This document shows, one piece after another, positions 1-55,680 of a stretch of 55,680 bases of DNA (its first letter is position 1; the number at the start of each line of letters is the position of its first letter). Below the pieces are notes generated by a model. It had not been told where the DNA came from and did not search any database. It worked only from the letters and a program-made list of their open reading frames with translations. The DNA comes from Candidatus Parcubacteria bacterium (GTDB lineage: Bacteria > Patescibacteriota > Minisyncoccia > UBA6257 > 2-01-FULL-56-20). The position numbers and the translations under genes are program-made. Location of the stretch: positions 29,978-85,657 of the forward strand of contig DAHVRZ010000002.1 of the NCBI GenBank assembly GCA_027324805.1, read 5' to 3'.

Positions 1-392
1 ATAGGTGCACATGGAGGAATATGTGTCGTTCGTGAAGTCCATGCTGAGCGACTGGCCGGCGGTGGCGGAGAAAGTGAGGTTCGTGTACTGGTTCTGGATG
101 GTGGACGACGTCGTCTGCGGCGTGCTCGGAGTGATGGCGTAGGACTGGTTGCCGTAGACGAAGGCATCCGTCGTCACCGTGCCGGTGGCGGTCCCCTGCG
201 GGTGGATGCTGATCGTGTAGGTGCCGGTCTGAGACAGCGAATACGGGCCCTGGGTCCAATTGCTCGTGGGACCCGTGCAGTTCCAGTCGATATTGCTGCC
301 GTCGGGGCGGTAGTAATAGGTGCACATGGAGGAATATGTGTCGTTCGTGAAGTCCATGCTGAGCGACTGGCCGGCGGTGGCGGAGAAAGTGA
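1..392 (-). repeat. Tandem 315-bp coding repeat in the pilin-like gene
   Basis: Bases 1-77 are identical to bases 316-392, an offset of 315 bp or 105 codons. The identity breaks down just after base 77. The reading frame is kept, so these are tandem copies of a protein domain. The identity at DNA level means recent duplication or gene conversion; further copies may lie to the left of the window. Confidence 0.9.
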
Positions 393-1089
393 CGGTCGAG
401 TTTTGGCCTGCCTGATTGGTTGTAACAACTTGATGCGCCGCAAGCGCGGGATTGTAAGACGATCCCGGCTGGCAGCCTTGCGCATAATCAATAGGTTCCA
501 GAGAGGGGTTGCTGCCCGCATCAAAAAGATCGGCATACGTCCCGCTTGCCACCACCAGGGCGGCTCTCTCTTTTTGGGATTCCGCCGCGGCAGTGATTCC
601 GAATGACAGACCGTTCGTAGTATATGTGTAATAGAGACATGAGGAGATATTATTCGTGGGGTCCACCGGAAGATCACTCAACGGATCGCCCGCCGCGATC
701 TTTGTGAAGTTGACGGGTATCCATCCGGTACCGTCCGTATTACGATACGTTGTCGAAGGAGCACACGCATAGCTCCATCCGCTCGGGAGCGCGGGAAGGC
801 TGAGGTCGGCGCAGGTCGGGGAACTGTCCGGGATCGAGACGTATACCGTATTCGCCTTGCCAAGGGCATTCCCTCCATCCGTCTGATAGATATTCAGGGC
901 GTTCGTAAGGGTATTGAGGTCCGCAAGGCGGTTCGAATCCCTCCCCTGTGCAAGCAATTGCGAGGGGTTAAGCACCAGAACGACGACCACCGCAAGGATT
1001 GCAATAATGGCAATCACAATGAGGAGTTCAATGAGGGTAAAAGCGGAATTCTTATTTCTGCGGATAAACCGCGAATAAAGACTGTTCAT
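1..1089 (-). CDS. Type IV pilin-like (prepilin N-terminal) repeat protein, C-terminus beyond the window
   Basis: The reading frame enters from the left edge and starts at ATG 1089-1087. Residues about 16-40 form a prepilin signal (NSA|FTLIELL followed by a hydrophobic helix), so the product should be handled by a prepilin peptidase and assembled or anchored as a pilin-like surface protein. The residue before the FTLIE cleavage site is Ala rather than the usual Gly. After a pilin-like globular part come copies of a roughly 105-residue Thr/Ser/Tyr-rich beta domain (FSATAGQSLSMDF ... TGTYTISIHPQGT) that looks like an extracellular adhesive or carbohydrate-binding-type fold; its exact family was not recognised. 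No good ribosome binding site is seen. Total length is unknown because the gene is truncated by the window. Confidence 0.8.
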   Translation of the reverse strand, partial: MNSLYSRFIRRNKNSAFTLIELLIVIAIIAILAVVVVLVLNPSQLLAQGRDSNRLADLNTLTNALNIYQTDGGNALGKANTVYVSIPDSSPTCADLSLPALPSGWSYACAPSTTYRNTDGTGWIPVNFTKIAAGDPLSDLPVDPTNNISSCLYYTYTTNGLSFGITAAAESQKERAALVVASGTYADLFDAGSNPSLEPIDYAQGCQPGSSYNPALAAHQVVTTNQAGQNSTVTFSATAGQSLSMDFTNDTYSSMCTYYYRPDGSNIDWNCTGPTSNWTQGPYSLSQTGTYTISIHPQGTATGTVTTDAFVYGNQSYAITPSTPQTTSSTIQNQYTNLTFSATAGQSLSMDFTNDTYSSMCTY

Positions 1090-1222
1090 TGCGTCGCTTG
1101 GAGAATAGGAAATAATAAAAATAGCGACGCGCAACTCCATAAAGGCGCGCCTTATTTACTTTCTCAGTATAGAATATTTCGCCGGCGAATCAAAACTATG
1201 GATAAATAGTTTCCAAACAGTG

Positions 1223-1295
1223 TGCCCCCACCAGGATTCGAACCTGGGACCGTCTCCTTAAAAGGGAGCTGCTCTACCAACTGAGCTATAGGGGC
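1223..1295 (-). tRNA. tRNA-Lys (anticodon TTT)
   Basis: On the minus strand the sequence folds as a cloverleaf: acceptor GCCCCTA paired with TGGGGGC, D-arm with AGCTCAGTTGGTAGAGC, anticodon loop CTTTTAA (anticodon TTT), and T-arm GGTTCGAATCC. The CCA end is not encoded. The discriminator base is A. Confidence 0.95.
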
Positions 1296-1340
1296 TTCGG
1301 TCTTGATCATATTAGTGAAAATCAAGACATCTTTCAACCA

Positions 1341-2369
1341 TCAGCCGTGCCGCACCTCGAGGACATCCCCATCCTTCACTTCATACTCCTTGCCCTCGAT
1401 GCGGAGCCAGCCTTTTTGTTTCGCCTTACTCCAGCCACCTGCTTCAAGGAGTTTGGCGCACTCGATCACTTCGAGCCGGATGAACTTGTTCTCGAAATCG
1501 GTATGGATGACACCCGCGGCCTGCGGCGCCTTCATGCCGCGCACGATGGTCCAGGCGCGCGTCTCGTCCTCTCCTGTCGTGAAGAAGCTGATGAGATGGA
1601 GGACCTCGTAGGCCTTTTTGATGAGCTCCGGAAGACCCGCCGCTGCTGATGATTCATTGCCGAGGTCAATAAGGATATAGTCCGCGCCGAGCGATTTTAT
1701 CCTTTCGACGAGCGCCACAGGGACATCGCCCTCGGTGCCGTTCACAAGATAAAGCTGGCGCTTTGCCGTGAGGAGGTTAAGGTCCACGAGGCGGACGTTT
1801 TCCGCGAGCTCCTGCATGAGGGCGGCATCGGCTACCGGCATATTCCCCTCCTCCAACATCTTCTTCGTACGCTCCATGAGCGCCTTGTCGGCGGCGGCCT
1901 CCTTTTTCCCGGAACGCACCTCGGACTCGAGCCGCGCAAGGCGCTTCTCGACCGCATCGAGGTCTTTAAGGATGAGTTCCGTATTGATGATCTCGAGGTC
2001 GCGCACGGGATCGACCGAGTTCTCGACATGGATGATGCCGGGGTCGGTAAAGGCGCGCAGAACAACCACGATCGCCTGGGTCTCGCGGATGTGCGAAAGG
2101 AACTGGTTGCCGAGACCTTCTCCTTTGTTCGCTCCCTTTACAAGGCCAGCAATGTCATAGAACTCGACGACCGCAGGGATCTTTTTCTTTGACTGTGAAA
2201 GTTTTTCGAGCGCATCAAGGCGCCCGTCGGGAACCGGAACCACGCCGACGTTCGGATCGATGGTGGCGAAGGGATAGTTCGCGATCGTAATGTCCTGCCG
2301 CGTGAGCGCTTTGAAAAGCGTGGACTTGCCGACATTCGGGAGCCCGACGATACCAATGGAGAGTTTCAT
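1341..2369 (-). CDS. ychF: Ribosome-binding ATPase YchF (OLA1 family)
   Basis: 342 residues, a near-usual length for YchF. The protein has the P-loop GLPNVGKST at residues 9-17, switch region around YDIAGLVKGANKGEG (71-85), and NxxE (N210-E213) where classical GTPases have NKxD. That exchange is the YchF hallmark linked to ATP preference. A coiled-coil helical insert lies at about 125-195 and a C-terminal TGS domain ends in VLEVRHG. The family binds ribosomes and the 50S subunit and is implicated in translation quality control and stress response. It is monocistronic and minus strand, between tRNA-Lys and the ABC transporter cluster. Confidence 0.95.
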   Translation of the reverse strand: MKLSIGIVGLPNVGKSTLFKALTRQDITIANYPFATIDPNVGVVPVPDGRLDALEKLSQSKKKIPAVVEFYDIAGLVKGANKGEGLGNQFLSHIRETQAIVVVLRAFTDPGIIHVENSVDPVRDLEIINTELILKDLDAVEKRLARLESEVRSGKKEAAADKALMERTKKMLEEGNMPVADAALMQELAENVRLVDLNLLTAKRQLYLVNGTEGDVPVALVERIKSLGADYILIDLGNESSAAAGLPELIKKAYEVLHLISFFTTGEDETRAWTIVRGMKAPQAAGVIHTDFENKFIRLEVIECAKLLEAGGWSKAKQKGWLRIEGKEYEVKDGDVLEVRHG

Positions 2370-2423
2370 GACGTGTGAAGTGTACCGCGCCGAAGCCTTC
2401 GGTGCAAGAAAACCACGCCCTTT

Positions 2424-3296
2424 TTATTGTGCGGGTTCTTTGAGGATGTATCCCGGAAGTTTGCTCAGGTCCACATCCGATGTCCCGTCGCTTTTAATGA
2501 TGAACGTAAAACCGAACGGGTCAACGGGCACTGCGGATATGATGCCCCTTGCGACGAGTTCCGACGGCGAGGTCGGATAAACGCCGAACTTCGCCTTATA
2601 GGCCTTCGATGCGGCATCGAGATAATCGAGGTCTTTGAGATGCGCGATATACGCCTCTGCCCGCTGCTGTTCGAACGTATCGTTCGTCGAACTCGCGATC
2701 GTCGCCCACAGCTCCTCCGCCGTCGCACGTTCGTTCGTGCCGATGCCGAAATTGAGCGCGAAGCGCTCGGCGAACTGCGGCACGCCGGGCGTCATTGCGG
2801 CCTTATTGAAGTAGATAAGCGCGTCTTTCTCGTCATGAAGGCTCAGATAATAATTGAGCGCCATGTAGTACGGGATACGCCAGTCGGGATCGGCGTTCGC
2901 GAGGCCTTCTTTGCCGATCGCGACCGATTGCTGCACGCCGTACGGATAGTCCGCGGTCGGGATTGCGGGAAGGGTGAGCACGGAAAAGGCATAGGGGTAG
3001 CTCAGCTTTGGATCGACGCCATTCACAAAGGCGAGATCGCCGAAATATTCCGTTTTGCCATTGAAGAGATCGAGAATTTCGGGCATTGTGTTCGCCCAAA
3101 GGAACGATGCGACTGCGGGATGGAATCCGAGATCCACAAACCGCACCATGGATGGCGTCACTCCCGATTCGCCGGCAGGCACCATTGGCGCCGAAGCATT
3201 CACGCGATCATATTCGAACTGCAAAAGCGCCACCACCGCGATAAGGAGGAGGAGGACCGCCGTTTTGGACATGCGCGACGCGAGAGATGTTTTCAT
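2424..3296 (-). CDS. Membrane-anchored TPR-like protein of an ABC-transporter operon
   Basis: 290 residues from ATG 3296 (MKTSLASRMSKTAVL); an upstream in-frame start would extend 47 residues into the permease gene and adds only a basic, non-conserved-looking stretch. One N-terminal transmembrane helix (about 11-28) is followed by an extracytoplasmic helical region that reads like TPR-type repeats. The C-terminal piece (YKAKFGVYPTSPSELV ... VPVDPFGF) resembles the globular end of GspG/pilin-type pseudopilins. It lies 28 bp downstream of the permease gene, so it probably belongs to the same exporter operon. No enzyme motif is recognised. Confidence 0.7.
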   Translation of the reverse strand: MKTSLASRMSKTAVLLLLIAVVALLQFEYDRVNASAPMVPAGESGVTPSMVRFVDLGFHPAVASFLWANTMPEILDLFNGKTEYFGDLAFVNGVDPKLSYPYAFSVLTLPAIPTADYPYGVQQSVAIGKEGLANADPDWRIPYYMALNYYLSLHDEKDALIYFNKAAMTPGVPQFAERFALNFGIGTNERATAEELWATIASSTNDTFEQQRAEAYIAHLKDLDYLDAASKAYKAKFGVYPTSPSELVARGIISAVPVDPFGFTFIIKSDGTSDVDLSKLPGYILKEPAQ

Positions 3297-3324
3297 CTTC
3301 TGATCTTCCCGAAGGGAGCACGGC

Positions 3325-4089
3325 TTACATTTCCTTTTTATCGAAAATCCAGGTCGCCGCAAAGAGCAGGACGGCGACATATACCGCCGCATACGCGAGC
3401 GCGAGGCCGAATTCGGCGAACGGCATCCCGACCGCATGGATGGCTATGTCCCTCGCATCGAACTTCTCGAGGTTCGGGAAGATGTAGTAGAGCACCTTCA
3501 CGAGGAAAAGTCTGGCGCCTCCGAGCCCGATCTGCTGCGCATCGCTTACGAGCTGGCTCACCACATGGCCGAGGAAGAATACCGCCGACGTATATACGAT
3601 CGAAAGGAGCGAACTCGAGAAGGTCGAAACAAAGATAGCGAAGGCGATAAAAAGCACCATTTCGAGGTACTGCATCGCTATCGCAAGAAGGCCGAGCCAG
3701 TCGAACCCGCCGTGCTCATAGAGAATGAGGCCTATATACGCCACGCCAAGGATCGCACTCGTAAGGAGGAGGACCATGCAAAGCCCCAGAAATTTTCCGA
3801 GAAGGAATTGCGCGCGCGATACCGGCTTTGAAATCACGAAATACGCAACCTTGCGGTCGATGTCCTTAAAAAACGATGTCGTGCCGAGGAAAAGCGCGAC
3901 GAGCGCATTGAAAAAGTATATGCCGGTAAGACCGAAACTCTTCACCATCGGCAGTTCTTTGAGCACGAGATCGGCCATGAAAAGCGTGAGAAAAACATAA
4001 AGGATGCCGAACACGATAAGCCCATAGAGGATCTTATCGCGTATCTCGAGCTTCAGCGTATTCTTTGCGATAACCCAGATATTCCTCAT
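3325..4089 (-). CDS. ABC-2 type transporter permease
   Basis: 254 residues with about six hydrophobic helices and no nucleotide-binding motif. The layout (MRNIWVIAKNTLKLEIRDK, then TM1, then a loop with DIDRKVAYFVISKPVSR) is typical of ABC-2/NatB-like permeases. Its start overlaps the 3' end of the ATPase gene by 4 bp, so the two are translationally coupled and should form one exporter. The substrate cannot be read from the sequence. Confidence 0.85.
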   Translation of the reverse strand: MRNIWVIAKNTLKLEIRDKILYGLIVFGILYVFLTLFMADLVLKELPMVKSFGLTGIYFFNALVALFLGTTSFFKDIDRKVAYFVISKPVSRAQFLLGKFLGLCMVLLLTSAILGVAYIGLILYEHGGFDWLGLLAIAMQYLEMVLFIAFAIFVSTFSSSLLSIVYTSAVFFLGHVVSQLVSDAQQIGLGGARLFLVKVLYYIFPNLEKFDARDIAIHAVGMPFAEFGLALAYAAVYVAVLLFAATWIFDKKEM

Positions 4090-4850
4090 GCGCGTGCGTG
4101 ATGATGTGGTTTGTGTACCTCGCGTACCTTTTGCGCCGGCGCCTCTTCGCGTTCGTGTGCCTCGACGACCTCAACAAAGCGTTCCTCGAGCGGCTTCCCG
4201 TCGCAGAATTTCTTCACCGGACCCGCATACAGCAGCTTGCCTTCATGGATGATCCCTACTTCGTCGCAGATCTCCTCCACATCCGCAAGGATGTGGGTAT
4301 TGAGGAATACCTTCCTCCCCTCCTTCTTCAGTTCGCGCATCACCTCTTTCATCTCCCGACGACCGATGGGATCGAGGCCGTCGAGCGGCTCGTCGAGGAA
4401 AAGATATTCGGGATCGTTCACGAGCGCCTGCGCGAAACCGAGGCGCTGGCGCATGCCTTTCGAATAGGTGCGGATCTGGTAATCGCTTGCGCCGTAAATG
4501 CCAACGCGTTTCAGGAGTTCTCCATAATGTGCAGTGTCCGCACCATCATTTCCAAAGAGCTGGTCGCAGAACCGCATGAATTCCATACCCGTCATATGTT
4601 CATAGAAGTACGGCGTTTCAGGCATATAGCCGAGCTTCTTTTTGAAAATGGGGTGCGACGAGAGAGCGCCGTCGATCGTGATCGTGCCGCTCGTTGGCTC
4701 GAGAAGGCCGACGACCATCTTCATGATCGTCGTCTTGCCCGCTCCATTCTGTCCAAGGAAGCCGAAAATGGGGACGTCCACGGACAGTGTGAAATCGTCC
4801 ACGGCAAGGCGCTTCCTGTATGCCTTCGTGAGATGGGAGAATTCAACCAT
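4086..4850 (-). CDS. ABC transporter ATP-binding protein
   Basis: 254 residues from the internal ATG at 4850 (MVEFSHLTKAY); the nine residues upstream of it in the frame are not typical for the family. Walker A GQNGAGKTT, Q-loop region near YMPETPYFYE, signature YSKGMRQRLG, Walker B EYLFLDEP with the D-loop DGLDP, and the switch His in LNTHIL are all present. The protein ends in a His-rich tail (HKPHHHARA). It pairs with the permease that overlaps its stop codon. This is the NatA/CcmA-like exporter subclass by sequence style. Confidence 0.92.
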   Translation of the reverse strand: MVEFSHLTKAYRKRLAVDDFTLSVDVPIFGFLGQNGAGKTTIMKMVVGLLEPTSGTITIDGALSSHPIFKKKLGYMPETPYFYEHMTGMEFMRFCDQLFGNDGADTAHYGELLKRVGIYGASDYQIRTYSKGMRQRLGFAQALVNDPEYLFLDEPLDGLDPIGRREMKEVMRELKKEGRKVFLNTHILADVEEICDEVGIIHEGKLLYAGPVKKFCDGKPLEERFVEVVEAHEREEAPAQKVREVHKPHHHARA

Positions 4851-4903
4851 GGTCCTTTGTATACCAAAGTATACCAAAGCCTAAATTTAAATGACAACCC
4901 TAT

Positions 4904-5860
4904 TTATTTCTTATGCTTTTCGAGCGCAAGCGATATTTGAAACTCAAGAAAATCGCCGAATTCCATGCCATACACGGCAGCTTCCTTTGGAAGGAGACTT
5001 GCCTCGGTGAGGCCCGGAATCGTGTTGATCTCGAGAAAATACATCTTCCCGTCAGGCACAAGGATAAAGTCCGAGCGGGTAACCCCATCGCATCCGAGCA
5101 TTTCATGCGCCTGCACCGCAAGACGCTGGATCTCTTTCGTAAGCTTCGTCCCGATGGGCGCGGGACAAATCTCGCGGGTTTCCGCTGCGATATATTTCGC
5201 ACGATAATCGAAAAAATCACCCGCCGCGACGATCTCCACCGGAGGAAGCGGCACGACCGGTGTGCGCCCGGTGTTTCCCATCACCCCACACGTGATCTCC
5301 CTTCCTTTTATATACTGCTGCACGATGACCGTATCATCCTCATGGAATGCGCCTTCGATCGCCTTCTTCAGCGCTTTCCTTTCCCGTACGATCGCGACGC
5401 CGATGCTCGATCCCGATCGACTCGGCTTTACGACGCACGGTATGCCGATCCCGTGCACGATCATGCTCTCGTATTTTCCATATGCCTTTGCGCCGCGCAG
5501 AGCGCGGTCCAAGACGAGTTGTTTCGGGACGCAGATGCCGTTCCGCTCCGCCATCTCAAGTGTGCGCACTTTATCCATGCCGAGCGCGCTTGCGAGCACG
5601 CCGGAGCCGGTATACGGGATCCCTGCCAATTCGAGAAATGCCTGCGGGCGTCCGTCCTCACCGAACTTCCCGTGCATGGCAATGAACGCCACATCAAATC
5701 CCTTGAGGGTTTTCCAGGAAGGCCATTCCCCTTTCTTTGGAATTTCGACAAGTGAGGCGCTATGCCGCCCTTTTGACAGTGCTTTGATGATCTGCGCCGC
5801 CGACTTCAGCGAAACCTCGCGCTCGTTCGAAGGACCGCCCGCCAACACGGCGATCTTCAG
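4904..5860 (-). CDS. ddl: D-alanine--D-alanine ligase
   Basis: An ATP-grasp ligase that joins two D-Ala for peptidoglycan precursors. Visible are the N-terminal KIAVLAGGPSNEREVSLKS, the ATP-grasp core (VVKPSRSGSSIGV, then EITCGV), and the Mg-binding end YFLEINTIPGLTEASLLP. Without extension the protein is about 318 residues, normal for Ddl. The start is odd: the family start coincides with CTG at 5860-5858, preceded at a good distance by GGCGGA. The only nearby ATG in frame (5935) lies inside radC, lacks a ribosome binding site and adds 25 basic residues. Both starts remain possible. The gene follows radC by 25 bp. Confidence 0.9.
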   Translation of the reverse strand: MKIAVLAGGPSNEREVSLKSAAQIIKALSKGRHSASLVEIPKKGEWPSWKTLKGFDVAFIAMHGKFGEDGRPQAFLELAGIPYTGSGVLASALGMDKVRTLEMAERNGICVPKQLVLDRALRGAKAYGKYESMIVHGIGIPCVVKPSRSGSSIGVAIVRERKALKKAIEGAFHEDDTVIVQQYIKGREITCGVMGNTGRTPVVPLPPVEIVAAGDFFDYRAKYIAAETREICPAPIGTKLTKEIQRLAVQAHEMLGCDGVTRSDFILVPDGKMYFLEINTIPGLTEASLLPKEAAVYGMEFGDFLEFQISLALEKHKK

Positions 5861-5885
5861 ACGTTTTCCGCCGGCCGCGCGGCGC

Positions 5886-6680
5886 TCAGTATTCCGCGGG
5901 GACGCTTTCGAATTTTTTCTTGGTAATAACGACATGATCGAGTAAATTGATGCCGATGATCCTTCCCGCTTCAATGACCTGCTTCGTAATCGCAATATCG
6001 GCCTCGCTCGGCGTCGCGATGCCCGACGGATGGTTGTGCGCAAGGATCACCGCCGATGCGGAACATTCGAGCGCCGGACGGAACACCTCGCGCGGATGGA
6101 CAATGTTCGCCGTTACGCTCCCGATCGAGATCACTTCGTCATGGATGAGCTGGTAATGGCTATCGAGATAAAGGCCGCGGAGGTGCTCCTTCGGCAGGTC
6201 TCCCATATCCTTCACGTATTCATGGACCTGCGCCGCCGTGCGCAGCATAACGGGCTTGCGGCCGTCCTGTGCTTTAAACAACCGCCGGCCGATCTCGAAG
6301 CACGCCACCGCCTGACACGCTTTCCCGAGCGGTATACCGAGCGTATCGCTCACCTTGCCCGGGTCTTTCAAATTCACCACCACGCTGTCGCCGTATTCCT
6401 TAAGGAGACGGCGGGACATACTGAGAACCTCTTCTTTTCTGGTGCCGACATTCAATACGACGGCAAAAAGCTCCGCAATCGAAAGTGCCGCAGGACCATA
6501 TTTCACAAGTTTTTCCCGCGGCTTCTCGTCTTTTGGAAGATCGCGCAATTTGAGCACATACCTCTTTTCCGCGCCATTTCCATCGACGGGGCCTCCCTCG
6601 TCCAAAATAGGATCCTGTGCGATGGGTTGGAGATAGATCTTCTGCTTGGACATGGCCTCAGCAATGAGAAATTCCGCCAT
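5886..6680 (-). CDS. radC: RadC-family (JAB domain) protein
   Basis: 264 residues from ATG 6680. An N-terminal helix-hairpin-helix-like region (PREKLVKYGPAALSIAELFAVVLNVGT) is followed by the JAB/MPN metalloprotease-like domain with EVISIGSVT and the zinc motif AHNHPSG plus a downstream Asp (SEADIAITKQ). RadC proteins were named for DNA repair, but their molecular role is still unsettled. The start is chosen because TATAAT ends exactly six bases before this ATG, making a leaderless message likely; an upstream ATG (6707) would sit before the promoter, and a later one (6653) is also possible. Confidence 0.88.
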   Translation of the reverse strand: MAEFLIAEAMSKQKIYLQPIAQDPILDEGGPVDGNGAEKRYVLKLRDLPKDEKPREKLVKYGPAALSIAELFAVVLNVGTRKEEVLSMSRRLLKEYGDSVVVNLKDPGKVSDTLGIPLGKACQAVACFEIGRRLFKAQDGRKPVMLRTAAQVHEYVKDMGDLPKEHLRGLYLDSHYQLIHDEVISIGSVTANIVHPREVFRPALECSASAVILAHNHPSGIATPSEADIAITKQVIEAGRIIGINLLDHVVITKKKFESVPAEY

Positions 6681-6686
6681 AAGGTC

Positions 6687-6692
6687 ATTATA
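6687..6692 (-). promoter_or_regulatory. -10 box of radC, leaderless spacing
   Basis: TATAAT on the minus strand, followed by six bases and then the ATG at 6680. No convincing -35 box is seen. The expected transcription start is on or next to the start codon. Confidence 0.6.
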
Positions 6693-6734
6693 GCAGATCA
6701 TTTCCACCCTACCACGAAGCCCTTAAAGAGAATC

Positions 6735-8405
6735 TCAAGAACCTGTTGCGGCGATGTGCTCTTCGCTGTATTTCAAACTGCCACCCACCTTCTTTCCGGG
6801 ATTGAAGATATCCTGCGGATCGAATATTTTTTTCGTTTCTTTGAAAAGCTCTTCGATCTTCGGCCCGTACATCTCTTCGAGATACGGCGTGCGGATCAAC
6901 CCGTCGTTGTGCTCGGCGGTGATCGAGCCGTGGTATTGGAACACAAGCTCGTAGACCTGCTCCGAAATCTCGGGGATCAACGCACGGACGCGTTCATCCT
7001 TCAGGTTCATGAGCGGGATGATATGGAAATTACCGTTGCCCGGATGGCCCGCGATCGTATAGATAAGGTCCTTTTTGTATTTTTCGAGGATTGCGTTCAC
7101 CTTCGGCAGGACCTCCGGCATATATTCCGGCTTCACGATGAAGTCGTCGATGAAAGGCGCCGTATCGAGTCCGGTCGTATTGTTATGGAGCAGCGCAAAG
7201 CTCTCGCGGCGGATCGTCCAGTATTTTTGCTCCTGTTTTTCATTCTTCAGCGGAAGCGCCTGGATGCCTTTATGCGTCCGCGCAAATTTCCTGATCGCGG
7301 CAGTGAGCGTTGCAAGTTTTGCATCAAGATCCTTCTCATCGTCGCCCGTAAGCTCGACCAGCATGATCATCTTCGGCATGCCGCCGCGGAGCACCATCAA
7401 TACTTCCGGAAGGAATTGAAACCCGAGCGAGATTATATTCCCTTTCATGGAACCGAGCACCTGCCGCCAAAGTTTCACCGCCACCTCCATCGTGCGATCG
7501 TCGTAGGACTCGATGCTCTCGGGGTTGAAGGGCAGAACGGCCTGCACAAGATCGCCAACCGGTCCCAGGTCTTTCAGGAACACGACGCACATCCGCGAGT
7601 GTTTCTTGAGCGGCACAAGCTTCAGCTTCGCCTCGGTGAGCATGCCGAACGTCCCCTGCGATCCGACGACGACCTTCGTGATATCGAATACGCCGGTCTC
7701 GCGGTCCCATACGTTCCAAAGATAATATCCGGCGGAATTCTTCGAAACATCCGGCTTCGCCTTCTTGATCGCATCGTAATTATCGTCGATAAGCTTTTTC
7801 AGTTTTCGGAAGATATCTCCTTCGAAGCTTTGCTCGGCAAGCTTCGCCCGGAGCGCATCACCGGAGAGCGGCCAAAGCGTATGAGTCTCGCCGTCCGCCA
7901 TCACAAGATTCACCGCTTTCACATAATCCTCCGTCTTTCCGTACGCGAGCGTCTTTTCCCCGCCTGAATTATTGTTCACCATACCGCCCAGCGCACAAAG
8001 GTCCTTCGATGCCGGAAATGCGGGATAGAGCAGGCCCTCCGCGGTGAGCGCCTTTTCGAAATCACGGAAATAGACGCCCGGTTCCACGCGCGCTTCCATC
8101 GCTTCTTTGTCTATTTCGAGAATGTGATTGAAATATTTCGTGAATGAGACGATGATGCCGCGATTCAGCGGCCCGCCCGTCATATCCGTGCCCGCGGAGC
8201 GTCCGGTGATCGAAATATCCTCCCCTGCTGCCTTCTTTTTTGCAATAAATTTAACGAGAGCCTTCACGTCGTCCCCATCCTTCGGAAACACGACCGCTTC
8301 GGGTCGCACCTTGAACACCGAATAATCGCGGCTGTATTTGGAAAGCGTCGCATCGTCATCCGCCACGTCGCCATGGAGGAACTGCTTTATTTCGTCGGAG
8401 AGCAT
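6735..8405 (-). CDS. FAD-binding oxidase (GlcD / D-lactate dehydrogenase type)
   Basis: 556 residues. The N-terminal PCMH-type FAD domain shows PEAVVFPKDGDDVKALV, TGRSAGTDMTGGPL and the LGGMVNNNSGGEKTLAYG segment that contacts FAD. The C-terminal FAD-oxidase cap contains AGHPGNGNFHIIPLM and the ending FDPQDIFNPGKKVGG, both typical of GlcD and D-lactate dehydrogenases. The likely reaction is oxidation of a 2-hydroxy acid such as D-lactate or glycolate. There is no Fe-S domain, so the electron acceptor is unknown. The gene is alone in its transcription unit apart from close spacing to radC. Confidence 0.88.
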   Translation of the reverse strand: MLSDEIKQFLHGDVADDDATLSKYSRDYSVFKVRPEAVVFPKDGDDVKALVKFIAKKKAAGEDISITGRSAGTDMTGGPLNRGIIVSFTKYFNHILEIDKEAMEARVEPGVYFRDFEKALTAEGLLYPAFPASKDLCALGGMVNNNSGGEKTLAYGKTEDYVKAVNLVMADGETHTLWPLSGDALRAKLAEQSFEGDIFRKLKKLIDDNYDAIKKAKPDVSKNSAGYYLWNVWDRETGVFDITKVVVGSQGTFGMLTEAKLKLVPLKKHSRMCVVFLKDLGPVGDLVQAVLPFNPESIESYDDRTMEVAVKLWRQVLGSMKGNIISLGFQFLPEVLMVLRGGMPKMIMLVELTGDDEKDLDAKLATLTAAIRKFARTHKGIQALPLKNEKQEQKYWTIRRESFALLHNNTTGLDTAPFIDDFIVKPEYMPEVLPKVNAILEKYKKDLIYTIAGHPGNGNFHIIPLMNLKDERVRALIPEISEQVYELVFQYHGSITAEHNDGLIRTPYLEEMYGPKIEELFKETKKIFDPQDIFNPGKKVGGSLKYSEEHIAATGS

Positions 8406-8484
8406 GTGCCTCTATTCTCCCATGTCCGCTCGAAGTTGCAAAGCGGCGTTTTTCCACAGATCCGGAACGCCAGAGAATAAATTA

Positions 8485-9150
8485 TCACGAAAGTCCCGCG
8501 AGCGGCGCGGTGAGCGGACAGCGGGTATGGTCGTGCGGACGCGAGGGGCAATATTTCCTTCCGTAATCTATTATCATGTACGTTGCCGCAAACCAATCCT
8601 TACGCGGGATGATCTTCATGAGGTCCTGCTCGATCTTTTCCGGAGTTCTTTCATTTGTGAGGCCGAGCACGCGCGAGAGACGCATTACGTGCGTATCCAC
8701 CGCGATCCCCTCCACCACGCCATACGCGTTGCCGAGGATCACGTTCGCCGATTTCCTTCCGATCCCCGGAATGGTTACCATCTCGGCCATGGTGCGCGGG
8801 AGCTTGCCATGGAACCTTTCTTTTACATCGCGGGCGGCGGCAAGAATATTGCGCGCCTTCGCGTGATAGAACCCCGCGGATTTGATCATTCCCTCGAACT
8901 CGCGCACGCCGGCCGGGGTCTTTCCCGCGCGCACATAGGCATCGAGCGTCCGGTATTTTCTGAAAAGCGCCGGCGTGATCTCGTTCACTTTCTTGTCCGT
9001 GCATTGCGCGGAAAGCTGGACTGCAACGAGCAGTTCCCAGTCATTCGAAAAATTGAGCGCGATCTTTGCGTGCGGGAAAAGCTTTTTGAGCACGCGCGCG
9101 ATCGTTTTCCATCGGATGCGCAGACGAGAAAGGTCTTTCTCTTTGATCAT
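8485..9150 (-). CDS. nth: Endonuclease III-like DNA glycosylase with degenerate Fe-S loop
   Basis: 221 residues. The HhH-GPD fold is clear: LSAQCTDKKVNEI near residue 47, the hairpin IPGIGRKSANVI with catalytic Lys133, and VDTHVMRLSRVLGL with catalytic Asp152. Nth enzymes remove oxidised pyrimidines and cleave the abasic site. The C-terminal loop has only two cysteines (C201, C211) instead of the C-x6-C-x2-C-x5-C set that holds a 4Fe-4S cluster, so the cluster is probably absent. TATAAT lies nine bases upstream of the ATG, with GGAAG between. Confidence 0.92.
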   Translation of the reverse strand: MIKEKDLSRLRIRWKTIARVLKKLFPHAKIALNFSNDWELLVAVQLSAQCTDKKVNEITPALFRKYRTLDAYVRAGKTPAGVREFEGMIKSAGFYHAKARNILAAARDVKERFHGKLPRTMAEMVTIPGIGRKSANVILGNAYGVVEGIAVDTHVMRLSRVLGLTNERTPEKIEQDLMKIIPRKDWFAATYMIIDYGRKYCPSRPHDHTRCPLTAPLAGLS

Positions 9151-9201
9151 CGTTCTTCCATTATAACGAAAAGTCTCCTCTTCCGGAAAAGTTTCGCAGT
9201 G

Positions 9202-9798
9202 TCATTCTTCGCCGGACTGGCGCTTGGGACCGCCGCGATATTTAACGAGAACAAGCTCGCCGGGATTCGATCGTACTTCATCACAACCGTTGAATATAAG
9301 GAACTGTCCCCTGCCGCGAGGAAGCAGCAGATTCTCCCCCGTCGTCGGATCGACGCGATCATCCATTTCCATTATGTAATTCCCTTCATCCTTTATCTTC
9401 ACTTCGATTTTGTTCGTGCTTGCATCGATGCTCATTCCCACATTCTTTTTCCCGTCAGGACCGGCCGCAGCCGTACGGATCTTGTCGACATATGTCGCGT
9501 GATCTTCGCCATCCTCGTGTTTTATGCCGAGATTATTATGCACAACGGCGTTCGTCATCGCTTCCTCGACGGCGCGCGCGAACGCGATCCCTTCGTCTTC
9601 CGGCCAGTCAAGCTCCTTGAGGCACTTCTCCACTTTATCCATCGCTTCCTCGGGAGTGGAAAGGGTGCTTTCGAACGAAAAATCCACTTCGAAGCCGCCT
9701 GCCTGCGTCGATTCACCGCGCTCGACAGTTGCGGCGGTTTCCTGCACGAGACTCTCTTCGGGATAGCCTTCTAGCGAGGCCGGATTTTCGATGCTCAT
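9202..9798 (-). CDS. RsbW-like GHKL ATPase (anti-sigma/serine kinase family)
   Basis: 198 residues. After a Glu/Thr-rich N-terminal stretch of about 35 residues comes a HATPase domain with N-box EEAMTNAVVHNN, G1-like IKDEGNY and G2-like GRGQFLIFNGCDEV. This is the pattern of stand-alone RsbW/SpoIIAB-type kinases that control sigma factors through anti-anti-sigma partners. An inserted loop (HEDGEDHATYVDKIRTAAAG) is unusual. No sigma factor or STAS gene is next to it, so the target is unknown. Confidence 0.75.
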   Translation of the reverse strand: MSIENPASLEGYPEESLVQETAATVERGESTQAGGFEVDFSFESTLSTPEEAMDKVEKCLKELDWPEDEGIAFARAVEEAMTNAVVHNNLGIKHEDGEDHATYVDKIRTAAAGPDGKKNVGMSIDASTNKIEVKIKDEGNYIMEMDDRVDPTTGENLLLPRGRGQFLIFNGCDEVRSNPGELVLVKYRGGPKRQSGEE

Positions 9799-9826
9799 TG
9801 GAATATTGGGATTGTGGGGATCGGCG

Positions 9827-10312
9827 TTATTGGAATCTCACCGGCACCTGGAGCGCTTTTCCCTTCGAGAGATCACCCGAAGGGTTGTCACTTTTGAAAA
9901 GCACGTAGCCCGACGAACCGTGCGGTGCGTTGAATACCAATACAGCGCTCCACGGTACCGTTCCGGTTGATGCCCAATCGGCCTCCGCGCGCGCCGTCGT
10001 CGTACCGAGCACCGTCCTCCCGTCTGCGGCGATGATCTCTATCGGGAAGGTCGCTTCGAAGAACCAGCCGCCGCCGGTCACCGTGCCCCCGAGCGCAAGC
10101 GGCGAAGCAACAATCATGTCGGGCTGGAGCGAGGATGTTGCAATCGCGAGCGTGCCATCCCCTGAAACGATGGCGATCGGTGTACTGGTCTCCGCCGGAA
10201 CCGCACCGGGAGGAATCTTTGCAGGGTTATAAAAGAAAAGAACCCACAATAAGGCAATGATGATGACCACGAAAACTACGACCAATATTTTGAGGGTCGT
10301 GAGCACTTTCAT
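9827..10312 (-). CDS. Membrane-anchored Gmad2 (Ig-like) domain protein
   Basis: 161 residues. One N-terminal transmembrane helix (about 8-29) is followed by a short Pro/Thr/Ser linker and a Gmad2-type beta sandwich (IVASPLALGGTVTGGGWFF ... ATFPIEIIAADG ... GYVLFKSDNPSG). The domain occurs in bacterial envelope and germination proteins and is thought to bind other surface molecules. A TATAAT box ends six bases before the ATG (10319-10324 on the minus strand), so the message is probably leaderless. Confidence 0.78.
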   Translation of the reverse strand: MKVLTTLKILVVVFVVIIIALLWVLFFYNPAKIPPGAVPAETSTPIAIVSGDGTLAIATSSLQPDMIVASPLALGGTVTGGGWFFEATFPIEIIAADGRTVLGTTTARAEADWASTGTVPWSAVLVFNAPHGSSGYVLFKSDNPSGDLSKGKALQVPVRFQ

Positions 10313-10318
10313 GGTTTT

Positions 10319-10324
10319 ATTATA
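10319..10324 (-). promoter_or_regulatory. -10 box of the Gmad2 gene, leaderless spacing
   Basis: Minus-strand TATAAT with exactly six bases (AAAACC) to the ATG at 10312. No Shine-Dalgarno sequence fits in this space. Confidence 0.6.
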
Positions 10325-10352
10325 TCATATGCCCTCTTCCTCCATCGCTTCT

Positions 10353-10658
10353 TCAACGATGTTCCAAACGGATCTTTCCGTCCCGCCCCACCGCACCTTC
10401 CTTCTTTAAAATCGAACGTTTTTTTGCAGTTCCCCGGGCATAGCCTCCCGGAGTACCATCGGAACGCACCACGCGATGGCAAGGCACTTTCTTTGTATCC
10501 GGATTCTTGTTGAGCGCATTCCCCACGGCGCGTGCGGCGCCGGGATACCCCGCGCGGCGGGCAACTTCTTTGTAGGTGAGCACGCTCCCCCGCGGGATCC
10601 GCGCGACCACGGCGTAAACCTTTTCCGTAAATATCGAGATTTGCGGCAGCTTCTTCAT
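10353..10658 (-). CDS. Alkylguanine-DNA alkyltransferase (single C-terminal domain)
   Basis: 101 residues from ATG 10658 (MKKLPQISIFTEKVY); a start at 10694 would add 12 residues. The DNA-binding winged-helix domain of Ogt/MGMT is present: VARIPRGSVLTYKEVA, the arginine-finger segment ARAVGNALNKNP, and the active-site PCHRV. The acceptor Cys is kept, unlike alkyltransferase-like (ATL) proteins that carry Trp there, so suicide repair of O6-alkylguanine is plausible. The usual N-terminal domain of Ogt/Ada is absent. Confidence 0.88.
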   Translation of the reverse strand: MKKLPQISIFTEKVYAVVARIPRGSVLTYKEVARRAGYPGAARAVGNALNKNPDTKKVPCHRVVRSDGTPGGYARGTAKKRSILKKEGAVGRDGKIRLEHR

Positions 10659-10719
10659 TTGTCCTTGCTGTAATCCTATGAAAATTCCCTTCATCGCACA
10701 AATTCTCTCCCGAACTATT

Positions 10720-10747
10720 TTGACAATTATTTTAAAAACGGTATAAT
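10720..10747 (+). promoter_or_regulatory. Strong sigma70-type promoter
   Basis: TTGACA at 10720-10725 and TATAAT at 10742-10747, separated by 16 bp. It drives the gene at 10783; an AGGAGGG ribosome binding site follows at about 10770. Confidence 0.85.
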
Positions 10748-10782
10748 AGTATCCAGTTCATCCATTTTAGGAGGGTTTAACG

Positions 10783-11358
10783 ATGGCAGGAATGCTATCC
10801 AATGAAGATCGCCGTCTGATCCGTGAACTTCGGCAAGCAGGGGTCCTCAAGGATATAGAAAATCACTTGCTCGACCAACGCTCCGGAACGGTATTGGTCA
10901 CGTGCGCCGACGCCGACCGCTTCCCTGACATCTTCCATCACCAAGAGAAGATGCAATCCGAACAGCGAACCAGTTCCCGCATCCACACGCTAAGCTGGCA
11001 CGGCGGAGCGATCGCATGTGCACCTTGTTCGCCGGTCAATAAAGTAAAGTCCGCCGATCGGGTTTTCTTCGGTCAGATCATCGATGCGCGCTGCGAAGTG
11101 AAGACTGATATCCCGGCAATTGCACTCTATGCCCACGCACCATGCGGGGCGGCAGCACTGCACCACATTGACCTTGTCACGGTCATTGGTCTCCAGATGC
11201 GCGTGAAACAGAAAGTGAAATCGCGTCTTCGGGACTATCCCGCCGCGATAGCCCCCTTCTTCCATGTCGACTACGGGACGAGCCAGCGCACCTATTTCCT
11301 CTGCCGCACAAAATGGGAAGCATGGGCCGACGATCACGGCATCAAAATCGTTTGCTGA
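10783..11358 (+). CDS. Hypothetical protein with beta-carbonic-anhydrase-like zinc motifs
   Basis: 191 residues, with a consensus promoter and a strong ribosome binding site seven bases before the ATG. Two motifs recall the zinc site of beta-carbonic anhydrases: VTCADADRF (C41, D43) and HAPCGAA (H118, C121). In true beta enzymes the pair is CxDxR and HxxC; here the first motif has one extra residue before Arg. Length and motif spacing suit a small member of the superfamily, but catalysis is not shown. The neighbour converging on it (11431-11901) has the standard form of both motifs. A terminator follows. Confidence 0.55.
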   Translation: MAGMLSNEDRRLIRELRQAGVLKDIENHLLDQRSGTVLVTCADADRFPDIFHHQEKMQSEQRTSSRIHTLSWHGGAIACAPCSPVNKVKSADRVFFGQIIDARCEVKTDIPAIALYAHAPCGAAALHHIDLVTVIGLQMRVKQKVKSRLRDYPAAIAPFFHVDYGTSQRTYFLCRTKWEAWADDHGIKIVC

Positions 11359-11383
11359 CAGTTCCCCATCACATCTCCAATCA

Positions 11384-11420
11384 CGGACCAGTGGCATCAT
11401 TGCACTGCGTCCGCTTTTTT
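11384..11420 (+). terminator. Intrinsic terminator
   Basis: CGGAC(c)AGTG pairs with CACT(gc)GTCCG, followed by CTTTTTT. It ends the plus-strand gene 10783-11358. Confidence 0.8.
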
Positions 11421-11430
11421 ATTTCTGCGA

Positions 11431-11901
11431 TTATTCCTGTGCGTACAATCCGTCGAAGTCGGCGAAATATGCATCCACGAGTACGGCCGGCACTTCCTTC
11501 CTCACAAAATCGCGCGCGGCACGGAGATCGGCGGCATACTGCTCTCGTTCCGCGCCCCCGTCGGGAAATGCCTTCGAACCGCCATAAGCGCCGCAGTCGC
11601 GATGGAGCATGAGGATGATGCGTTTTGCGGCATGCAGGCGAACGGATGTTTTGATCTGACTGAGTACGAAATCGCGTTCCGCCATCGACGAACTCCCCTC
11701 GGTTGCGTCCGCCGTCGCGAGCGCCTTGGCGCCGCCGGCGACCTTCACAAGGTCTATATTTTTGAACTTCTGCTTCTTCCCGAACTTTTTGAGCAATTTA
11801 TAGAAACGGTCGTCGTAGCACCATACGACACATGCGTCGGCATGATAATGTTCCGGCTTCGTCTTGAACTTCACAACCGGCATTGCTTCGGTCGCAGACA
11901 T
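11431..11901 (-). CDS. Beta-carbonic-anhydrase-like protein
   Basis: 156 residues from ATG 11901; a longer frame would run into atpC. WCYDDRF gives C28, D30 and R32 (CxDxR) and LHRDCGAYGG gives H100 and C103 (HxxCG), the four zinc ligands of beta-carbonic anhydrases. The protein is shorter than classical enzymes of about 200 residues and lacks recognisable N-terminal helices, so it may act on something other than CO2/bicarbonate. It lies just downstream of the ATP synthase operon with a 28-bp gap and may be co-transcribed with it. Confidence 0.65.
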   Translation of the reverse strand: MSATEAMPVVKFKTKPEHYHADACVVWCYDDRFYKLLKKFGKKQKFKNIDLVKVAGGAKALATADATEGSSSMAERDFVLSQIKTSVRLHAAKRIILMLHRDCGAYGGSKAFPDGGAEREQYAADLRAARDFVRKEVPAVLVDAYFADFDGLYAQE

Positions 11902-11929
11902 GGCATTAAGAAATAATTTTTTATTGCCG

Positions 11930-12178
11930 CTACTCACCCTCTTCGACGAGAAGTTTTGCGGTATTGTTCGAATCGATCTCAAGAAACCCCGAACGGACGG
12001 GGATGAAATGCTTCTTACGATCCTTGTCCGTTATCTTCATCACTCCTTTTGAAAGAATGGAGATGAGCGGCTCGTGATGGTCGAGGAATGTAATCTCCCC
12101 CGCCTGCGTGGCACAGGTAACCTCGCGGGCATCGCCTTCAAAAAGGACCTTCTGTAATGAGTAGACCCCTAGTTTCAT
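11930..12178 (-). CDS. atpC: ATP synthase epsilon subunit, short form
   Basis: 82 residues, against about 130-140 in most bacteria. The N-terminal beta-sandwich is complete (LGVYSLQKVLFEGDAREVTC ... GEITFLDHHEPLISIL ... FLEIDSNNTAKLLVEE). The C-terminal helical hairpin, which inhibits ATP hydrolysis in many species, is missing. It starts one base after the atpD stop and is the last ATP synthase gene of the operon. Confidence 0.92.
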   Translation of the reverse strand: MKLGVYSLQKVLFEGDAREVTCATQAGEITFLDHHEPLISILSKGVMKITDKDRKKHFIPVRSGFLEIDSNNTAKLLVEEGE

Positions 12179-12179
12179 T

Positions 12180-13577
<1,398 letters not shown>

Positions 13578-14516
13578 TTATTCCAAGGCCTGCGCGCCCG
13601 ATGTGACCTCGATGATCTGATTCGTGATCGCGGCCTGTCGCGATTTGTTGTAGATCATCGTAAGCGATTCGGAGAGGTCGGCGGCATTTTCCGAGGCATT
13701 CTTCATTGCCACGCGGCGCGCGGAATGCTCCGAGGCATTCGCCTCGAGGATCGCGTGATAGACGCGGGTCCTAAGGAGGGCGGGCGCGAGCTCTTTGAGC
13801 ACTTCCCGCGGCGACGGTTCGATGAGATATTCCTTCTCGCGACCATCGAGAAAGGACTCGGAACGCGCATAATCCGCATAACGGCCCGCTCGTGGGATGG
13901 TCTCTTCGATGGATTGTTTTATCGTCTCGTAGGTCACGGGAAGGATATCGCGCTGGATGGCATCCTGCCGGAGCGCGGTCACGAACGTAGTGAAGAACGC
14001 GGTCACTTTGTCGAAATCGTGCGCGACGTAGCCCCTGATGAGCGTGTCGGCGATCGGCTCGGCCTCGCTGAACTTTGCGAGATCGCCGGTGCGGGTGAAG
14101 GACGCCACGACGTTCAGCTTGCGGCGTTCGAGATAGGTCTTCGCTTTCTGCCCCACGGCGATGAACGAATATTTCGCCGCATCGGTGATAGTGATCCCCT
14201 CCGCCCTCACGAACTGTTCGAATTTGCGAATCACCGCACCATTGAACGATCCGGCCAAGCCGCGATCGGAGGTCATGATAAGGAATGCGGTCCGTTCGAC
14301 GGATCGCTCGAGAAGAAGTTCCGGCATCGGCACGTCCTTCATATCGGAGAGCGTCCCCAATAGTTCGAGCGCGGCATAGGCATATGGACGCGAATGGAGC
14401 GCAAGCTCCTGCGAGCGGCGCATCTTCGTCGCCTCGACAAGCTCCATCGCTTTCGTTATCTTCCCGATATTTTGGACGCTCTTCATGCGCCGCTTGAGAT
14501 TCTGTCCTGATTCCAT
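13578..14516 (-). CDS. atpG: ATP synthase gamma subunit
   Basis: 312 residues, slightly longer than the usual 285-295. The N-terminal helix (LKRRMKSVQNIGKITKAMELVEATKMRR) and the C-terminal helix (ENAADLSESLTMIYNKSRQAAITNQI) that form the rotor shaft are intact, as is the SDRGLAGSFN segment. The extra length is in the middle of the protein. The gene follows atpA. Confidence 0.97.
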   Translation of the reverse strand: MESGQNLKRRMKSVQNIGKITKAMELVEATKMRRSQELALHSRPYAYAALELLGTLSDMKDVPMPELLLERSVERTAFLIMTSDRGLAGSFNGAVIRKFEQFVRAEGITITDAAKYSFIAVGQKAKTYLERRKLNVVASFTRTGDLAKFSEAEPIADTLIRGYVAHDFDKVTAFFTTFVTALRQDAIQRDILPVTYETIKQSIEETIPRAGRYADYARSESFLDGREKEYLIEPSPREVLKELAPALLRTRVYHAILEANASEHSARRVAMKNASENAADLSESLTMIYNKSRQAAITNQIIEVTSGAQALE

Positions 14517-14549
14517 AATATTCCTGAGCCTTGACCTCGCCGTCCGTTG

Positions 14550-16076
14550 TTATTTTACGAAAAACATTTCAAGCGCCTTCTTCAGCTTCTCTTCCGTCTC
14601 GGCCGTGAATTCCCCGCTCTCGCGGATCGTCTTCAATATATCCTCTTCGTGCAAACGACGAAGATGCTCGACAAGGCCGGCTTCCGTCTTTTTGATGTCC
14701 TCGACGGACGTATCCTTGAACCATTCGTTCAATACCGCATAAAACACACAGGTCTGCTCCTCAAATGGCATCGGATCGAGGTCGTTCTGCTTGAGGATCT
14801 CGTTGATCTTCTGACCCTGGAGAATACGCTTGCGGGTCGCATCGTCCATATCCGTCGCGAACTGTGCGAATGCCTGGAGTTCGCGGAATTGCGCATGCGC
14901 CAGCTTGAGCTTACCCGCCACCTTTTTCATGGCTTTTGTCTGCGCATCGGAACCCACGCGCGACACGGAGATGCCGACATTGAGCGCCGGACGCTGACCC
15001 TGGTTGAAGAGGTCGGTCTCAAGGAATATCTGTCCGTCGGTGATCGAGATGATGTTCGTCGGAATATATGCCGTCACGTCGCCCAACTGGGTCTCGACGA
15101 TCGGAAGTGCAGTGAGCGATCCTCCGCCTTTCTCTTTGGAAAGCTTCGCGGCGCGTTCGAGGAGGCGGGAATGGAGATAAAAGACGTCGCCCGGATACGC
15201 TTCGCGGCCCGGCGGACGACGGAGAAGGAGCGAGATCTGGCGATATGCCCACGCATGCTTCGAAAGGTCATCGTAGACGATGAGCGCATCCATCCCTTTG
15301 TCGCGGAAGTATTCCCCGATCGCGCAGCCTGCGTACGGTGCAAGATACCACATGGCCGCCGGCGACGATGCCGACGCGGATACGATGATCGAATATTGGA
15401 ATGCGCCGAACTGCTTCAGGGTCTCCGCGATGCGGACGACCTTCGATTCTTTCTGTCCAATGGCGACATAGATGCAGACCGGCGTACGGCGGCCCTTGTC
15501 GTTCTTCTGGTTGATGATGGCGTCGAGCGCGATGGCGGTCTTGCCGATCGAACGGTCGCCAATGATAAGCTCGCGCTGGCCGCGGCCGATCGGGATCATC
15601 GCATCGATCGCTTTTATGCCGGTATGGAGCGGGGTATTCACCTTTTCGCGCTCAAGCACCGACGGCGCGCGCTCTTCAAGCTTGTTACGCTTTGTGTTCT
15701 TTATATCTTTAAAAATGGGACCTTGCCCGTCCATCGGTTCACCGAGCGGATCCACGACACGTCCAATGAGCTCGTCCCCCACAGGGATCGAGAGCACCTC
15801 GCCCGTGCGGCGGACCGTGTTCCCCACTTCGATCGCAAGGAAGTCGCCGAGCACAAGCGCGCCGATCGATTCCTCCTCGAGGTTGAGCGCAAGGATGGCG
15901 CGCTCGCCGTGCGGCGTTTCGGCTATCAAAATCTCCTGGCTCACGGCGTTCCGCAAGCCGAGTATCTTCACGATGCCGTCGCCGACCTCGATCACGCGGC
16001 CGACCTCCTGCCATTCGGGCTTTTCCTTATATCCCTCGATATCCCTTTTGAGTTTTTCTATTATTTCGTAAGCCAT
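14550..16076 (-). CDS. atpA: ATP synthase alpha subunit
   Basis: 508 residues, a normal length. Walker [32 protein letters not shown] and the [11 protein letters not shown] motif identify the non-catalytic nucleotide-binding subunit. The N-terminal helix contacts delta. The gene lies 26 bp after atpH. Confidence 0.98.
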
Positions 16077-16102
16077 ATCGTTTCAATTTCCCGATCGCAT
16101 TA

Positions 16103-16483
16103 TTATATCCCGAAGGCGCGGTCCAATTTCCGCTTCAGCGACCCGTCGAACTGAAGCTCTTCGTTCACCGTGATCCTTACCCCTGCGACAAGCGTCGGAT
16201 CCGTCCGCTCGACAACAACATCCTCTTTTTTCAAAAATCGTTCCACTTCCTTCTTTTGTGACGGCGTGAGGGGGCGGGCCGAATCGATGACCACCTTCCG
16301 CAAGCCATTTCTCCCGCGCGCAAACCGTGAAGCTTCTTCGAGGATCTTGCGGAGGTGCATTTCGTCGCCGTTCCGCCTCACGAGATCGATGAAATTCTTT
16401 GCTTCCTTTTCCTCGTCGTGCTTCTTTCCGTCGCCAAGCACTTCAACGAGCGCCTTGGCGTATATGTGCGCTGGGTATTTCAT
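16103..16483 (-). CDS. atpH: ATP synthase delta subunit, short form
   Basis: 126 residues, against about 175-180 usually. The N-terminal YAKALVEVL segment and the C-terminal DPTLVAGVRITVNEELQFDGSLKRKLD (delta signature) are both recognisable, so the middle of the N-terminal helical bundle appears reduced. It links F1 to the b-subunit stalk. Its start overlaps the atpF stop by 4 bp. Confidence 0.9.
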   Translation of the reverse strand: MKYPAHIYAKALVEVLGDGKKHDEEKEAKNFIDLVRRNGDEMHLRKILEEASRFARGRNGLRKVVIDSARPLTPSQKKEVERFLKKEDVVVERTDPTLVAGVRITVNEELQFDGSLKRKLDRAFGI

Positions 16484-16977
16484 GCTTGTGATTCCTTGAC
16501 CGCACGCGCGATGAGCGCGTCATCGATCTTTTCCGGTGCAAGCTCAACCGTTCGCACAAGCGCTGCCCGCACGAGCGCTGCAGCCTCTTTCTCCATGGCG
16601 CGGCGCGACTCCTCTTCCTGCGCCTTGAGACGCGCGGCCGCCAGAGCCGATTCCTCGCCTTCCTTGCGTTTTATCTCTCCAAGCAGGCGGGCTTCGAGTT
16701 CCTTCGCGTCGCCTTCGGTCTTCTTAAGGATCGCTATCGCCTTGCTCTCGGCTTCCTTCATCTTCTCTTTTCCGAGAAGGTCCACTTCATGAAGCCGCCG
16801 ATCCGCCTCGTCGGCCTTCATAAGGCCTTCTTCTATTCTCGCACGCCGATCGCGTAAAAGCTTCAGAAGGGGTTTGTAGACAAAAATACGCAGGATAATG
16901 AGAAGCAACGCGAAATTGACCGCCTGGCTTATCAGGAGTTCCCAATTGATCCCCAACTGACTAAGAAGCTGTTGCAT
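16480..16977 (-). CDS. atpF: ATP synthase b subunit
   Basis: 165 residues. One N-terminal membrane helix (LLISQAVNFALLLIILRIFVY) and a long charged coiled coil (KADEADRRLHEVDLLGKEKMKE and onwards) form the peripheral stalk. There is a single b gene, so the stalk is probably a homodimer. The gene lies 78 bp after atpE. Confidence 0.96.
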   Translation of the reverse strand: MQQLLSQLGINWELLISQAVNFALLLIILRIFVYKPLLKLLRDRRARIEEGLMKADEADRRLHEVDLLGKEKMKEAESKAIAILKKTEGDAKELEARLLGEIKRKEGEESALAAARLKAQEEESRRAMEKEAAALVRAALVRTVELAPEKIDDALIARAVKESQA

Positions 16978-17055
16978 TGATGGTTGCTGATTGGCGAATT
17001 GTCACGAATGTACGAACCGCGGCCTTATGCCGATCCGTACATTCGTACAATCCGA

Positions 17056-17286
17056 TTACGGAACAAACTTGATGATAAGCGCGATGACGAGCGCATAAAT
17101 AGCGACCGCTTCCGCGAACGCGATGGCGAGAATGGCCATCGTCTGCACTTTCGAAGACGCCTCCGGATTCCGGCCGATCGCCTCGACGGATTTGGAGCCT
17201 ATCCAACCGATCGCAAGACCGGGACCGAGCGAACCCATGCCCATCACGATCGCCGTGGCAAGAAGCCTCATGCTGTTTACATCCAT
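17056..17286 (-). CDS. atpE: ATP synthase c subunit (proteolipid)
   Basis: 76 residues from ATG 17286 (MDVNSMRLLA); the open frame reaches further upstream, but only this start gives a standard two-helix hairpin. Helix 1 contains GPGLAIGWIGSKSVEAIGRNPEA and helix 2 carries the ion-binding Glu in IAFAEAVAIYALVIALI. The positions that bind Na+ in Ilyobacter-type rings are Ile (for Gln32) and Ala (for Ser66), so proton coupling is inferred. Confidence 0.95.
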   Translation of the reverse strand: MDVNSMRLLATAIVMGMGSLGPGLAIGWIGSKSVEAIGRNPEASSKVQTMAILAIAFAEAVAIYALVIALIIKFVP

Positions 17287-17357
17287 AGTGGTGATTGTGT
17301 GTTTTGATATTTCACGACTTCCTTTACGACCTTTCCGGCACCCCCGCGCCTTGCATA

Positions 17358-18104
17358 TCAATGCCCCGCCTCTTCTCCTTCATGGGGGGTGACTGCAAGC
17401 TGGATGAACACAAGCGTAAGCATTGCGAAAATGAACGCTTGGATGAACCCGACAAACAGCTCCAGGAACATGAACGGGAGGGGTATGAGATACGGAACGA
17501 GGAGCGCCATGATCGCAAGCAGGACCTCGCCGGCGAACACGTTGCCGAAAAGACGGAACGTGAACGAGATAATTCTAGCGAATTCCGACAAAAGTTCAAG
17601 CAGGCCGACAAAAAACTGGATCGGGCCCTTGATGTTGAAAAATACCCCCACTCGATCGCGGATGCCCACGATCGCGGCCGAAAAGACATTTACCATAGTG
17701 ACCGCGATGAGCGCGATAGCGAGAGTGAAATTAAGGTCGCTCGCAGGAGAGCGGAGAAGCGGGATCGCATCCGCGCCGTGTCCAAGAGTGATCGAAGAAA
17801 CACCGGGCAGGAGGCCGAGATAATTCGAAGTGATGACAAATATGAAAATGGTGAAAACGAGCGGGAAATATTTCTCGGACCGATCGCGGCTCCCAAACAC
17901 GTCATCCATAAAGCCGAGCGAACTTTCGACGACCACTTCAACAACGTTCTGCAGCATCCCCGGCGCCATAGCGAGCTTTTTCCGCAGCGTGACCGCAATG
18001 ACGGTCAAAAGAATAACCGCAATAAAAGCGAGAAGTACCGCATTGGTAACGGGCCATGTTCCGATATAAAAAATCGTCTCCGCGCGGAGCGAAATATTCA
18101 ACAT
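17358..18104 (-). CDS. atpB: ATP synthase a subunit
   Basis: 248 residues from ATG 18104; the frame extends to a TTG at 18122. A polytopic membrane protein with the essential Arg in FTFRLFGNVFAGE, which faces the c-ring, and a conserved final helix (LVFIQLAV). A short C-terminal tail HEGEEAGH follows. It is the first gene of the atp operon. A promoter with 17-bp spacing ends eight bases before this ATG, which supports the chosen start and a nearly leaderless message. Confidence 0.95.
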   Translation of the reverse strand: MLNISLRAETIFYIGTWPVTNAVLLAFIAVILLTVIAVTLRKKLAMAPGMLQNVVEVVVESSLGFMDDVFGSRDRSEKYFPLVFTIFIFVITSNYLGLLPGVSSITLGHGADAIPLLRSPASDLNFTLAIALIAVTMVNVFSAAIVGIRDRVGVFFNIKGPIQFFVGLLELLSEFARIISFTFRLFGNVFAGEVLLAIMALLVPYLIPLPFMFLELFVGFIQAFIFAMLTLVFIQLAVTPHEGEEAGH

Positions 18105-18112
18105 ACGCGGGT

Positions 18113-18141
18113 ATGATACCAAAAAATCCCGGAAACTACAA
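18113..18141 (-). promoter_or_regulatory. Promoter of the ATP synthase operon
   Basis: On the minus strand TTGTAG (18136-18141), a 17-bp spacer and TATCAT (18113-18118), then eight bases to the atpB ATG. The -35 box overlaps the end of the transketolase gene. Confidence 0.65.
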
Positions 18142-19173
18142 TGCCTTCTTCCTCTTCAACGCCTTCTTTGCGGCAACGACGATATCTTTTGGCGCCATGC
18201 CGTATTTCTTTATAAGCTCCTCCGGAGCCCCCGACTCGCCAAAGGTATCGTGCATCCCTATGAATTCCTGCGGAACCGGGACATGCCGCGCAAGCGCCTC
18301 TGCGACCGCCCCGCCCAATCCCCCCATGACCTGATGCTCCTCTACCGTGACGACCGCGCCTGTCCTCTTCGCCATCTCCACAAGCGTCTTTTCGTCGAGA
18401 GGTTTTATGGTGTGCATATTAAGGACGATCACCGATATTCCCGCATCTTCGAGGTCGCGCGCGGCAACGAGCGCATTATAAAGGAGGGCACCGCAAGCAA
18501 CGATGAGCACGTCCGCTTTTGCCCCGCGCGATATACCGTTCTTTACTCCTTTTTCATGGCCGGGCACCCAGAATATTTCTGCCTTGCCGGGTACGAACGG
18601 CGTCTCATCGGTCGTGATGACGGGCGTCTTCTCGCGCTGGAAGCGGAGATACACGGGGCCCCATACCTGCGCTGACGCAATGGTCGCCTTGCGGGCTTCG
18701 AGAGCATCGCAGGGCGCGATCACTTTCATATTCGGAAGGGTTCTCATCATCGCAATATCCTCCGTGGCCTGATGTGTCGCGCCGTCGGGACCCACCGAAA
18801 TACCGGCATGATGTCCCGCAATCTTCACATTGGAATCGTTGTACGCGACCGTGGTGCGGATCTGTTCCCAGTTGCGTCCGGGAGAGAATGTCGCATATGA
18901 AGCGATGAACGGTATCTTTCCCGTTATGCCCAGTCCGGCCGCAACAGTCGCCATATTCTGCTCCGCAACGCCAAGCTCGAAGAAGCGTGCCGGAAACTTC
19001 TTGGCAAACGCATCGGTTCTCGTGGATTCGGCGAGGTCGGCGGTTAGCGCGACAATATTCGGATTCTCTTCGGCCGCAGCGACAAGACCCGTGCCATAGC
19101 CATCGCGCGTCGGCGCCTGTGCCACATCGCTATCGAAAAGATGGGGATTCAATTTCGCCTCAGGATTCAGCAT
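18136..19173 (-). CDS. Transketolase, C-terminal (pyrimidine-binding) subunit
   Basis: 345 residues with the pyrimidine domain (PTRDGYGTGLVAAAEENP, ALTADLAEST, FELGVAEQNMATVAAGLG with the conserved Glu) and the C-terminal domain. It needs the TPP-binding half encoded at 20404-21264 to make an active heterodimeric transketolase of the non-oxidative pentose phosphate pathway. Unlike most split transketolases the two halves are separated, by two membrane-protein genes. TAGAAT lies six bases before the ATG, so it may also have its own leaderless transcript. Confidence 0.92.
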   Translation of the reverse strand: MLNPEAKLNPHLFDSDVAQAPTRDGYGTGLVAAAEENPNIVALTADLAESTRTDAFAKKFPARFFELGVAEQNMATVAAGLGITGKIPFIASYATFSPGRNWEQIRTTVAYNDSNVKIAGHHAGISVGPDGATHQATEDIAMMRTLPNMKVIAPCDALEARKATIASAQVWGPVYLRFQREKTPVITTDETPFVPGKAEIFWVPGHEKGVKNGISRGAKADVLIVACGALLYNALVAARDLEDAGISVIVLNMHTIKPLDEKTLVEMAKRTGAVVTVEEHQVMGGLGGAVAEALARHVPVPQEFIGMHDTFGESGAPEELIKKYGMAPKDIVVAAKKALKRKKAL

Positions 19174-19185
19174 CTTCTTATTCTA

Positions 19186-19869
19186 TCACAGAGAACTTGA
19201 TGATATCCGCAACGTTCCGATGATCGCCTGCGCTACCCTATTGTTCGATGCCGGCTCCGAGATGTTCGGGTTGGTTTCGGCCACCGGAAAATCGAAAAGT
19301 ATCATGTGCGTGCCATCCTGCACATAAATCTGTTCGCTTTGATGATCGAATTCGAAAACATCATATAACTCATATGCCGGCAAGCCACCGACCATGAGCG
19401 GAAATTGGCGGGAAAATTGCGGTGAAATCCTCGGCGCGGTGCCGCTCGCCGCACCGGATCGGATATCCTCTGCCGTATCGCTCGCAAGCATTGCAGTGAC
19501 GTAGTTCGTTGCGGACATATCGCCCGCATCTTCGTACACGAAAATATCCAGGCGATACGTGGTCGTGCCATTCAGCGGATTGCCGAAAAAGATATGGGGA
19601 TTCGCGACGTTAAGCGGGTCGCCGGAGCTCTGCCAACCCGACGGATAATCGAAGGAAAATCCAAAAACGGAACTCTTATACGTCTTCCATCTTGAAGTAT
19701 CCACCGTCGACGAAGATATCCGGACGTCCATCCCTCCCGACAACGAGGGCGAAAGAAGCGCTGCGGCCTCTTTTTCATAACGATAGGTTGCGACATACAA
19801 CCATATGGCGCTTGCCCCCGCGGCCAACGCGACGGCCCACAGCGCGATGACGATCCTTTTTCGATTCAT
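19186..19869 (-). CDS. Membrane-anchored PsbP-like domain protein
   Basis: 227 residues. One N-terminal membrane helix (about 7-27) is followed by an extracytoplasmic domain beginning YKSSVFGFSFDYPSGW, a signature seen in PsbP-like and related lipoprotein domains. No catalytic motif is visible. It stands between the two transketolase halves, 12 bp before the C-terminal subunit gene; a functional link to the enzyme is not obvious and co-transcription may simply be opportunistic. Confidence 0.6.
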   Translation of the reverse strand: MNRKRIVIALWAVALAAGASAIWLYVATYRYEKEAAALLSPSLSGGMDVRISSSTVDTSRWKTYKSSVFGFSFDYPSGWQSSGDPLNVANPHIFFGNPLNGTTTYRLDIFVYEDAGDMSATNYVTAMLASDTAEDIRSGAASGTAPRISPQFSRQFPLMVGGLPAYELYDVFEFDHQSEQIYVQDGTHMILFDFPVAETNPNISEPASNNRVAQAIIGTLRISSSSL

Positions 19870-19872
19870 GGG

Positions 19873-20400
19873 TTATGTATTCCTCCGCTTCGCATGTCTC
19901 CCCATCATCCACATGCTTCCCCCGATCACGATCACTGCGACCGCGACACCGACGAAAAACTTGAGTACGTTATCCACGCCTCCCCATCCTTTGGCGTAAC
20001 CGTATACGATGCCCCAAAGGCCCGCAAGCATAATGCCGATCGGCACGCCGCGCGCCGCAAGCACGGCACTGCCAAACGCGAGGAAGAATCCGATGGCGAA
20101 CAAGATGATACCGATAATATTCGCATCAATGAAGACATTGCGGTTATAAACGCCGATGACCTGTTCATACGCCTGTTGTTCCTGGTTAAACTGGACCTGT
20201 GCCTGCTGGCTTGCCTGCGCCTCGGCCTGCTGACTCTCCTGCACGCACAAGGTATCGGTCGGCGGACATGGCGCCATTATCGGCACGCTGGGATAGGACG
20301 GATATGTCGGCGCGGGATAAAATGCCGCGATGCCAAGATTGATGAGGGCTCCCAGAATTATCGCCGTCGCAATGCCAAGAACGATGTTTATTATTTTCAT
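19873..20400 (-). CDS. Small integral membrane protein with Gln-rich loop
   Basis: 175 residues. A first membrane helix near the N-terminus (IVLGIATAIILGALINLGIAAF) is followed by a Pro/Tyr/Ser stretch, a Gln/Ala-rich helical segment and three further hydrophobic helices. The C-terminus is basic (GRHAKRRNT). No known family is recognised. It starts 3 bp after the stop of the transketolase N-subunit gene and is followed 3 bp later by the PsbP-like gene, so the four genes form one operon. Confidence 0.55.
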   Translation of the reverse strand: MKIINIVLGIATAIILGALINLGIAAFYPAPTYPSYPSVPIMAPCPPTDTLCVQESQQAEAQASQQAQVQFNQEQQAYEQVIGVYNRNVFIDANIIGIILFAIGFFLAFGSAVLAARGVPIGIMLAGLWGIVYGYAKGWGGVDNVLKFFVGVAVAVIVIGGSMWMMGRHAKRRNT

Positions 20401-20403
20401 GGT

Positions 20404-21264
20404 TTATTGGTGTTCGCTTTTTATTTTCCCCTGGAGTGTGCGCAGTTCGACAAGTGCGTGCTCCGCTTCTCCAGGCTTGAATGTCTTTGAATGCCAGAGA
20501 TAATCATTCTCCATGAAATCCACTCCCTTACCGGGAATGGTGTGTGCAATGATCACCGTCGGCTGCTCGTGGATCGCTTTGGCTTCGGCGGTTGCCGCAG
20601 CGATCTCCTCGAAGTTATGCCCGTCAATCTCGAGCACATGCCAGTTGAATGCGCGGTATTTTTCGGCGAACGGTTCGAGCGGCATCACATTTTCCGTGAA
20701 TCCGTCGATCTGAATATTGTTGCGGTCCACGATCACCGTGAGGTTGCCAAGACGGTTCTTACCGGCAAACATCACCGCCTCCCAATAGTTCCCCTCCTCG
20801 TGTTCGCCGTCGGAAGTGAGGCAGTAGACGCGATATTTCTTGCCATCAAGCCGCGCCGCGAGCGCGATGCCGCTTGTCTGCGAAAGTCCGGAACCCAATG
20901 GGCCGCTCGTCGTCTCTATGCCCGGCAGAACGCCCCGATGCGGATGGCCCTGCAAACGCGTACCCAGCTGACGAAGCGTTTCCAGTTCTTTTACGGGGAA
21001 ATAGCCCGCGTGTGCGAGCGCCGCGTACTGCACCGGGCAAATATGCCCGTTCGAAAGTACGAGCCGGTCACGATCCGGCCAATCCGGCCTCTTCGGGTCG
21101 TGATTTAGGATATGGAAATACATTGCGGCGAAGATATCCGCCATGTCGAGCGGGCCCGCAATATGGCCCGATCCCGCCCGCGAGACCATCCGTATAACAT
21201 CCTCGCGGAGACGGTTCGCCGTAAGCGCCAGTATCTCAAGTTTTTTCTCTGTCAAAGGTTCCAT
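20404..21264 (-). CDS. Transketolase, N-terminal (TPP-binding) subunit
   Basis: 286 residues. The TPP/Mg site is visible as GDGEHEEG-like SDGEHEEGNYWEAVMFA with the later NNIQIDG, and substrate-side His residues occur in GSGHIAGPLDMADIFAAMYFH and HPHRGVLPGIETTSGPLGSGL. It combines with the C-terminal subunit encoded at 18136-19173. Located just downstream of rpe and rpiB, it belongs to a non-oxidative pentose phosphate cluster. Confidence 0.93.
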   Translation of the reverse strand: MEPLTEKKLEILALTANRLREDVIRMVSRAGSGHIAGPLDMADIFAAMYFHILNHDPKRPDWPDRDRLVLSNGHICPVQYAALAHAGYFPVKELETLRQLGTRLQGHPHRGVLPGIETTSGPLGSGLSQTSGIALAARLDGKKYRVYCLTSDGEHEEGNYWEAVMFAGKNRLGNLTVIVDRNNIQIDGFTENVMPLEPFAEKYRAFNWHVLEIDGHNFEEIAAATAEAKAIHEQPTVIIAHTIPGKGVDFMENDYLWHSKTFKPGEAEHALVELRTLQGKIKSEHQ

Positions 21265-21295
21265 GGGCTTGTGCGATCTATCAAATTCACAATAA

Positions 21296-21949
21296 TCAAA
21301 TTTCCTTCAATTCTTTATAGGCCCGTTCGGGGTCGCCGCTATTGAAAATATAACTTGCGGACACGATCGCATCCGCCCCGGCATCCTTCACAAGTCGCGC
21401 TGTCTCGGGGTTCATGCCCCCGTCCACCTCAATTGTAGCATGCGGCGCCAAGCCCCTCAAAGAAATGATGCGTGCGATCGCCTCGTTCCCGAAGCGCTGA
21501 CCCGCGGCGCCGGGATGCACCGCAAGCACCTGGAATGCCGCGAGTCGTTCATCGAAACGCGCGATGAGCGGTTCGAGCGATCCAGGATCCGTACCGGGCG
21601 CAATTGAAAGCATAAGCTCCGCCTGATGCCGCGCCGCAAGTTCGAGCAGGCGGTATATTCCCGCCCCGTCCACCGTCTCCAGGTGCACAATAATTCTCCT
21701 CGCACCGGCAGTAAACCAATCGTCGGCGATTTCCTCCGGCCGCTCCACCATGAGATGTGCTTCAAGCGCAAACGGCAAAGCGAGATGCGCCCACCCCGAA
21801 GGATCACTGAAGGTCGCATGAGTGCTCCATACGCCGTCCGTTATATCCGCGTGGACGAATGAACCCGCGGGAAGAAATTTTTTAAGCACCGCGAACTTTT
21901 CGCGCGCGCATGCTTCATCCGGACAATTAACCACCGGAATTACGTTCAT
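21296..21949 (-). CDS. rpe: Ribulose-phosphate 3-epimerase family protein
   Basis: 217 residues, a TIM barrel. The metal/catalytic regions are present in altered form: HADITDGVW (usually DVMDG), EAHLMVERPE, VHPGAAGQRFGNEAIARI and EVDGGMNPETARLVKDAGADAIVSASYIF. It interconverts ribulose-5-P and xylulose-5-P. Its start overlaps the rpiB stop by 4 bp. The divergence of the first metal motif makes a related sugar-phosphate epimerase possible. Confidence 0.82.
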   Translation of the reverse strand: MNVIPVVNCPDEACAREKFAVLKKFLPAGSFVHADITDGVWSTHATFSDPSGWAHLALPFALEAHLMVERPEEIADDWFTAGARRIIVHLETVDGAGIYRLLELAARHQAELMLSIAPGTDPGSLEPLIARFDERLAAFQVLAVHPGAAGQRFGNEAIARIISLRGLAPHATIEVDGGMNPETARLVKDAGADAIVSASYIFNSGDPERAYKELKEI

Positions 21950-22401
21950 CTTCCCCGCTCGATCTCTTTTATCTTTTCCAACCGGCGTGCAAAGCGCGCA
22001 TCCTTATCGTCGAATGGCGTCGAAAGGAATAGGTGTGCGATCTTGAGCGCCTCATCCGGGTCCACAAAATCGGCAGCGAGGGCAAGCACGTTCACGTCGT
22101 CATCGTGCCGCCCCTTATAGGCGTGATCGGGCGACATCGCGAGCGCCGCACGGACGCCGGCAAACTTATTCGCCACGATATCCACGCCGAATCCCGACCC
22201 GCATATCACGATCCCCCGCCGGTCGAGCGGCGATCCGGCAACCTTCTCCGCGACCGCGCGCGCATAATCGGGATAGTCGTCATCCGGCGTCATTTCTGCG
22301 GCACCGAGGTCCTCGACGATATACGCATCGCCCACCAACGCCTTTTTTATGCGCTCTTTGAGCGCGAATCCCCTATGATCGGCTCCCAGATAGATGGTCA
22401 C
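21946..22401 (-). CDS. rpiB: Ribose-5-phosphate isomerase B
   Basis: 151 residues, starting with GTG at 22401. GADHRGFALKERIK at the N-terminus and the catalytic Cys in VICGSGFGVDIVANK identify RpiB rather than galactose-6-P isomerase. It is the first of the overlapping rpiB-rpe pair, upstream of the transketolase genes. Confidence 0.93.
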   Translation of the reverse strand: MTIYLGADHRGFALKERIKKALVGDAYIVEDLGAAEMTPDDDYPDYARAVAEKVAGSPLDRRGIVICGSGFGVDIVANKFAGVRAALAMSPDHAYKGRHDDDVNVLALAADFVDPDEALKIAHLFLSTPFDDKDARFARRLEKIKEIERGR

Positions 22402-22430
22402 GGAAGGTAAATAGGTTCAAGCAAATTGCA

Positions 22431-23465
22431 TTAAATGAGCGTCGCCACCTTTTCAACGTGCTTAATGAGCGTCGAAACATATCCCGCCTCGTTGTCGTAC
22501 CATGAACATACTTTCACCATGTCGCCGTCAATGACCTTCGTGAGGTCAAGTTGGACGATCGCGCCATACTTCTGACCGATAATATCCGATGATACAAGCG
22601 GATCGCGCGTCACGCTAAGAATGCCCTGCCAACGCGGCGAGGCGGCGGCATCGGTGAGGATTTTATTGATCTCTTCGACCGTCGTCGGACGCTTCGCAAT
22701 GAGCGTGATGTCCGATATGGAACCCGTGATGTTCGGCACGCGGAACGAAAGCCCGTCGAACTTCCCTGCGAGCTCCGGAATCGCGCGCGCCACGCTGATC
22801 GCCGCACCCGTCGTTTCGGGAACGGTGTTGTGCGCCCCAGCACGGCCTTTGCGATAATCATGGCCGCCGCGGATCGGACCATCCACAAGCGATTGTGTCG
22901 AAGTATACGCATGCACCGTCGAAAGCGACGCCTTCACGATACCAACCGTTTCGGAAAGGACCTGCATAACGGGCGATGCCGAATTCGTGGTACACGATCC
23001 GTTCGAAGTAATGGGGTATGTCTTCGCATGGTCCTCGTTCACTCCCATAAGCACCGTCTGTCCGTCCGCGCCATCCGCATCCTTCGCCGGCGCGGTGATC
23101 ACCACGCGCTTCGCGCCGGCCGCAAGATGCACTTTCGATTTCGCATATTCATCGAATAATCCCGTTGATTCGATAACGATATCAATATTAAGGTCCTTCC
23201 ATGGGAGCTGGGTTGGATCTTTGATCTGCAGGAATACAATCTCCCTGCCGTCCACGATGAGCTTGCCATTTGCCATATCCGGCCGAACATCCTTGCCGTA
23301 CCGCCCGTATGCCGAATCATATTTCAAAAGGTATGCAAGATTCTCCACGTCCCCAAGGTCGTTGATCGCAACCACCTCCAGATCGGGATGCTCGAACGCC
23401 TCTTTGAATATCAGCCGACCGATCCTGCCGAACCCATTGATTGCCACGCGCGCCTTCGTTGCCAT
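22431..23465 (-). CDS. gap: Glyceraldehyde-3-phosphate dehydrogenase
   Basis: 344 residues. The Rossmann start AINGFGRIGRLIF, the catalytic Cys in SNGSCTTNSASPV, and the C-terminal WYDNEAGYVSTLIKHV are intact. Asp in INDLGDVEN at the end of the second beta strand favours NAD+. It links the pentose phosphate genes downstream to lower glycolysis. Its promoter lies about 40 bp upstream and the 33-base leader contains no Shine-Dalgarno sequence. Confidence 0.97.
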   Translation of the reverse strand: MATKARVAINGFGRIGRLIFKEAFEHPDLEVVAINDLGDVENLAYLLKYDSAYGRYGKDVRPDMANGKLIVDGREIVFLQIKDPTQLPWKDLNIDIVIESTGLFDEYAKSKVHLAAGAKRVVITAPAKDADGADGQTVLMGVNEDHAKTYPITSNGSCTTNSASPVMQVLSETVGIVKASLSTVHAYTSTQSLVDGPIRGGHDYRKGRAGAHNTVPETTGAAISVARAIPELAGKFDGLSFRVPNITGSISDITLIAKRPTTVEEINKILTDAAASPRWQGILSVTRDPLVSSDIIGQKYGAIVQLDLTKVIDGDMVKVCSWYDNEAGYVSTLIKHVEKVATLI

Positions 23466-23504
23466 GATGTTTTAAATGATTAAATTTATTGTTCCTTCAC
23501 TTCT

Positions 23505-23533
23505 ATTATAAGAGGTGGACACGCAAAGACCAA
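23505..23533 (-). promoter_or_regulatory. Promoter of gap
   Basis: Minus-strand TTGGTC (23528-23533), 17-bp spacer, TATAAT (23505-23510). The predicted 5' leader is about 33 bases, AT-rich and without a Shine-Dalgarno match. Confidence 0.65.
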
Positions 23534-23555
23534 ACAACTGCCGTGCCCTCCCCTA

Positions 23556-24134
23556 TTAAAGAGGGATTACCGTCACTTTATCACCCACCTGTATATTATA
23601 TTTTGCGACCGTGCCGGCATTCACCTCAAGCACCTCATTCACGCCATTTGGCGAAGAATAGACGGGAAGGTTCCAAAGCGCGGTGCCCGAAGCGGGGGCG
23701 GGGACGTCCTGAGCGAAACCGGCCACGGTGCCGTCGGCCGAAATCCAGATCATGTCGAGCGGAAAATGCATATCTTTCATCCAGAAATTTTGAACGCTCG
23801 ATGAGGGGAAAATAAAGAGCATACCCGCATCCGGGGCGAGACTTGTGCGGTATGAGAGTCCGCGTGCCTGTTCGACCATAGTCGTTGCCATCTCGACGGT
23901 CCACGTTCCGCGGTCAATCGAGAGCTTTTCTTCGGGAAGCGTCGGGTTCGCGATATCGGTCGAAGTGGAATCCGAAGCGGCGCCGGCGGGTGTCGAGGCC
24001 ACAATGTTCGCCCTTGCCGGCGGAAGCTGCGCATTCGGCATCCCAAAAAGGAAATGCCATACGACCGCATAGGCGGCAACAATCAACACTGCCGCTATGA
24101 TGACGATGAATATCATTCTTCCATTAGAAGACAT
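23556..24134 (-). CDS. DUF192 protein, membrane-anchored
   Basis: 192 residues: one N-terminal membrane helix (about 9-30), a Thr/Ser/Ala linker, then a complete DUF192 domain (EMATTMVEQARGLSYRTSL, GMLFIFPSSSVQNFWMKDMHFPLDMIWI, NEVLEVNAGTVAKYNIQVGD). The biochemical role of DUF192 is unknown; the domain is found in secreted or membrane-bound proteins. TATAAT lies eight bases before the ATG. Confidence 0.88.
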   Translation of the reverse strand: MSSNGRMIFIVIIAAVLIVAAYAVVWHFLFGMPNAQLPPARANIVASTPAGAASDSTSTDIANPTLPEEKLSIDRGTWTVEMATTMVEQARGLSYRTSLAPDAGMLFIFPSSSVQNFWMKDMHFPLDMIWISADGTVAGFAQDVPAPASGTALWNLPVYSSPNGVNEVLEVNAGTVAKYNIQVGDKVTVIPL

Positions 24135-24199
24135 TGTCTTCTATTATACGCTGCCGCCCCGTGATCGGTGCATGCCTCCATAATGACATGCGATGCCGG

Positions 24200-24601
24200 T
24201 CACGGGCAATACGGCAGATCCTCATCCCCCGCACCCGCCGAAATTTCCACGGCTGTGGATGTGGGTTTTGCAGCAGGAGCCATCCCGGTGGCAATATCGC
24301 CCGCTCCATTGATCGTAGTGGCCGATGCGTTTGAAATGGACGCGGAGGGAGTGTCGTATGGAGAAGATGATGCGGCAACGGCGACTTTCATTTCGCCCGT
24401 GGACGATGCTGACGCACTCTCGCCCGGCAAATGCGATTCATGCGCGGAATATCCTCCGCTTCTATTTTCCGCCGGCAACAAGCGGACTTCCGCCGATGAT
24501 GTCCCCTTCCCATGAAAGAACATCCGATATCCGCAGAACGTTGCCCATATCGCCACCGCAACTCCGACCGTCGCAACAAAAAGATTTAATTTGTTTTTCA
24601 T
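24200..24601 (-). CDS. Hypothetical single-pass membrane protein
   Basis: 133 residues. One N-terminal helix (LFVATVGVAVAIWATFCGYRMFF) and a long low-complexity Ala/Ser/Thr tail ending in EDLPYCP. No family recognised. The ATG follows directly on the TAG stop of the lamin-tail gene, so translation is probably coupled. The low-complexity tail suggests an extracytoplasmic spacer. Confidence 0.5.
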   Translation of the reverse strand: MKNKLNLFVATVGVAVAIWATFCGYRMFFHGKGTSSAEVRLLPAENRSGGYSAHESHLPGESASASSTGEMKVAVAASSSPYDTPSASISNASATTINGAGDIATGMAPAAKPTSTAVEISAGAGDEDLPYCP

Positions 24602-26326
24602 CTATTGCAATATGAAATCTTTGCCATTATCTCCCGTGTCAATCGGCACGTTTCCGGCCGTCGTACGTACAAGTATCTGTCCCTCCGGCGGATTCGTCGG
24701 GAAAGGATATCCCTCGCCGAACTGTCCACTTCCCACTCCCCACGCGAGCGCATCGTCCACGCTGCCGTCAGCGGCAATCAAGGCAATACTATTATCCGCA
24801 GCAAGCGTCTCCGTGCTCGATACGTCGGCACCGAACGATGCCGCAAAAGAATCCTTTGAATTCGCCCACGTAAAATATCCTCCCGCGCCAATCGTTGTTC
24901 CAAGGGGAAATGTACGCAGGGAATATTCCGCTCCCGTCGCCGAACGCTTCTTCAATTTCCATCCTTCCATGACGATCGGCGCCGCCGTCGGGTTGTAAAG
25001 CCTCACATAATCGTTGGACGACGCTGCGCCGGCGATCTGTACCGCCACAATAAGCACACTCCCCGGCGAATCCCGGGTTGAGGAAGGGATTGCCGCAGAA
25101 GACGAGGGTATCGAGAGGCTCTCCTCCACCCGTGGCGATGCATCGGGAATACGGAACATCGCCGCAACATCCGTCTTGCCCTTGACCGTAAAGGCGCACG
25201 CCCCCTTGCCAGAGCATGCCCCCGACCATCCGCCGAACACCGTTCCCGTAGCGGGCACAGCCACGAGTTTCACTTTTGTTCCCTCCTCGAACGAACCGCT
25301 GCATTTGGCCGCATCGCACGCGATTCCTGCAGGATCGCTCGAAATCGCCGCGCCGCCCGCTCCGGAAAAAACGGCTGTCACCCCGTAATACACCGGCACC
25401 ACGGGAAGCGAATTCTCCGCACCCGGAGTCCCTCCCGCAACGGCGCTCGTATGCCATCCGCCGCCGGCGGCATCGCGCTCCATCGTTTTCTTCGCCGCAT
25501 TATCCCCCGAGGGCCATCCGTCCATTGCGGCAATGTAATCCGAAATGCCGCACAACGGATCGAAGATCACAAGATACTCACCGTCGTTTTTCATATTTCC
25601 GGAATACGAAATCTCCGAAGCATGCGCGTACGGGAACGTCGTGCTTCCGCGCATGAGCAGAAAAAACCCTCCGGCCCCTATCCGATCGCTTTCGCCGAAG
25701 CGTATCGCAATCTTGCCCGATGCATCCTCGATCTTCCATCCGGCGAGCGCGATCGTTCCCGAAGAATTATTTTTCAATTCCATCCATTCCGCACCGCCTT
25801 CATTCGCCCCTGCGGGCAGTGAAGACGACGGCGAACCCATCCATGCGATCTCATTGAAGATCAATCTTCCCGAGAACGAAGATGTTGCGGTGAGTGCTGA
25901 CGGAAACGTGCACGATATTTTTTCCGAAGAAGACGATAGAGCGGGATCGGTTGGTAAAGGAATTTCTGAGACTTCCAATGGAACCTCCGTTACGGATAAA
26001 AATGGCTGCATCGCCGACGTTGCGGCCGGCGCCGATACCCGAGAACTATTTTCGCCATCACTGCTCATAGCAACGTCCCCGCCGGCATCCACTACGACCG
26101 CTTCGCCGCCCGGCATGATGCCGTCATCGGCCACGCCGATACCAAACGAATCTCCCACGATTTCCGTTGCCGCAACAGACAATGCACTCACCATGTTTCG
26201 CGCGGAGGATGGCAATGCCGAAAATTTTGCGCCACCCCACTGCGACATCATAACCATCCCTGCGAATATAACCGCAACGATCACAAAGATCGCCGCAAAC
26301 CGCTTATGCCCCATGAAATATTTCAT
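24602..26326 (-). CDS. Lamin-tail domain surface protein with InlB-type repeat
   Basis: 574 residues. An N-terminal membrane helix is followed by a Ser/Ala-rich linker and a first lamin-tail (LTD) domain (LIFNEIAWMGSPSSS ... EWMELKNNSSGTIALAGWKIED). Next come a bacterial InlB B-repeat-like unit (FSGAGGAAISSDPAGIACD ... FGGWSGACSGKGACAFTVKGK) and a second LTD (NDYVRLYNPTAAPIVMEGWKL). LTD domains in bacteria are often on secreted or cell-surface proteins. Four Cys in the repeat may form disulfides. It heads a two-gene unit with the small membrane protein downstream. Confidence 0.8.
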   Translation of the reverse strand: MKYFMGHKRFAAIFVIVAVIFAGMVMMSQWGGAKFSALPSSARNMVSALSVAATEIVGDSFGIGVADDGIMPGGEAVVVDAGGDVAMSSDGENSSRVSAPAATSAMQPFLSVTEVPLEVSEIPLPTDPALSSSSEKISCTFPSALTATSSFSGRLIFNEIAWMGSPSSSLPAGANEGGAEWMELKNNSSGTIALAGWKIEDASGKIAIRFGESDRIGAGGFFLLMRGSTTFPYAHASEISYSGNMKNDGEYLVIFDPLCGISDYIAAMDGWPSGDNAAKKTMERDAAGGGWHTSAVAGGTPGAENSLPVVPVYYGVTAVFSGAGGAAISSDPAGIACDAAKCSGSFEEGTKVKLVAVPATGTVFGGWSGACSGKGACAFTVKGKTDVAAMFRIPDASPRVEESLSIPSSSAAIPSSTRDSPGSVLIVAVQIAGAASSNDYVRLYNPTAAPIVMEGWKLKKRSATGAEYSLRTFPLGTTIGAGGYFTWANSKDSFAASFGADVSSTETLAADNSIALIAADGSVDDALAWGVGSGQFGEGYPFPTNPPEGQILVRTTAGNVPIDTGDNGKDFILQ

Positions 26327-26890
26327 GGGGCAAGCGTAGCACGACCTCCATCAAGGAAACCTGAAGCCCCTCGGTCATGTCTTTTATTGATATTCCAAAA
26401 TCCGTCAAGGGGCCTCCGCGTCCCAAAGTATATCCCCGGCATCCGGAACTCTCATCGCACTCCATACAAGAAAATACGTTCGAAATGTTCCGAAAAGAGA
26501 CCTTGCCTTAAACGTTCATTCTTGCCTCATTTCTTTCGTTTCGGAACCCTTTTTCGCATTTTCATCACTATTTTGTTTTTTTTGGAAAATTACAAATCAT
26601 TTTGATGGACTTGTCACTGTTTTAAAATCGACGACAAAAAAGACGTCAATTTTTTAGCCTCTTTGGAACGACCTCTTCCCAAAAACAATCCATAAAAACA
26701 TTCCGTGTTTCCCCAAAAAAACGACCGCACCCCCTTCGCCCTTAAAACGCAAAAATGAGAGAGTTATCGAAAAATAATACTCCGTGATTGTCGAGCTTTT
26801 ATCCACACCCCTCCCCGTCCAGAAAGCATCCGGTGATACAATACTTGTCCGAGGTTGAGGTCGAAAAAAATAATCCATTTCTTTATCATC
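26327..26890. other. Divergent intergenic region, 564 bp
   Basis: No gene is seen between the lamin-tail gene and nrdA. The region is AT-rich with runs of T. GTTCCGAAA (26487-26495) and TTTCGGAAC (26539-26547) form a perfect 9-bp inverted repeat. Towards nrdA the best promoter is an extended -10 box, TGATACAAT at 26834-26842. No NrdR-box pair was found. Confidence 0.5.
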
Positions 26891-29479
26891 ATGGAACTAA
26901 CCATCACCAAAAGAGACGGCGCGCGGGAGCCGTTCAACGCCGACAAGATCAACCGCTCGATCGAGCGCGCCTGCCAAGGCCTGCAGGATCCCATAAGCAT
27001 GGTCACGCAGATCGCCACCGAGACGCGTCTCACCCTTTATGATGGCATCACCACGGAGGAAATGGACCAGGCGACGGTCAATGCCGCCGTGCAGAACATA
27101 AAAGAAGATATCGAGTACGACAAAGTGGCCGTGCGCCTCCTTCTTAAGACCGTCTATCGCCGCGTGATCGGCGAATACGATCATAATCCCGACCTGCTCC
27201 ATAAGAAGCACCGAGAACACTTCCCCGAATGGGTGAGGAAAGGCGTCGAAGGCGGGCTGCTCGACCGGCGTCTTCTTGAAAAGTTCGACCTCAAGACCCT
27301 CGCCGCCGCGCTCGAAATATCGCGCGACGAACTTTTCCTCTACAGCGGCCTCGACACACTCCTCCATCGCTACTCGATCAAGGACAAAGAAGAGAAGCCG
27401 TACGAGACGCCGCAGTATTTCTTCATGCGCGTCGCAATGGGACTCTCCTACAACGAAAAAGATCCGACGCTTTGGGCGAAGCGCTTCTATGAAAAGATGT
27501 CCCGGCACGAGTATATCGCCGGAGGCTCGACGAACATCGGCGCCGGCACTACGCGCCCCTCGCTCTCGAACTGCTTCCTTATGCAGATCGAAGACGACAT
27601 GGCGCATATCGCGAAGTCGGTTGCGGACGTGATGATGCTCTCAAAGGCATCGGGCGGCATCGGCGCTTCGGTCACGAAACTCCGCGCGACCGGCTCTCCC
27701 CTCTCTTCCAACAACACCCCTTCGAGCGGACCGACGCCGTTCGCGAAAATCATCGACACCGCGATCCGCGCGATCCAGCGGGGCGGCAAGAAGAAGGGCG
27801 CGCTCTGCTTCTATATGGAGAATTGGCACTACGACTTCCCGGAATTCATCGATTGGAAGCACAATGCCGGCGACGACTATATGCGCATGCGCACCGCCGA
27901 CACCGCGGTCTTCATGACGGACGAGTTCATGCGCCGCGTAAAGGAGGGCGAGATGTGGTATATGTTCGATCCGAAAGAGACGCCGGACCTCATCGAGCTC
28001 TACGGCCGTGCGTTCAGCAAACGCTACGCCGAATATATAGAGAAGGCCGAGCGCGGCGAACTGCGCGTATTCAAGAAGGTCCCCGCCGAAGAGCAGTTCC
28101 GCCAGATCCTGGTTGCCCTCCAGACGACCTCGCACCCATGGCTCACCTGGAAGGATCCGATCAACCTGCGGGCCCTGAACAACAATACGGGTACGATCCA
28201 TATGTCGAATCTCTGCACGGAGATCTGCCTCCCGCAGGACCGCAATAACATCGCCGTCTGCAACCTCGCATCGCTCAATCTCGCCGCACACATCCACAAC
28301 AAACAGGTTGATTGGGAAAAGCTTGAATCGAGCGTGCGCTATGCCGTCCGCCAGCTCGACGACCTCATCGACATCAACGAACTCCCCATCGCGGAAGCCG
28401 AGCATGCCGACAAAGAAAACCGCGCCGTGGGCCTCGGCGTCATGGGATTCTCCGACGTCCTCGAGAAATTCGGCATGGCATATGACAGCCCGCACGCGTG
28501 GGATTTTTCGGACCGCATCTTCGAATTCGTGAGCTACGTCGCGATTGACGAGAGCGCCGACCTTGCGGCCGAACGCGGCAGTTATCCCAACTTCAAGGGT
28601 TCAGGCTGGTCCAAAGGCATGGTGCCGATCGACTCGATCAAGCGCCTTGAAGCAGACCGCGGCACGGAACTCACGGTGGACAAATCGCATCACTACAAAG
28701 GACTCAACTGGGACGCGCTCCGCGAGAAGGTTAAGAAAGGCATGCGGAACGCCACCCTCATGGCCGTCGCGCCGAACGCGAACATCGGCCTCGTCGCCGG
28801 CACGACACCCGGCATCGATCCCCGCTTCGCACAGGTATTTTCGCGCAACAAGATCTCGGGAAAATACATGGATCTCAACCACAACCTCGCAAATGACCTC
28901 AAAAATCTCGGGCTGTGGGACAAAGTGAAGGACAGGATCATCGCCGAGCAGGGCGACATCGCCGCAATCGAAGAGATTCCCCAGCACATCCGCGACGTTT
29001 ACAAGACCTCATTCAGCACGTCGCCGTTCGCCTTCATTGAAGTGGCCGCTCGCGCGCAGAAGTGGATCGACCAGGCGCTCTCGCGCAACATGTACCTCGA
29101 GACGCGCGACATCGGCGAGACGATGATGATCTATACGACCGCATGGGAGAAGGGAGTGAAAACCACCTACTATCTCCACATGAAGCCGCGCCATACCATC
29201 GAGCAGTCCACGGTGCGCGTGAACAAGGCCGAGGCAATGGGCAAGCGCGGATTCGCCGCGGTGATGCAGGCGGCATCGGACATGCCGGCAGCGGCAACGG
29301 CGGACACATCCTCCCCTGCCGCCGCATTCGCCGCGGTGGCCGAAGAACCGAAGGCGGCACGGACCGAGCACTATTTCGAGCCGCGTGGCGCACAGCAACA
29401 GGCCGTACCGAAGAAAGAACCCCGCATCATGCCTCCTTCGGATCCGCAGGCCGATCTCGTATGCGATTCCTGCCAATAA
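26891..29479 (+). CDS. nrdA: Class I ribonucleotide reductase, large (alpha) subunit
   Basis: 862 residues from ATG 26891; an in-frame TTG at 26855 is rejected because the ATP-cone domain begins at this ATG (MELTITKRDGAREPF). The redox cysteines and radical site are present: LSNCFL, SNLCTEI with the thiyl Cys, and AVCNLASLNL. The Tyr pair of the radical path is in KTTYYLH and the C-terminal shuttle is CDSC three residues before the end. A Pro/Ala-rich linker of about 60 residues precedes the tail. The ATP cone suggests dATP feedback control. No Shine-Dalgarno sequence is seen. nrdB follows 18 bp later. Confidence 0.96.
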   Translation: MELTITKRDGAREPFNADKINRSIERACQGLQDPISMVTQIATETRLTLYDGITTEEMDQATVNAAVQNIKEDIEYDKVAVRLLLKTVYRRVIGEYDHNPDLLHKKHREHFPEWVRKGVEGGLLDRRLLEKFDLKTLAAALEISRDELFLYSGLDTLLHRYSIKDKEEKPYETPQYFFMRVAMGLSYNEKDPTLWAKRFYEKMSRHEYIAGGSTNIGAGTTRPSLSNCFLMQIEDDMAHIAKSVADVMMLSKASGGIGASVTKLRATGSPLSSNNTPSSGPTPFAKIIDTAIRAIQRGGKKKGALCFYMENWHYDFPEFIDWKHNAGDDYMRMRTADTAVFMTDEFMRRVKEGEMWYMFDPKETPDLIELYGRAFSKRYAEYIEKAERGELRVFKKVPAEEQFRQILVALQTTSHPWLTWKDPINLRALNNNTGTIHMSNLCTEICLPQDRNNIAVCNLASLNLAAHIHNKQVDWEKLESSVRYAVRQLDDLIDINELPIAEAEHADKENRAVGLGVMGFSDVLEKFGMAYDSPHAWDFSDRIFEFVSYVAIDESADLAAERGSYPNFKGSGWSKGMVPIDSIKRLEADRGTELTVDKSHHYKGLNWDALREKVKKGMRNATLMAVAPNANIGLVAGTTPGIDPRFAQVFSRNKISGKYMDLNHNLANDLKNLGLWDKVKDRIIAEQGDIAAIEEIPQHIRDVYKTSFSTSPFAFIEVAARAQKWIDQALSRNMYLETRDIGETMMIYTTAWEKGVKTTYYLHMKPRHTIEQSTVRVNKAEAMGKRGFAAVMQAASDMPAAATADTSSPAAAFAAVAEEPKAARTEHYFEPRGAQQQAVPKKEPRIMPPSDPQADLVCDSCQ

Positions 29480-29497
29480 CCATCAACCACCAACCAT

Positions 29498-30517
29498 ATG
29501 CTTATCGGAAAACCGTCCCCCGAGGACATGAACATCCACCCCATCCGCTACCAGTGGGCATACGATCTCTATAACCAGGCGGTGCGCAACACGTGGTTCC
29601 CCCATGAGATCGCGCTCAAAGAAGACCTTTATGACTGGGAGAAGATGACGGACGATGAACGCCACGCGGTGGAATTCCTCATTTCATTCTTCAATCCCGC
29701 GGAACTCATCGTGAACCGTTCGATCGCACTCGGCATCTATCCGTACCTCAAATCGCCGGAATGCCATCTCTACCTCGCAAAACAGATGTGGGAGGAGGCA
29801 AACCACTGCGTCGCCTTCGAATACGTGCTCGAGACCTTCCCCATCGACCGCGATGAGGCGTTCGCCCGGCACATCGCCGTACCGTCCATGAAGGCGAAGG
29901 AGGACTACATCAACAACTACATGAAGCGGATGACCGAGGACACGCTCGACGTCTCGACGTCGGAGGGCAAGAAGGATTTTATCCGCAACCTTGTCGCGAC
30001 AAACCTCGTGATGGAAGGCATCTGGTTCTACAGCGGATTCATGGTGGTGCTTTCGTTCCGCCAGAGGAATCAGCTCCGCAACCTCGGTTCGCTCATCAAT
30101 TGGGTGATCCGCGACGAATCGCTCCATCTCAAATTCGGCATGAACCTCATCCAGAACATCCTCGAGGAGAATCCGGAGATCCTCACGCGCGAGTTCGCCG
30201 ATGAGATCAAAAGCATCATCGTACAAGGGGTTGATCTCGAGGTGGAATACAACAAGGATCTCTTCCCCCGCGGCATCCTCGGCCTCAATGCCGATTATGT
30301 GAACCAGTATGTGCAGTACGTCGCGGACCGGCGGCTCGAGGAGCTCGGCATCGGCGCTCACTATGGGGCGAAGAACCCCGCCAAGTGGATGAGCGGCGCG
30401 ACGGACGTACTCGAACTCGTGAATTTCTTCGAAGCGCAGAACACATCGTATGAAGTGGATGCCCGCGCGACGGACCGCAAGAAAAAGGAGGACGACCCAT
30501 CCTCCTCCGCCGAATAG
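29498..30517 (+). CDS. nrdB: Ribonucleotide reductase small (beta) subunit, class Ic type
   Basis: 339 residues, a ferritin-like helical bundle. Metal ligands read as E69, E100, H103, E173, E207 and H210. The residue at the tyrosyl-radical position (four after H103) is F107. A Phe here together with Glu as first ligand is the known signature of class Ic R2, as in Chlamydia trachomatis, where a Mn(IV)/Fe(III) cofactor replaces the radical; by memory every one of these positions differs from the Chlamydia numbering by exactly 20. This is inference from residues, not proof of the metal. The gene is coupled to nrdA. Confidence 0.95.
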   Translation: MLIGKPSPEDMNIHPIRYQWAYDLYNQAVRNTWFPHEIALKEDLYDWEKMTDDERHAVEFLISFFNPAELIVNRSIALGIYPYLKSPECHLYLAKQMWEEANHCVAFEYVLETFPIDRDEAFARHIAVPSMKAKEDYINNYMKRMTEDTLDVSTSEGKKDFIRNLVATNLVMEGIWFYSGFMVVLSFRQRNQLRNLGSLINWVIRDESLHLKFGMNLIQNILEENPEILTREFADEIKSIIVQGVDLEVEYNKDLFPRGILGLNADYVNQYVQYVADRRLEELGIGAHYGAKNPAKWMSGATDVLELVNFFEAQNTSYEVDARATDRKKKEDDPSSSAE

Positions 30518-30527
30518 CGGAATTTAG

Positions 30528-30533
30528 TATAAT
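30528..30533 (+). promoter_or_regulatory. -10 box of gene 30540, leaderless spacing
   Basis: TATAAT followed by AAGGAG and then ATGATG. The first ATG (30540) is six bases after the box, so the transcript could be leaderless; AAGGAG could serve as a ribosome binding site only if transcription started upstream. Confidence 0.5.
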
Positions 30534-30539
30534 AAGGAG

Positions 30540-31190
30540 ATGATGCATTGGCTTCGCACGCATCTCACATTGAACCGCGCGCTCGTCATCCTGCTCGCCG
30601 CCGCCATCGTCCTTGGTGCGATCGCTTCTTTTATTGTTTTCTACGGCGGCGGAACGTATATCGTAAGCTCGCCCCTCCCGACAAGCACCGTCTCCTTCAA
30701 TGCGTCCACCAGCGCAAGCTCGACGCTCGCAAGCTCGACCGCGACGAGCACCCTGGCAAACGGGAGCACCACCGCCTCGACGACCCTCGCAAACTATTCC
30801 GCCACTTACGCCACCCCCCCGGTGAGTTGGACGGAGGGCTATGATACGCTCTCGATCACGGGCGCGACGCTCTCCGGTTCCCAGCTCACGCTCGATGTCA
30901 ATATTCAGATGGGCGCGATCGCCGAGTGTGTGCCGCTTAACATCAAGTTCATCACCGACGAGATGGGCGACACCGAGGGACCCCTTAACGCGGCGTTCAC
31001 ATTCGGGGAGAACGGTACCTGCATCGGCGCACCCGGGGCCTCATATCCCAACCAGCAGGTGACCTTCAACGTGGACCCGACATCCATGCCGCTCAGCTTC
31101 ACGACCGGCGGCTCGTCCAACAAATATTTCGAACTTTCGACGACCGCCTCCGGCGGCATCATGATCAGTCTTCCGCCGACACAAGGATAG
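30540..31190 (+). CDS. Hypothetical membrane-anchored Ser/Thr-rich protein
   Basis: 216 residues. An N-terminal helix (ALVILLAAAIVLGAIASFIVFY) and a long Ala/Ser/Thr low-complexity stretch (about 50-90) precede a beta-rich domain (LTLDVNIQMGAIAECVPLNIKFI ... FTFGENGTCIGAPG). Its two Cys may form a disulfide. The family is not recognised. It follows nrdB by 22 bp but has its own -10 box. Confidence 0.55.
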   Translation: MMHWLRTHLTLNRALVILLAAAIVLGAIASFIVFYGGGTYIVSSPLPTSTVSFNASTSASSTLASSTATSTLANGSTTASTTLANYSATYATPPVSWTEGYDTLSITGATLSGSQLTLDVNIQMGAIAECVPLNIKFITDEMGDTEGPLNAAFTFGENGTCIGAPGASYPNQQVTFNVDPTSMPLSFTTGGSSNKYFELSTTASGGIMISLPPTQG

Positions 31191-31195
31191 AAATA

Positions 31196-31228
31196 GAAAA
31201 TGCCGCACACTCGTGCGGCATTGCGTTT
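31196..31228. terminator. Terminator between convergent genes
   Basis: Perfect 8-bp stem TGCCGCAC/GTGCGGCA with a 4-base loop (31201-31220). The minus strand continues with TTTTCTATTT and the plus strand with TTGCGTTT, so it can serve both genes, best the minus one. Confidence 0.8.
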
Positions 31229-31232
31229 CCGA

Positions 31233-31706
31233 CTATCGTTCCTTCAGGCTGATTCTGAAAATATTGTGGAAGGCGGCTTCATCCTCCTTGGTGAAAACGC
31301 CCGCTACCACGCTACCGCCCTTCACGAGCGAGATTAGATCGCTTGGCGGATCGGTCGGCATAAACGCCACATCCACATCCGTCGATATTTCCGGTTCAAA
31401 GCCGCTTTTCCGTATTCTCTCTATGAGAGATTGCAGGCCGATATTCGAAACCAACGCCCGCGCGATCCCTTCACTCAACTCTCTGGCGAAAGAGTGGGTT
31501 TGGGGGAGACGATCAACGTCCACCACGATGGAAACCTCCATCGCCATGGTCGAATCGACCGCAAGGATGGCTCCGAATCGCTTTTTGCACCCATCATAGG
31601 GACAGGTCCACTCCTGAAGCGATCCCAGCGACTTCGTGGTGAATTTTATCGTAAGGTCTTTCCCGCAGTGCGGGCAGAGGATGCTGTGCTCAAGAACCGA
31701 TTCCAT
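31233..31706 (-). CDS. Zinc-ribbon orphan protein, paralogue 1
   Basis: 157 residues with an N-terminal zinc ribbon (CPHCG and WTCPYDGC) and a C-terminal alpha/beta domain ending VVAGVFTKEDEAAFHNIFRISLKER. It is a paralogue of the next gene upstream (31822-32289): both share the ribbon, the segment (S/N)IS-[MT] and the ending GVF(T/S)ExDxxxxxxxRISL. A GGAGG ribosome binding site lies five bases before the ATG. No known family recognised; nucleic-acid or protein binding would be typical for such a ribbon. Confidence 0.65.
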   Translation of the reverse strand: MESVLEHSILCPHCGKDLTIKFTTKSLGSLQEWTCPYDGCKKRFGAILAVDSTMAMEVSIVVDVDRLPQTHSFARELSEGIARALVSNIGLQSLIERIRKSGFEPEISTDVDVAFMPTDPPSDLISLVKGGSVVAGVFTKEDEAAFHNIFRISLKER

Positions 31707-31780
31707 AATCCCCTCCGAAAACTCATTCTTCTTTTTTTATAACAGGAATTCTCATGTAATGAAAGGGGGCGTGGGTGCAT

Positions 31781-31804
31781 AAAAGGCCGTTCCGAAGAAC
31801 GGCC
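31781..31804 (-). terminator. Intrinsic terminator
   Basis: GGCCGTTC/GAACGGCC with a CGAA loop, followed on the minus strand by TTTTAT. It ends gene 31822-32289. Confidence 0.85.
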
Positions 31805-31821
31805 TGCCTCCAATCATGATT

Positions 31822-32289
31822 TTATTCTCCCTCCAAGCTGATCCGGAGATCCTTCAGCTCATTTTGGTCCTGTTCGCTGAATACGCCGGGTACGATGCAG
31901 CCATTTTCCACAAGAGGCACCGGTTCCTTGTACTCCCCTCCTCCCGTGCGAACGAGACTGACCTCGAACCCCATGGAAATATTGGGTGCATATCCCTCTT
32001 TCTTCAGCTTTTCGACCAAAGCATTCAACAGTTCGCTCGAACTGAATGCCGAAAGGGCCGTTTCGTGCAGTGCTTTACCGAATTCCATAAGGAGCGGATT
32101 GTGGACAGTGTTCCTGTCGGGCGGGACATTGAATACCCTGTCCGTCATGGTGATAACCTTGTCGAACATGTAATGGCATTCTTCGCACCGCACCCCGACC
32201 GTCGTCCCCTCGCATTTCCCCCGCATACGCACTTTCGAGTGCGACTTGCATTGGGGGCATTGTACGTCGTACGTATGCCTTTTTGCCAT
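31822..32289 (-). CDS. Zinc-ribbon orphan protein, paralogue 2
   Basis: 155 residues with a zinc ribbon (CPQC ... VRCEECHYMF) and the same C-terminal domain as gene 31233-31706. A strong GGGAGGG ribosome binding site precedes the ATG. The promoter is TTGTAT, 17 bp, TATAAA (minus strand, about 32338-32366). The Arg/Ser-rich loop between the Cys pairs (KSHSKVRMRGK) may contact nucleic acid. Separate promoters and terminators for the two paralogues suggest separate regulation. Confidence 0.65.
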   Translation of the reverse strand: MAKRHTYDVQCPQCKSHSKVRMRGKCEGTTVGVRCEECHYMFDKVITMTDRVFNVPPDRNTVHNPLLMEFGKALHETALSAFSSSELLNALVEKLKKEGYAPNISMGFEVSLVRTGGGEYKEPVPLVENGCIVPGVFSEQDQNELKDLRISLEGE

Positions 32290-32379
32290 AACTCCCTCCC
32301 TTCATCCGGGCAAAGCAAATTGAGTTCCTTCCTTTTTTATAACAAAGAGTCTCCTTAAATACAATGCGCGGGACAAAAC

Positions 32380-32407
32380 AAAAACCGCGTTTGCTACGCG
32401 GCTTTTT
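32380..32407. terminator. Bidirectional intrinsic terminator
   Basis: CCGCGT/ACGCGG stem at 32385-32401 with a 5-base loop. The minus strand continues TTTTTGTTTTG and the plus strand CTTTTT. The stop codon of gene 32394-32663 lies at the edge of the loop. Confidence 0.8.
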
Positions 32408-32663
32408 CCCGTGATCCTTCGTCCTCTGCCGGAGGTTCTTCCGGTTCTCCAAGTTCCCTCTTCACTGCCGCGATCTGTTCGTTCACCTCGGCGAGCCGAT
32501 CGGCATCCGACTTTCCCACAAGATACGAATCCCTTTCGCGGTGTTCCACATAAAACTCGATCTCCGTGCGCTGCTGCTCCAAACTCGCCAACCTTTGGCG
32601 AAGCTGATCTTCCTTGGACGGCTCTTCGGCCGGCCGTTCGAACATTTTGCTGAAAAATCCCAT
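32394..32663 (-). CDS. Small coiled-coil protein
   Basis: 89 residues from ATG 32663 (MGFFSKMFERPAEE). Most of the protein is a charged helix (LRQRLASLEQQRTEIEFYV, LAEVNEQIAAVKRELGE) with an acidic, Pro-containing end. The start is decided by the promoter: TTGAAA, 16 bp, TATAAT and exactly six bases to this ATG, so an earlier ATG (32678) lies upstream of the predicted transcription start. Function unknown. Confidence 0.7.
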   Translation of the reverse strand: MGFFSKMFERPAEEPSKEDQLRQRLASLEQQRTEIEFYVEHRERDSYLVGKSDADRLAEVNEQIAAVKRELGEPEEPPAEDEGSREKAA

Positions 32664-32669
32664 ATCCAT

Positions 32670-32697
32670 ATTATACACAAAAGTCCCGATGTTTCAA
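32670..32697 (-). promoter_or_regulatory. Leaderless promoter of the coiled-coil gene
   Basis: TTGAAA (32692-32697), 16-bp spacer and TATAAT (32670-32675) on the minus strand, six bases before ATG 32663. This is one of the two clearest examples of the leaderless arrangement in the window. Confidence 0.75.
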
Positions 32698-32713
32698 TAC
32701 CCCGCATTTTTTG

Positions 32714-32785
32714 CTCCGCAGCCAGGACTCGAACCTGGAACCCTCTCGTTAACAGCGAGACGCTCTACCATTGAGCTACTGCGGA
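32714..32785 (-). tRNA. tRNA-Asn (anticodon GTT)
   Basis: Minus-strand cloverleaf: acceptor TCCGCAG/CTGCGGA, D-arm AGCTCAATGGTAGAGC, anticodon loop CTGTTAA and T-arm GGTTCGAGTCC. Discriminator G; CCA not encoded. Confidence 0.95.
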
Positions 32786-32958
32786 ATACGGATACTATGG
32801 TAGCAAATACCGTGCGGAGTTTCAATATTGGGACGGGTTCTGTGGCAGAATGCCCCAAAATCCCGTATAATAGGAGTATCCCCTTTCTGATCTCCACGTT
32901 GTCTTTACTGTGGTATATACCTGTTCCTGATGACCATTAAGTAAGCCAGTCCTGTTTT

Positions 32959-34248
32959 ATGTATACAAAAAAGACCCTTGCCACGCTTTTTGCCGTCGCA
33001 ATCGCCATCACCGCCGCATCCGAGGCGTTGGCTTGGCACGCCCTGACCGCGATGGCCCAAACGGCGAGTTCCACGTCCGCGTCTTCGAATGCCTCAAGTT
33101 CGGCGGCGCTCCAGTCGCAGATCGACGCCAACAACGCGGCGATCGCCCAGCTGAACCAAGAGATCGCCACCTATCAGCAGCAGATCCAGCAAGCCGGCGC
33201 GGACAAGAAGACGCTCCAGGCGGCGATCAATTCGCTCGACCTCCAGCGCAACAAGATCCAGGCACAGGTCGCGGTGACCCAGCGCCAGCTGAACACCACC
33301 CAGCTCCAGATCCAGCAGCTCGGCGGACAGATCAACGACACGCAGGCGTCAATCGCAGCAGATCAGCAGGCGCTCGCAAGCTATCTCATCAATCTCCAAA
33401 AAGACGACAACCAGCCCCTCTTCATGCAGGTGCTGTCTTCAAATGACCTCACTTCGGCATGGAGCGACGTGAATGCCACGCTTCAAGTGCAGGAAGCGGT
33501 AACGAACGAAGTAACGTCGCTCCAGTCGCAGAAAAACTTATTGGCTTCGTCGAAGGCCGCATCGCAGGATAAACAGCAGGCGCTCTCTTCGCAGCAGCAA
33601 ACGCTCGCTTCGCAGCAGATGTCCCTCACGCAGACCGTCCAGCAGAAGAACCAGCTCCTCGTGCAGACGAGCGCAAAGCAAGCGAATTATGAAAAACTTC
33701 TCGCGCAGGCCGAAGCGGAGCTCAACAGCTTCTCGGCATTCACCCAGAACGCCGGCGGCTCGAAACTTCTCGGCAATGAGACGCGGTGCGATTCATGGGG
33801 ATGCTATTACAGCCAGCGCGACAGCGCCTGGGGCGGTAATTCCCTCAATGGTACGCGATACACTCTTGCGAGCGACGGATGCCTCATCACCGCCATGGCA
33901 ATGGTCATAACCCATTACGGCTATCGGAATGTTACACCGGTCACTATTAACTCCAATCCCGCAAATTTCGCCGCCTATTATCCCGCATACCTCCTTATGA
34001 CCATCACCGCGGGCGGCGCTTCCGCCACAAGGCAAAGAGCGGCGATCGATGCCACTCTCGCTACGGGCAATCCGGTTATTGTCGGATTGAACGCCTACGG
34101 CGGTACCCACTTCGTGGTGCTTGTGAGCGGCAGCCGCGGCAATTACATCATGAAGGATCCCTACGTGGCGAACGGCAACGATATTCCCTTCTCCGACCAT
34201 TACACCATGCGTGAGATCTACAGTGTCGCAAGAGTGGTCGTAAGCTAA
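32959..34248 (+). CDS. Secreted coiled-coil protein with C39-like cysteine peptidase domain
   Basis: 429 residues. A signal peptide (about 1-33) leads into a Gln-rich double coiled coil (about 45-255), as in EnvC/PcsB-type regulators of cell-wall hydrolases. The C-terminal part from RCDSWGCYYSQRDSAWG is a papain-like C39_2 fold with catalytic Cys in SDGCLITAMAMV, His in GGTHFVVLVSG and Asp in MKDPY. It probably acts outside the membrane on peptidoglycan peptides or proteins. An AT-rich leader with no ribosome binding site precedes the ATG. Confidence 0.8.
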   Translation: MYTKKTLATLFAVAIAITAASEALAWHALTAMAQTASSTSASSNASSSAALQSQIDANNAAIAQLNQEIATYQQQIQQAGADKKTLQAAINSLDLQRNKIQAQVAVTQRQLNTTQLQIQQLGGQINDTQASIAADQQALASYLINLQKDDNQPLFMQVLSSNDLTSAWSDVNATLQVQEAVTNEVTSLQSQKNLLASSKAASQDKQQALSSQQQTLASQQMSLTQTVQQKNQLLVQTSAKQANYEKLLAQAEAELNSFSAFTQNAGGSKLLGNETRCDSWGCYYSQRDSAWGGNSLNGTRYTLASDGCLITAMAMVITHYGYRNVTPVTINSNPANFAAYYPAYLLMTITAGGASATRQRAAIDATLATGNPVIVGLNAYGGTHFVVLVSGSRGNYIMKDPYVANGNDIPFSDHYTMREIYSVARVVVS

Positions 34249-34254
34249 AACAAT

Positions 34255-34292
34255 AAAAAGCCGGACACGTGATATGTCCGGCATCGGTTTTT
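34255..34292. terminator. Bidirectional intrinsic terminator
   Basis: GCCGGACA/TGTCCGGC stem (34260-34282), flanked by AAAAA on the left (U-run on minus) and GGTTTTT on the right. It lies between convergent genes. Confidence 0.8.
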
Positions 34293-34942
34293 CAGAACCC
34301 TTCGGGCGGCACGGGGATCCTGCGCCATTTCCTCCGGATGAGCATGGCCTGCCTGATCTTCTTCCCGAGCTTCCTGCATATCTTCTGCCATCGTCCCCTC
34401 GCAGCGCGACGGCGAGTAAGATATCGCTTCGCTTCAAGAGGCAATGCCGCAAGAAACGCTTTCGTATCCCAGGAAGCACGCGCATGCCCGGCCGGACAGC
34501 GCCAATAGCGCGATCCGAGCCCCTTTCCCATCACGATCTTCATCCGTTCTTTGCAGACCGGACATCGAGGGCGATATGCGATCCGGAGACGAGCGATCCG
34601 GAGTTCCATATCGAAATTCGATACGAACTTCCCGGTGCGATTCAAGGGTACGAAATAGACCGGATCCCCGTCCTGTTCGATGACGATCCAGCCATGATCG
34701 CTCTCCCGCGACCTACCGAGAGACGGCACGTACGACGTCCACCCTATGGCAGTCAGTTCGCGATCCTGCCATGCGAAGCCCAACTCAGCGCCCTCACGGA
34801 ACGAGGGCGCTTCCGCGCGCATATTCTTCACGGTGCGGCGGAAATGATCAAGGCCCTCCGTTACGAAGAACCCAAGATCTTTCAGATGATCCTTCCATAT
34901 CCATCCCAATTCTCTGCGAGTCGGCAGTACTTTTGGCGGCAC
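34292..34942 (-). CDS. Hypothetical basic protein with zinc-binding Cys motif
   Basis: 216 residues, rich in Arg/Lys at the C-terminus (RRRAARGRWQKICRKLGKK). A CPVC ... CPAGH pair in the middle could bind zinc. The N-terminal half contains Trp-rich beta segments (LTAIGWTSYVPSLG, GWIVIEQDGDPVYFVPL). No family recognised; the basic tail suggests nucleic-acid binding. A strong GGAGG ribosome binding site precedes the ATG. Confidence 0.6.
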   Translation of the reverse strand: MPPKVLPTRRELGWIWKDHLKDLGFFVTEGLDHFRRTVKNMRAEAPSFREGAELGFAWQDRELTAIGWTSYVPSLGRSRESDHGWIVIEQDGDPVYFVPLNRTGKFVSNFDMELRIARLRIAYRPRCPVCKERMKIVMGKGLGSRYWRCPAGHARASWDTKAFLAALPLEAKRYLTRRRAARGRWQKICRKLGKKIRQAMLIRRKWRRIPVPPEGF

Positions 34943-35043
34943 ATGCCACCTCCTCTCTCTCTTTTTTTAGAGATGCAATGAAACTACTATTCATATACAC
35001 TTTCCCTCGGCGAATGGCAATTATGCTCCGAGCGTGCGGCTGC

Positions 35044-35310
35044 TCATTTTATGATATAGACGCGATCTCCCCTGTGCACCTTCGTCGCGACGCGGACACC
35101 GATTTCCTCGCCGCCTCTTGCGATGGTGACGGGACGATGGTCGTATTCCATCGAGTCGATCTCTTCCTCAAGGTCGGTATGCTTCCCGATGAAATGAACT
35201 CGGGTCCTCATGGGAATATCTTCCGTAAACTTCACGATGGCCACATGCGGCTTCCCGTAGTAGTGCCTGACGACGCCGACAAGTTGCGTTGCTTTTGTAA
35301 TCTCTTCCAT
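35044..35310 (-). CDS. Small EF-Tu domain 2-like protein
   Basis: 88 residues that read as a single beta barrel like domain 2 of translational GTPases (QLVGVVRHYYGKPHVAIVKF, EEIDSMEYDHRPVTIA, IGVRVATKVHRGDRVYII). There is no GTPase domain. Stand-alone copies of this type are known in archaea and CPR with unknown role. It starts one base after the stop of the CBS gene, so the two are translated as a unit. Confidence 0.65.
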   Translation of the reverse strand: MEEITKATQLVGVVRHYYGKPHVAIVKFTEDIPMRTRVHFIGKHTDLEEEIDSMEYDHRPVTIARGGEEIGVRVATKVHRGDRVYIIK

Positions 35311-35311
35311 A

Positions 35312-35812
35312 TTATCGGTGGATGATCATGCCGGTGCGCGGCATGTTTTCGACCTTTAGAATCGCGGAAAAGAGCCGGCGCTGGAGTATGGTCTGGAAAA
35401 TCTCCTCGCGCGTGACGATACCGACGAGCCGACCGGCCTCCATAACGGGAAGCCGGTGAAGTCCGTATGCGAGCAACAGGCCTCCGGCACGGAGGATCGG
35501 CGCATCCGCATCAACAACGATCGCCGGCGATGTCATATATTTCCCGATCGATTCATGCCGTATCTCGATCACCCGCTCCTCTTGGAGTTCCTGATCGCGG
35601 TACACATGAGGCTCCGCAAGATACTCCCCATATTTCGGGAACATCGCCCGGAACAGGTCCTTCTCCGAGAGGATTCCCGCGATCCTGCCCGTCGAATCCA
35701 CGACGGGCGCGCCGCTCGTTTTATTGCCATAAAGGATACGCGCCGCCTCCTCGTACGAGGTGCGGGTCGAAAGCACGATCATATGCTGTGTCATTACGTC
35801 GCGTACTTTCAT
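35312..35812 (-). CDS. CBS-domain pair protein
   Basis: 166 residues from ATG 35812 (MKVRDVMTQHMIVLS); the frame continues upstream without family similarity. Two CBS motifs are visible: VRDVMTQHMIVLSTRTSYEEAARIL ... GAPVVDSTGRIAGILSEKDL, and IGKYMTSPAIVVDADAPIL ... HRLPVMEAGRLVGIVTREEI. CBS pairs bind adenosine nucleotides and act as energy sensors. It is coupled to the EF-Tu-domain-2-like gene, so the partner may be translational. Confidence 0.85.
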   Translation of the reverse strand: MKVRDVMTQHMIVLSTRTSYEEAARILYGNKTSGAPVVDSTGRIAGILSEKDLFRAMFPKYGEYLAEPHVYRDQELQEERVIEIRHESIGKYMTSPAIVVDADAPILRAGGLLLAYGLHRLPVMEAGRLVGIVTREEIFQTILQRRLFSAILKVENMPRTGMIIHR

Positions 35813-36029
35813 GGTGATGATATTGGTAACATTCCATGGCTTTTTTGTGCCCATACCCGCTTTGTGCAATAGCGGGCTTCCACGTCGCCGCAGATACTCA
35901 TACTAGAAAAAGACATCTTCCAGGCAAGGGATATCCGATATTTTCACCACGGGACGATCAAGGCACGCCATATCGACAATACAGCCTATGCGAACGACGA
36001 TGATGTCGTCGTCTTTTTTAACCGTCTTC
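35813..36029. other. Intergenic region with a plus-strand terminator-like hairpin
   Basis: 217 bp without a gene. A hairpin CCCGCT/AGCGGG lies near 35865. At 35994-36019 ACGACGA/TCGTCGT is followed by TTTTTT on the plus strand, though both neighbours are minus-strand genes; a short plus-strand RNA could end here, but no good promoter was found. Confidence 0.4.
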
Positions 36030-36782
36030 TCAGGATAGTTCGCCGATCGATCCTCCGCTTCTCATCCAAAGACTTTCGAAGAGTATTTTCATAGTGCGGC
36101 AGATGCCCTGGTCTTCCATCACCACCCCTTCCGGACGATCGCCGAGCGAGATCATTGCCACCTTACTGCCATAGAGAAAGTTCGCGTTCCCGACAGCCAT
36201 CCCTTCGGGAATATAACGGGTCGCCCGCAGCTCCGCGGCATCCGACATCACGAGCGCAGAGGAGGCGGATGTTTTTGTTGTAAGAAGATGCATACGCAGA
36301 AAATGCTTTTTGCGTGCCGAGGAGAAACGCCTCACGAACCGCGTGCCGAGGAGCCCCATCCAATCATCACAGGGTATGATCGCATAAATGTTATGTTTTG
36401 TCGCGATGATGTCGGCAAGAATACGCTTTATTCCATCAATGCCTTCATATGATCGCATCGTCGAGTACTCTTCATTTCCATGCTGGAGGGCATGGAGTGC
36501 CGGCAGAGCCGTCTTGAGCGCCCCTTCCCGCTCCATAAGCGATGTCATGAATTTTTCCGGATTTTCAGCGCTCCATATTTTGCGGCGCCCTTTCAAATAA
36601 GTATTCAACAATCCTTTTTTCCTTAATGAAATCACCACCGAGGACACTGTGGTACGCGGAAGTCTCGCATATGCGGCGATCGCCGTTTCGGTAGCAACGC
36701 CGAGTGCGAGCGTAGCCAAATAGACCGCTGCTTCGTGCGGGGAATACCCCAATCGCTGAATGAGCGCCTGAAGCTGTGTCAT
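36030..36782 (-). CDS. TrmB-family transcriptional regulator
   Basis: 250 residues. The N-terminal winged helix (LIQRLGYSPHEAAVYLATLAL ... YARLPRTTVSSVVISLRKKGLL) matches TrmB-type regulators, followed by a linker helix and an effector-like domain (MRSYEGIDGIKRILADII ... IYAIIPCDDW). Archaeal TrmB proteins sense sugars; the ligand here is unknown. The only likely nearby targets are its own gene and the candidate RNA genes upstream. Confidence 0.8.
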   Translation of the reverse strand: MTQLQALIQRLGYSPHEAAVYLATLALGVATETAIAAYARLPRTTVSSVVISLRKKGLLNTYLKGRRKIWSAENPEKFMTSLMEREGALKTALPALHALQHGNEEYSTMRSYEGIDGIKRILADIIATKHNIYAIIPCDDWMGLLGTRFVRRFSSARKKHFLRMHLLTTKTSASSALVMSDAAELRATRYIPEGMAVGNANFLYGSKVAMISLGDRPEGVVMEDQGICRTMKILFESLWMRSGGSIGELS

Positions 36783-36948
36783 ATTGCATTTTTCCCTTTA
36801 TTTCCCTCCTCCCTCTATTCTACAACTCATAAACGACGCACTCGTCGTCCCTCAATCTCCGACTCCCCGCCGGTCATTCCTTCCGGATCTATATAAATCG
36901 GGCCTTCCCCGCTTTCAACATGTTTTCCACATTTTTTCCCCTTTCTGT

Positions 36949-37214
36949 CATTGGCATAATCGGGATACATCGCAGAATGGAGGCTGGGTTTGCCCAACGC
37001 CCAACCGGGCAAGAACCAAACTTCCGATCAAATAAGACACGCTCTATCAAATGGCCCGCAAATGTATTGTCCGTGGACGATGCTGAGGACCTAATATTGA
37101 TACATTGCGGAAGTTAACTCTTTCCGTGATCCGTACGCTCGTTATGGGCTTGCGCAGGGATCGCGAAGGGCGAGCCCAATCCAAAAAAGTTCTCTCACCG
37201 ACGAGGGCTTTTTT
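36949..37214 (+). ncRNA. Candidate structured non-coding RNA 1
   Basis: A gene-free stretch with dense secondary structure. GGTT-TGCCC pairs with GGGCA-(ag)-AACC near 36988-37018. CCGCAAATGTAT pairs with ATACATTGCGG near 37056-37113 with one bulge, inside an outer ACTTCCG/CGGAAGT pair. TGGGCTTGC (37145-37153) pairs with GCGAGCCCA (37170-37178). A terminator follows at 37183-37214. A possible extended -10 (TGGCATAAT) ends at 36960. It does not show the conserved cores of RNase P, tmRNA or SRP RNA. The strand is inferred from the promoter and terminator. Confidence 0.5.
37183..37214. terminator. Intrinsic terminator of candidate RNA 1
   Basis: 12-bp stem AAAAAAGTTCTC/GAGGGCTTTTTT (two G-T pairs) with an 8-base loop; the T-run is part of the stem, so it can act in either direction. 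Confidence 0.7.
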
Positions 37215-37215
37215 G

Positions 37216-37245
37216 TTGACATAATCCCTTCGCAATCTCTATAAT
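37216..37245 (+). promoter_or_regulatory. Strong sigma70-type promoter
   Basis: TTGACA (37216-37221), 18-bp spacer, TATAAT (37240-37245). The transcript would start near 37252 and run into the terminator at 37411-37440. Confidence 0.8.
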
Positions 37246-37251
37246 GGAACA

Positions 37252-37440
37252 ATCACCATCATGAAACGCGCTTCCGCACGGCATCTCTGCTCTCTCCGCT
37301 TCATTTCCGCCAAGGTCTGGCAGGCGGACTTTTTCGCGTATAAAACGTTCTGCTCCGGAAGGATAAGGGGAGGTTCTGCGGCGTGATGCCGCGACCGTAA
37401 GCGCTCATAAAACCCCTGGCCTTCCACCCAGGGGTTTTTC
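37252..37440 (+). ncRNA. Candidate non-coding RNA 2 (or leader with two terminators)
   Basis: A roughly 190-base transcription unit between a consensus promoter and a strong terminator. It folds into TCCGCC/GGCGGA (37306-37328) followed by CTTTTTC, itself terminator-like, then GCGGC/GCCGC (37377-37391). It contains a 41-codon frame starting ATG 37261, but without a ribosome binding site. Gene 37585 follows 145 bp after the terminator, so this could be its attenuated leader or an independent small RNA. Confidence 0.5.
37411..37440 (+). terminator. Intrinsic terminator
   Basis: 9-bp perfect stem AACCCCTGG/CCAGGGGTT, 8-base loop, then a T-run. It ends candidate RNA 2. Confidence 0.85.
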
Positions 37441-37584
37441 TTTGGAAGCCGACGCGAGTCCATACCACAAACAAGGATGAAAGATATGGATTCACGCCGA
37501 CCTCCGAAGCGCACCGATCGCGGTGCAGAATAATAAGGGGACGGAATAGCTGTTTGAAAATCACATAGGAGGAAAAAAGGAACA

Positions 37585-38046
37585 ATGACCATCGCCGTTG
37601 CAGCGCCGCAACAACCTTCACGCATGGCCCACTCGCGACATGTCCCTGGGCTCATCGTCGCCGCCGCATCCGATCGTCTCGGCGCCGAATTCGTCACAAT
37701 GCTCAGTCCGGCATTCGTGAACCACTTCAGGACCGATTGCAGGATCCTGACCAACCGCAAGATACTGAATGATCCGAGTGTCGTAGTGAAGATATGCGAG
37801 GCCGAGCATATCCCGCTGGAGAGCACCGCCTTCCTCGCCTACGATGACGCCGCCCCTGAATCGTACCGCGTCACGTTCCATCCGGAACGCCTCGATGCGC
37901 CCTGCTGGGATATTGTGATCGGACCGCATATCACACAACACGGGGAATTCGACCGCAACCTTGCCTGCAAGGTGGCGCACCAACTGCTCAATCATTTCTA
38001 CGGGAACATCTACGGCTGCGCCGATTGCGGCACGCTGACGGACTGA
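37585..38046 (+). CDS. Hypothetical protein
   Basis: 153 residues with no recognised family. It contains several His and Cys, including the C-terminal GCADCGT (CxxC) and IVIGPHITQHGEFDRN, which could bind a metal. A strong AGGAGG and a second AAAGGA precede the ATG. It is monocistronic and closed by its own terminator. The upstream candidate RNA may regulate it. Confidence 0.55.
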   Translation: MTIAVAAPQQPSRMAHSRHVPGLIVAAASDRLGAEFVTMLSPAFVNHFRTDCRILTNRKILNDPSVVVKICEAEHIPLESTAFLAYDDAAPESYRVTFHPERLDAPCWDIVIGPHITQHGEFDRNLACKVAHQLLNHFYGNIYGCADCGTLTD

Positions 38047-38081
38047 ATGCCCGAAACCTTACCCCCCTCTCATCACTCATC

Positions 38082-38116
38082 ATCGCCGAAGGCACCTCTG
38101 CCAACGGCGATTTTTT
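38082..38116 (+). terminator. Intrinsic terminator
   Basis: Outer stem ATCGCC/GGCGAT with inner GGCA/TGCC, followed by a run of six T. Confidence 0.85.
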
Positions 38117-38181
38117 ATATAAATAGGCGTATTCGACGCATTATTGAAGATATTCCCCTATTTTTGTATTATTAGAAAACC

Positions 38182-39333
38182 ATGATCAAACAGAAAGGCG
38201 CCGCCGGGACGGCGTTTTATTACCAGTGGAAGAAAGGTGGATCGCCCCGAGAACTCCGCGAAACGTGGTCCCATGGCGTTTCTCTCCATAGCCATACTTG
38301 GCACTCCCACGAAAGTTTGGCATTCCTGCCCGGGGCGGTCCAAAAGCTTTATTTCCTGCCGGTGCTTCTCCGCTGGGCGGAGGGTAAATACCAAAAGAAG
38401 TGGAACCGGAAATTCGACTATTCGCTGGGATATTGGACATCGCCCGTTTCCCCCGGCATGGCCCGTGCGCTCGAATCACGCCAGATCGAAAAACTCGGCC
38501 TCGAACCGCTTGCATCGTTCACCGACCACGACTCATTCGATGCCTCGCGCGACCTTCCGGAAAACCCCGTCTCCCTCGAATGGACCGCCCCTTATAAAGG
38601 CGCCGTTTTCCATATCGGCGTCCACAATCTTCCCGTCGCCGAAAAGGATGCCATCCTTGCGCGACTCAAGGAATATACCGCGAACCCCGACCACGAATCG
38701 CTTGGCGGCATCCTTGCCGATCTCGCCCACCTTCCCGACTCGCTCATCGTCTTCAATCATCCGCTTTCCGATCAGGGGCGCATCGGTTTCGAGATCCATG
38801 AATCGCGCGTGCGCGAGTTCCTTGAGAACCATCGCGCCTCGCTCCACGCACTCGAAGTAAACGCGATGCAACCGTGGCATATGAACCGGCGCGTCGCCGC
38901 AATGGCAAGGGAGGCCGGCCTGCCCATCCTTTCGGGCGGCGATCGGCACAGCTTCGAACCGAATGGCGCCGTCAACCTCACGAACGCCCGGACATTCATT
39001 GACTTCGTACATGAGGTGCGCGACGAAAAGAAAAGCGATGTGCTCTTTATGCCGCAAACGCATCGTTCCCTCAATCTCCGTTATGCGGAGAATGTGCGCG
39101 CGGTCATGAACGACTACCCCGAACTTCCCGGACGCCAGTTCTGGTATGACCGCGTCTTCTATCTCTGCCCTGACGGCATCACGCGCTCGTTCACGGAACT
39201 CATCGGCAACCATCCCATTGCGCTCGACGCGATGGACCTCGCACTGAACGCCCTCGGACTCGCTACCTTTGCCATCCGCCCGATCTCCCCGGTGTTCAAG
39301 GAAGGCACGCGAAAGATACTGCCCGCGGAATAG
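38182..39333 (+). CDS. PHP-superfamily metal-dependent phosphoesterase-like protein
   Basis: 383 residues. Metal-ligand motifs of the PHP fold are in order: LHSHTWHSHES near residue 36, SFTDHDSF near 113, VFNHPL near 193 and GGDRH near 253. The fold serves phosphoesterases such as histidinol phosphatase and DNA polymerase PHP domains. The substrate here is unknown; the N-terminal region (AFLPGAVQKLYFLPVLLRW) is extra. The gene stands alone with no clear ribosome binding site. Confidence 0.78.
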   Translation: MIKQKGAAGTAFYYQWKKGGSPRELRETWSHGVSLHSHTWHSHESLAFLPGAVQKLYFLPVLLRWAEGKYQKKWNRKFDYSLGYWTSPVSPGMARALESRQIEKLGLEPLASFTDHDSFDASRDLPENPVSLEWTAPYKGAVFHIGVHNLPVAEKDAILARLKEYTANPDHESLGGILADLAHLPDSLIVFNHPLSDQGRIGFEIHESRVREFLENHRASLHALEVNAMQPWHMNRRVAAMAREAGLPILSGGDRHSFEPNGAVNLTNARTFIDFVHEVRDEKKSDVLFMPQTHRSLNLRYAENVRAVMNDYPELPGRQFWYDRVFYLCPDGITRSFTELIGNHPIALDAMDLALNALGLATFAIRPISPVFKEGTRKILPAE

Positions 39334-39375
39334 CGACGATACGAACGTTCTTATATATACGATTGCCCTTTGCCT

Positions 39376-40155
39376 TTATCTAAGGGTAAACGTCGTATGC
39401 ACCAGATAGGTGATCAGCTTCTCGACGGAGGTCGTGTCGTATGTGCCCATATCCGACGCTTCCGTCGAATTCACCGGCGTAATCTGGGTGACGCCCACAC
39501 TCGACGATCGGAGATTTCCGACGCTCGCTCCCACTCCTTCCGTGATCGCCTGCGCACGTGATTTTGCGTCGGCGAGCGCCTCGCCCAGCATCTCGTTGCG
39601 AATCGAATCGAGCAACCCGTTGCTCAGATAATATTCGGGGTTGTTGGTGGAGAACACGATGCCTTTACCCGCGAAATACTGCGGCGCTTTCTGCGCAAGC
39701 GCCGTCACTCCATCCACGTCACTCGACTCGATATGCACGTCTTGCGTGAGATTGTAGCTCACGAGCGTGCCGCCTACCCCGCCGTATTTCCCGCTGTACA
39801 CGCCATTCGGCGTCTGATACATCGGGTCTATCGAGAGCGGGTCAATGGTGATATCCGATGTTGCCACGCCGTTCGTTTCGAAATATGCGAGGATCGTCTG
39901 GAGGTCGTTCTGCATCTTCACCGAACCCTGCTGGAGATCCGCCGCCGTGGGGCCCGCTTGTTCCGCAAATTCGCTCTGCCACTTTACGTCATCCGATTTC
40001 ACCTGCTTCGTCGCGACGCCGGTCACCGTGATCACGGTATTATCGTATGTCTTAACATAATCGATCACGTATCCGACAATGAGCGCAACGATGATCATGC
40101 TCACGCCAAGCACGACGCCCATCCACAACAACTGACCCGTCTTCTTTTCTTCCAT
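39376..40155 (-). CDS. SIMPL-domain (DUF541) protein
   Basis: 259 residues from ATG 40155 (MEEKKTGQLLWMG). One N-terminal membrane helix leads to a SIMPL domain: ITVTGVATKQVKSDDVKWQ, then AYFETNGVATSDITIDPLSI, LTQDVHIESSDVDGVTAL and ALADAKSRAQAITEGVGASVG. The family is periplasmic or surface-located, with a proposed stress role but no fixed activity. The gene is divergent from queA. Confidence 0.85.
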   Translation of the reverse strand: MEEKKTGQLLWMGVVLGVSMIIVALIVGYVIDYVKTYDNTVITVTGVATKQVKSDDVKWQSEFAEQAGPTAADLQQGSVKMQNDLQTILAYFETNGVATSDITIDPLSIDPMYQTPNGVYSGKYGGVGGTLVSYNLTQDVHIESSDVDGVTALAQKAPQYFAGKGIVFSTNNPEYYLSNGLLDSIRNEMLGEALADAKSRAQAITEGVGASVGNLRSSSVGVTQITPVNSTEASDMGTYDTTSVEKLITYLVHTTFTLR

Positions 40156-40245
40156 GTTTGTTCGAATGTATTTATTTTTTATAGCCCCGCGCCGCCGGAC
40201 ATGGCTCACCGCAAGGCATGGCCTTTATGCTTGAAGTATAGCACA

Positions 40246-41340
40246 ATGATTTCGATGGATTATTCATATCACCTGCCGGAGGAACTCATTGCGTCCCGTC
40301 CCTCCGTTCCGCGCGATGCGGCACGGCTTTTCGTCTATGATACCGCGGGCGACGGAGTTACATTCGATACATTTGCGCATCTCGGTGACCATCTCCCGTC
40401 GCGGAGCCTCCTTGTGTTCAATGACACGAAGGTCGTTCCGGCGCGCGCCGAGCTCCGTAAGGAAACCGGAGGCAAAGTGGAAGTGCTTTTCCTCGTCAAT
40501 GAGTGGGATCGCCGCGGGCCGATTCCCGCCATTGCGGACCGCAAGATCAATGTAGGCTCAACGCTTTTCTTCGGTGTTCCGCGGAAAGGGGCGGGGGCTT
40601 CCCCGCTATCCTTTACGGCAGTGCGGCAGGACGAGAATATCTTCCATCTCAAACCCCGTTGCTCTGTCCATGAATTTTTTGCCATCTTGGAAAAGAAAGG
40701 CATAACACCCATCCCCAAATACATCAAAGGCACGCCGCTCGGCGAGGCGGCACTCCGCAAACAATATCAGGCGGTCTTCGGAAGGAAACCTGCATCGGCA
40801 GCGGCACCCACGGCATCGCTCCATTTTACCGAAAGACTCCTGCACCGGCTCTTCGATGGCCGGATCAAAACAAGGGATAACGACTTCACGCGGACATTCG
40901 TGACGCTCCATGTCGGCCTCGGCACATTCGCACCCGTTTCAGAGGAAAACCTTTCACAGGGAACGCTCCACACGGAATCCTTCTCCATCCCCGCTTCTGC
41001 TCGCGCAGCCATTCGCCGGCACAAGGCCGCAGGCGCTCCCGTCGTGGCGGTCGGCACGACCGTCGTACGCACCCTTGAATCGCAGGCCGCGAAGATACTT
41101 GCGCGCGGCCGCATCCCCCTTTCGGGCGCCACCGATATCTTTATACGGCCTCCGCACCATTTCCGGATCGCGGACGCGATGATCACGAATTTCCATCTTC
41201 CCGGAACATCGCTCATGATGCTCGTACAAGCATTCCTCGAAGACAAAGGAGCGCGCCGATCGGTCGTGGACCTCTATAAAACCGCCATCGAGAACAGATT
41301 CCGTTTCTATTCCTTCGGCGACGGAATGCTCATCAAATAG
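40246..41340 (+). CDS. queA: S-adenosylmethionine:tRNA ribosyltransferase-isomerase
   Basis: 364 residues from ATG 40246; ATG 40255 is an equal alternative, and the longer upstream frame is antisense to the SIMPL gene. Family segments: YHLPEELIASRPSVPRDAARL, LLVFNDTKVVPAR, ASLHFTERLLHRL, VTLHVGLGTFAPV, and NFHLPGTSLMMLVQAF. It makes epoxyqueuosine from preQ1-modified tRNA. No queG or tgt gene is in this window. Confidence 0.95.
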   Translation: MISMDYSYHLPEELIASRPSVPRDAARLFVYDTAGDGVTFDTFAHLGDHLPSRSLLVFNDTKVVPARAELRKETGGKVEVLFLVNEWDRRGPIPAIADRKINVGSTLFFGVPRKGAGASPLSFTAVRQDENIFHLKPRCSVHEFFAILEKKGITPIPKYIKGTPLGEAALRKQYQAVFGRKPASAAAPTASLHFTERLLHRLFDGRIKTRDNDFTRTFVTLHVGLGTFAPVSEENLSQGTLHTESFSIPASARAAIRRHKAAGAPVVAVGTTVVRTLESQAAKILARGRIPLSGATDIFIRPPHHFRIADAMITNFHLPGTSLMMLVQAFLEDKGARRSVVDLYKTAIENRFRFYSFGDGMLIK

Positions 41341-41369
41341 AAACCTTTTTTGCTTTGAGACGGTTCTGC

Positions 41370-41375
41370 TATACT
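41370..41375 (+). promoter_or_regulatory. -10 box of the DoxX gene, leaderless spacing
   Basis: TATACT, six bases, then ATG 41382. No Shine-Dalgarno sequence and no good -35 box. Confidence 0.55.
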
Positions 41376-41381
41376 TAACGC

Positions 41382-41954
41382 ATGGCTTCCTCTTATAAGA
41401 TCGAAATCCCCGAACCGCGCCTTTCAAAATTCCTGTTTGCCGACAGCCGCCTCGGGTGGCTTTGGTTCGTGGCACGCGTGTACGTCGGCTACCAATGGCT
41501 CTCGGCCGGATGGGAGAAGGTATCCGGCGGAGGCTGGATCGGACCTCATGCGGGAGCGGCCCTTCGCGGATTCCTCGCAGGAGCGCTCGCCCAGGAATCC
41601 GGCGCGCATCCGAACGTCTCGGTCTGGTACGGATGGTACCTCGCAAACGTCGTGGTCCCCCATGCGGCTCTTTTTGCAAATGTCGTCGCATTCGGTGAGG
41701 TCGCTGCAGGAGTGGCACTCATCCTTGGCGCCTTTACCGGCATCGCGGCGTTCGCCGGGGCGTTCATGAACCTCAATTACCTCTTTGCCGGAACGGTCAG
41801 CATCAATCCTCTCCTCCTCGTGATCGAACTCTTCCTCATCCTTGCATGGAGAAGCGCAGGATGGCTCGGCTTCGACCGATGGCTCCTCCCCTGGCTCGGC
41901 GTACCATGGCAGCCCGGCAAGGCCTTCGACGGGACAAAAGCCGCGCGCGCATAG
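41382..41954 (+). CDS. DoxX-family membrane protein
   Basis: 190 residues with four membrane helices. The conserved start of the family is seen (WLWFVARVYVGYQWLSAGWEKV), as is the later MNLNYLFAGTVSINPLLLVIEL. DoxX relatives include the quinone-linked thiosulfate oxidoreductase subunit and redox-stress proteins; the role here is unknown. Its 3' end is about 100 bp before the DedA gene, so the two may be co-transcribed. Confidence 0.85.
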   Translation: MASSYKIEIPEPRLSKFLFADSRLGWLWFVARVYVGYQWLSAGWEKVSGGGWIGPHAGAALRGFLAGALAQESGAHPNVSVWYGWYLANVVVPHAALFANVVAFGEVAAGVALILGAFTGIAAFAGAFMNLNYLFAGTVSINPLLLVIELFLILAWRSAGWLGFDRWLLPWLGVPWQPGKAFDGTKAARA

Positions 41955-42058
41955 AAGAAGCAAAAGCCCGGGGAATAACGTATAATAAGGCGACAACAGC
42001 GATCGCCTCTTGGCTTCGTAATCGTCCCTTGGGCGATGTGCGTGTGTTATCCCATCCC

Positions 42059-42679
42059 ATGACCTGGCTCTCCTCGTTTTTTAATTTCAACTCTACCTCG
42101 TTCCTGCTTGCTGCCGGCTACATCGGCCTTTTTGCCGGCGTCTTCGCCGAAACTGGATTCCTCGTGGGACTTTTCCTCCCCGGCGGCGAAACGCTCATCT
42201 TTACCGCATCCATCCTTGCATCGCTCGGGTTCTTCAATATATGGATCGTCGTCGGTATCTCGTTTTTCGCCGCCGTCTTCGCCGACAGCCTCGAGTACAC
42301 GCTCGGAAAGCGATATGGTCCCCGAATATTCACAAGGGATGGATCTCGATGGTTCGATGCGGCATATATAGACCGGTCACGGGCATTTTTCGAAAAATAT
42401 GGATCGAAGACGGTGCTCTTTGCGCGCTTTCTTCCCTTCATCCGCACGCTCGCGCCCGCATTCGCAGGCGTCGGCGATATGAGCTACTCCCGTTTCGCAT
42501 TCTACAACATAGCGGGAGCCGCCCTTTGGGTAGGGGCGATGTGCGCTTCGGGCTACTGGCTTGGCGCCGCATTCCCTCGCGCAGACCAATATTTTGCTTC
42601 GGCCGTCATCGCAATCGCGATTGTGTCCACGATCGCATCGTGGCTCACGGTACGGCGCCATCAACGATACGGGCGGTGA
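42059..42679 (+). CDS. DedA-family membrane protein
   Basis: 206 residues from ATG 42059. Family hallmarks are GLFLPGGETLIFTASILA, FADSLEYTLGKRYG with acidic residues in the reentrant region, and the R-containing segment FARFLPFIRTLAPAFAGVGDMSYSRF. DedA proteins move lipids (including undecaprenyl phosphate) across the membrane. An earlier start inside the DoxX gene is not supported by similarity. Confidence 0.88.
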   Translation: MTWLSSFFNFNSTSFLLAAGYIGLFAGVFAETGFLVGLFLPGGETLIFTASILASLGFFNIWIVVGISFFAAVFADSLEYTLGKRYGPRIFTRDGSRWFDAAYIDRSRAFFEKYGSKTVLFARFLPFIRTLAPAFAGVGDMSYSRFAFYNIAGAALWVGAMCASGYWLGAAFPRADQYFASAVIAIAIVSTIASWLTVRRHQRYGR

Positions 42680-42717
42680 TTTGCTAAACAACATAAACTC
42701 TGGTAGGCTGTCAAGTA

Positions 42718-42733
42718 GTGGCGGGAGGGCCAC
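42718..42733 (+). promoter_or_regulatory. Ribosome binding site displayed in a hairpin loop
   Basis: GTGGC and GCCAC form a 5-bp stem around the loop GGGAGG, which is the ribosome binding site of gene 42737, ATG nine bases after the loop. Upstream TTGCTA, 17 bp, TAGGCT may be the promoter (42681-42709). Confidence 0.55.
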
Positions 42734-42736
42734 GTT

Positions 42737-43069
42737 ATGACCCCAACAGCAACCGCGCCTGTTGTTTCCGAAAAATCCGTATCGCTTATACCCCGGTGGG
42801 AGCGTTCCATTGATCTCGCATCGAGCAAGGCGACAAGCCGCGAGCGTTTCTACTGGACCCTTATCGTCCAGATCGGCATGGAAGATGTCCTCAAACCGAT
42901 GCACCGCGGTTCTTTCTCGGGATACCTCGGAAGGGATGAGGATTCCGACATCGTAAGCGTCGTCCTCGCGGGCATCCGAAAGGACGCAATGGTGCTCGAC
43001 GGGCACCGGCGCTCAATCGTGATGAAGAAACTGGTCGGACACCTCATGCAAAGGGCCGGCGCGTTCTAA
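42737..43069 (+). CDS. Hypothetical protein
   Basis: 110 residues with no family recognised. The sequence is soluble and mixed alpha/beta in character (WTLIVQIGMEDVLKPMHRG, DSDIVSVVLAGIRKDAMVLDG). It has its own promoter, a strong ribosome binding site in a hairpin loop and its own terminator, the same layout as the other orphan genes at 10783, 31822 and 37585. Confidence 0.55.
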   Translation: MTPTATAPVVSEKSVSLIPRWERSIDLASSKATSRERFYWTLIVQIGMEDVLKPMHRGSFSGYLGRDEDSDIVSVVLAGIRKDAMVLDGHRRSIVMKKLVGHLMQRAGAF

Positions 43070-43105
43070 AGACCCGGTCACATCTTCCGCTCACACCATC
43101 TCCCC

Positions 43106-43131
43106 AGCGACCTTTCCCAAGGTCGCTTTTT
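43106..43131 (+). terminator. Intrinsic terminator
   Basis: 9-bp stem AGCGACCTT/AAGGTCGCT, 4-base loop region, then TTTTT. It separates gene 42737 from thrS. Confidence 0.85.
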
Positions 43132-43133
43132 CA

Positions 43134-43162
43134 TTGAAATCGCCCTTTATTTGACATAGAAT
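43134..43162 (+). promoter_or_regulatory. Leaderless promoter of thrS
   Basis: TTGAAA (43134-43139), 17-bp spacer, TAGAAT (43157-43162), then six bases to ATG 43169. No ribosome binding site can fit. Confidence 0.75.
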
Positions 43163-43168
43163 GACCCT

Positions 43169-44917
43169 ATGGCCAACGAAACCCCCTCTCTCGACCATAT
43201 CCGGCACTCGCTCGCGCACCTCCTCGCCGCAGCCGTACTCAAGGAGTTCCCCGACGCCAAGCTTGGCATCGGCCCGACCGTTGAGAACGGCTTCTATTAT
43301 GATTTCCAACTCTCCCGCGCCGTCACTCCTGATGACCTCAAAGCATTCGAGAAAACGATGCGCTCGTTCGTCAACAAGAAACTCCCCTTCTCCGGCCGCG
43401 AGGTGACCGCCGACGAAGCAAGAAAGCTTTTCGCCCACCAACCCTTCAAGCTTGAGCTCATTGATGATCTTGCCGCGAGCGGCGAGAAGATCACCGTCTA
43501 CGAGACCGGCGACGTTTTTATGGACCTTTGCCGCGGAGGGCACGTGGAGAATACGAGCGAGATTCCCGCAGATGCGTTCGCGCTCGACAAGATCGCCGGC
43601 GCTTATTGGCGCGGCGACGAAAAAAAGCCTCAGCTCCAGCGTATCTACGGGCTGGCATTCGAGAACAAGGAAGCGCTCAAGGACTACGAGAAGCTTCTCG
43701 AGGAGGCGAAAAAGCGCGACCACAAGAAGCTTGGTCCCCAGCTCGACCTTTTCACATTCTCGGAACTCGTGGGTCCCGGCCTTCCACTCTGGACGCCGAA
43801 GGGCACGCTCGTCCGCAATCTGCTCGACGATTTTGTCTGGTCGCTCCGAAAGGCGCGGGGATACGCACAGGTTGATATCCCTCACATCACCAAGAGGGAG
43901 CTCTATGAAAAGAGCGGCCACTGGGACAAATACAAGGACGATCTTTTCAAGATCACGACGCGCGAGGGCCACGAATATGCCATGAAGCCCATGAACTGCC
44001 CGCATCATACGCAGATCTACGCGCGCCGGCAGTGGAGCTATCGCGAACTTCCCCAGCGGTATGCAAACACCACGAAAGTTTACCGCGACGAGCAATCGGG
44101 CGAACTCGCCGGCCTTGCGCGCGTACTTTCGATCACCCAGGACGATGCTCATGTCTTTTGTCGCCAGTCGCAGACGAAGGAGGAGTTCATAAAGATATGG
44201 GACATCATCCACGACTTCTATGGCGCGTTCGGCTTCAAGCTCCGCGTCCGCCTCTCGCTCCATGACCCCGCGCATCCCGAGAAATACCTCGGCGACGCCG
44301 CGCGCTGGAAAATCGCGGAAGACATGCTTCGGGAGATCGTGAGCGAAAAGAAGGCTGATGCGTTCGACGGTGTCGGGGAGGCCGCTTTCTATGGCCCCAA
44401 GCTCGATTTCATGGGCAAGGACGCGATCGGGCGCGAACACCAGGTGGCAACCATCCAACTCGACATGAACATGCCGGAACGGTTCGACCTTTTCTGCATC
44501 AACGAATCCGGCGAGCACGAACGCATTGTCATGATCCACGCTGCGATCATGGGGTCCATCGAACGGTTCCTTTCCGTCATCATCGAACATTTCGCCGGCG
44601 CTTTCCCTCTATGGCTCGCACCGGTACAGGCGACCGTCATTCCCGTGAGCGAGAAGTTCGCGGAATACGGCAGAAGCGTACACGAAGCACTCCTTAAAGC
44701 AGGGGTCCGCGCGGAGTTCGCAGAGGCCGACGAATCGCTCGGCAAGCGCATCCGCGGCGCCGACATAATGAAAATCCCCTACCTGCTCGTCGCCGGAGAG
44801 AAGGAAGCGACCGCCGGCACCGTCAATGTGCGCAACCGCAAAGGCGAGGAAACGGAGATGCCACTGACGCAGTTCATTGACGCAATCTTGGGCGAAACGG
44901 CTGAAAAGACGCTATAA
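43169..44917 (+). CDS. thrS: Threonyl-tRNA synthetase without TGS domain
   Basis: 582 residues, about 60 shorter than the E. coli type. The protein starts directly at the editing domain (HSLAHLLAAAV, with DLCRGGHVENT carrying the editing Cys and His). The class II core follows with MNCPHHTQIY (zinc Cys), QDDAHVF and the C-terminal anticodon domain (LWLAPVQATVIPVSEKFAEYG). The motif 2 loop region reads RVLSITQDDAH, where RVRGFTQDDAH is usual. The promoter fixes the start: the ATG lies six bases after the -10 box, so a missing upstream exon-like TGS part is unlikely. Confidence 0.96.
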   Translation: MANETPSLDHIRHSLAHLLAAAVLKEFPDAKLGIGPTVENGFYYDFQLSRAVTPDDLKAFEKTMRSFVNKKLPFSGREVTADEARKLFAHQPFKLELIDDLAASGEKITVYETGDVFMDLCRGGHVENTSEIPADAFALDKIAGAYWRGDEKKPQLQRIYGLAFENKEALKDYEKLLEEAKKRDHKKLGPQLDLFTFSELVGPGLPLWTPKGTLVRNLLDDFVWSLRKARGYAQVDIPHITKRELYEKSGHWDKYKDDLFKITTREGHEYAMKPMNCPHHTQIYARRQWSYRELPQRYANTTKVYRDEQSGELAGLARVLSITQDDAHVFCRQSQTKEEFIKIWDIIHDFYGAFGFKLRVRLSLHDPAHPEKYLGDAARWKIAEDMLREIVSEKKADAFDGVGEAAFYGPKLDFMGKDAIGREHQVATIQLDMNMPERFDLFCINESGEHERIVMIHAAIMGSIERFLSVIIEHFAGAFPLWLAPVQATVIPVSEKFAEYGRSVHEALLKAGVRAEFAEADESLGKRIRGADIMKIPYLLVAGEKEATAGTVNVRNRKGEETEMPLTQFIDAILGETAEKTL

Positions 44918-44989
44918 AATGGATTTTGGGTGAACAGTGAAGCGTCGCCACGGCTTGCAGCCGCGGCGGATTGATACCACGGGATCACG

Positions 44990-45910
44990 ATGAAAACCCA
45001 TCCAACACCTCCCATCGTCGCCATCGTCGGCCCCACCGCAAGCGGAAAAACGTCGCTTGCCGTCGCGCTTGCCAAAAAATTCAACGGCGAGATCGTTTCG
45101 GCCGATTCACGTCAGATCTACCGAGGCATGGACATCGGCACGGCGAAGGCGACCCCCATTGAACAGGCCGCCATCCCCCATCATCTGATCGATATCAAAA
45201 ATCCCGACGAGGATTATACCGTCGCCGATTATCAGCACGATGCCGTGACGGCAATCCGCGATATCATCTCCCGCGGACATATCCCCTTCCTTGTCGGAGG
45301 CACCGGACTCTATGTGCGTGCCGTCATCCTGAACCTCGACATCCCGCACATCAAGCCCGATCCCGTGCTCCGCGCATCAATCGAGAAAGAGATCGAAACG
45401 GAAGGTCTCGCCGCCGTCTTTCAAAAGCTCGTTGCGCGCGACCCCGAAGCGGAATATGTTGTTGACCCAAAAAATCCCCGCCGCGTGGTACGTGCGCTCG
45501 AGGTGGCTATCACGACAGGAGAACCCTTCACCGCCCAGCGGCGCCAACGGCCACCCCTTTTCACATCACTGGAACTTGGCATCGATCCTCCGACGGAAAT
45601 CCTCCGCATGAGGATCGAAACGCGCATTGACGAGATGATGAAGGACGGGCTTGTCGAGGAAGTGCGAGCCCTCGTCGGCCATTATGGCGCACATATCCCC
45701 GCGTTCGACGCGATCGGCTATCGCGAGATCATCGGCTTCCTCCACGGCATCTGTCCGCTCGATGAAGCCGTGGCACTTATGAAAACCAATACCGTGCGCT
45801 ATGCCAAACGACAGATGACGTGGTTCAGAAAGGACACCGACATTCAATGGCTCACGGCACCCGAGGATGCCGCCGCGCGCGTTGCGGCGTTCCTTGAAAG
45901 TACTATATAA
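44990..45910 (+). CDS. miaA: tRNA dimethylallyltransferase
   Basis: 306 residues. P-loop GPTASGKTSLAVALAKKF, the DSRQIYRGMDIGTAK segment and PHHLID identify MiaA, which adds the isopentenyl group to A37 of tRNAs reading U-starting codons. GTGLYVRAVI and DAIGYREI are also present. It lies 72 bp after thrS, with which it may be co-transcribed, and converges on gatB. Confidence 0.96.
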   Translation: MKTHPTPPIVAIVGPTASGKTSLAVALAKKFNGEIVSADSRQIYRGMDIGTAKATPIEQAAIPHHLIDIKNPDEDYTVADYQHDAVTAIRDIISRGHIPFLVGGTGLYVRAVILNLDIPHIKPDPVLRASIEKEIETEGLAAVFQKLVARDPEAEYVVDPKNPRRVVRALEVAITTGEPFTAQRRQRPPLFTSLELGIDPPTEILRMRIETRIDEMMKDGLVEEVRALVGHYGAHIPAFDAIGYREIIGFLHGICPLDEAVALMKTNTVRYAKRQMTWFRKDTDIQWLTAPEDAAARVAAFLESTI

Positions 45911-45937
45911 AAGAAAAGCAGGGATTTCGATCCCTGC
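45908..45937 (-). terminator. Intrinsic terminator of gatB
   Basis: GCAGGGAT/ATCCCTGC with a TTCG/CGAA tetraloop, followed on the minus strand by TTTTCTTTTAT. It overlaps the miaA stop codon. Confidence 0.85.
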
Positions 45938-45961
45938 CTGGCTTGAATATCGTTACTACCG

Positions 45962-47392
45962 TTATCGCAAGTGCTTTTCGAACAGTTCCTTGAGTATGTC
46001 CGGCCGGGCGCGGCCCTTGAGCCGCCCCATCGCCTTGCCGATGAGGAATTGCACGCTTGCCGTCTTCCCTTTTTTATAATCGGCGACCGCCACAGGATTT
46101 TCCGCGATCACGGCAAGGACGGTTTTTTCAGCCTCTCCCTCATCCGAGATGCCGATCCCCTCACTCTTCACGATCGCTTCCGGATCATCCCCCGACTCCA
46201 GCATTTTGGCGAGCATATCCTTCGCCTGGCGACTCGTGATCTTGTCGCCGTCAATGAGCACCGCAAGATGCGCAAGATGTTCCGGCGACACCTTGAGCGC
46301 CGCATCAAAATCGACACCCGTCTGGTTCATAAGCCCGCGCAGATCGCTCGTCAGATAGTTATAAACCGTCGCCACCGGCGCATCGGGCCTTCCAAGGCGT
46401 TCGCGATATTCAGACACCGCCGCCTCGAAATACGCCGCCATCGCAAGCTCCCCTGCCATAGTGTCGGATGCCTTGAGGTCGAGGCCGTATTCCCGCATGA
46501 GACGGTCCCTTTTCGCCGCAGGAAGTTCCGGAATGGAAATTTTTATGGCTTCCAAGTCGAGTGACGCCGTTTCGAAAGGCGGAATGTCCGGTTCGGGAAA
46601 ATAACGGTAATCCTGCGCTTCCTCCTTGGAACGCTGGGATATCGTCTTCTGTTTCGCATCATCCCAACCGCGCGTTTCCTGCCGCACCTTCTCTCCTTTT
46701 TCGAGAAGATCCGTCTGGCGCACGATCTCGTAATTGATCGCCTGGAACACGGAATTGAACGAGTTGAGATTCTTCACCTCGGCGCGCGTACCAAGCGGTT
46801 CGCCTTCTTTTGCAATGGAAATATTCGCATCCGCGCGCATCTGGCCGCGTTCGAGGTCGGCATCGGAAACGCCGAGGTAGCGCAAGATAAGCTGAAGCTC
46901 CTTCATGAACGCCACCGCGTCCTCAGCGCTATGGATGTCCGGCTCCGTCACGAGCTCCATGAGCGGCACGCCCGCGCGGTTGTAGTCCGCGAGCGTTCCG
47001 CCTCCTGCGTCGTCGTGGACGAGCTTGCCCGCATCCTCTTCCAGGTGGATATGGTTCACTTTTACGTCGCGCAGCATTCCGCCGATGACGAGCGGCTGGC
47101 CGGATTGCGATATTTGATATGCTTTGGGGAGGTCGGGGTAGAAATAGTTCTTGCGATCGAAGCGCGAATGCGCATTAGGCGCCCCTCCGAGGGCGATCCC
47201 CACCTTCACCACATGTTCGATCGCGGCTTTGTTCGGCACCGGCAAGGTCCCTGGATGGCCCATACATACGGGGCACACGTTCACATTGGGACGCGTCTCG
47301 TCGGGGTCGTTCAATGAGTCGCAGAACATCTTTGTCCGCGTCTTGAGCTCCGCATGGACCTCGAGTCCGATCGTGGGGCGATATTCGCTCAT
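45962..47392 (-). CDS. gatB: Aspartyl/glutamyl-tRNA amidotransferase subunit B
   Basis: 476 residues from ATG 47392 (MSEYRPTIGLEVHAEL). Kinase-domain motifs include VCPVCMGHPGTLPVPN, FDRKNYFYPDLPKAYQISQ, IHLEEDAGKL and NRAGVPLMELVTEPD; the C-terminal YqeY-like tail domain is present. It converts Glu-tRNA(Gln) and Asp-tRNA(Asn) with GatA and GatC, which are not in this window. TATCAT lies seven bases before the ATG. Confidence 0.97.
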   Translation of the reverse strand: MSEYRPTIGLEVHAELKTRTKMFCDSLNDPDETRPNVNVCPVCMGHPGTLPVPNKAAIEHVVKVGIALGGAPNAHSRFDRKNYFYPDLPKAYQISQSGQPLVIGGMLRDVKVNHIHLEEDAGKLVHDDAGGGTLADYNRAGVPLMELVTEPDIHSAEDAVAFMKELQLILRYLGVSDADLERGQMRADANISIAKEGEPLGTRAEVKNLNSFNSVFQAINYEIVRQTDLLEKGEKVRQETRGWDDAKQKTISQRSKEEAQDYRYFPEPDIPPFETASLDLEAIKISIPELPAAKRDRLMREYGLDLKASDTMAGELAMAAYFEAAVSEYRERLGRPDAPVATVYNYLTSDLRGLMNQTGVDFDAALKVSPEHLAHLAVLIDGDKITSRQAKDMLAKMLESGDDPEAIVKSEGIGISDEGEAEKTVLAVIAENPVAVADYKKGKTASVQFLIGKAMGRLKGRARPDILKELFEKHLR

Positions 47393-47439
47393 AAGGCATA
47401 TGATAGCGGACTTTTCTGGTATACTCAAGAAAAGAACGT

Positions 47440-48018
47440 ATGATCGTCACCATCGGCGGAAATATAGGTGCGGGGAAAACGGTGCTTGCCGGGAAACTCG
47501 CAGCCGCGCTCGGCTACGAAGAGCTGTATATGGGCGGCATCTTCCGCCAGATGGCGGCGGAAAAAGGCGTTTCAATCGAACAGTTCTATCGTGCACTGCG
47601 CGAAAACCCCGCCGTTGAACGGGAGGCCGATGCGCGTCAGGCCGAGCTCATGCGTATGCACGACAATCTCATCGTCCAGGGACGGATATCCTGGCATTTT
47701 GCGACAGGAAGCCCATTCCGAATCTTCAATATCTTCCTCAAAGTGGAACCTTCCGTAGGAGCCGAACGTTCCGGTGCGCGGGATGAGAACAGCGGTAAAC
47801 CCATTTCCGAACTCGCAAAGGCGAACGCCGAGCGCGAGGCTCAGGAACGTGAACGCTATCGGGCACTTTACAGTATCGAGGACTATCACGCTCCGGAACA
47901 TTACGATTTCATCCTCGACACTTCACGCCTCACCGAAGCGGAGGTTTTTGAAAAAGTGCTTACGGAAATACATGAGAAACAAAGAGTTTCCATTCCCGAC
48001 AAAAACGGCCCTTTGTAG
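47440..48018 (+). CDS. Cytidylate kinase-like P-loop protein
   Basis: 192 residues. The P-loop GGNIGAGKTVLAGKLAAALG and an LID-like Arg-rich region (ANAEREAQERERYRALY), plus the DFILDTSRLT strand, match the AAA_33/cytidylate-kinase-like group (archaeal CMP kinase type). Residues after the P-loop (YMGGIFRQMAAEKGVSIEQF) are also typical. Substrate, CMP/dCMP or other, is inferred. The gene is divergent from gatB. Confidence 0.8.
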   Translation: MIVTIGGNIGAGKTVLAGKLAAALGYEELYMGGIFRQMAAEKGVSIEQFYRALRENPAVEREADARQAELMRMHDNLIVQGRISWHFATGSPFRIFNIFLKVEPSVGAERSGARDENSGKPISELAKANAEREAQERERYRALYSIEDYHAPEHYDFILDTSRLTEAEVFEKVLTEIHEKQRVSIPDKNGPL

Positions 48019-48030
48019 GGCCGTTTTCTT
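48002..48030 (+). terminator. Intrinsic terminator
   Basis: AAAACGGCCC/GGGCCGTTTT, 10-bp stem with a 6-base loop. The stop codon of the kinase gene lies in the loop. Confidence 0.85.
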
Positions 48031-48227
48031 ATTATCCACTCGTATCCGATCTACCGGTTATTCAACGGTGATTCCCATACTTCTCACCGTGGCTCGCATA
48101 ATTTAAAAAACGTGGAAACCATCAATTACTAAAAGTTTTAAGCTGCAATTTGATAATAGCACAGCCACCGGTCGTGCTGAAACGTCGGCTGTGGATAAAT
48201 CACCCTCTATGACATGCTTTGAAAAAG
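48031..48227. other. Intergenic region beside the recombinase
   Basis: About 200 bp without a gene. CACAGCC and GGCTGTG form an inverted repeat near 48160-48195. It has no U-run, so it is not a clear terminator; an attachment or operator site is possible. Confidence 0.35.
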
Positions 48228-49172
48228 CTACTCTCCCCTTAAACTCCTATAAGCGTCTTCCCGATCCTTCCCAAAAAGCATCGTATACGGATACGAGCTC
48301 TCAACCCGAGCGTGTCCCATCATGCTCGATATGACGAAGTTGTTCGCCTTCTTCTTCGCCAGATCGCGCCCGAACAAATGCCGGAAGGAATGAGGGTTGA
48401 TGATTGGCAACTGCGCCCTGTTCGAGTATTTGCGGAACAGTTCGGAAACGTAATTGACCTGCAACCGCTTCCCTTTTGCCGAGTAGTTCGAGGCGCCGCT
48501 TCCGGCCTTGATCCCAAAGAACACGGCCTTCGGTTCCTCCAGCTCCATCGTCGCGATAAACTTCTCACGGACGGCGACCCACTTTTTAAGTTGCTCGTTC
48601 GCCTCGCGGCTCCAAAAGATTTCCCGGAATGGAATTTCGCCGCGCGACTTCTCCGTCTTGATTCGCGCCGACTTCCTGCCCAGATCGATGTCGTCCATGT
48701 CGAGCGAAGCGATCTCTCCATTTCTTGCTCCGGTGTCGTGGATAAGCATGATGATCGCTTTATCTCGCACCGCGTAAGTGATCTCGCCACACTTCCCCTC
48801 ATCTTTCACGGCAGCGAGAAGCCGCTTGTATTGATCCTCCGTCGCCACCCGTGGAAACTTGAATATCTTTCTTGGCACAGGTATTAAGTCCGGATCAAAA
48901 CCGATTGAGATGCGGCGGCGAAACATATGCTCAAAAAACAGTTTAAGCGCTAACGCTTTTTTTATTCGAGTGTTGTCGTCATACCCCAATTCTTTCACGA
49001 GCACCAACCAGCTTTCGCATTCTTCGAGAGTTATTGATTCGACCTCCCGGTCCGTATCCCTCATGTAGAACATGAAATCTGAGAGGTGCATAAAATCCAT
49101 CGTAACCGTCTTTGATTTTCGCGTCTGATGGCGAGAACCCAGGTACAGGTTTATTGCATCGTTTAGTTTCAT
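48228..49172 (-). CDS. Tyrosine recombinase (XerC/D-type integrase)
   Basis: 314 residues with an N-terminal SAM-like core-binding domain and a complete catalytic set: R150 (TGARNGE), K174, H261 and R264 (NPHSFRHLFG), H287 (MMGHARV) and Y296. It could resolve chromosome dimers, but its position at the edge of an accessory block and its AT-rich flank fit an element integrase better. An AT-rich leader without a ribosome binding site precedes the ATG. Upstream lies a candidate structured RNA that ends 15-25 bases before this gene. Confidence 0.88.
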   Translation of the reverse strand: MKLNDAINLYLGSRHQTRKSKTVTMDFMHLSDFMFYMRDTDREVESITLEECESWLVLVKELGYDDNTRIKKALALKLFFEHMFRRRISIGFDPDLIPVPRKIFKFPRVATEDQYKRLLAAVKDEGKCGEITYAVRDKAIIMLIHDTGARNGEIASLDMDDIDLGRKSARIKTEKSRGEIPFREIFWSREANEQLKKWVAVREKFIATMELEEPKAVFFGIKAGSGASNYSAKGKRLQVNYVSELFRKYSNRAQLPIINPHSFRHLFGRDLAKKKANNFVISSMMGHARVESSYPYTMLFGKDREDAYRSLRGE

Positions 49173-49185
49173 ATTAATTTATTTT

Positions 49186-49398
49186 TAACACAAAAGCCCA
49201 CCGATGCGATTCAGTGGGCCTTGTGGGAGACAACCCTTTCGGATTGCTCCAGGGCGTCATTTTACTCGAAAACGAGTAAAAATACGAGACCTCATTGATC
49301 GCATCATGCCTTGCGGCTGACCCCTTTCGGGACAATGGGTTTTGTGCTGTTTTTATCGACCTTGCCGGACTATACGGCGGTTCGTCTCCGCCGTCCAG
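49186..49398 (-). ncRNA. Candidate structured RNA upstream of the recombinase
   Basis: On the minus strand this gene-free stretch folds into a series of hairpins. They are GGA..CGGCGG/CCGCCG..TCC (49367-49396), CCC-GAAA-GGG, GCC-GCAA-GGC, and a 9-10 bp ATTTTACTCG/CGAGTAAAAT stem (49259-49283). GGAG..CAAtCC-GAAA-GGgTTG..CTCC (49227-49249) and GCCCAC/GTGGGC with a T-rich tail (49190-49219) follow. GATGCGAT can also pair with ATCGCATC in the last hairpin, giving alternative folds. A TGGCATAAC extended -10-like word lies just upstream. Could be an independent RNA or a long regulated leader of the recombinase gene. Class unknown. Confidence 0.5.
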
Positions 49399-49493
49399 TT
49401 ATGCCATAGCTAAATTATTTTTCTTGGTTTCTTGGTTTTTCTCTTTTTGAGTTATCAACACTTTGGCTTTTGACTCGACCTTGACGGTAGGGG

Positions 49494-49539
49494 TTAAAAT
49501 GAAGGCGTGCCCGTCTGATTAAGACGCACTTCATTTTAA
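49494..49539. repeat. Perfect 11-bp inverted repeat
   Basis: TTAAAATGAAG (49494-49504) and CTTCATTTTAA (49529-49539) are exact inverted copies; GCGT/ACGC extends the inner stem. The right arm touches the ATG of gene 49539. It could be an operator, a hairpin controlling translation, or a recombinase site. TTGACT at 49470 with TAAAAT at 49495 may be an overlapping promoter. Confidence 0.6.
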
Positions 49540-49814
49540 TGAGAGATTCAACCACAACATGCAGTTATTCCAACCCGCTTGTGCTGACCAAGGGCGTTTT
49601 AAACCCCGCTACCGATAAAGATAGCGGGGCCTTTCAGTTTGGCAGTTCAACCTGCCTCACGCTGTACGGGCAGAGTACCTCGACCGATCCCAGTTATTAT
49701 AACGGGTTCACCTACGGCGAGATCGTCATCTCTGTATTTCTTGTGATTATCCTGTTGACAACGCTCTACAGTTTTTTCTGGTTCAGTGTGAAGGGTGTGA
49801 AGATCAGACAGTAG
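49539..49814 (+). CDS. Small single-pass membrane protein
   Basis: 91 residues. A Ser/Thr-rich N-terminal half with two Cys is followed by one membrane helix (GEIVISVFLVIILLTTLYSFFWF) and a short basic tail. Inside the coding region, at about 49602-49630, CCCCGCTA/TAGCGGGG forms a strong terminator-like hairpin, which is odd for a coding sequence; the true start could be later. The 3' end overlaps the fic gene tail by 11 bp on the opposite strand. Family not recognised. Confidence 0.5.
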   Translation: MRDSTTTCSYSNPLVLTKGVLNPATDKDSGAFQFGSSTCLTLYGQSTSTDPSYYNGFTYGEIVISVFLVIILLTTLYSFFWFSVKGVKIRQ

Positions 49815-50889
49815 AACCGCCGCCGATGTCCGCGATCTTTTTATAGCGCGCACTACGAGCCTGCCCGATTTGCTCCAGGAGTTTGAGCTTCACGAGCCGC
49901 GATAACGCCTGCTTAATCGTTGCCCGCGGCGTTTTGCCCTTGAGAAGTTTTACCGCTTCCGCAATGCCGATTTCCTTGCCGGAATCGAACAAGTGATAAA
50001 TTTCTAATTGTTTCTTGGAAAGTATCTTTTCCGGCTGGTCGTTCTCCATCAGCGCACGGGCACGATCAGATTGCTCCACGAGAGCGCCCAAAAGATAACC
50101 CATCCACGGCGTAATATCTTCGTGTTTGGTCTTATGATTTTTTTGGGTGGCGCGAAGCGCGAGATAGTATTCCGATCTCGTTTTTTCGATGATCTCATCG
50201 AGCGAAACATACGGAACGTAACTGTAGCCCGCCCTCAAAAGGAGTAGATTCGTGAGCGCCCGGCTGACCCTGCCGTTGCCATCCTTGAAGGGATGAATCG
50301 CCAAAAACTCAAAGATGAAATTTGCGATAACGAGAATCGGATGCGTAGCTCCGCTTTCCAGCTGCTCGTTCGTCCATTCGATCGCTGCCTGCATTTCCGG
50401 CTTCACGAGATACGGTGGCGTAGGAGCGAACAGCACGACCTGCTCACCATGCTTGTTTTTCATAATCACCGTATTCGGCGAATTTTTATATTTGCCTTTA
50501 TGGGTTTTATCCTTTTCCGAAAACTGCAAGAGAATATCATGGAATTGCAAAATCCAGCCTTCAGTGAGCTTAATTGTTTTCCAGCTATCGAAAATCCGGC
50601 CGATCAAATCAGCGTAGCCAGCCACTTCCTGTTCATCCCGGCTCTTCGGCCTCTTTCCCTTCAAGCCGCGCAAAAATCGGGCGATTTCTTCGTCCGACAT
50701 TTTTGACCCTTCGATGCGGGTGCTTGCACCGGTGGACGTAATAATGACCCACGCCTTCAAACGACTCAAAATCTGCGGACTAAGTCGCACACTTCCCTGC
50801 CAAAGACCTTTGAATTGGTCGATTTTGCCAATCTTTGCCAAAATATCTTGGCTCAGCTTTATTCGTTTATTGAATCTGTTTTCTGCCAT
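49804..50889 (-). CDS. Fic-domain protein with N-terminal inhibitory motif and C-terminal winged helix
   Basis: 361 residues. The Fic motif HPFKDGNGRVSR (199-210) is complete, so transfer of AMP or another nucleotide phosphate to a protein hydroxyl is plausible. S56-E60-G61 fits the (S/T)xxxE(G/N) inhibitory helix located N-terminal to the Fic core. The flap NTVIMKNKHGEQVVLFAPTPPYLV and a C-terminal winged helix (KKQLEIYHLFDSGKEIGIAEAVKLL ... RATIKQALSRLVKLKLLEQIG) follow. The helix suggests self-regulation at the repeated operator words upstream. No separate antitoxin gene is seen. Confidence 0.92.
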   Translation of the reverse strand: MAENRFNKRIKLSQDILAKIGKIDQFKGLWQGSVRLSPQILSRLKAWVIITSTGASTRIEGSKMSDEEIARFLRGLKGKRPKSRDEQEVAGYADLIGRIFDSWKTIKLTEGWILQFHDILLQFSEKDKTHKGKYKNSPNTVIMKNKHGEQVVLFAPTPPYLVKPEMQAAIEWTNEQLESGATHPILVIANFIFEFLAIHPFKDGNGRVSRALTNLLLLRAGYSYVPYVSLDEIIEKTRSEYYLALRATQKNHKTKHEDITPWMGYLLGALVEQSDRARALMENDQPEKILSKKQLEIYHLFDSGKEIGIAEAVKLLKGKTPRATIKQALSRLVKLKLLEQIGQARSARYKKIADIGGGSTV

Positions 50890-50904
50890 ATTTTTCGTAA
50901 AATT

Positions 50905-50952
50905 TATTGGTTATTTCTAACTATATCCAATAGTAGCCGAAAATAGCCAATA
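50905..50952. promoter_or_regulatory. Three copies of TATTGGNTAT at the fic promoter
   Basis: TATTGGTTAT at 50905-50914 (plus), and TATTGGATAT at 50923-50932 and TATTGGCTAT at 50943-50952 (both minus). The two minus copies are 20 bp apart, about two helical turns. They overlap the likely fic promoter (TTGGCT ... GATATA/TATAGT on the minus strand). This looks like a repressor-binding array. Confidence 0.65.
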
Positions 50953-51045
50953 AAGCAAGCGGGGGGGTAATCTTATGAAGTCAATTAGGTGAATGGGCGC
51001 TGCGCCGTTTCATATTCAAAATAATAAGTTATAATAAGCTATACC

Positions 51046-51516
51046 ATGACCGATCAGCGCAAATTCGCGTGGCTGCGCATCACTTTCGGTGCCATCTGGG
51101 GCATCGACGCCTATTTTAAATGGCAACCGGATTTCTTCGCAAACTTTACGGGCTACCTTTCAGGAAACCTTCACAACCAGTCGACGCTCGTGAGGGACTG
51201 GATAAATCTTTGGATCCACATCATCGGCGTGAACCCGCAGCTCTTCGCGCTACTTGTCGCGCTTGCGGAAACCGCGATCGCCATCGCCCTTATCTTCGGC
51301 ATCGCTCCGCGCATCGCGACGTGGGGAGGTATCGCGATGTGCCTCGTCATCTGGTCCACCGCCGAAGGATTCGGCGGTCCGTACGCGGCCGGATCCACCG
51401 ATATCGGCGCGGCGATTATTTATGTCCTCGTATTCCTCGCCTTATGGTTCGGCCACGCGTGGGGAGATTTGTGTCTCAGAAATTGGTTGCGGAAAAGAAC
51501 GATGCCAATACAATAA
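51046..51516 (+). CDS. DoxX-like membrane protein
   Basis: 156 residues with four membrane helices. WLRITFGAIWGIDAYFKW at the N-terminus and LALWFGHAWGDLCLRNWL at the end fit the DoxX/DoxD group. It lies beside the metal operon, converging on it, so a redox role in metal or thiol stress is possible but unproven. TATAAT lies ten bases before the ATG and no ribosome binding site is present. Confidence 0.72.
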   Translation: MTDQRKFAWLRITFGAIWGIDAYFKWQPDFFANFTGYLSGNLHNQSTLVRDWINLWIHIIGVNPQLFALLVALAETAIAIALIFGIAPRIATWGGIAMCLVIWSTAEGFGGPYAAGSTDIGAAIIYVLVFLALWFGHAWGDLCLRNWLRKRTMPIQ

Positions 51517-51545
51517 AACGCCCCAAGAGGGGCGTTTTATTGTAT
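51508..51545. terminator. Bidirectional intrinsic terminator
   Basis: A 17-bp perfect stem (arms 51508-51524 and 51529-51545, core AAAACGCCCC/GGGGCGTTTT) with the loop AAGA. U-runs are available on both strands; it lies between the convergent DoxX-like gene and metal operon. Confidence 0.85.
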
Positions 51546-51577
51546 GTCATCAACACAAATCCATTAGCGCGATCGCG

Positions 51578-51772
51578 CTAATCTTTGCTCCATTTCCCCC
51601 ACACCAAGAAAAACAGCCCGAAGATGCCTGTTGAGATCGCGTCGTAGAACAAGTACTGCGGCGCGGCTCCCCATAGGCTCCAACCGAACCACAAGTTGCC
51701 CCATGCGGAAAGGTAAGTGAGGAGGCCGCACGCCACAAAGAGCCACGCAAGCACTTTCCAAATTGGTTTCAT
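51578..51772 (-). CDS. Small two-helix membrane protein
   Basis: 64 residues, almost entirely two membrane helices (VLAWLFVACGLLTYLSAW and AISTGIFGLFFLVWGKW) rich in Trp. No family recognised. It is the last gene of the minus-strand metal operon, 48 bp after the P-type ATPase gene and before the shared terminator. It may assist the ATPase or act alone. Confidence 0.55.
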   Translation of the reverse strand: MKPIWKVLAWLFVACGLLTYLSAWGNLWFGWSLWGAAPQYLFYDAISTGIFGLFFLVWGKWSKD

Positions 51773-51820
51773 TATTTTGTATTGTGTATATGATATTGAC
51801 CGACCTTTGATGTGTATTGC

Positions 51821-54079
51821 CTACGCCAAAGTTTCCTTTCTCAAAAGCAACGCGTTCGCGACGACGATGACCGACGACGCGCTCATGAGGATTGCCGCCC
51901 ATGCCGGAGGAAGGAGAATATGGAACGACGGATAGAGCACGCCCGCCGCGATGGGGATGGCGAACACATTGTATCCCGTCGCCCATGCGAGGTTCTGGAC
52001 CATCTTGCGGTTCGACTTGCGGCTCAAGGAAATGGCCCTCACCACGTCGAGCGGGTTGCTCTTCATGAGGACGATGTCGGCCGACGCCACCGCCACGTCC
52101 GTGCCCGCTCCGATCGCGATGCCGACGTGCGCCTGGGTGAGCGATGCGGCGTCATTCACGCCATCCCCCACCATGGCGACGATATTGCCGCCGTGCTGCA
52201 GTTCCTTCACCTTGTTGACCTTGTCCTCGGGCAGTACATGGGCGAACACCGTGTCGATGCCGAGTTCACGGCCCACGGCATCGGCGACGTCCTGCGTGTC
52301 GCCGGTGAGCATCGCTGTTTTGATGCCCATTTCGCGCAACCGCGCGATGGCTTCTTTGGATTCATCCCGCACTATGTCCGCAAGGAAAATCGTCCCCGCG
52401 AATTTCCCATTCACCGCCACGTAGTTCGGCGTACTTACCTCGGCGCTACGGCTCACGGCATCCGTCACACCCTCAATGTTCTGCTCCCGCATGAGCACCT
52501 TATTGCCGATCAAAACCTCTTTGTCGCCAACTCTGCCGGAGACCCCTTTCCCCGGGTATGATTTGAAGTTTTTGACCTCCTCCATGCGGAGGTTCTTTTC
52601 TTTAGCAGCACTCACGATACCTTGCGCGATCGAATGTTGCGAAGACACGTTCACGGACGCGGCGAGCGACAACAGTTCGTTCTCATCACGGATATCGGAT
52701 GTCCCGGACAAGACGATATCCGCAACCCCGAATTCACCTTTGGTGAGCGTGCCGGTCTTGTCGAACACCACGTAGTTGAGCTTCCGCGCAATTTCCAATC
52801 CTTTCATGTCTTTGATCAAAATGCCGTTCTTCGCGCCCAAGGTCGTCGTGATGGATGTCACCGTGGGGATTGCGAGACCGAGCGCATGCGGACAGGCGAT
52901 GACAATCGCGGCGACAGCCACCGTGGCGGCGAAGATTGCCCCCTGCGGCCAGATGAAGTACCATGCCATGAACGAGAGCACGCCTGCGCCGACGGCGACG
53001 TAGAAGAGCACCGACGCCGCACGGTCCGCAAGGTGCTGGACGTTCGGTTTTGATCCCTGCGCTTCGCGCACCAGCTTCATAATCTGGGCGATGGCCGTAT
53101 CCGCCCCGGTCTTCGCCACTTCGACCGTGAGCGAGCCGTCCTGGTTCAGAGAGCCGCCCACGACTTCGTCGCCCGCTTTTTTGGCGATCGGGCGCGATTC
53201 GCCGGTGAGCATCGCTTCGCTCACTGAGCTTTCGCCGTCCACCACCTTGCCATCTACCGGAATCTTCTCGCCGGGTTTGACCAGTACCTTGTCGCCGATC
53301 ACGAGCTCACTCGTCTGCACGTCGGATAGCTCTCCGTCTTTCATAAGATGCGCGGAAGGTGGTATGAGCTTTGCCAGTTCCGACAAGGCACCGGTCGCGC
53401 CGCGCACCGCCCGCATTTCAAGCCAATGGCCGAGCAAGAAGACGGAGATCAGCGTCGCCATCTCCCAGTACAGCGAATTGCCGGGGAAGAAGAATGTGGC
53501 CGCAATGGAAAACGCGAAGGCGGCGGTGATCGCGAAGGCCACGAGCGTCATCATCGCCGGATTCTTGTGTGTCAGTTCCCCTTTGGATGCCTTGAAGAAC
53601 GGCAAGCCGCCGTAGAAGAACACGAAAGCACCGATCAGAAAGAGCCATAGGCTACCGCCCGGGACCGTCCACTCGAAATGGAACCATAACTGGATGTTCG
53701 GCGAGAGCGCCATGGAGAGAAGCACAAAAGGAAGCGTGATCCAGAAGCGGCGCTTGAAATCCTGCTCGGCCCCGCCGTGCCCTGCGTGCGCGTCGCTGCC
53801 GCCGCCCATATCCATAGGAACGAGCTCCATGCCGCACTTCGGGCATTCGCCGGGCTTGTCGGAGATGACATCCGGATCCATAGGACAGGTATAGAGCTGC
53901 CCTCCGGCGTGCGCGGCCATTGCGGTGTGCGCCTTCTTGTCGTGATCGTTATGCGGGTGTTGCAAGTCACCCTCTTTGACAAGATTCATGCCGCACTTTG
54001 GGCATCGGCCAGGGGCATCCTGCCGTATTTCAGGATGCATCAGGCAAGTGTACATTGTTTTATTTGGTTCATTATCCAT
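51821..54079 (-). CDS. copB: Copper-type P1B-ATPase (CPH motif) with two N-terminal heavy-metal-binding domains
   Basis: 752 residues from ATG 54079 ([18 protein letters not shown]); an upstream frame overlaps the small HMBD gene. Two short metal-binding domains (YTCLMHPE ... CPKCGMNL and YTCPMDPD ... CPKCGMEL) precede a His-rich linker, then the P1B core: TGES, the membrane motif [15 protein letters not shown] and [13 protein letters not shown] in place of CPC marks the CopB/P1B-3 group, which exports Cu or Ag. The CsoR-like operator of the operon agrees with copper. Confidence 0.93.
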
Positions 54080-54101
54080 TGAAGTTAGATGAGAATGGTT
54101 T

Positions 54102-54269
54102 TTATCCGCAGCATCCGCCATGCGATTTGTGTGAGTGCTCATTTTCGGCCGTATCCGCATCCGCCACTACCAAATTCATACCGCACTTCGGACATCTCCC
54201 CGGCGCATCCTGTTTCACTTCCGAGTGCATCGGGCACGTATAGGTTGTTTTATTTTGTTCGTTGTTCAT
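54102..54269 (-). CDS. Stand-alone heavy-metal-binding domain mini-protein
   Basis: 55 residues, start ATG 54269, stop TAA 54102. The sequence runs from an N-terminal [15 protein letters not shown] to [14 protein letters not shown] and ends in a His/Cys tail ([11 protein letters not shown]). It is nearly the same as the first metal domain of the ATPase encoded 22 bp downstream (MxNExNKTxYTCxMHxE...), so one arose from the other. A soluble copper carrier or sensor for the ATPase is a natural guess. Its start overlaps the Cys-rich gene by 20 bp. Confidence 0.8.
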
Positions 54270-54444
54270 TGGAGTTTTTATTTATTATTTTTTTGATTTT
54301 ATTTTCGACCGCGTGGCTCGTAATTTCGAGATTGCAGCTCCTGTGCTCACCGCACCACGCTTCGCACTTTTTTGCGAGTTTCTCGTCCTCATAGTGTAAG
54401 CCGCATTCAAGACAACAGTAGACTTTCTTTTTAGTGTGATCCAT
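54250..54444 (-). CDS. Cys-rich mini-protein
   Basis: 64 residues from ATG 54444, with AAAGGA eight bases upstream; ATG 54474 would overlap the upstream gene. Six Cys are arranged as VYCCLECGLHY ... KKCEAWCGEHRSC, followed by a basic helix (ENKIKKIINKN). It resembles small zinc- or copper-binding ribbons of unknown function that accompany heavy-metal ATPases. Spacing of 5 bp from the lycopene-cyclase-domain gene and overlap with the next gene place it in the operon. Confidence 0.7.
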   Translation of the reverse strand: MDHTKKKVYCCLECGLHYEDEKLAKKCEAWCGEHRSCNLEITSHAVENKIKKIINKNSNEQRTK

Positions 54445-54449
54445 GTGAT

Positions 54450-55160
54450 TTATCCTTTCGTTAATGTATGCCATCCAACGTGTTCATACACGCTCGACCA
54501 GTAGAAACCAAGACCGAAAGCGAACATCAGTTCTTCGAGCGGCACTCCCAAGAACAAGATTCCCGAAATCGCCCCCAGGTTCCATACCCGTTCGACATAA
54601 CCCGGGTAGGCGGCGATAAGTGTAAGGAAGTAGAGAAAATAAAGCCCGAGGAAGAGGAACGCGCTCGCGATCATCTTTTTTTTGAGATCGGGGCGACAAT
54701 ACCACGTGGCGACGCCGCCGACCATCATCGCGATGAATGCACTGTAAATGGGGTTGATTGGAGCACTGAGCAGCAGTGCCACAAAGACGATCGGAGCCGA
54801 GAGGAGTGCCCAGAGATGGTAACGATGCCGCGCGTGATGCCGCTCCATATCGCCCATCACATTGGGGCGATATGAGAAAAACAGATTATAGAGCACGACC
54901 GCGAGGCCGCCAATTGCGAACGAGAAGATGAAACTCTCGATATCAAATCCCGTCCGGTGCGCGAGATCGAAGAGCGACGGCGGATTCCAGTAGCGAGGCA
55001 CAAAGATCGGTTCGGTAAGGCCGAGAAGCGACGTCCATGCACTCACGATGAGCATTTCCCGCTTGCTTTCTTTGGTGTTAAGGAACATATAGATCACCGC
55101 CCAAATAACGAGCAGTAACAAACTCCAGAAGAACCATGCATAGTATGTGGAGGTGATCAT
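54450..55160 (-). CDS. Lycopene-cyclase-domain membrane protein
   Basis: 236 residues with about seven membrane helices. The first half contains LTEPIFVPRYWNPPSLFD and the second contains GVPLEELMFAFGLGFYWSSVYEH, the PxEE segment typical of CrtY-c/d-type lycopene cyclase domains. No other carotenoid gene is in the window, and similar proteins in metal or stress clusters have unknown roles. It is the first gene of the metal operon, directly behind the CsoR-like promoter. Confidence 0.8.
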   Translation of the reverse strand: MITSTYYAWFFWSLLLLVIWAVIYMFLNTKESKREMLIVSAWTSLLGLTEPIFVPRYWNPPSLFDLAHRTGFDIESFIFSFAIGGLAVVLYNLFFSYRPNVMGDMERHHARHRYHLWALLSAPIVFVALLLSAPINPIYSAFIAMMVGGVATWYCRPDLKKKMIASAFLFLGLYFLYFLTLIAAYPGYVERVWNLGAISGILFLGVPLEELMFAFGLGFYWSSVYEHVGWHTLTKG

Positions 55161-55166
55161 ATGTAC

Positions 55167-55196
55167 AATATACCCCCTAGGGGTATTTTATGTCAA
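55167..55196 (-). promoter_or_regulatory. Metal-operon promoter with CsoR-like operator
   Basis: Minus-strand TTGACA (55191-55196), 18-bp spacer, TATATT (55167-55172), then six bases to the ATG. The palindrome ATACCCC-CTA-GGGGTAT (55170-55186) fills the spacer and reaches into the -10 box. ACCCC/GGGGT arms in this position are the known CsoR-family pattern for copper-responsive repression. No csoR gene is in the window. Confidence 0.82.
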
Positions 55197-55263
55197 GCAC
55201 TCCGTGGATAGGCTAAAATGGGAGTAAATAGCCGTTGATATGGTAATGCTTTATACTAAGGCA

Positions 55264-55662
55264 ATGACGACGAACATTTCGATGAATAGATTACTGGCTT
55301 TGCTTGCCTGCATCGCCGTCATTGCCGTTGCGACATGCGGAATCGACGCGGGAATGCACACCGACAAAAGCGGCACCATGCCCGCGTGCCCATTCATGAT
55401 GGGCACGACAGCGCTCTGCGGGGCGGATGCCTCCGGACGCGTTACGACTTGGCAAAATTTATTTACCGCGACGCCCGCCGAAGCATACGCTACGATATTC
55501 TTGGTGATAGTGGCTCTCTTTGAATTGATTCTCGGAAAAGATAAAATCGAAGGGAAGCGATATCTTTGGGATAGGGGTAGATTATTCCGAAAGGTTTTCG
55601 ATCCACTCGCCCAGCTTTTTTCTGACGGCGTTCTCAACGCCAAACTCTACGCGGGAGCGTAG
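55264..55662 (+). CDS. Small membrane protein with metal-ligand-rich loop
   Basis: 132 residues from ATG 55264, six bases after TATACT (55252-55257); ATG 55240 lies upstream of this box. Two membrane helices (LLALLACIAVIAVATCGIDAG and YATIFLVIVALFELILG) frame a loop with GMHTDKSGTMPACPFMMG and ALCG. His, Met and Cys here could bind copper. It is divergent from the metal operon across the CsoR-like region and may share its control. Family not named. Confidence 0.65.
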   Translation: MTTNISMNRLLALLACIAVIAVATCGIDAGMHTDKSGTMPACPFMMGTTALCGADASGRVTTWQNLFTATPAEAYATIFLVIVALFELILGKDKIEGKRYLWDRGRLFRKVFDPLAQLFSDGVLNAKLYAGA

Positions 55663-55680
55663 GAAGGTTTTTGCAACGGA

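Follow-up and report, generated by a model that had tools for sequence, protein, structure and literature searches.

The nrdB gene of a Candidatus Parcubacteria bacterium raises the question of whether a ribonucleotide reductase (RNR) small subunit, with Phe in place of the radical-bearing Tyr and Glu as first metal ligand, works like the class Ic enzyme of Chlamydia trachomatis (Ct R2c), and whether it descends from an enzyme of that type. To our knowledge, essentially all that biochemistry has shown of class Ic chemistry comes from that one protein, and nothing on point for CPR bacteria with a class Ic RNR was found in the open-licence literature. Based on the evidence below, we consider it likely that the locus encodes the sole RNR of its genome, with a tyrosine-free and most probably Mn/Fe-dependent NrdB that works like class Ic and belongs to a distinct branch in Patescibacteria and phages.

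The window, the whole stretch of 55,680 nucleotides of contig DAHVRZ010000002.1 that was analysed, contains the following features of the locus; residue assignments are from alignment to Ct R2c unless stated otherwise.

26891..29479, + strand: nrdA, class I RNR large subunit, 862 aa, 18 nt 5′ of nrdB
29498..30517, + strand: nrdB, class I RNR small subunit (R2) with Phe/Glu motif, 339 aa, ORF intact
29594..29596, + strand: W33 codon (Ct W51 / E. coli W48)
29702..29704, + strand: E69 codon, first metal ligand, Glu not Asp (Ct E89)
29795..29806, + strand: E100 and H103 codons, metal ligands, first ExxH
29816..29818, + strand: F107 codon, Phe at the tyrosyl-radical position (Ct F127)
30014..30016, + strand: E173 codon, metal ligand (Ct E193)
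30101..30103, + strand: W202 codon at the Ct Y222 position (Trp in 133/133 query-clade sequences covering the site)
30116..30127, + strand: E207 and H210 codons, metal ligands, second ExxH, after transfer-path D206
30449..30451, + strand: Y318 codon, C-terminal transfer Tyr (Ct Y338 / E. coli Y356)
30461..30514, + strand: hydrophilic, variable C-terminal tail after QNTSYEVD, without a hydrophobic ...GGxLxW(D) end (C-terminus comparison)

NrdB is a class I R2 by its matches to PF00268 (263.6 bits in the Pfam profile search, where the cut-off is 33.6) and to the NCBIfam RNR-beta model NF007186 (369 bits, cut-off 237), by its six carboxylate/His ligands, and by its C-terminal Tyr and NrdA partner, the last two being absent from R2-like ligand-binding oxidases (R2lox). 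NrdA reaches 1243.8 bits on the NCBIfam model NF005101 (cut-off 988) and matches PF02867, PF00317 and PF03477, with a single N-terminal ATP cone and the barrel domain; its translation includes SNLCTEI with the thiyl Cys, TTYYLHMKP with the transfer-path Tyr-Tyr pair, and a C-terminal CDSCQ. The nrdA-nrdB order is also found in relatives. No NrdR box was found 5′ of nrdA within the window, and a promoter scan returned three sites where 2.1 were expected.

The genome measures 876 kb at 96.5% completeness and its nearest named relatives are Parcubacteria, Paceibacterota and Kaiserbacteria MAGs, in agreement with the CPR affiliation proposed in the initial annotation. Profile searches recovered one PF00268 and one PF02867 protein, and neither a class III NRDD nor the NrdI activase (PF07972) was found in the genome. 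The nrdA-nrdB pair is the only RNR found, the estimated completeness leaving room for a second. Since no O2-independent RNR was found in the genome, de novo synthesis of dNTPs is expected to require O2, and an uncultivated streamlined bacterium would predictably rely on O2, and probably on Mn too, for its DNA precursors. The genome also encodes an Fe/Mn-SOD and three Nramp-family matches, two of them at contig ends, which is compatible with O2 exposure and divalent-metal import. Cytochrome oxidase subunit I (COX1) was not found in the genome, leaving O2 respiration unsupported by that marker.

Elsewhere in the window, two adjoining, related small proteins (31233-31706 and 31822-32289, both − strand) have N-termini resembling CxxC metal ribbons (CPHCGK / CPQCKS) and match no Pfam family. 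A heavy-metal P-type ATPase (51821-54160, − strand) has two heavy-metal-binding domain matches (PF00122, PF19335). The only RNA-family matches in the window are tRNA-Asn(gtt) at 32713-32785 and tRNA-Lys(ttt) at 1222-1295, both on the − strand.

Active-site and radical-transfer residues

The closest solved relative of NrdB is Ct R2c (1syy; phmmer, E = 5e-77), at about 40% identity in the fold-search alignment. Aligned to 1syy, E69, E100, H103, F107, E173, E207 and H210 fall on Ct E89, E120, H123, F127, E193, E227 and H230, and the numbering offset is 18 up to a two-residue Ct insertion and 20 thereafter. The initial annotation had read Phe at the tyrosyl-radical position, Glu rather than Asp as first ligand, and a ligand set at a constant offset of 20 to the Chlamydia enzyme. 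All three readings hold. The segment around F107 aligns gap-free, with no Tyr in a shifted register. Like Ct R2c (1syy, 4d8f, 4m1i), NrdB combines six ligands, Glu first, with a radical-site Phe, the equivalents of W51 and Y338, and RDE before the second ExxH. F107 and E69 are kept in all 87 nearest Patescibacteria rows (at least 74% identity), and the six ligands, W33, D206 and Y318 are invariant or almost so across the clade and the references.

At positions 69/107, the 198 aligned R2s carry E/F in 157 cases, D/Y in 34, E/Y in seven and D/F in none; this set is weighted to Patescibacteria, and the strict association of Phe with Glu holds in the reference rows too. The published pairs are Tyr/Asp for classes Ia and Ib, Phe/Glu for Ic and Tyr/Glu for Id (PMC8463856), and NrdB, with Phe at the radical position paired with a Glu first ligand, has the class Ic motif. 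Class Id was rejected on F107, which stands where that class has Tyr. Class Ib, a Tyr/Asp site served by the NrdI activase, was rejected on F107/E69 and on the absence of PF07972 from the genome. Class Ie, in which the metal-ligand carboxylates are lost and a DOPA radical is formed, was rejected on the presence of all six ligands.

An AF2 model of NrdB built with 28 clade sequences (pLDDT 71.8, pTM 0.74; low in residues 28-37 and the tail) found Ct R2 in its first 13 PDB matches with Foldseek, followed by 6y2n. This medium-confidence model supports the fold and bears on the fold only, not on metal-site geometry.

Two features set the query branch, the clade around this NrdB, apart from Ct R2c and its relatives. 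Ct Y222 is reported to mediate the step that reduces the Mn(IV)/Fe(IV) intermediate during cofactor assembly and has been described as conserved among R2c (PMC4118035). Its equivalent is Trp202 in all 133 query-branch sequences covering the site, and it is mostly Phe in a second Patescibacteria Phe/Glu clade, so Y222 is not a strict definition of R2c. Trp also occupies position 202 in some Tyr/Asp R2s. Because Trp is redox-capable, Trp202 as a relay in place of Tyr222 is a reasonable inference; as Y222 itself is not conserved, the assembly path must differ in detail. The second feature is the C-terminus, which in the query branch runs through QNTSYEV(D/N) into a tail of about 3-45 residues that varies and is mostly hydrophilic, whereas in almost all other R2 groups the protein closes with a hydrophobic anchor, for example EYQxGGxLxW(D) or GFDEDF. 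R2 of the known class I RNRs docks on NrdA through its C-terminus. Since the usual hydrophobic tail is absent, NrdB-NrdA docking probably differs in the query branch.

Phylogenetic position of the query branch

To place NrdB, we relied on an R2 tree inferred without the two signature columns. The groups compared were defined after a first tree had been inferred, long branches are present, and the outgroups were drawn from plasmids, phages, E. coli and the PDB only. Phe/Glu rows fall in three places: the query branch (support 100/99); a group of Ct, haloarchaea and the second Patescibacteria clade (100/96), which nests among Tyr/Asp enzymes; and Saccharopolyspora erythraea with Phyllobacterium and Methylocella, likewise nested with Tyr/Asp enzymes. 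The nearest neighbours of the query branch are Tyr/Asp enzymes, at a weak support of 69/21. Phe/Glu rows formed one side of a branch in 0/200 bootstrap trees, and a single Phe/Glu clade gave p = 0.0053 in the AU test. Joining the query branch to the chlamydial group gave p = 0.0487, or 0.0414 without the long-branched rows, both marginal. The NrdA tree, from an independent gene of about 800 aa and containing no Ct sequence, splits the query branch (100/100) from haloarchaeal and second-Patescibacteria partners, which join Tyr/Asp partners; here the AU test gave 0.035 (marginal) for the query with chlamydial-type partners and 1.5e-5 for all Phe/Glu together.

The other groups share some characters with the query and differ in others. 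The haloarchaeal and second-Patescibacteria proteins (e.g. L094, L082) share the Phe/Glu motif, ligands and transfer residues with the query, but are 35-40% identical to it, group with Ct R2c, have Phe or Tyr at 202 and end in ...LxW. S. erythraea R2 (6y2n) and the Phyllobacterium/Methylocella plasmid R2s share the motif and W176; they differ in having Tyr at 202 and, in the plasmid proteins, a GGALxW-type tail, and in the tree they fall within Tyr/Asp enzymes from Legionella, Teredinibacter and Acidithiobacillus. The weakly supported neighbours in the R2 tree, from Actinobacteria and Bdellovibrio (L096, L100, L101), share Trp at 202 but have a Tyr/Asp class Ia-type site and a GFDEDF-type tail.

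The main competitor to the favoured reading is that NrdB is a straight orthologue of chlamydial/haloarchaeal R2c, the Phe/Glu pair having been inherited once and spread by gene transfer within an ordinary class Ic. The top PDB match by both sequence and fold is Ct R2c, the ligand and transfer residues are identical, and the tree backbone is poorly supported around the query branch (69/21), all of which would suit such descent. However, the query branches apart in both the R2 and NrdA trees (AU 0.049 and 0.041 for R2, 0.035 for NrdA), has Trp at the Y222 position, and lacks the hydrophobic ...LxW-type tail of the relatives that group with Ct R2c. The best NCBIfam model also differs: members of the query branch, phage version included, fit NF007186 best, while the top model of haloarchaeal, Phyllobacterium and Tyr/Asp plasmid proteins is NF005550. 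For NrdA, the query reaches 671 bits on NF009029 (cut-off 1350) but 1244 on NF005101. We therefore regard orthology as unlikely, though it is the alternative that survives best.

The query NrdB sits on a distinct branch in Patescibacteria and phages, its union with chlamydial R2c is marginally rejected, and inheritance of its site from a chlamydial-type enzyme is not supported by these comparisons. Its Phe/Glu pair probably has an origin of its own, apart from that in the chlamydial/haloarchaeal line; this is favoured, not proven, and the pair may instead be ancestral, with reversals to Tyr/Asp. The Phe/Glu signature read in the initial annotation stands; in the R2 tree, NrdB falls outside the chlamydial R2c clade and outside any tyrosyl-radical clade. 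R2c was polyphyletic in one neighbour-joining study and monophyletic in a later one with limited sampling (PMC3824934), and a similarity network showed Ic-like sequences mixed with Ia-like ones (PMC8463856). The query clade bears on this earlier disagreement over whether R2c is a single lineage.

Cofactor and radical initiation

We propose that NrdB would bind a pair of metals, with Mn the likeliest occupant of site 1 (E69, E100, H103) and Fe of site 2 (E173, E207, H210), and that the pair would react with O2 to give a high-valent centre. The extra electron for assembly may enter via W33, with W202 standing where R2c has its relay Tyr. The centre so formed, which in C. trachomatis is Mn(IV)/Fe(III), would oxidise the NrdA cysteine via W33/Y318 and the NrdA Tyr pair. 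The initial annotation termed this radical-free initiation, a misnomer in that only the stored Tyr radical would be absent, and the catalytic thiyl radical in NrdA would still be required. The protein is best treated as class Ic-like, possibly with an origin of tyrosine-free initiation of its own. With a shared Phe/Glu site but a different residue at the relay position and a different tail, the widespread query branch offers a natural second experiment on whether Phe/Glu alone predicts Mn/Fe and whether the Tyr222 relay is needed.

The Mn/Fe cofactor is a plausible prediction, its metals and oxidation states being inferred from Ct R2c; it is capped at that level because, according to a review, the choice of metals is not decided by the N-terminal ligand (PMC4118035). 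In class Id, a site whose first ligand is Glu can hold Mn2, which speaks against reading the metal pair from the motif. A tyrosine-free dimanganese enzyme resembling class Id, with a Mn2(IV,III) oxidant generated from superoxide or peroxide, would draw on the same uncertainty of the motif (PMC4118035), on the Glu first ligand shared with class Id R2 (NrdBi, Flavobacterium johnsoniae type; PMC8463856), and on the Fe/Mn-SOD encoded in the genome. Class Id R2 also has a metal-centred oxidant, as is predicted for the query. We judge the dimanganese reading distinctly improbable, because class Id, with its Mn2(IV,III) centre, retains the radical-site Tyr (PMC8463856, PMC6754362) where the query has Phe, and because a Lys close to the first ligand is conserved in the class Id subgroup that has been characterised (PMC6754362), whereas the query reads ELIVNRS from E69.

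Even less probable is a di-iron enzyme in which some other aromatic residue carries the radical in place of the missing Tyr. Y109, W176 and Y178 are candidates and are invariant in the clade, but Ct R2c, which forms no Tyr radical, also has the equivalents of Y109 and Y178, and W176 is shared with the S. erythraea-type Phe/Glu R2. That NrdB is an R2lox or another non-RNR ferritin-like enzyme can be dismissed, since, despite the Glu first ligand and Mn/Fe that R2lox likewise has (PMC4118035), the gene lies 18 nt downstream of the genome's only large subunit, Y318 is conserved, and R2lox NCBIfam models score at most 87 bits, under their cut-offs, against 369 for the RNR beta model.

Occurrence in Patescibacteria and viruses

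R2 was present in 55 of 381 sampled Patescibacteria genomes. Several class I subclasses occur side by side in this lineage, with Phe/Glu in 31 of the 54 classifiable genomes, Tyr/Asp in 18 and Tyr/Glu in five. Among the 31 Phe/Glu genomes, 20 have the query type with Trp202 and 11 the second type. Searching GTDB genomes with the query brought up 560 related stretches, the best 80 of which belong to Patescibacteria or to MAGs labelled as bacterium, and a scan of IMG/VR returned 30 contigs with R2s 60-69% identical to the query, all 30 with Phe/Glu (L170-L199).

Seventeen viral records, which may be fragments, were searched in full (22.7-120.5 kb), and in 14 of these a large subunit was not found, which suggests a lone phage R2. 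A clear NrdA was present in one of the 17, the record of L196. The record of L183 encodes a class II RTPR (TIGR02505, 366 bits), and another has a partial, weak RTPR-like match.

A wider scenario can be put forward tentatively, and we would not yet bet on it: tyrosine-free, metal-oxidant RNR may have evolved at least twice, the Patescibacteria/phage branch being its own invention with a Trp relay and other docking, and phages may carry NrdB alone to activate the NrdA of their host.

Further diversity was observed around these groups. The NrdA proteins of the f55 Patescibacteria family (L218-L220) and of phage contig L196 have GFGFAKK-type ends, without the C-terminal CxxC pair (CDSCQ) seen in most partners. 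The second Patescibacteria Phe/Glu clade (L082-L086, L109, L110, L112-L114, L116, L117, L119, L124, L125) is sister to haloarchaeal R2 and groups with Ct R2c, and the residue mostly found at its Y222 position, Phe, is redox-inert. Five Patescibacteria genomes (L154-L158) encode a very divergent Tyr/Glu R2 with a class Id-type motif.
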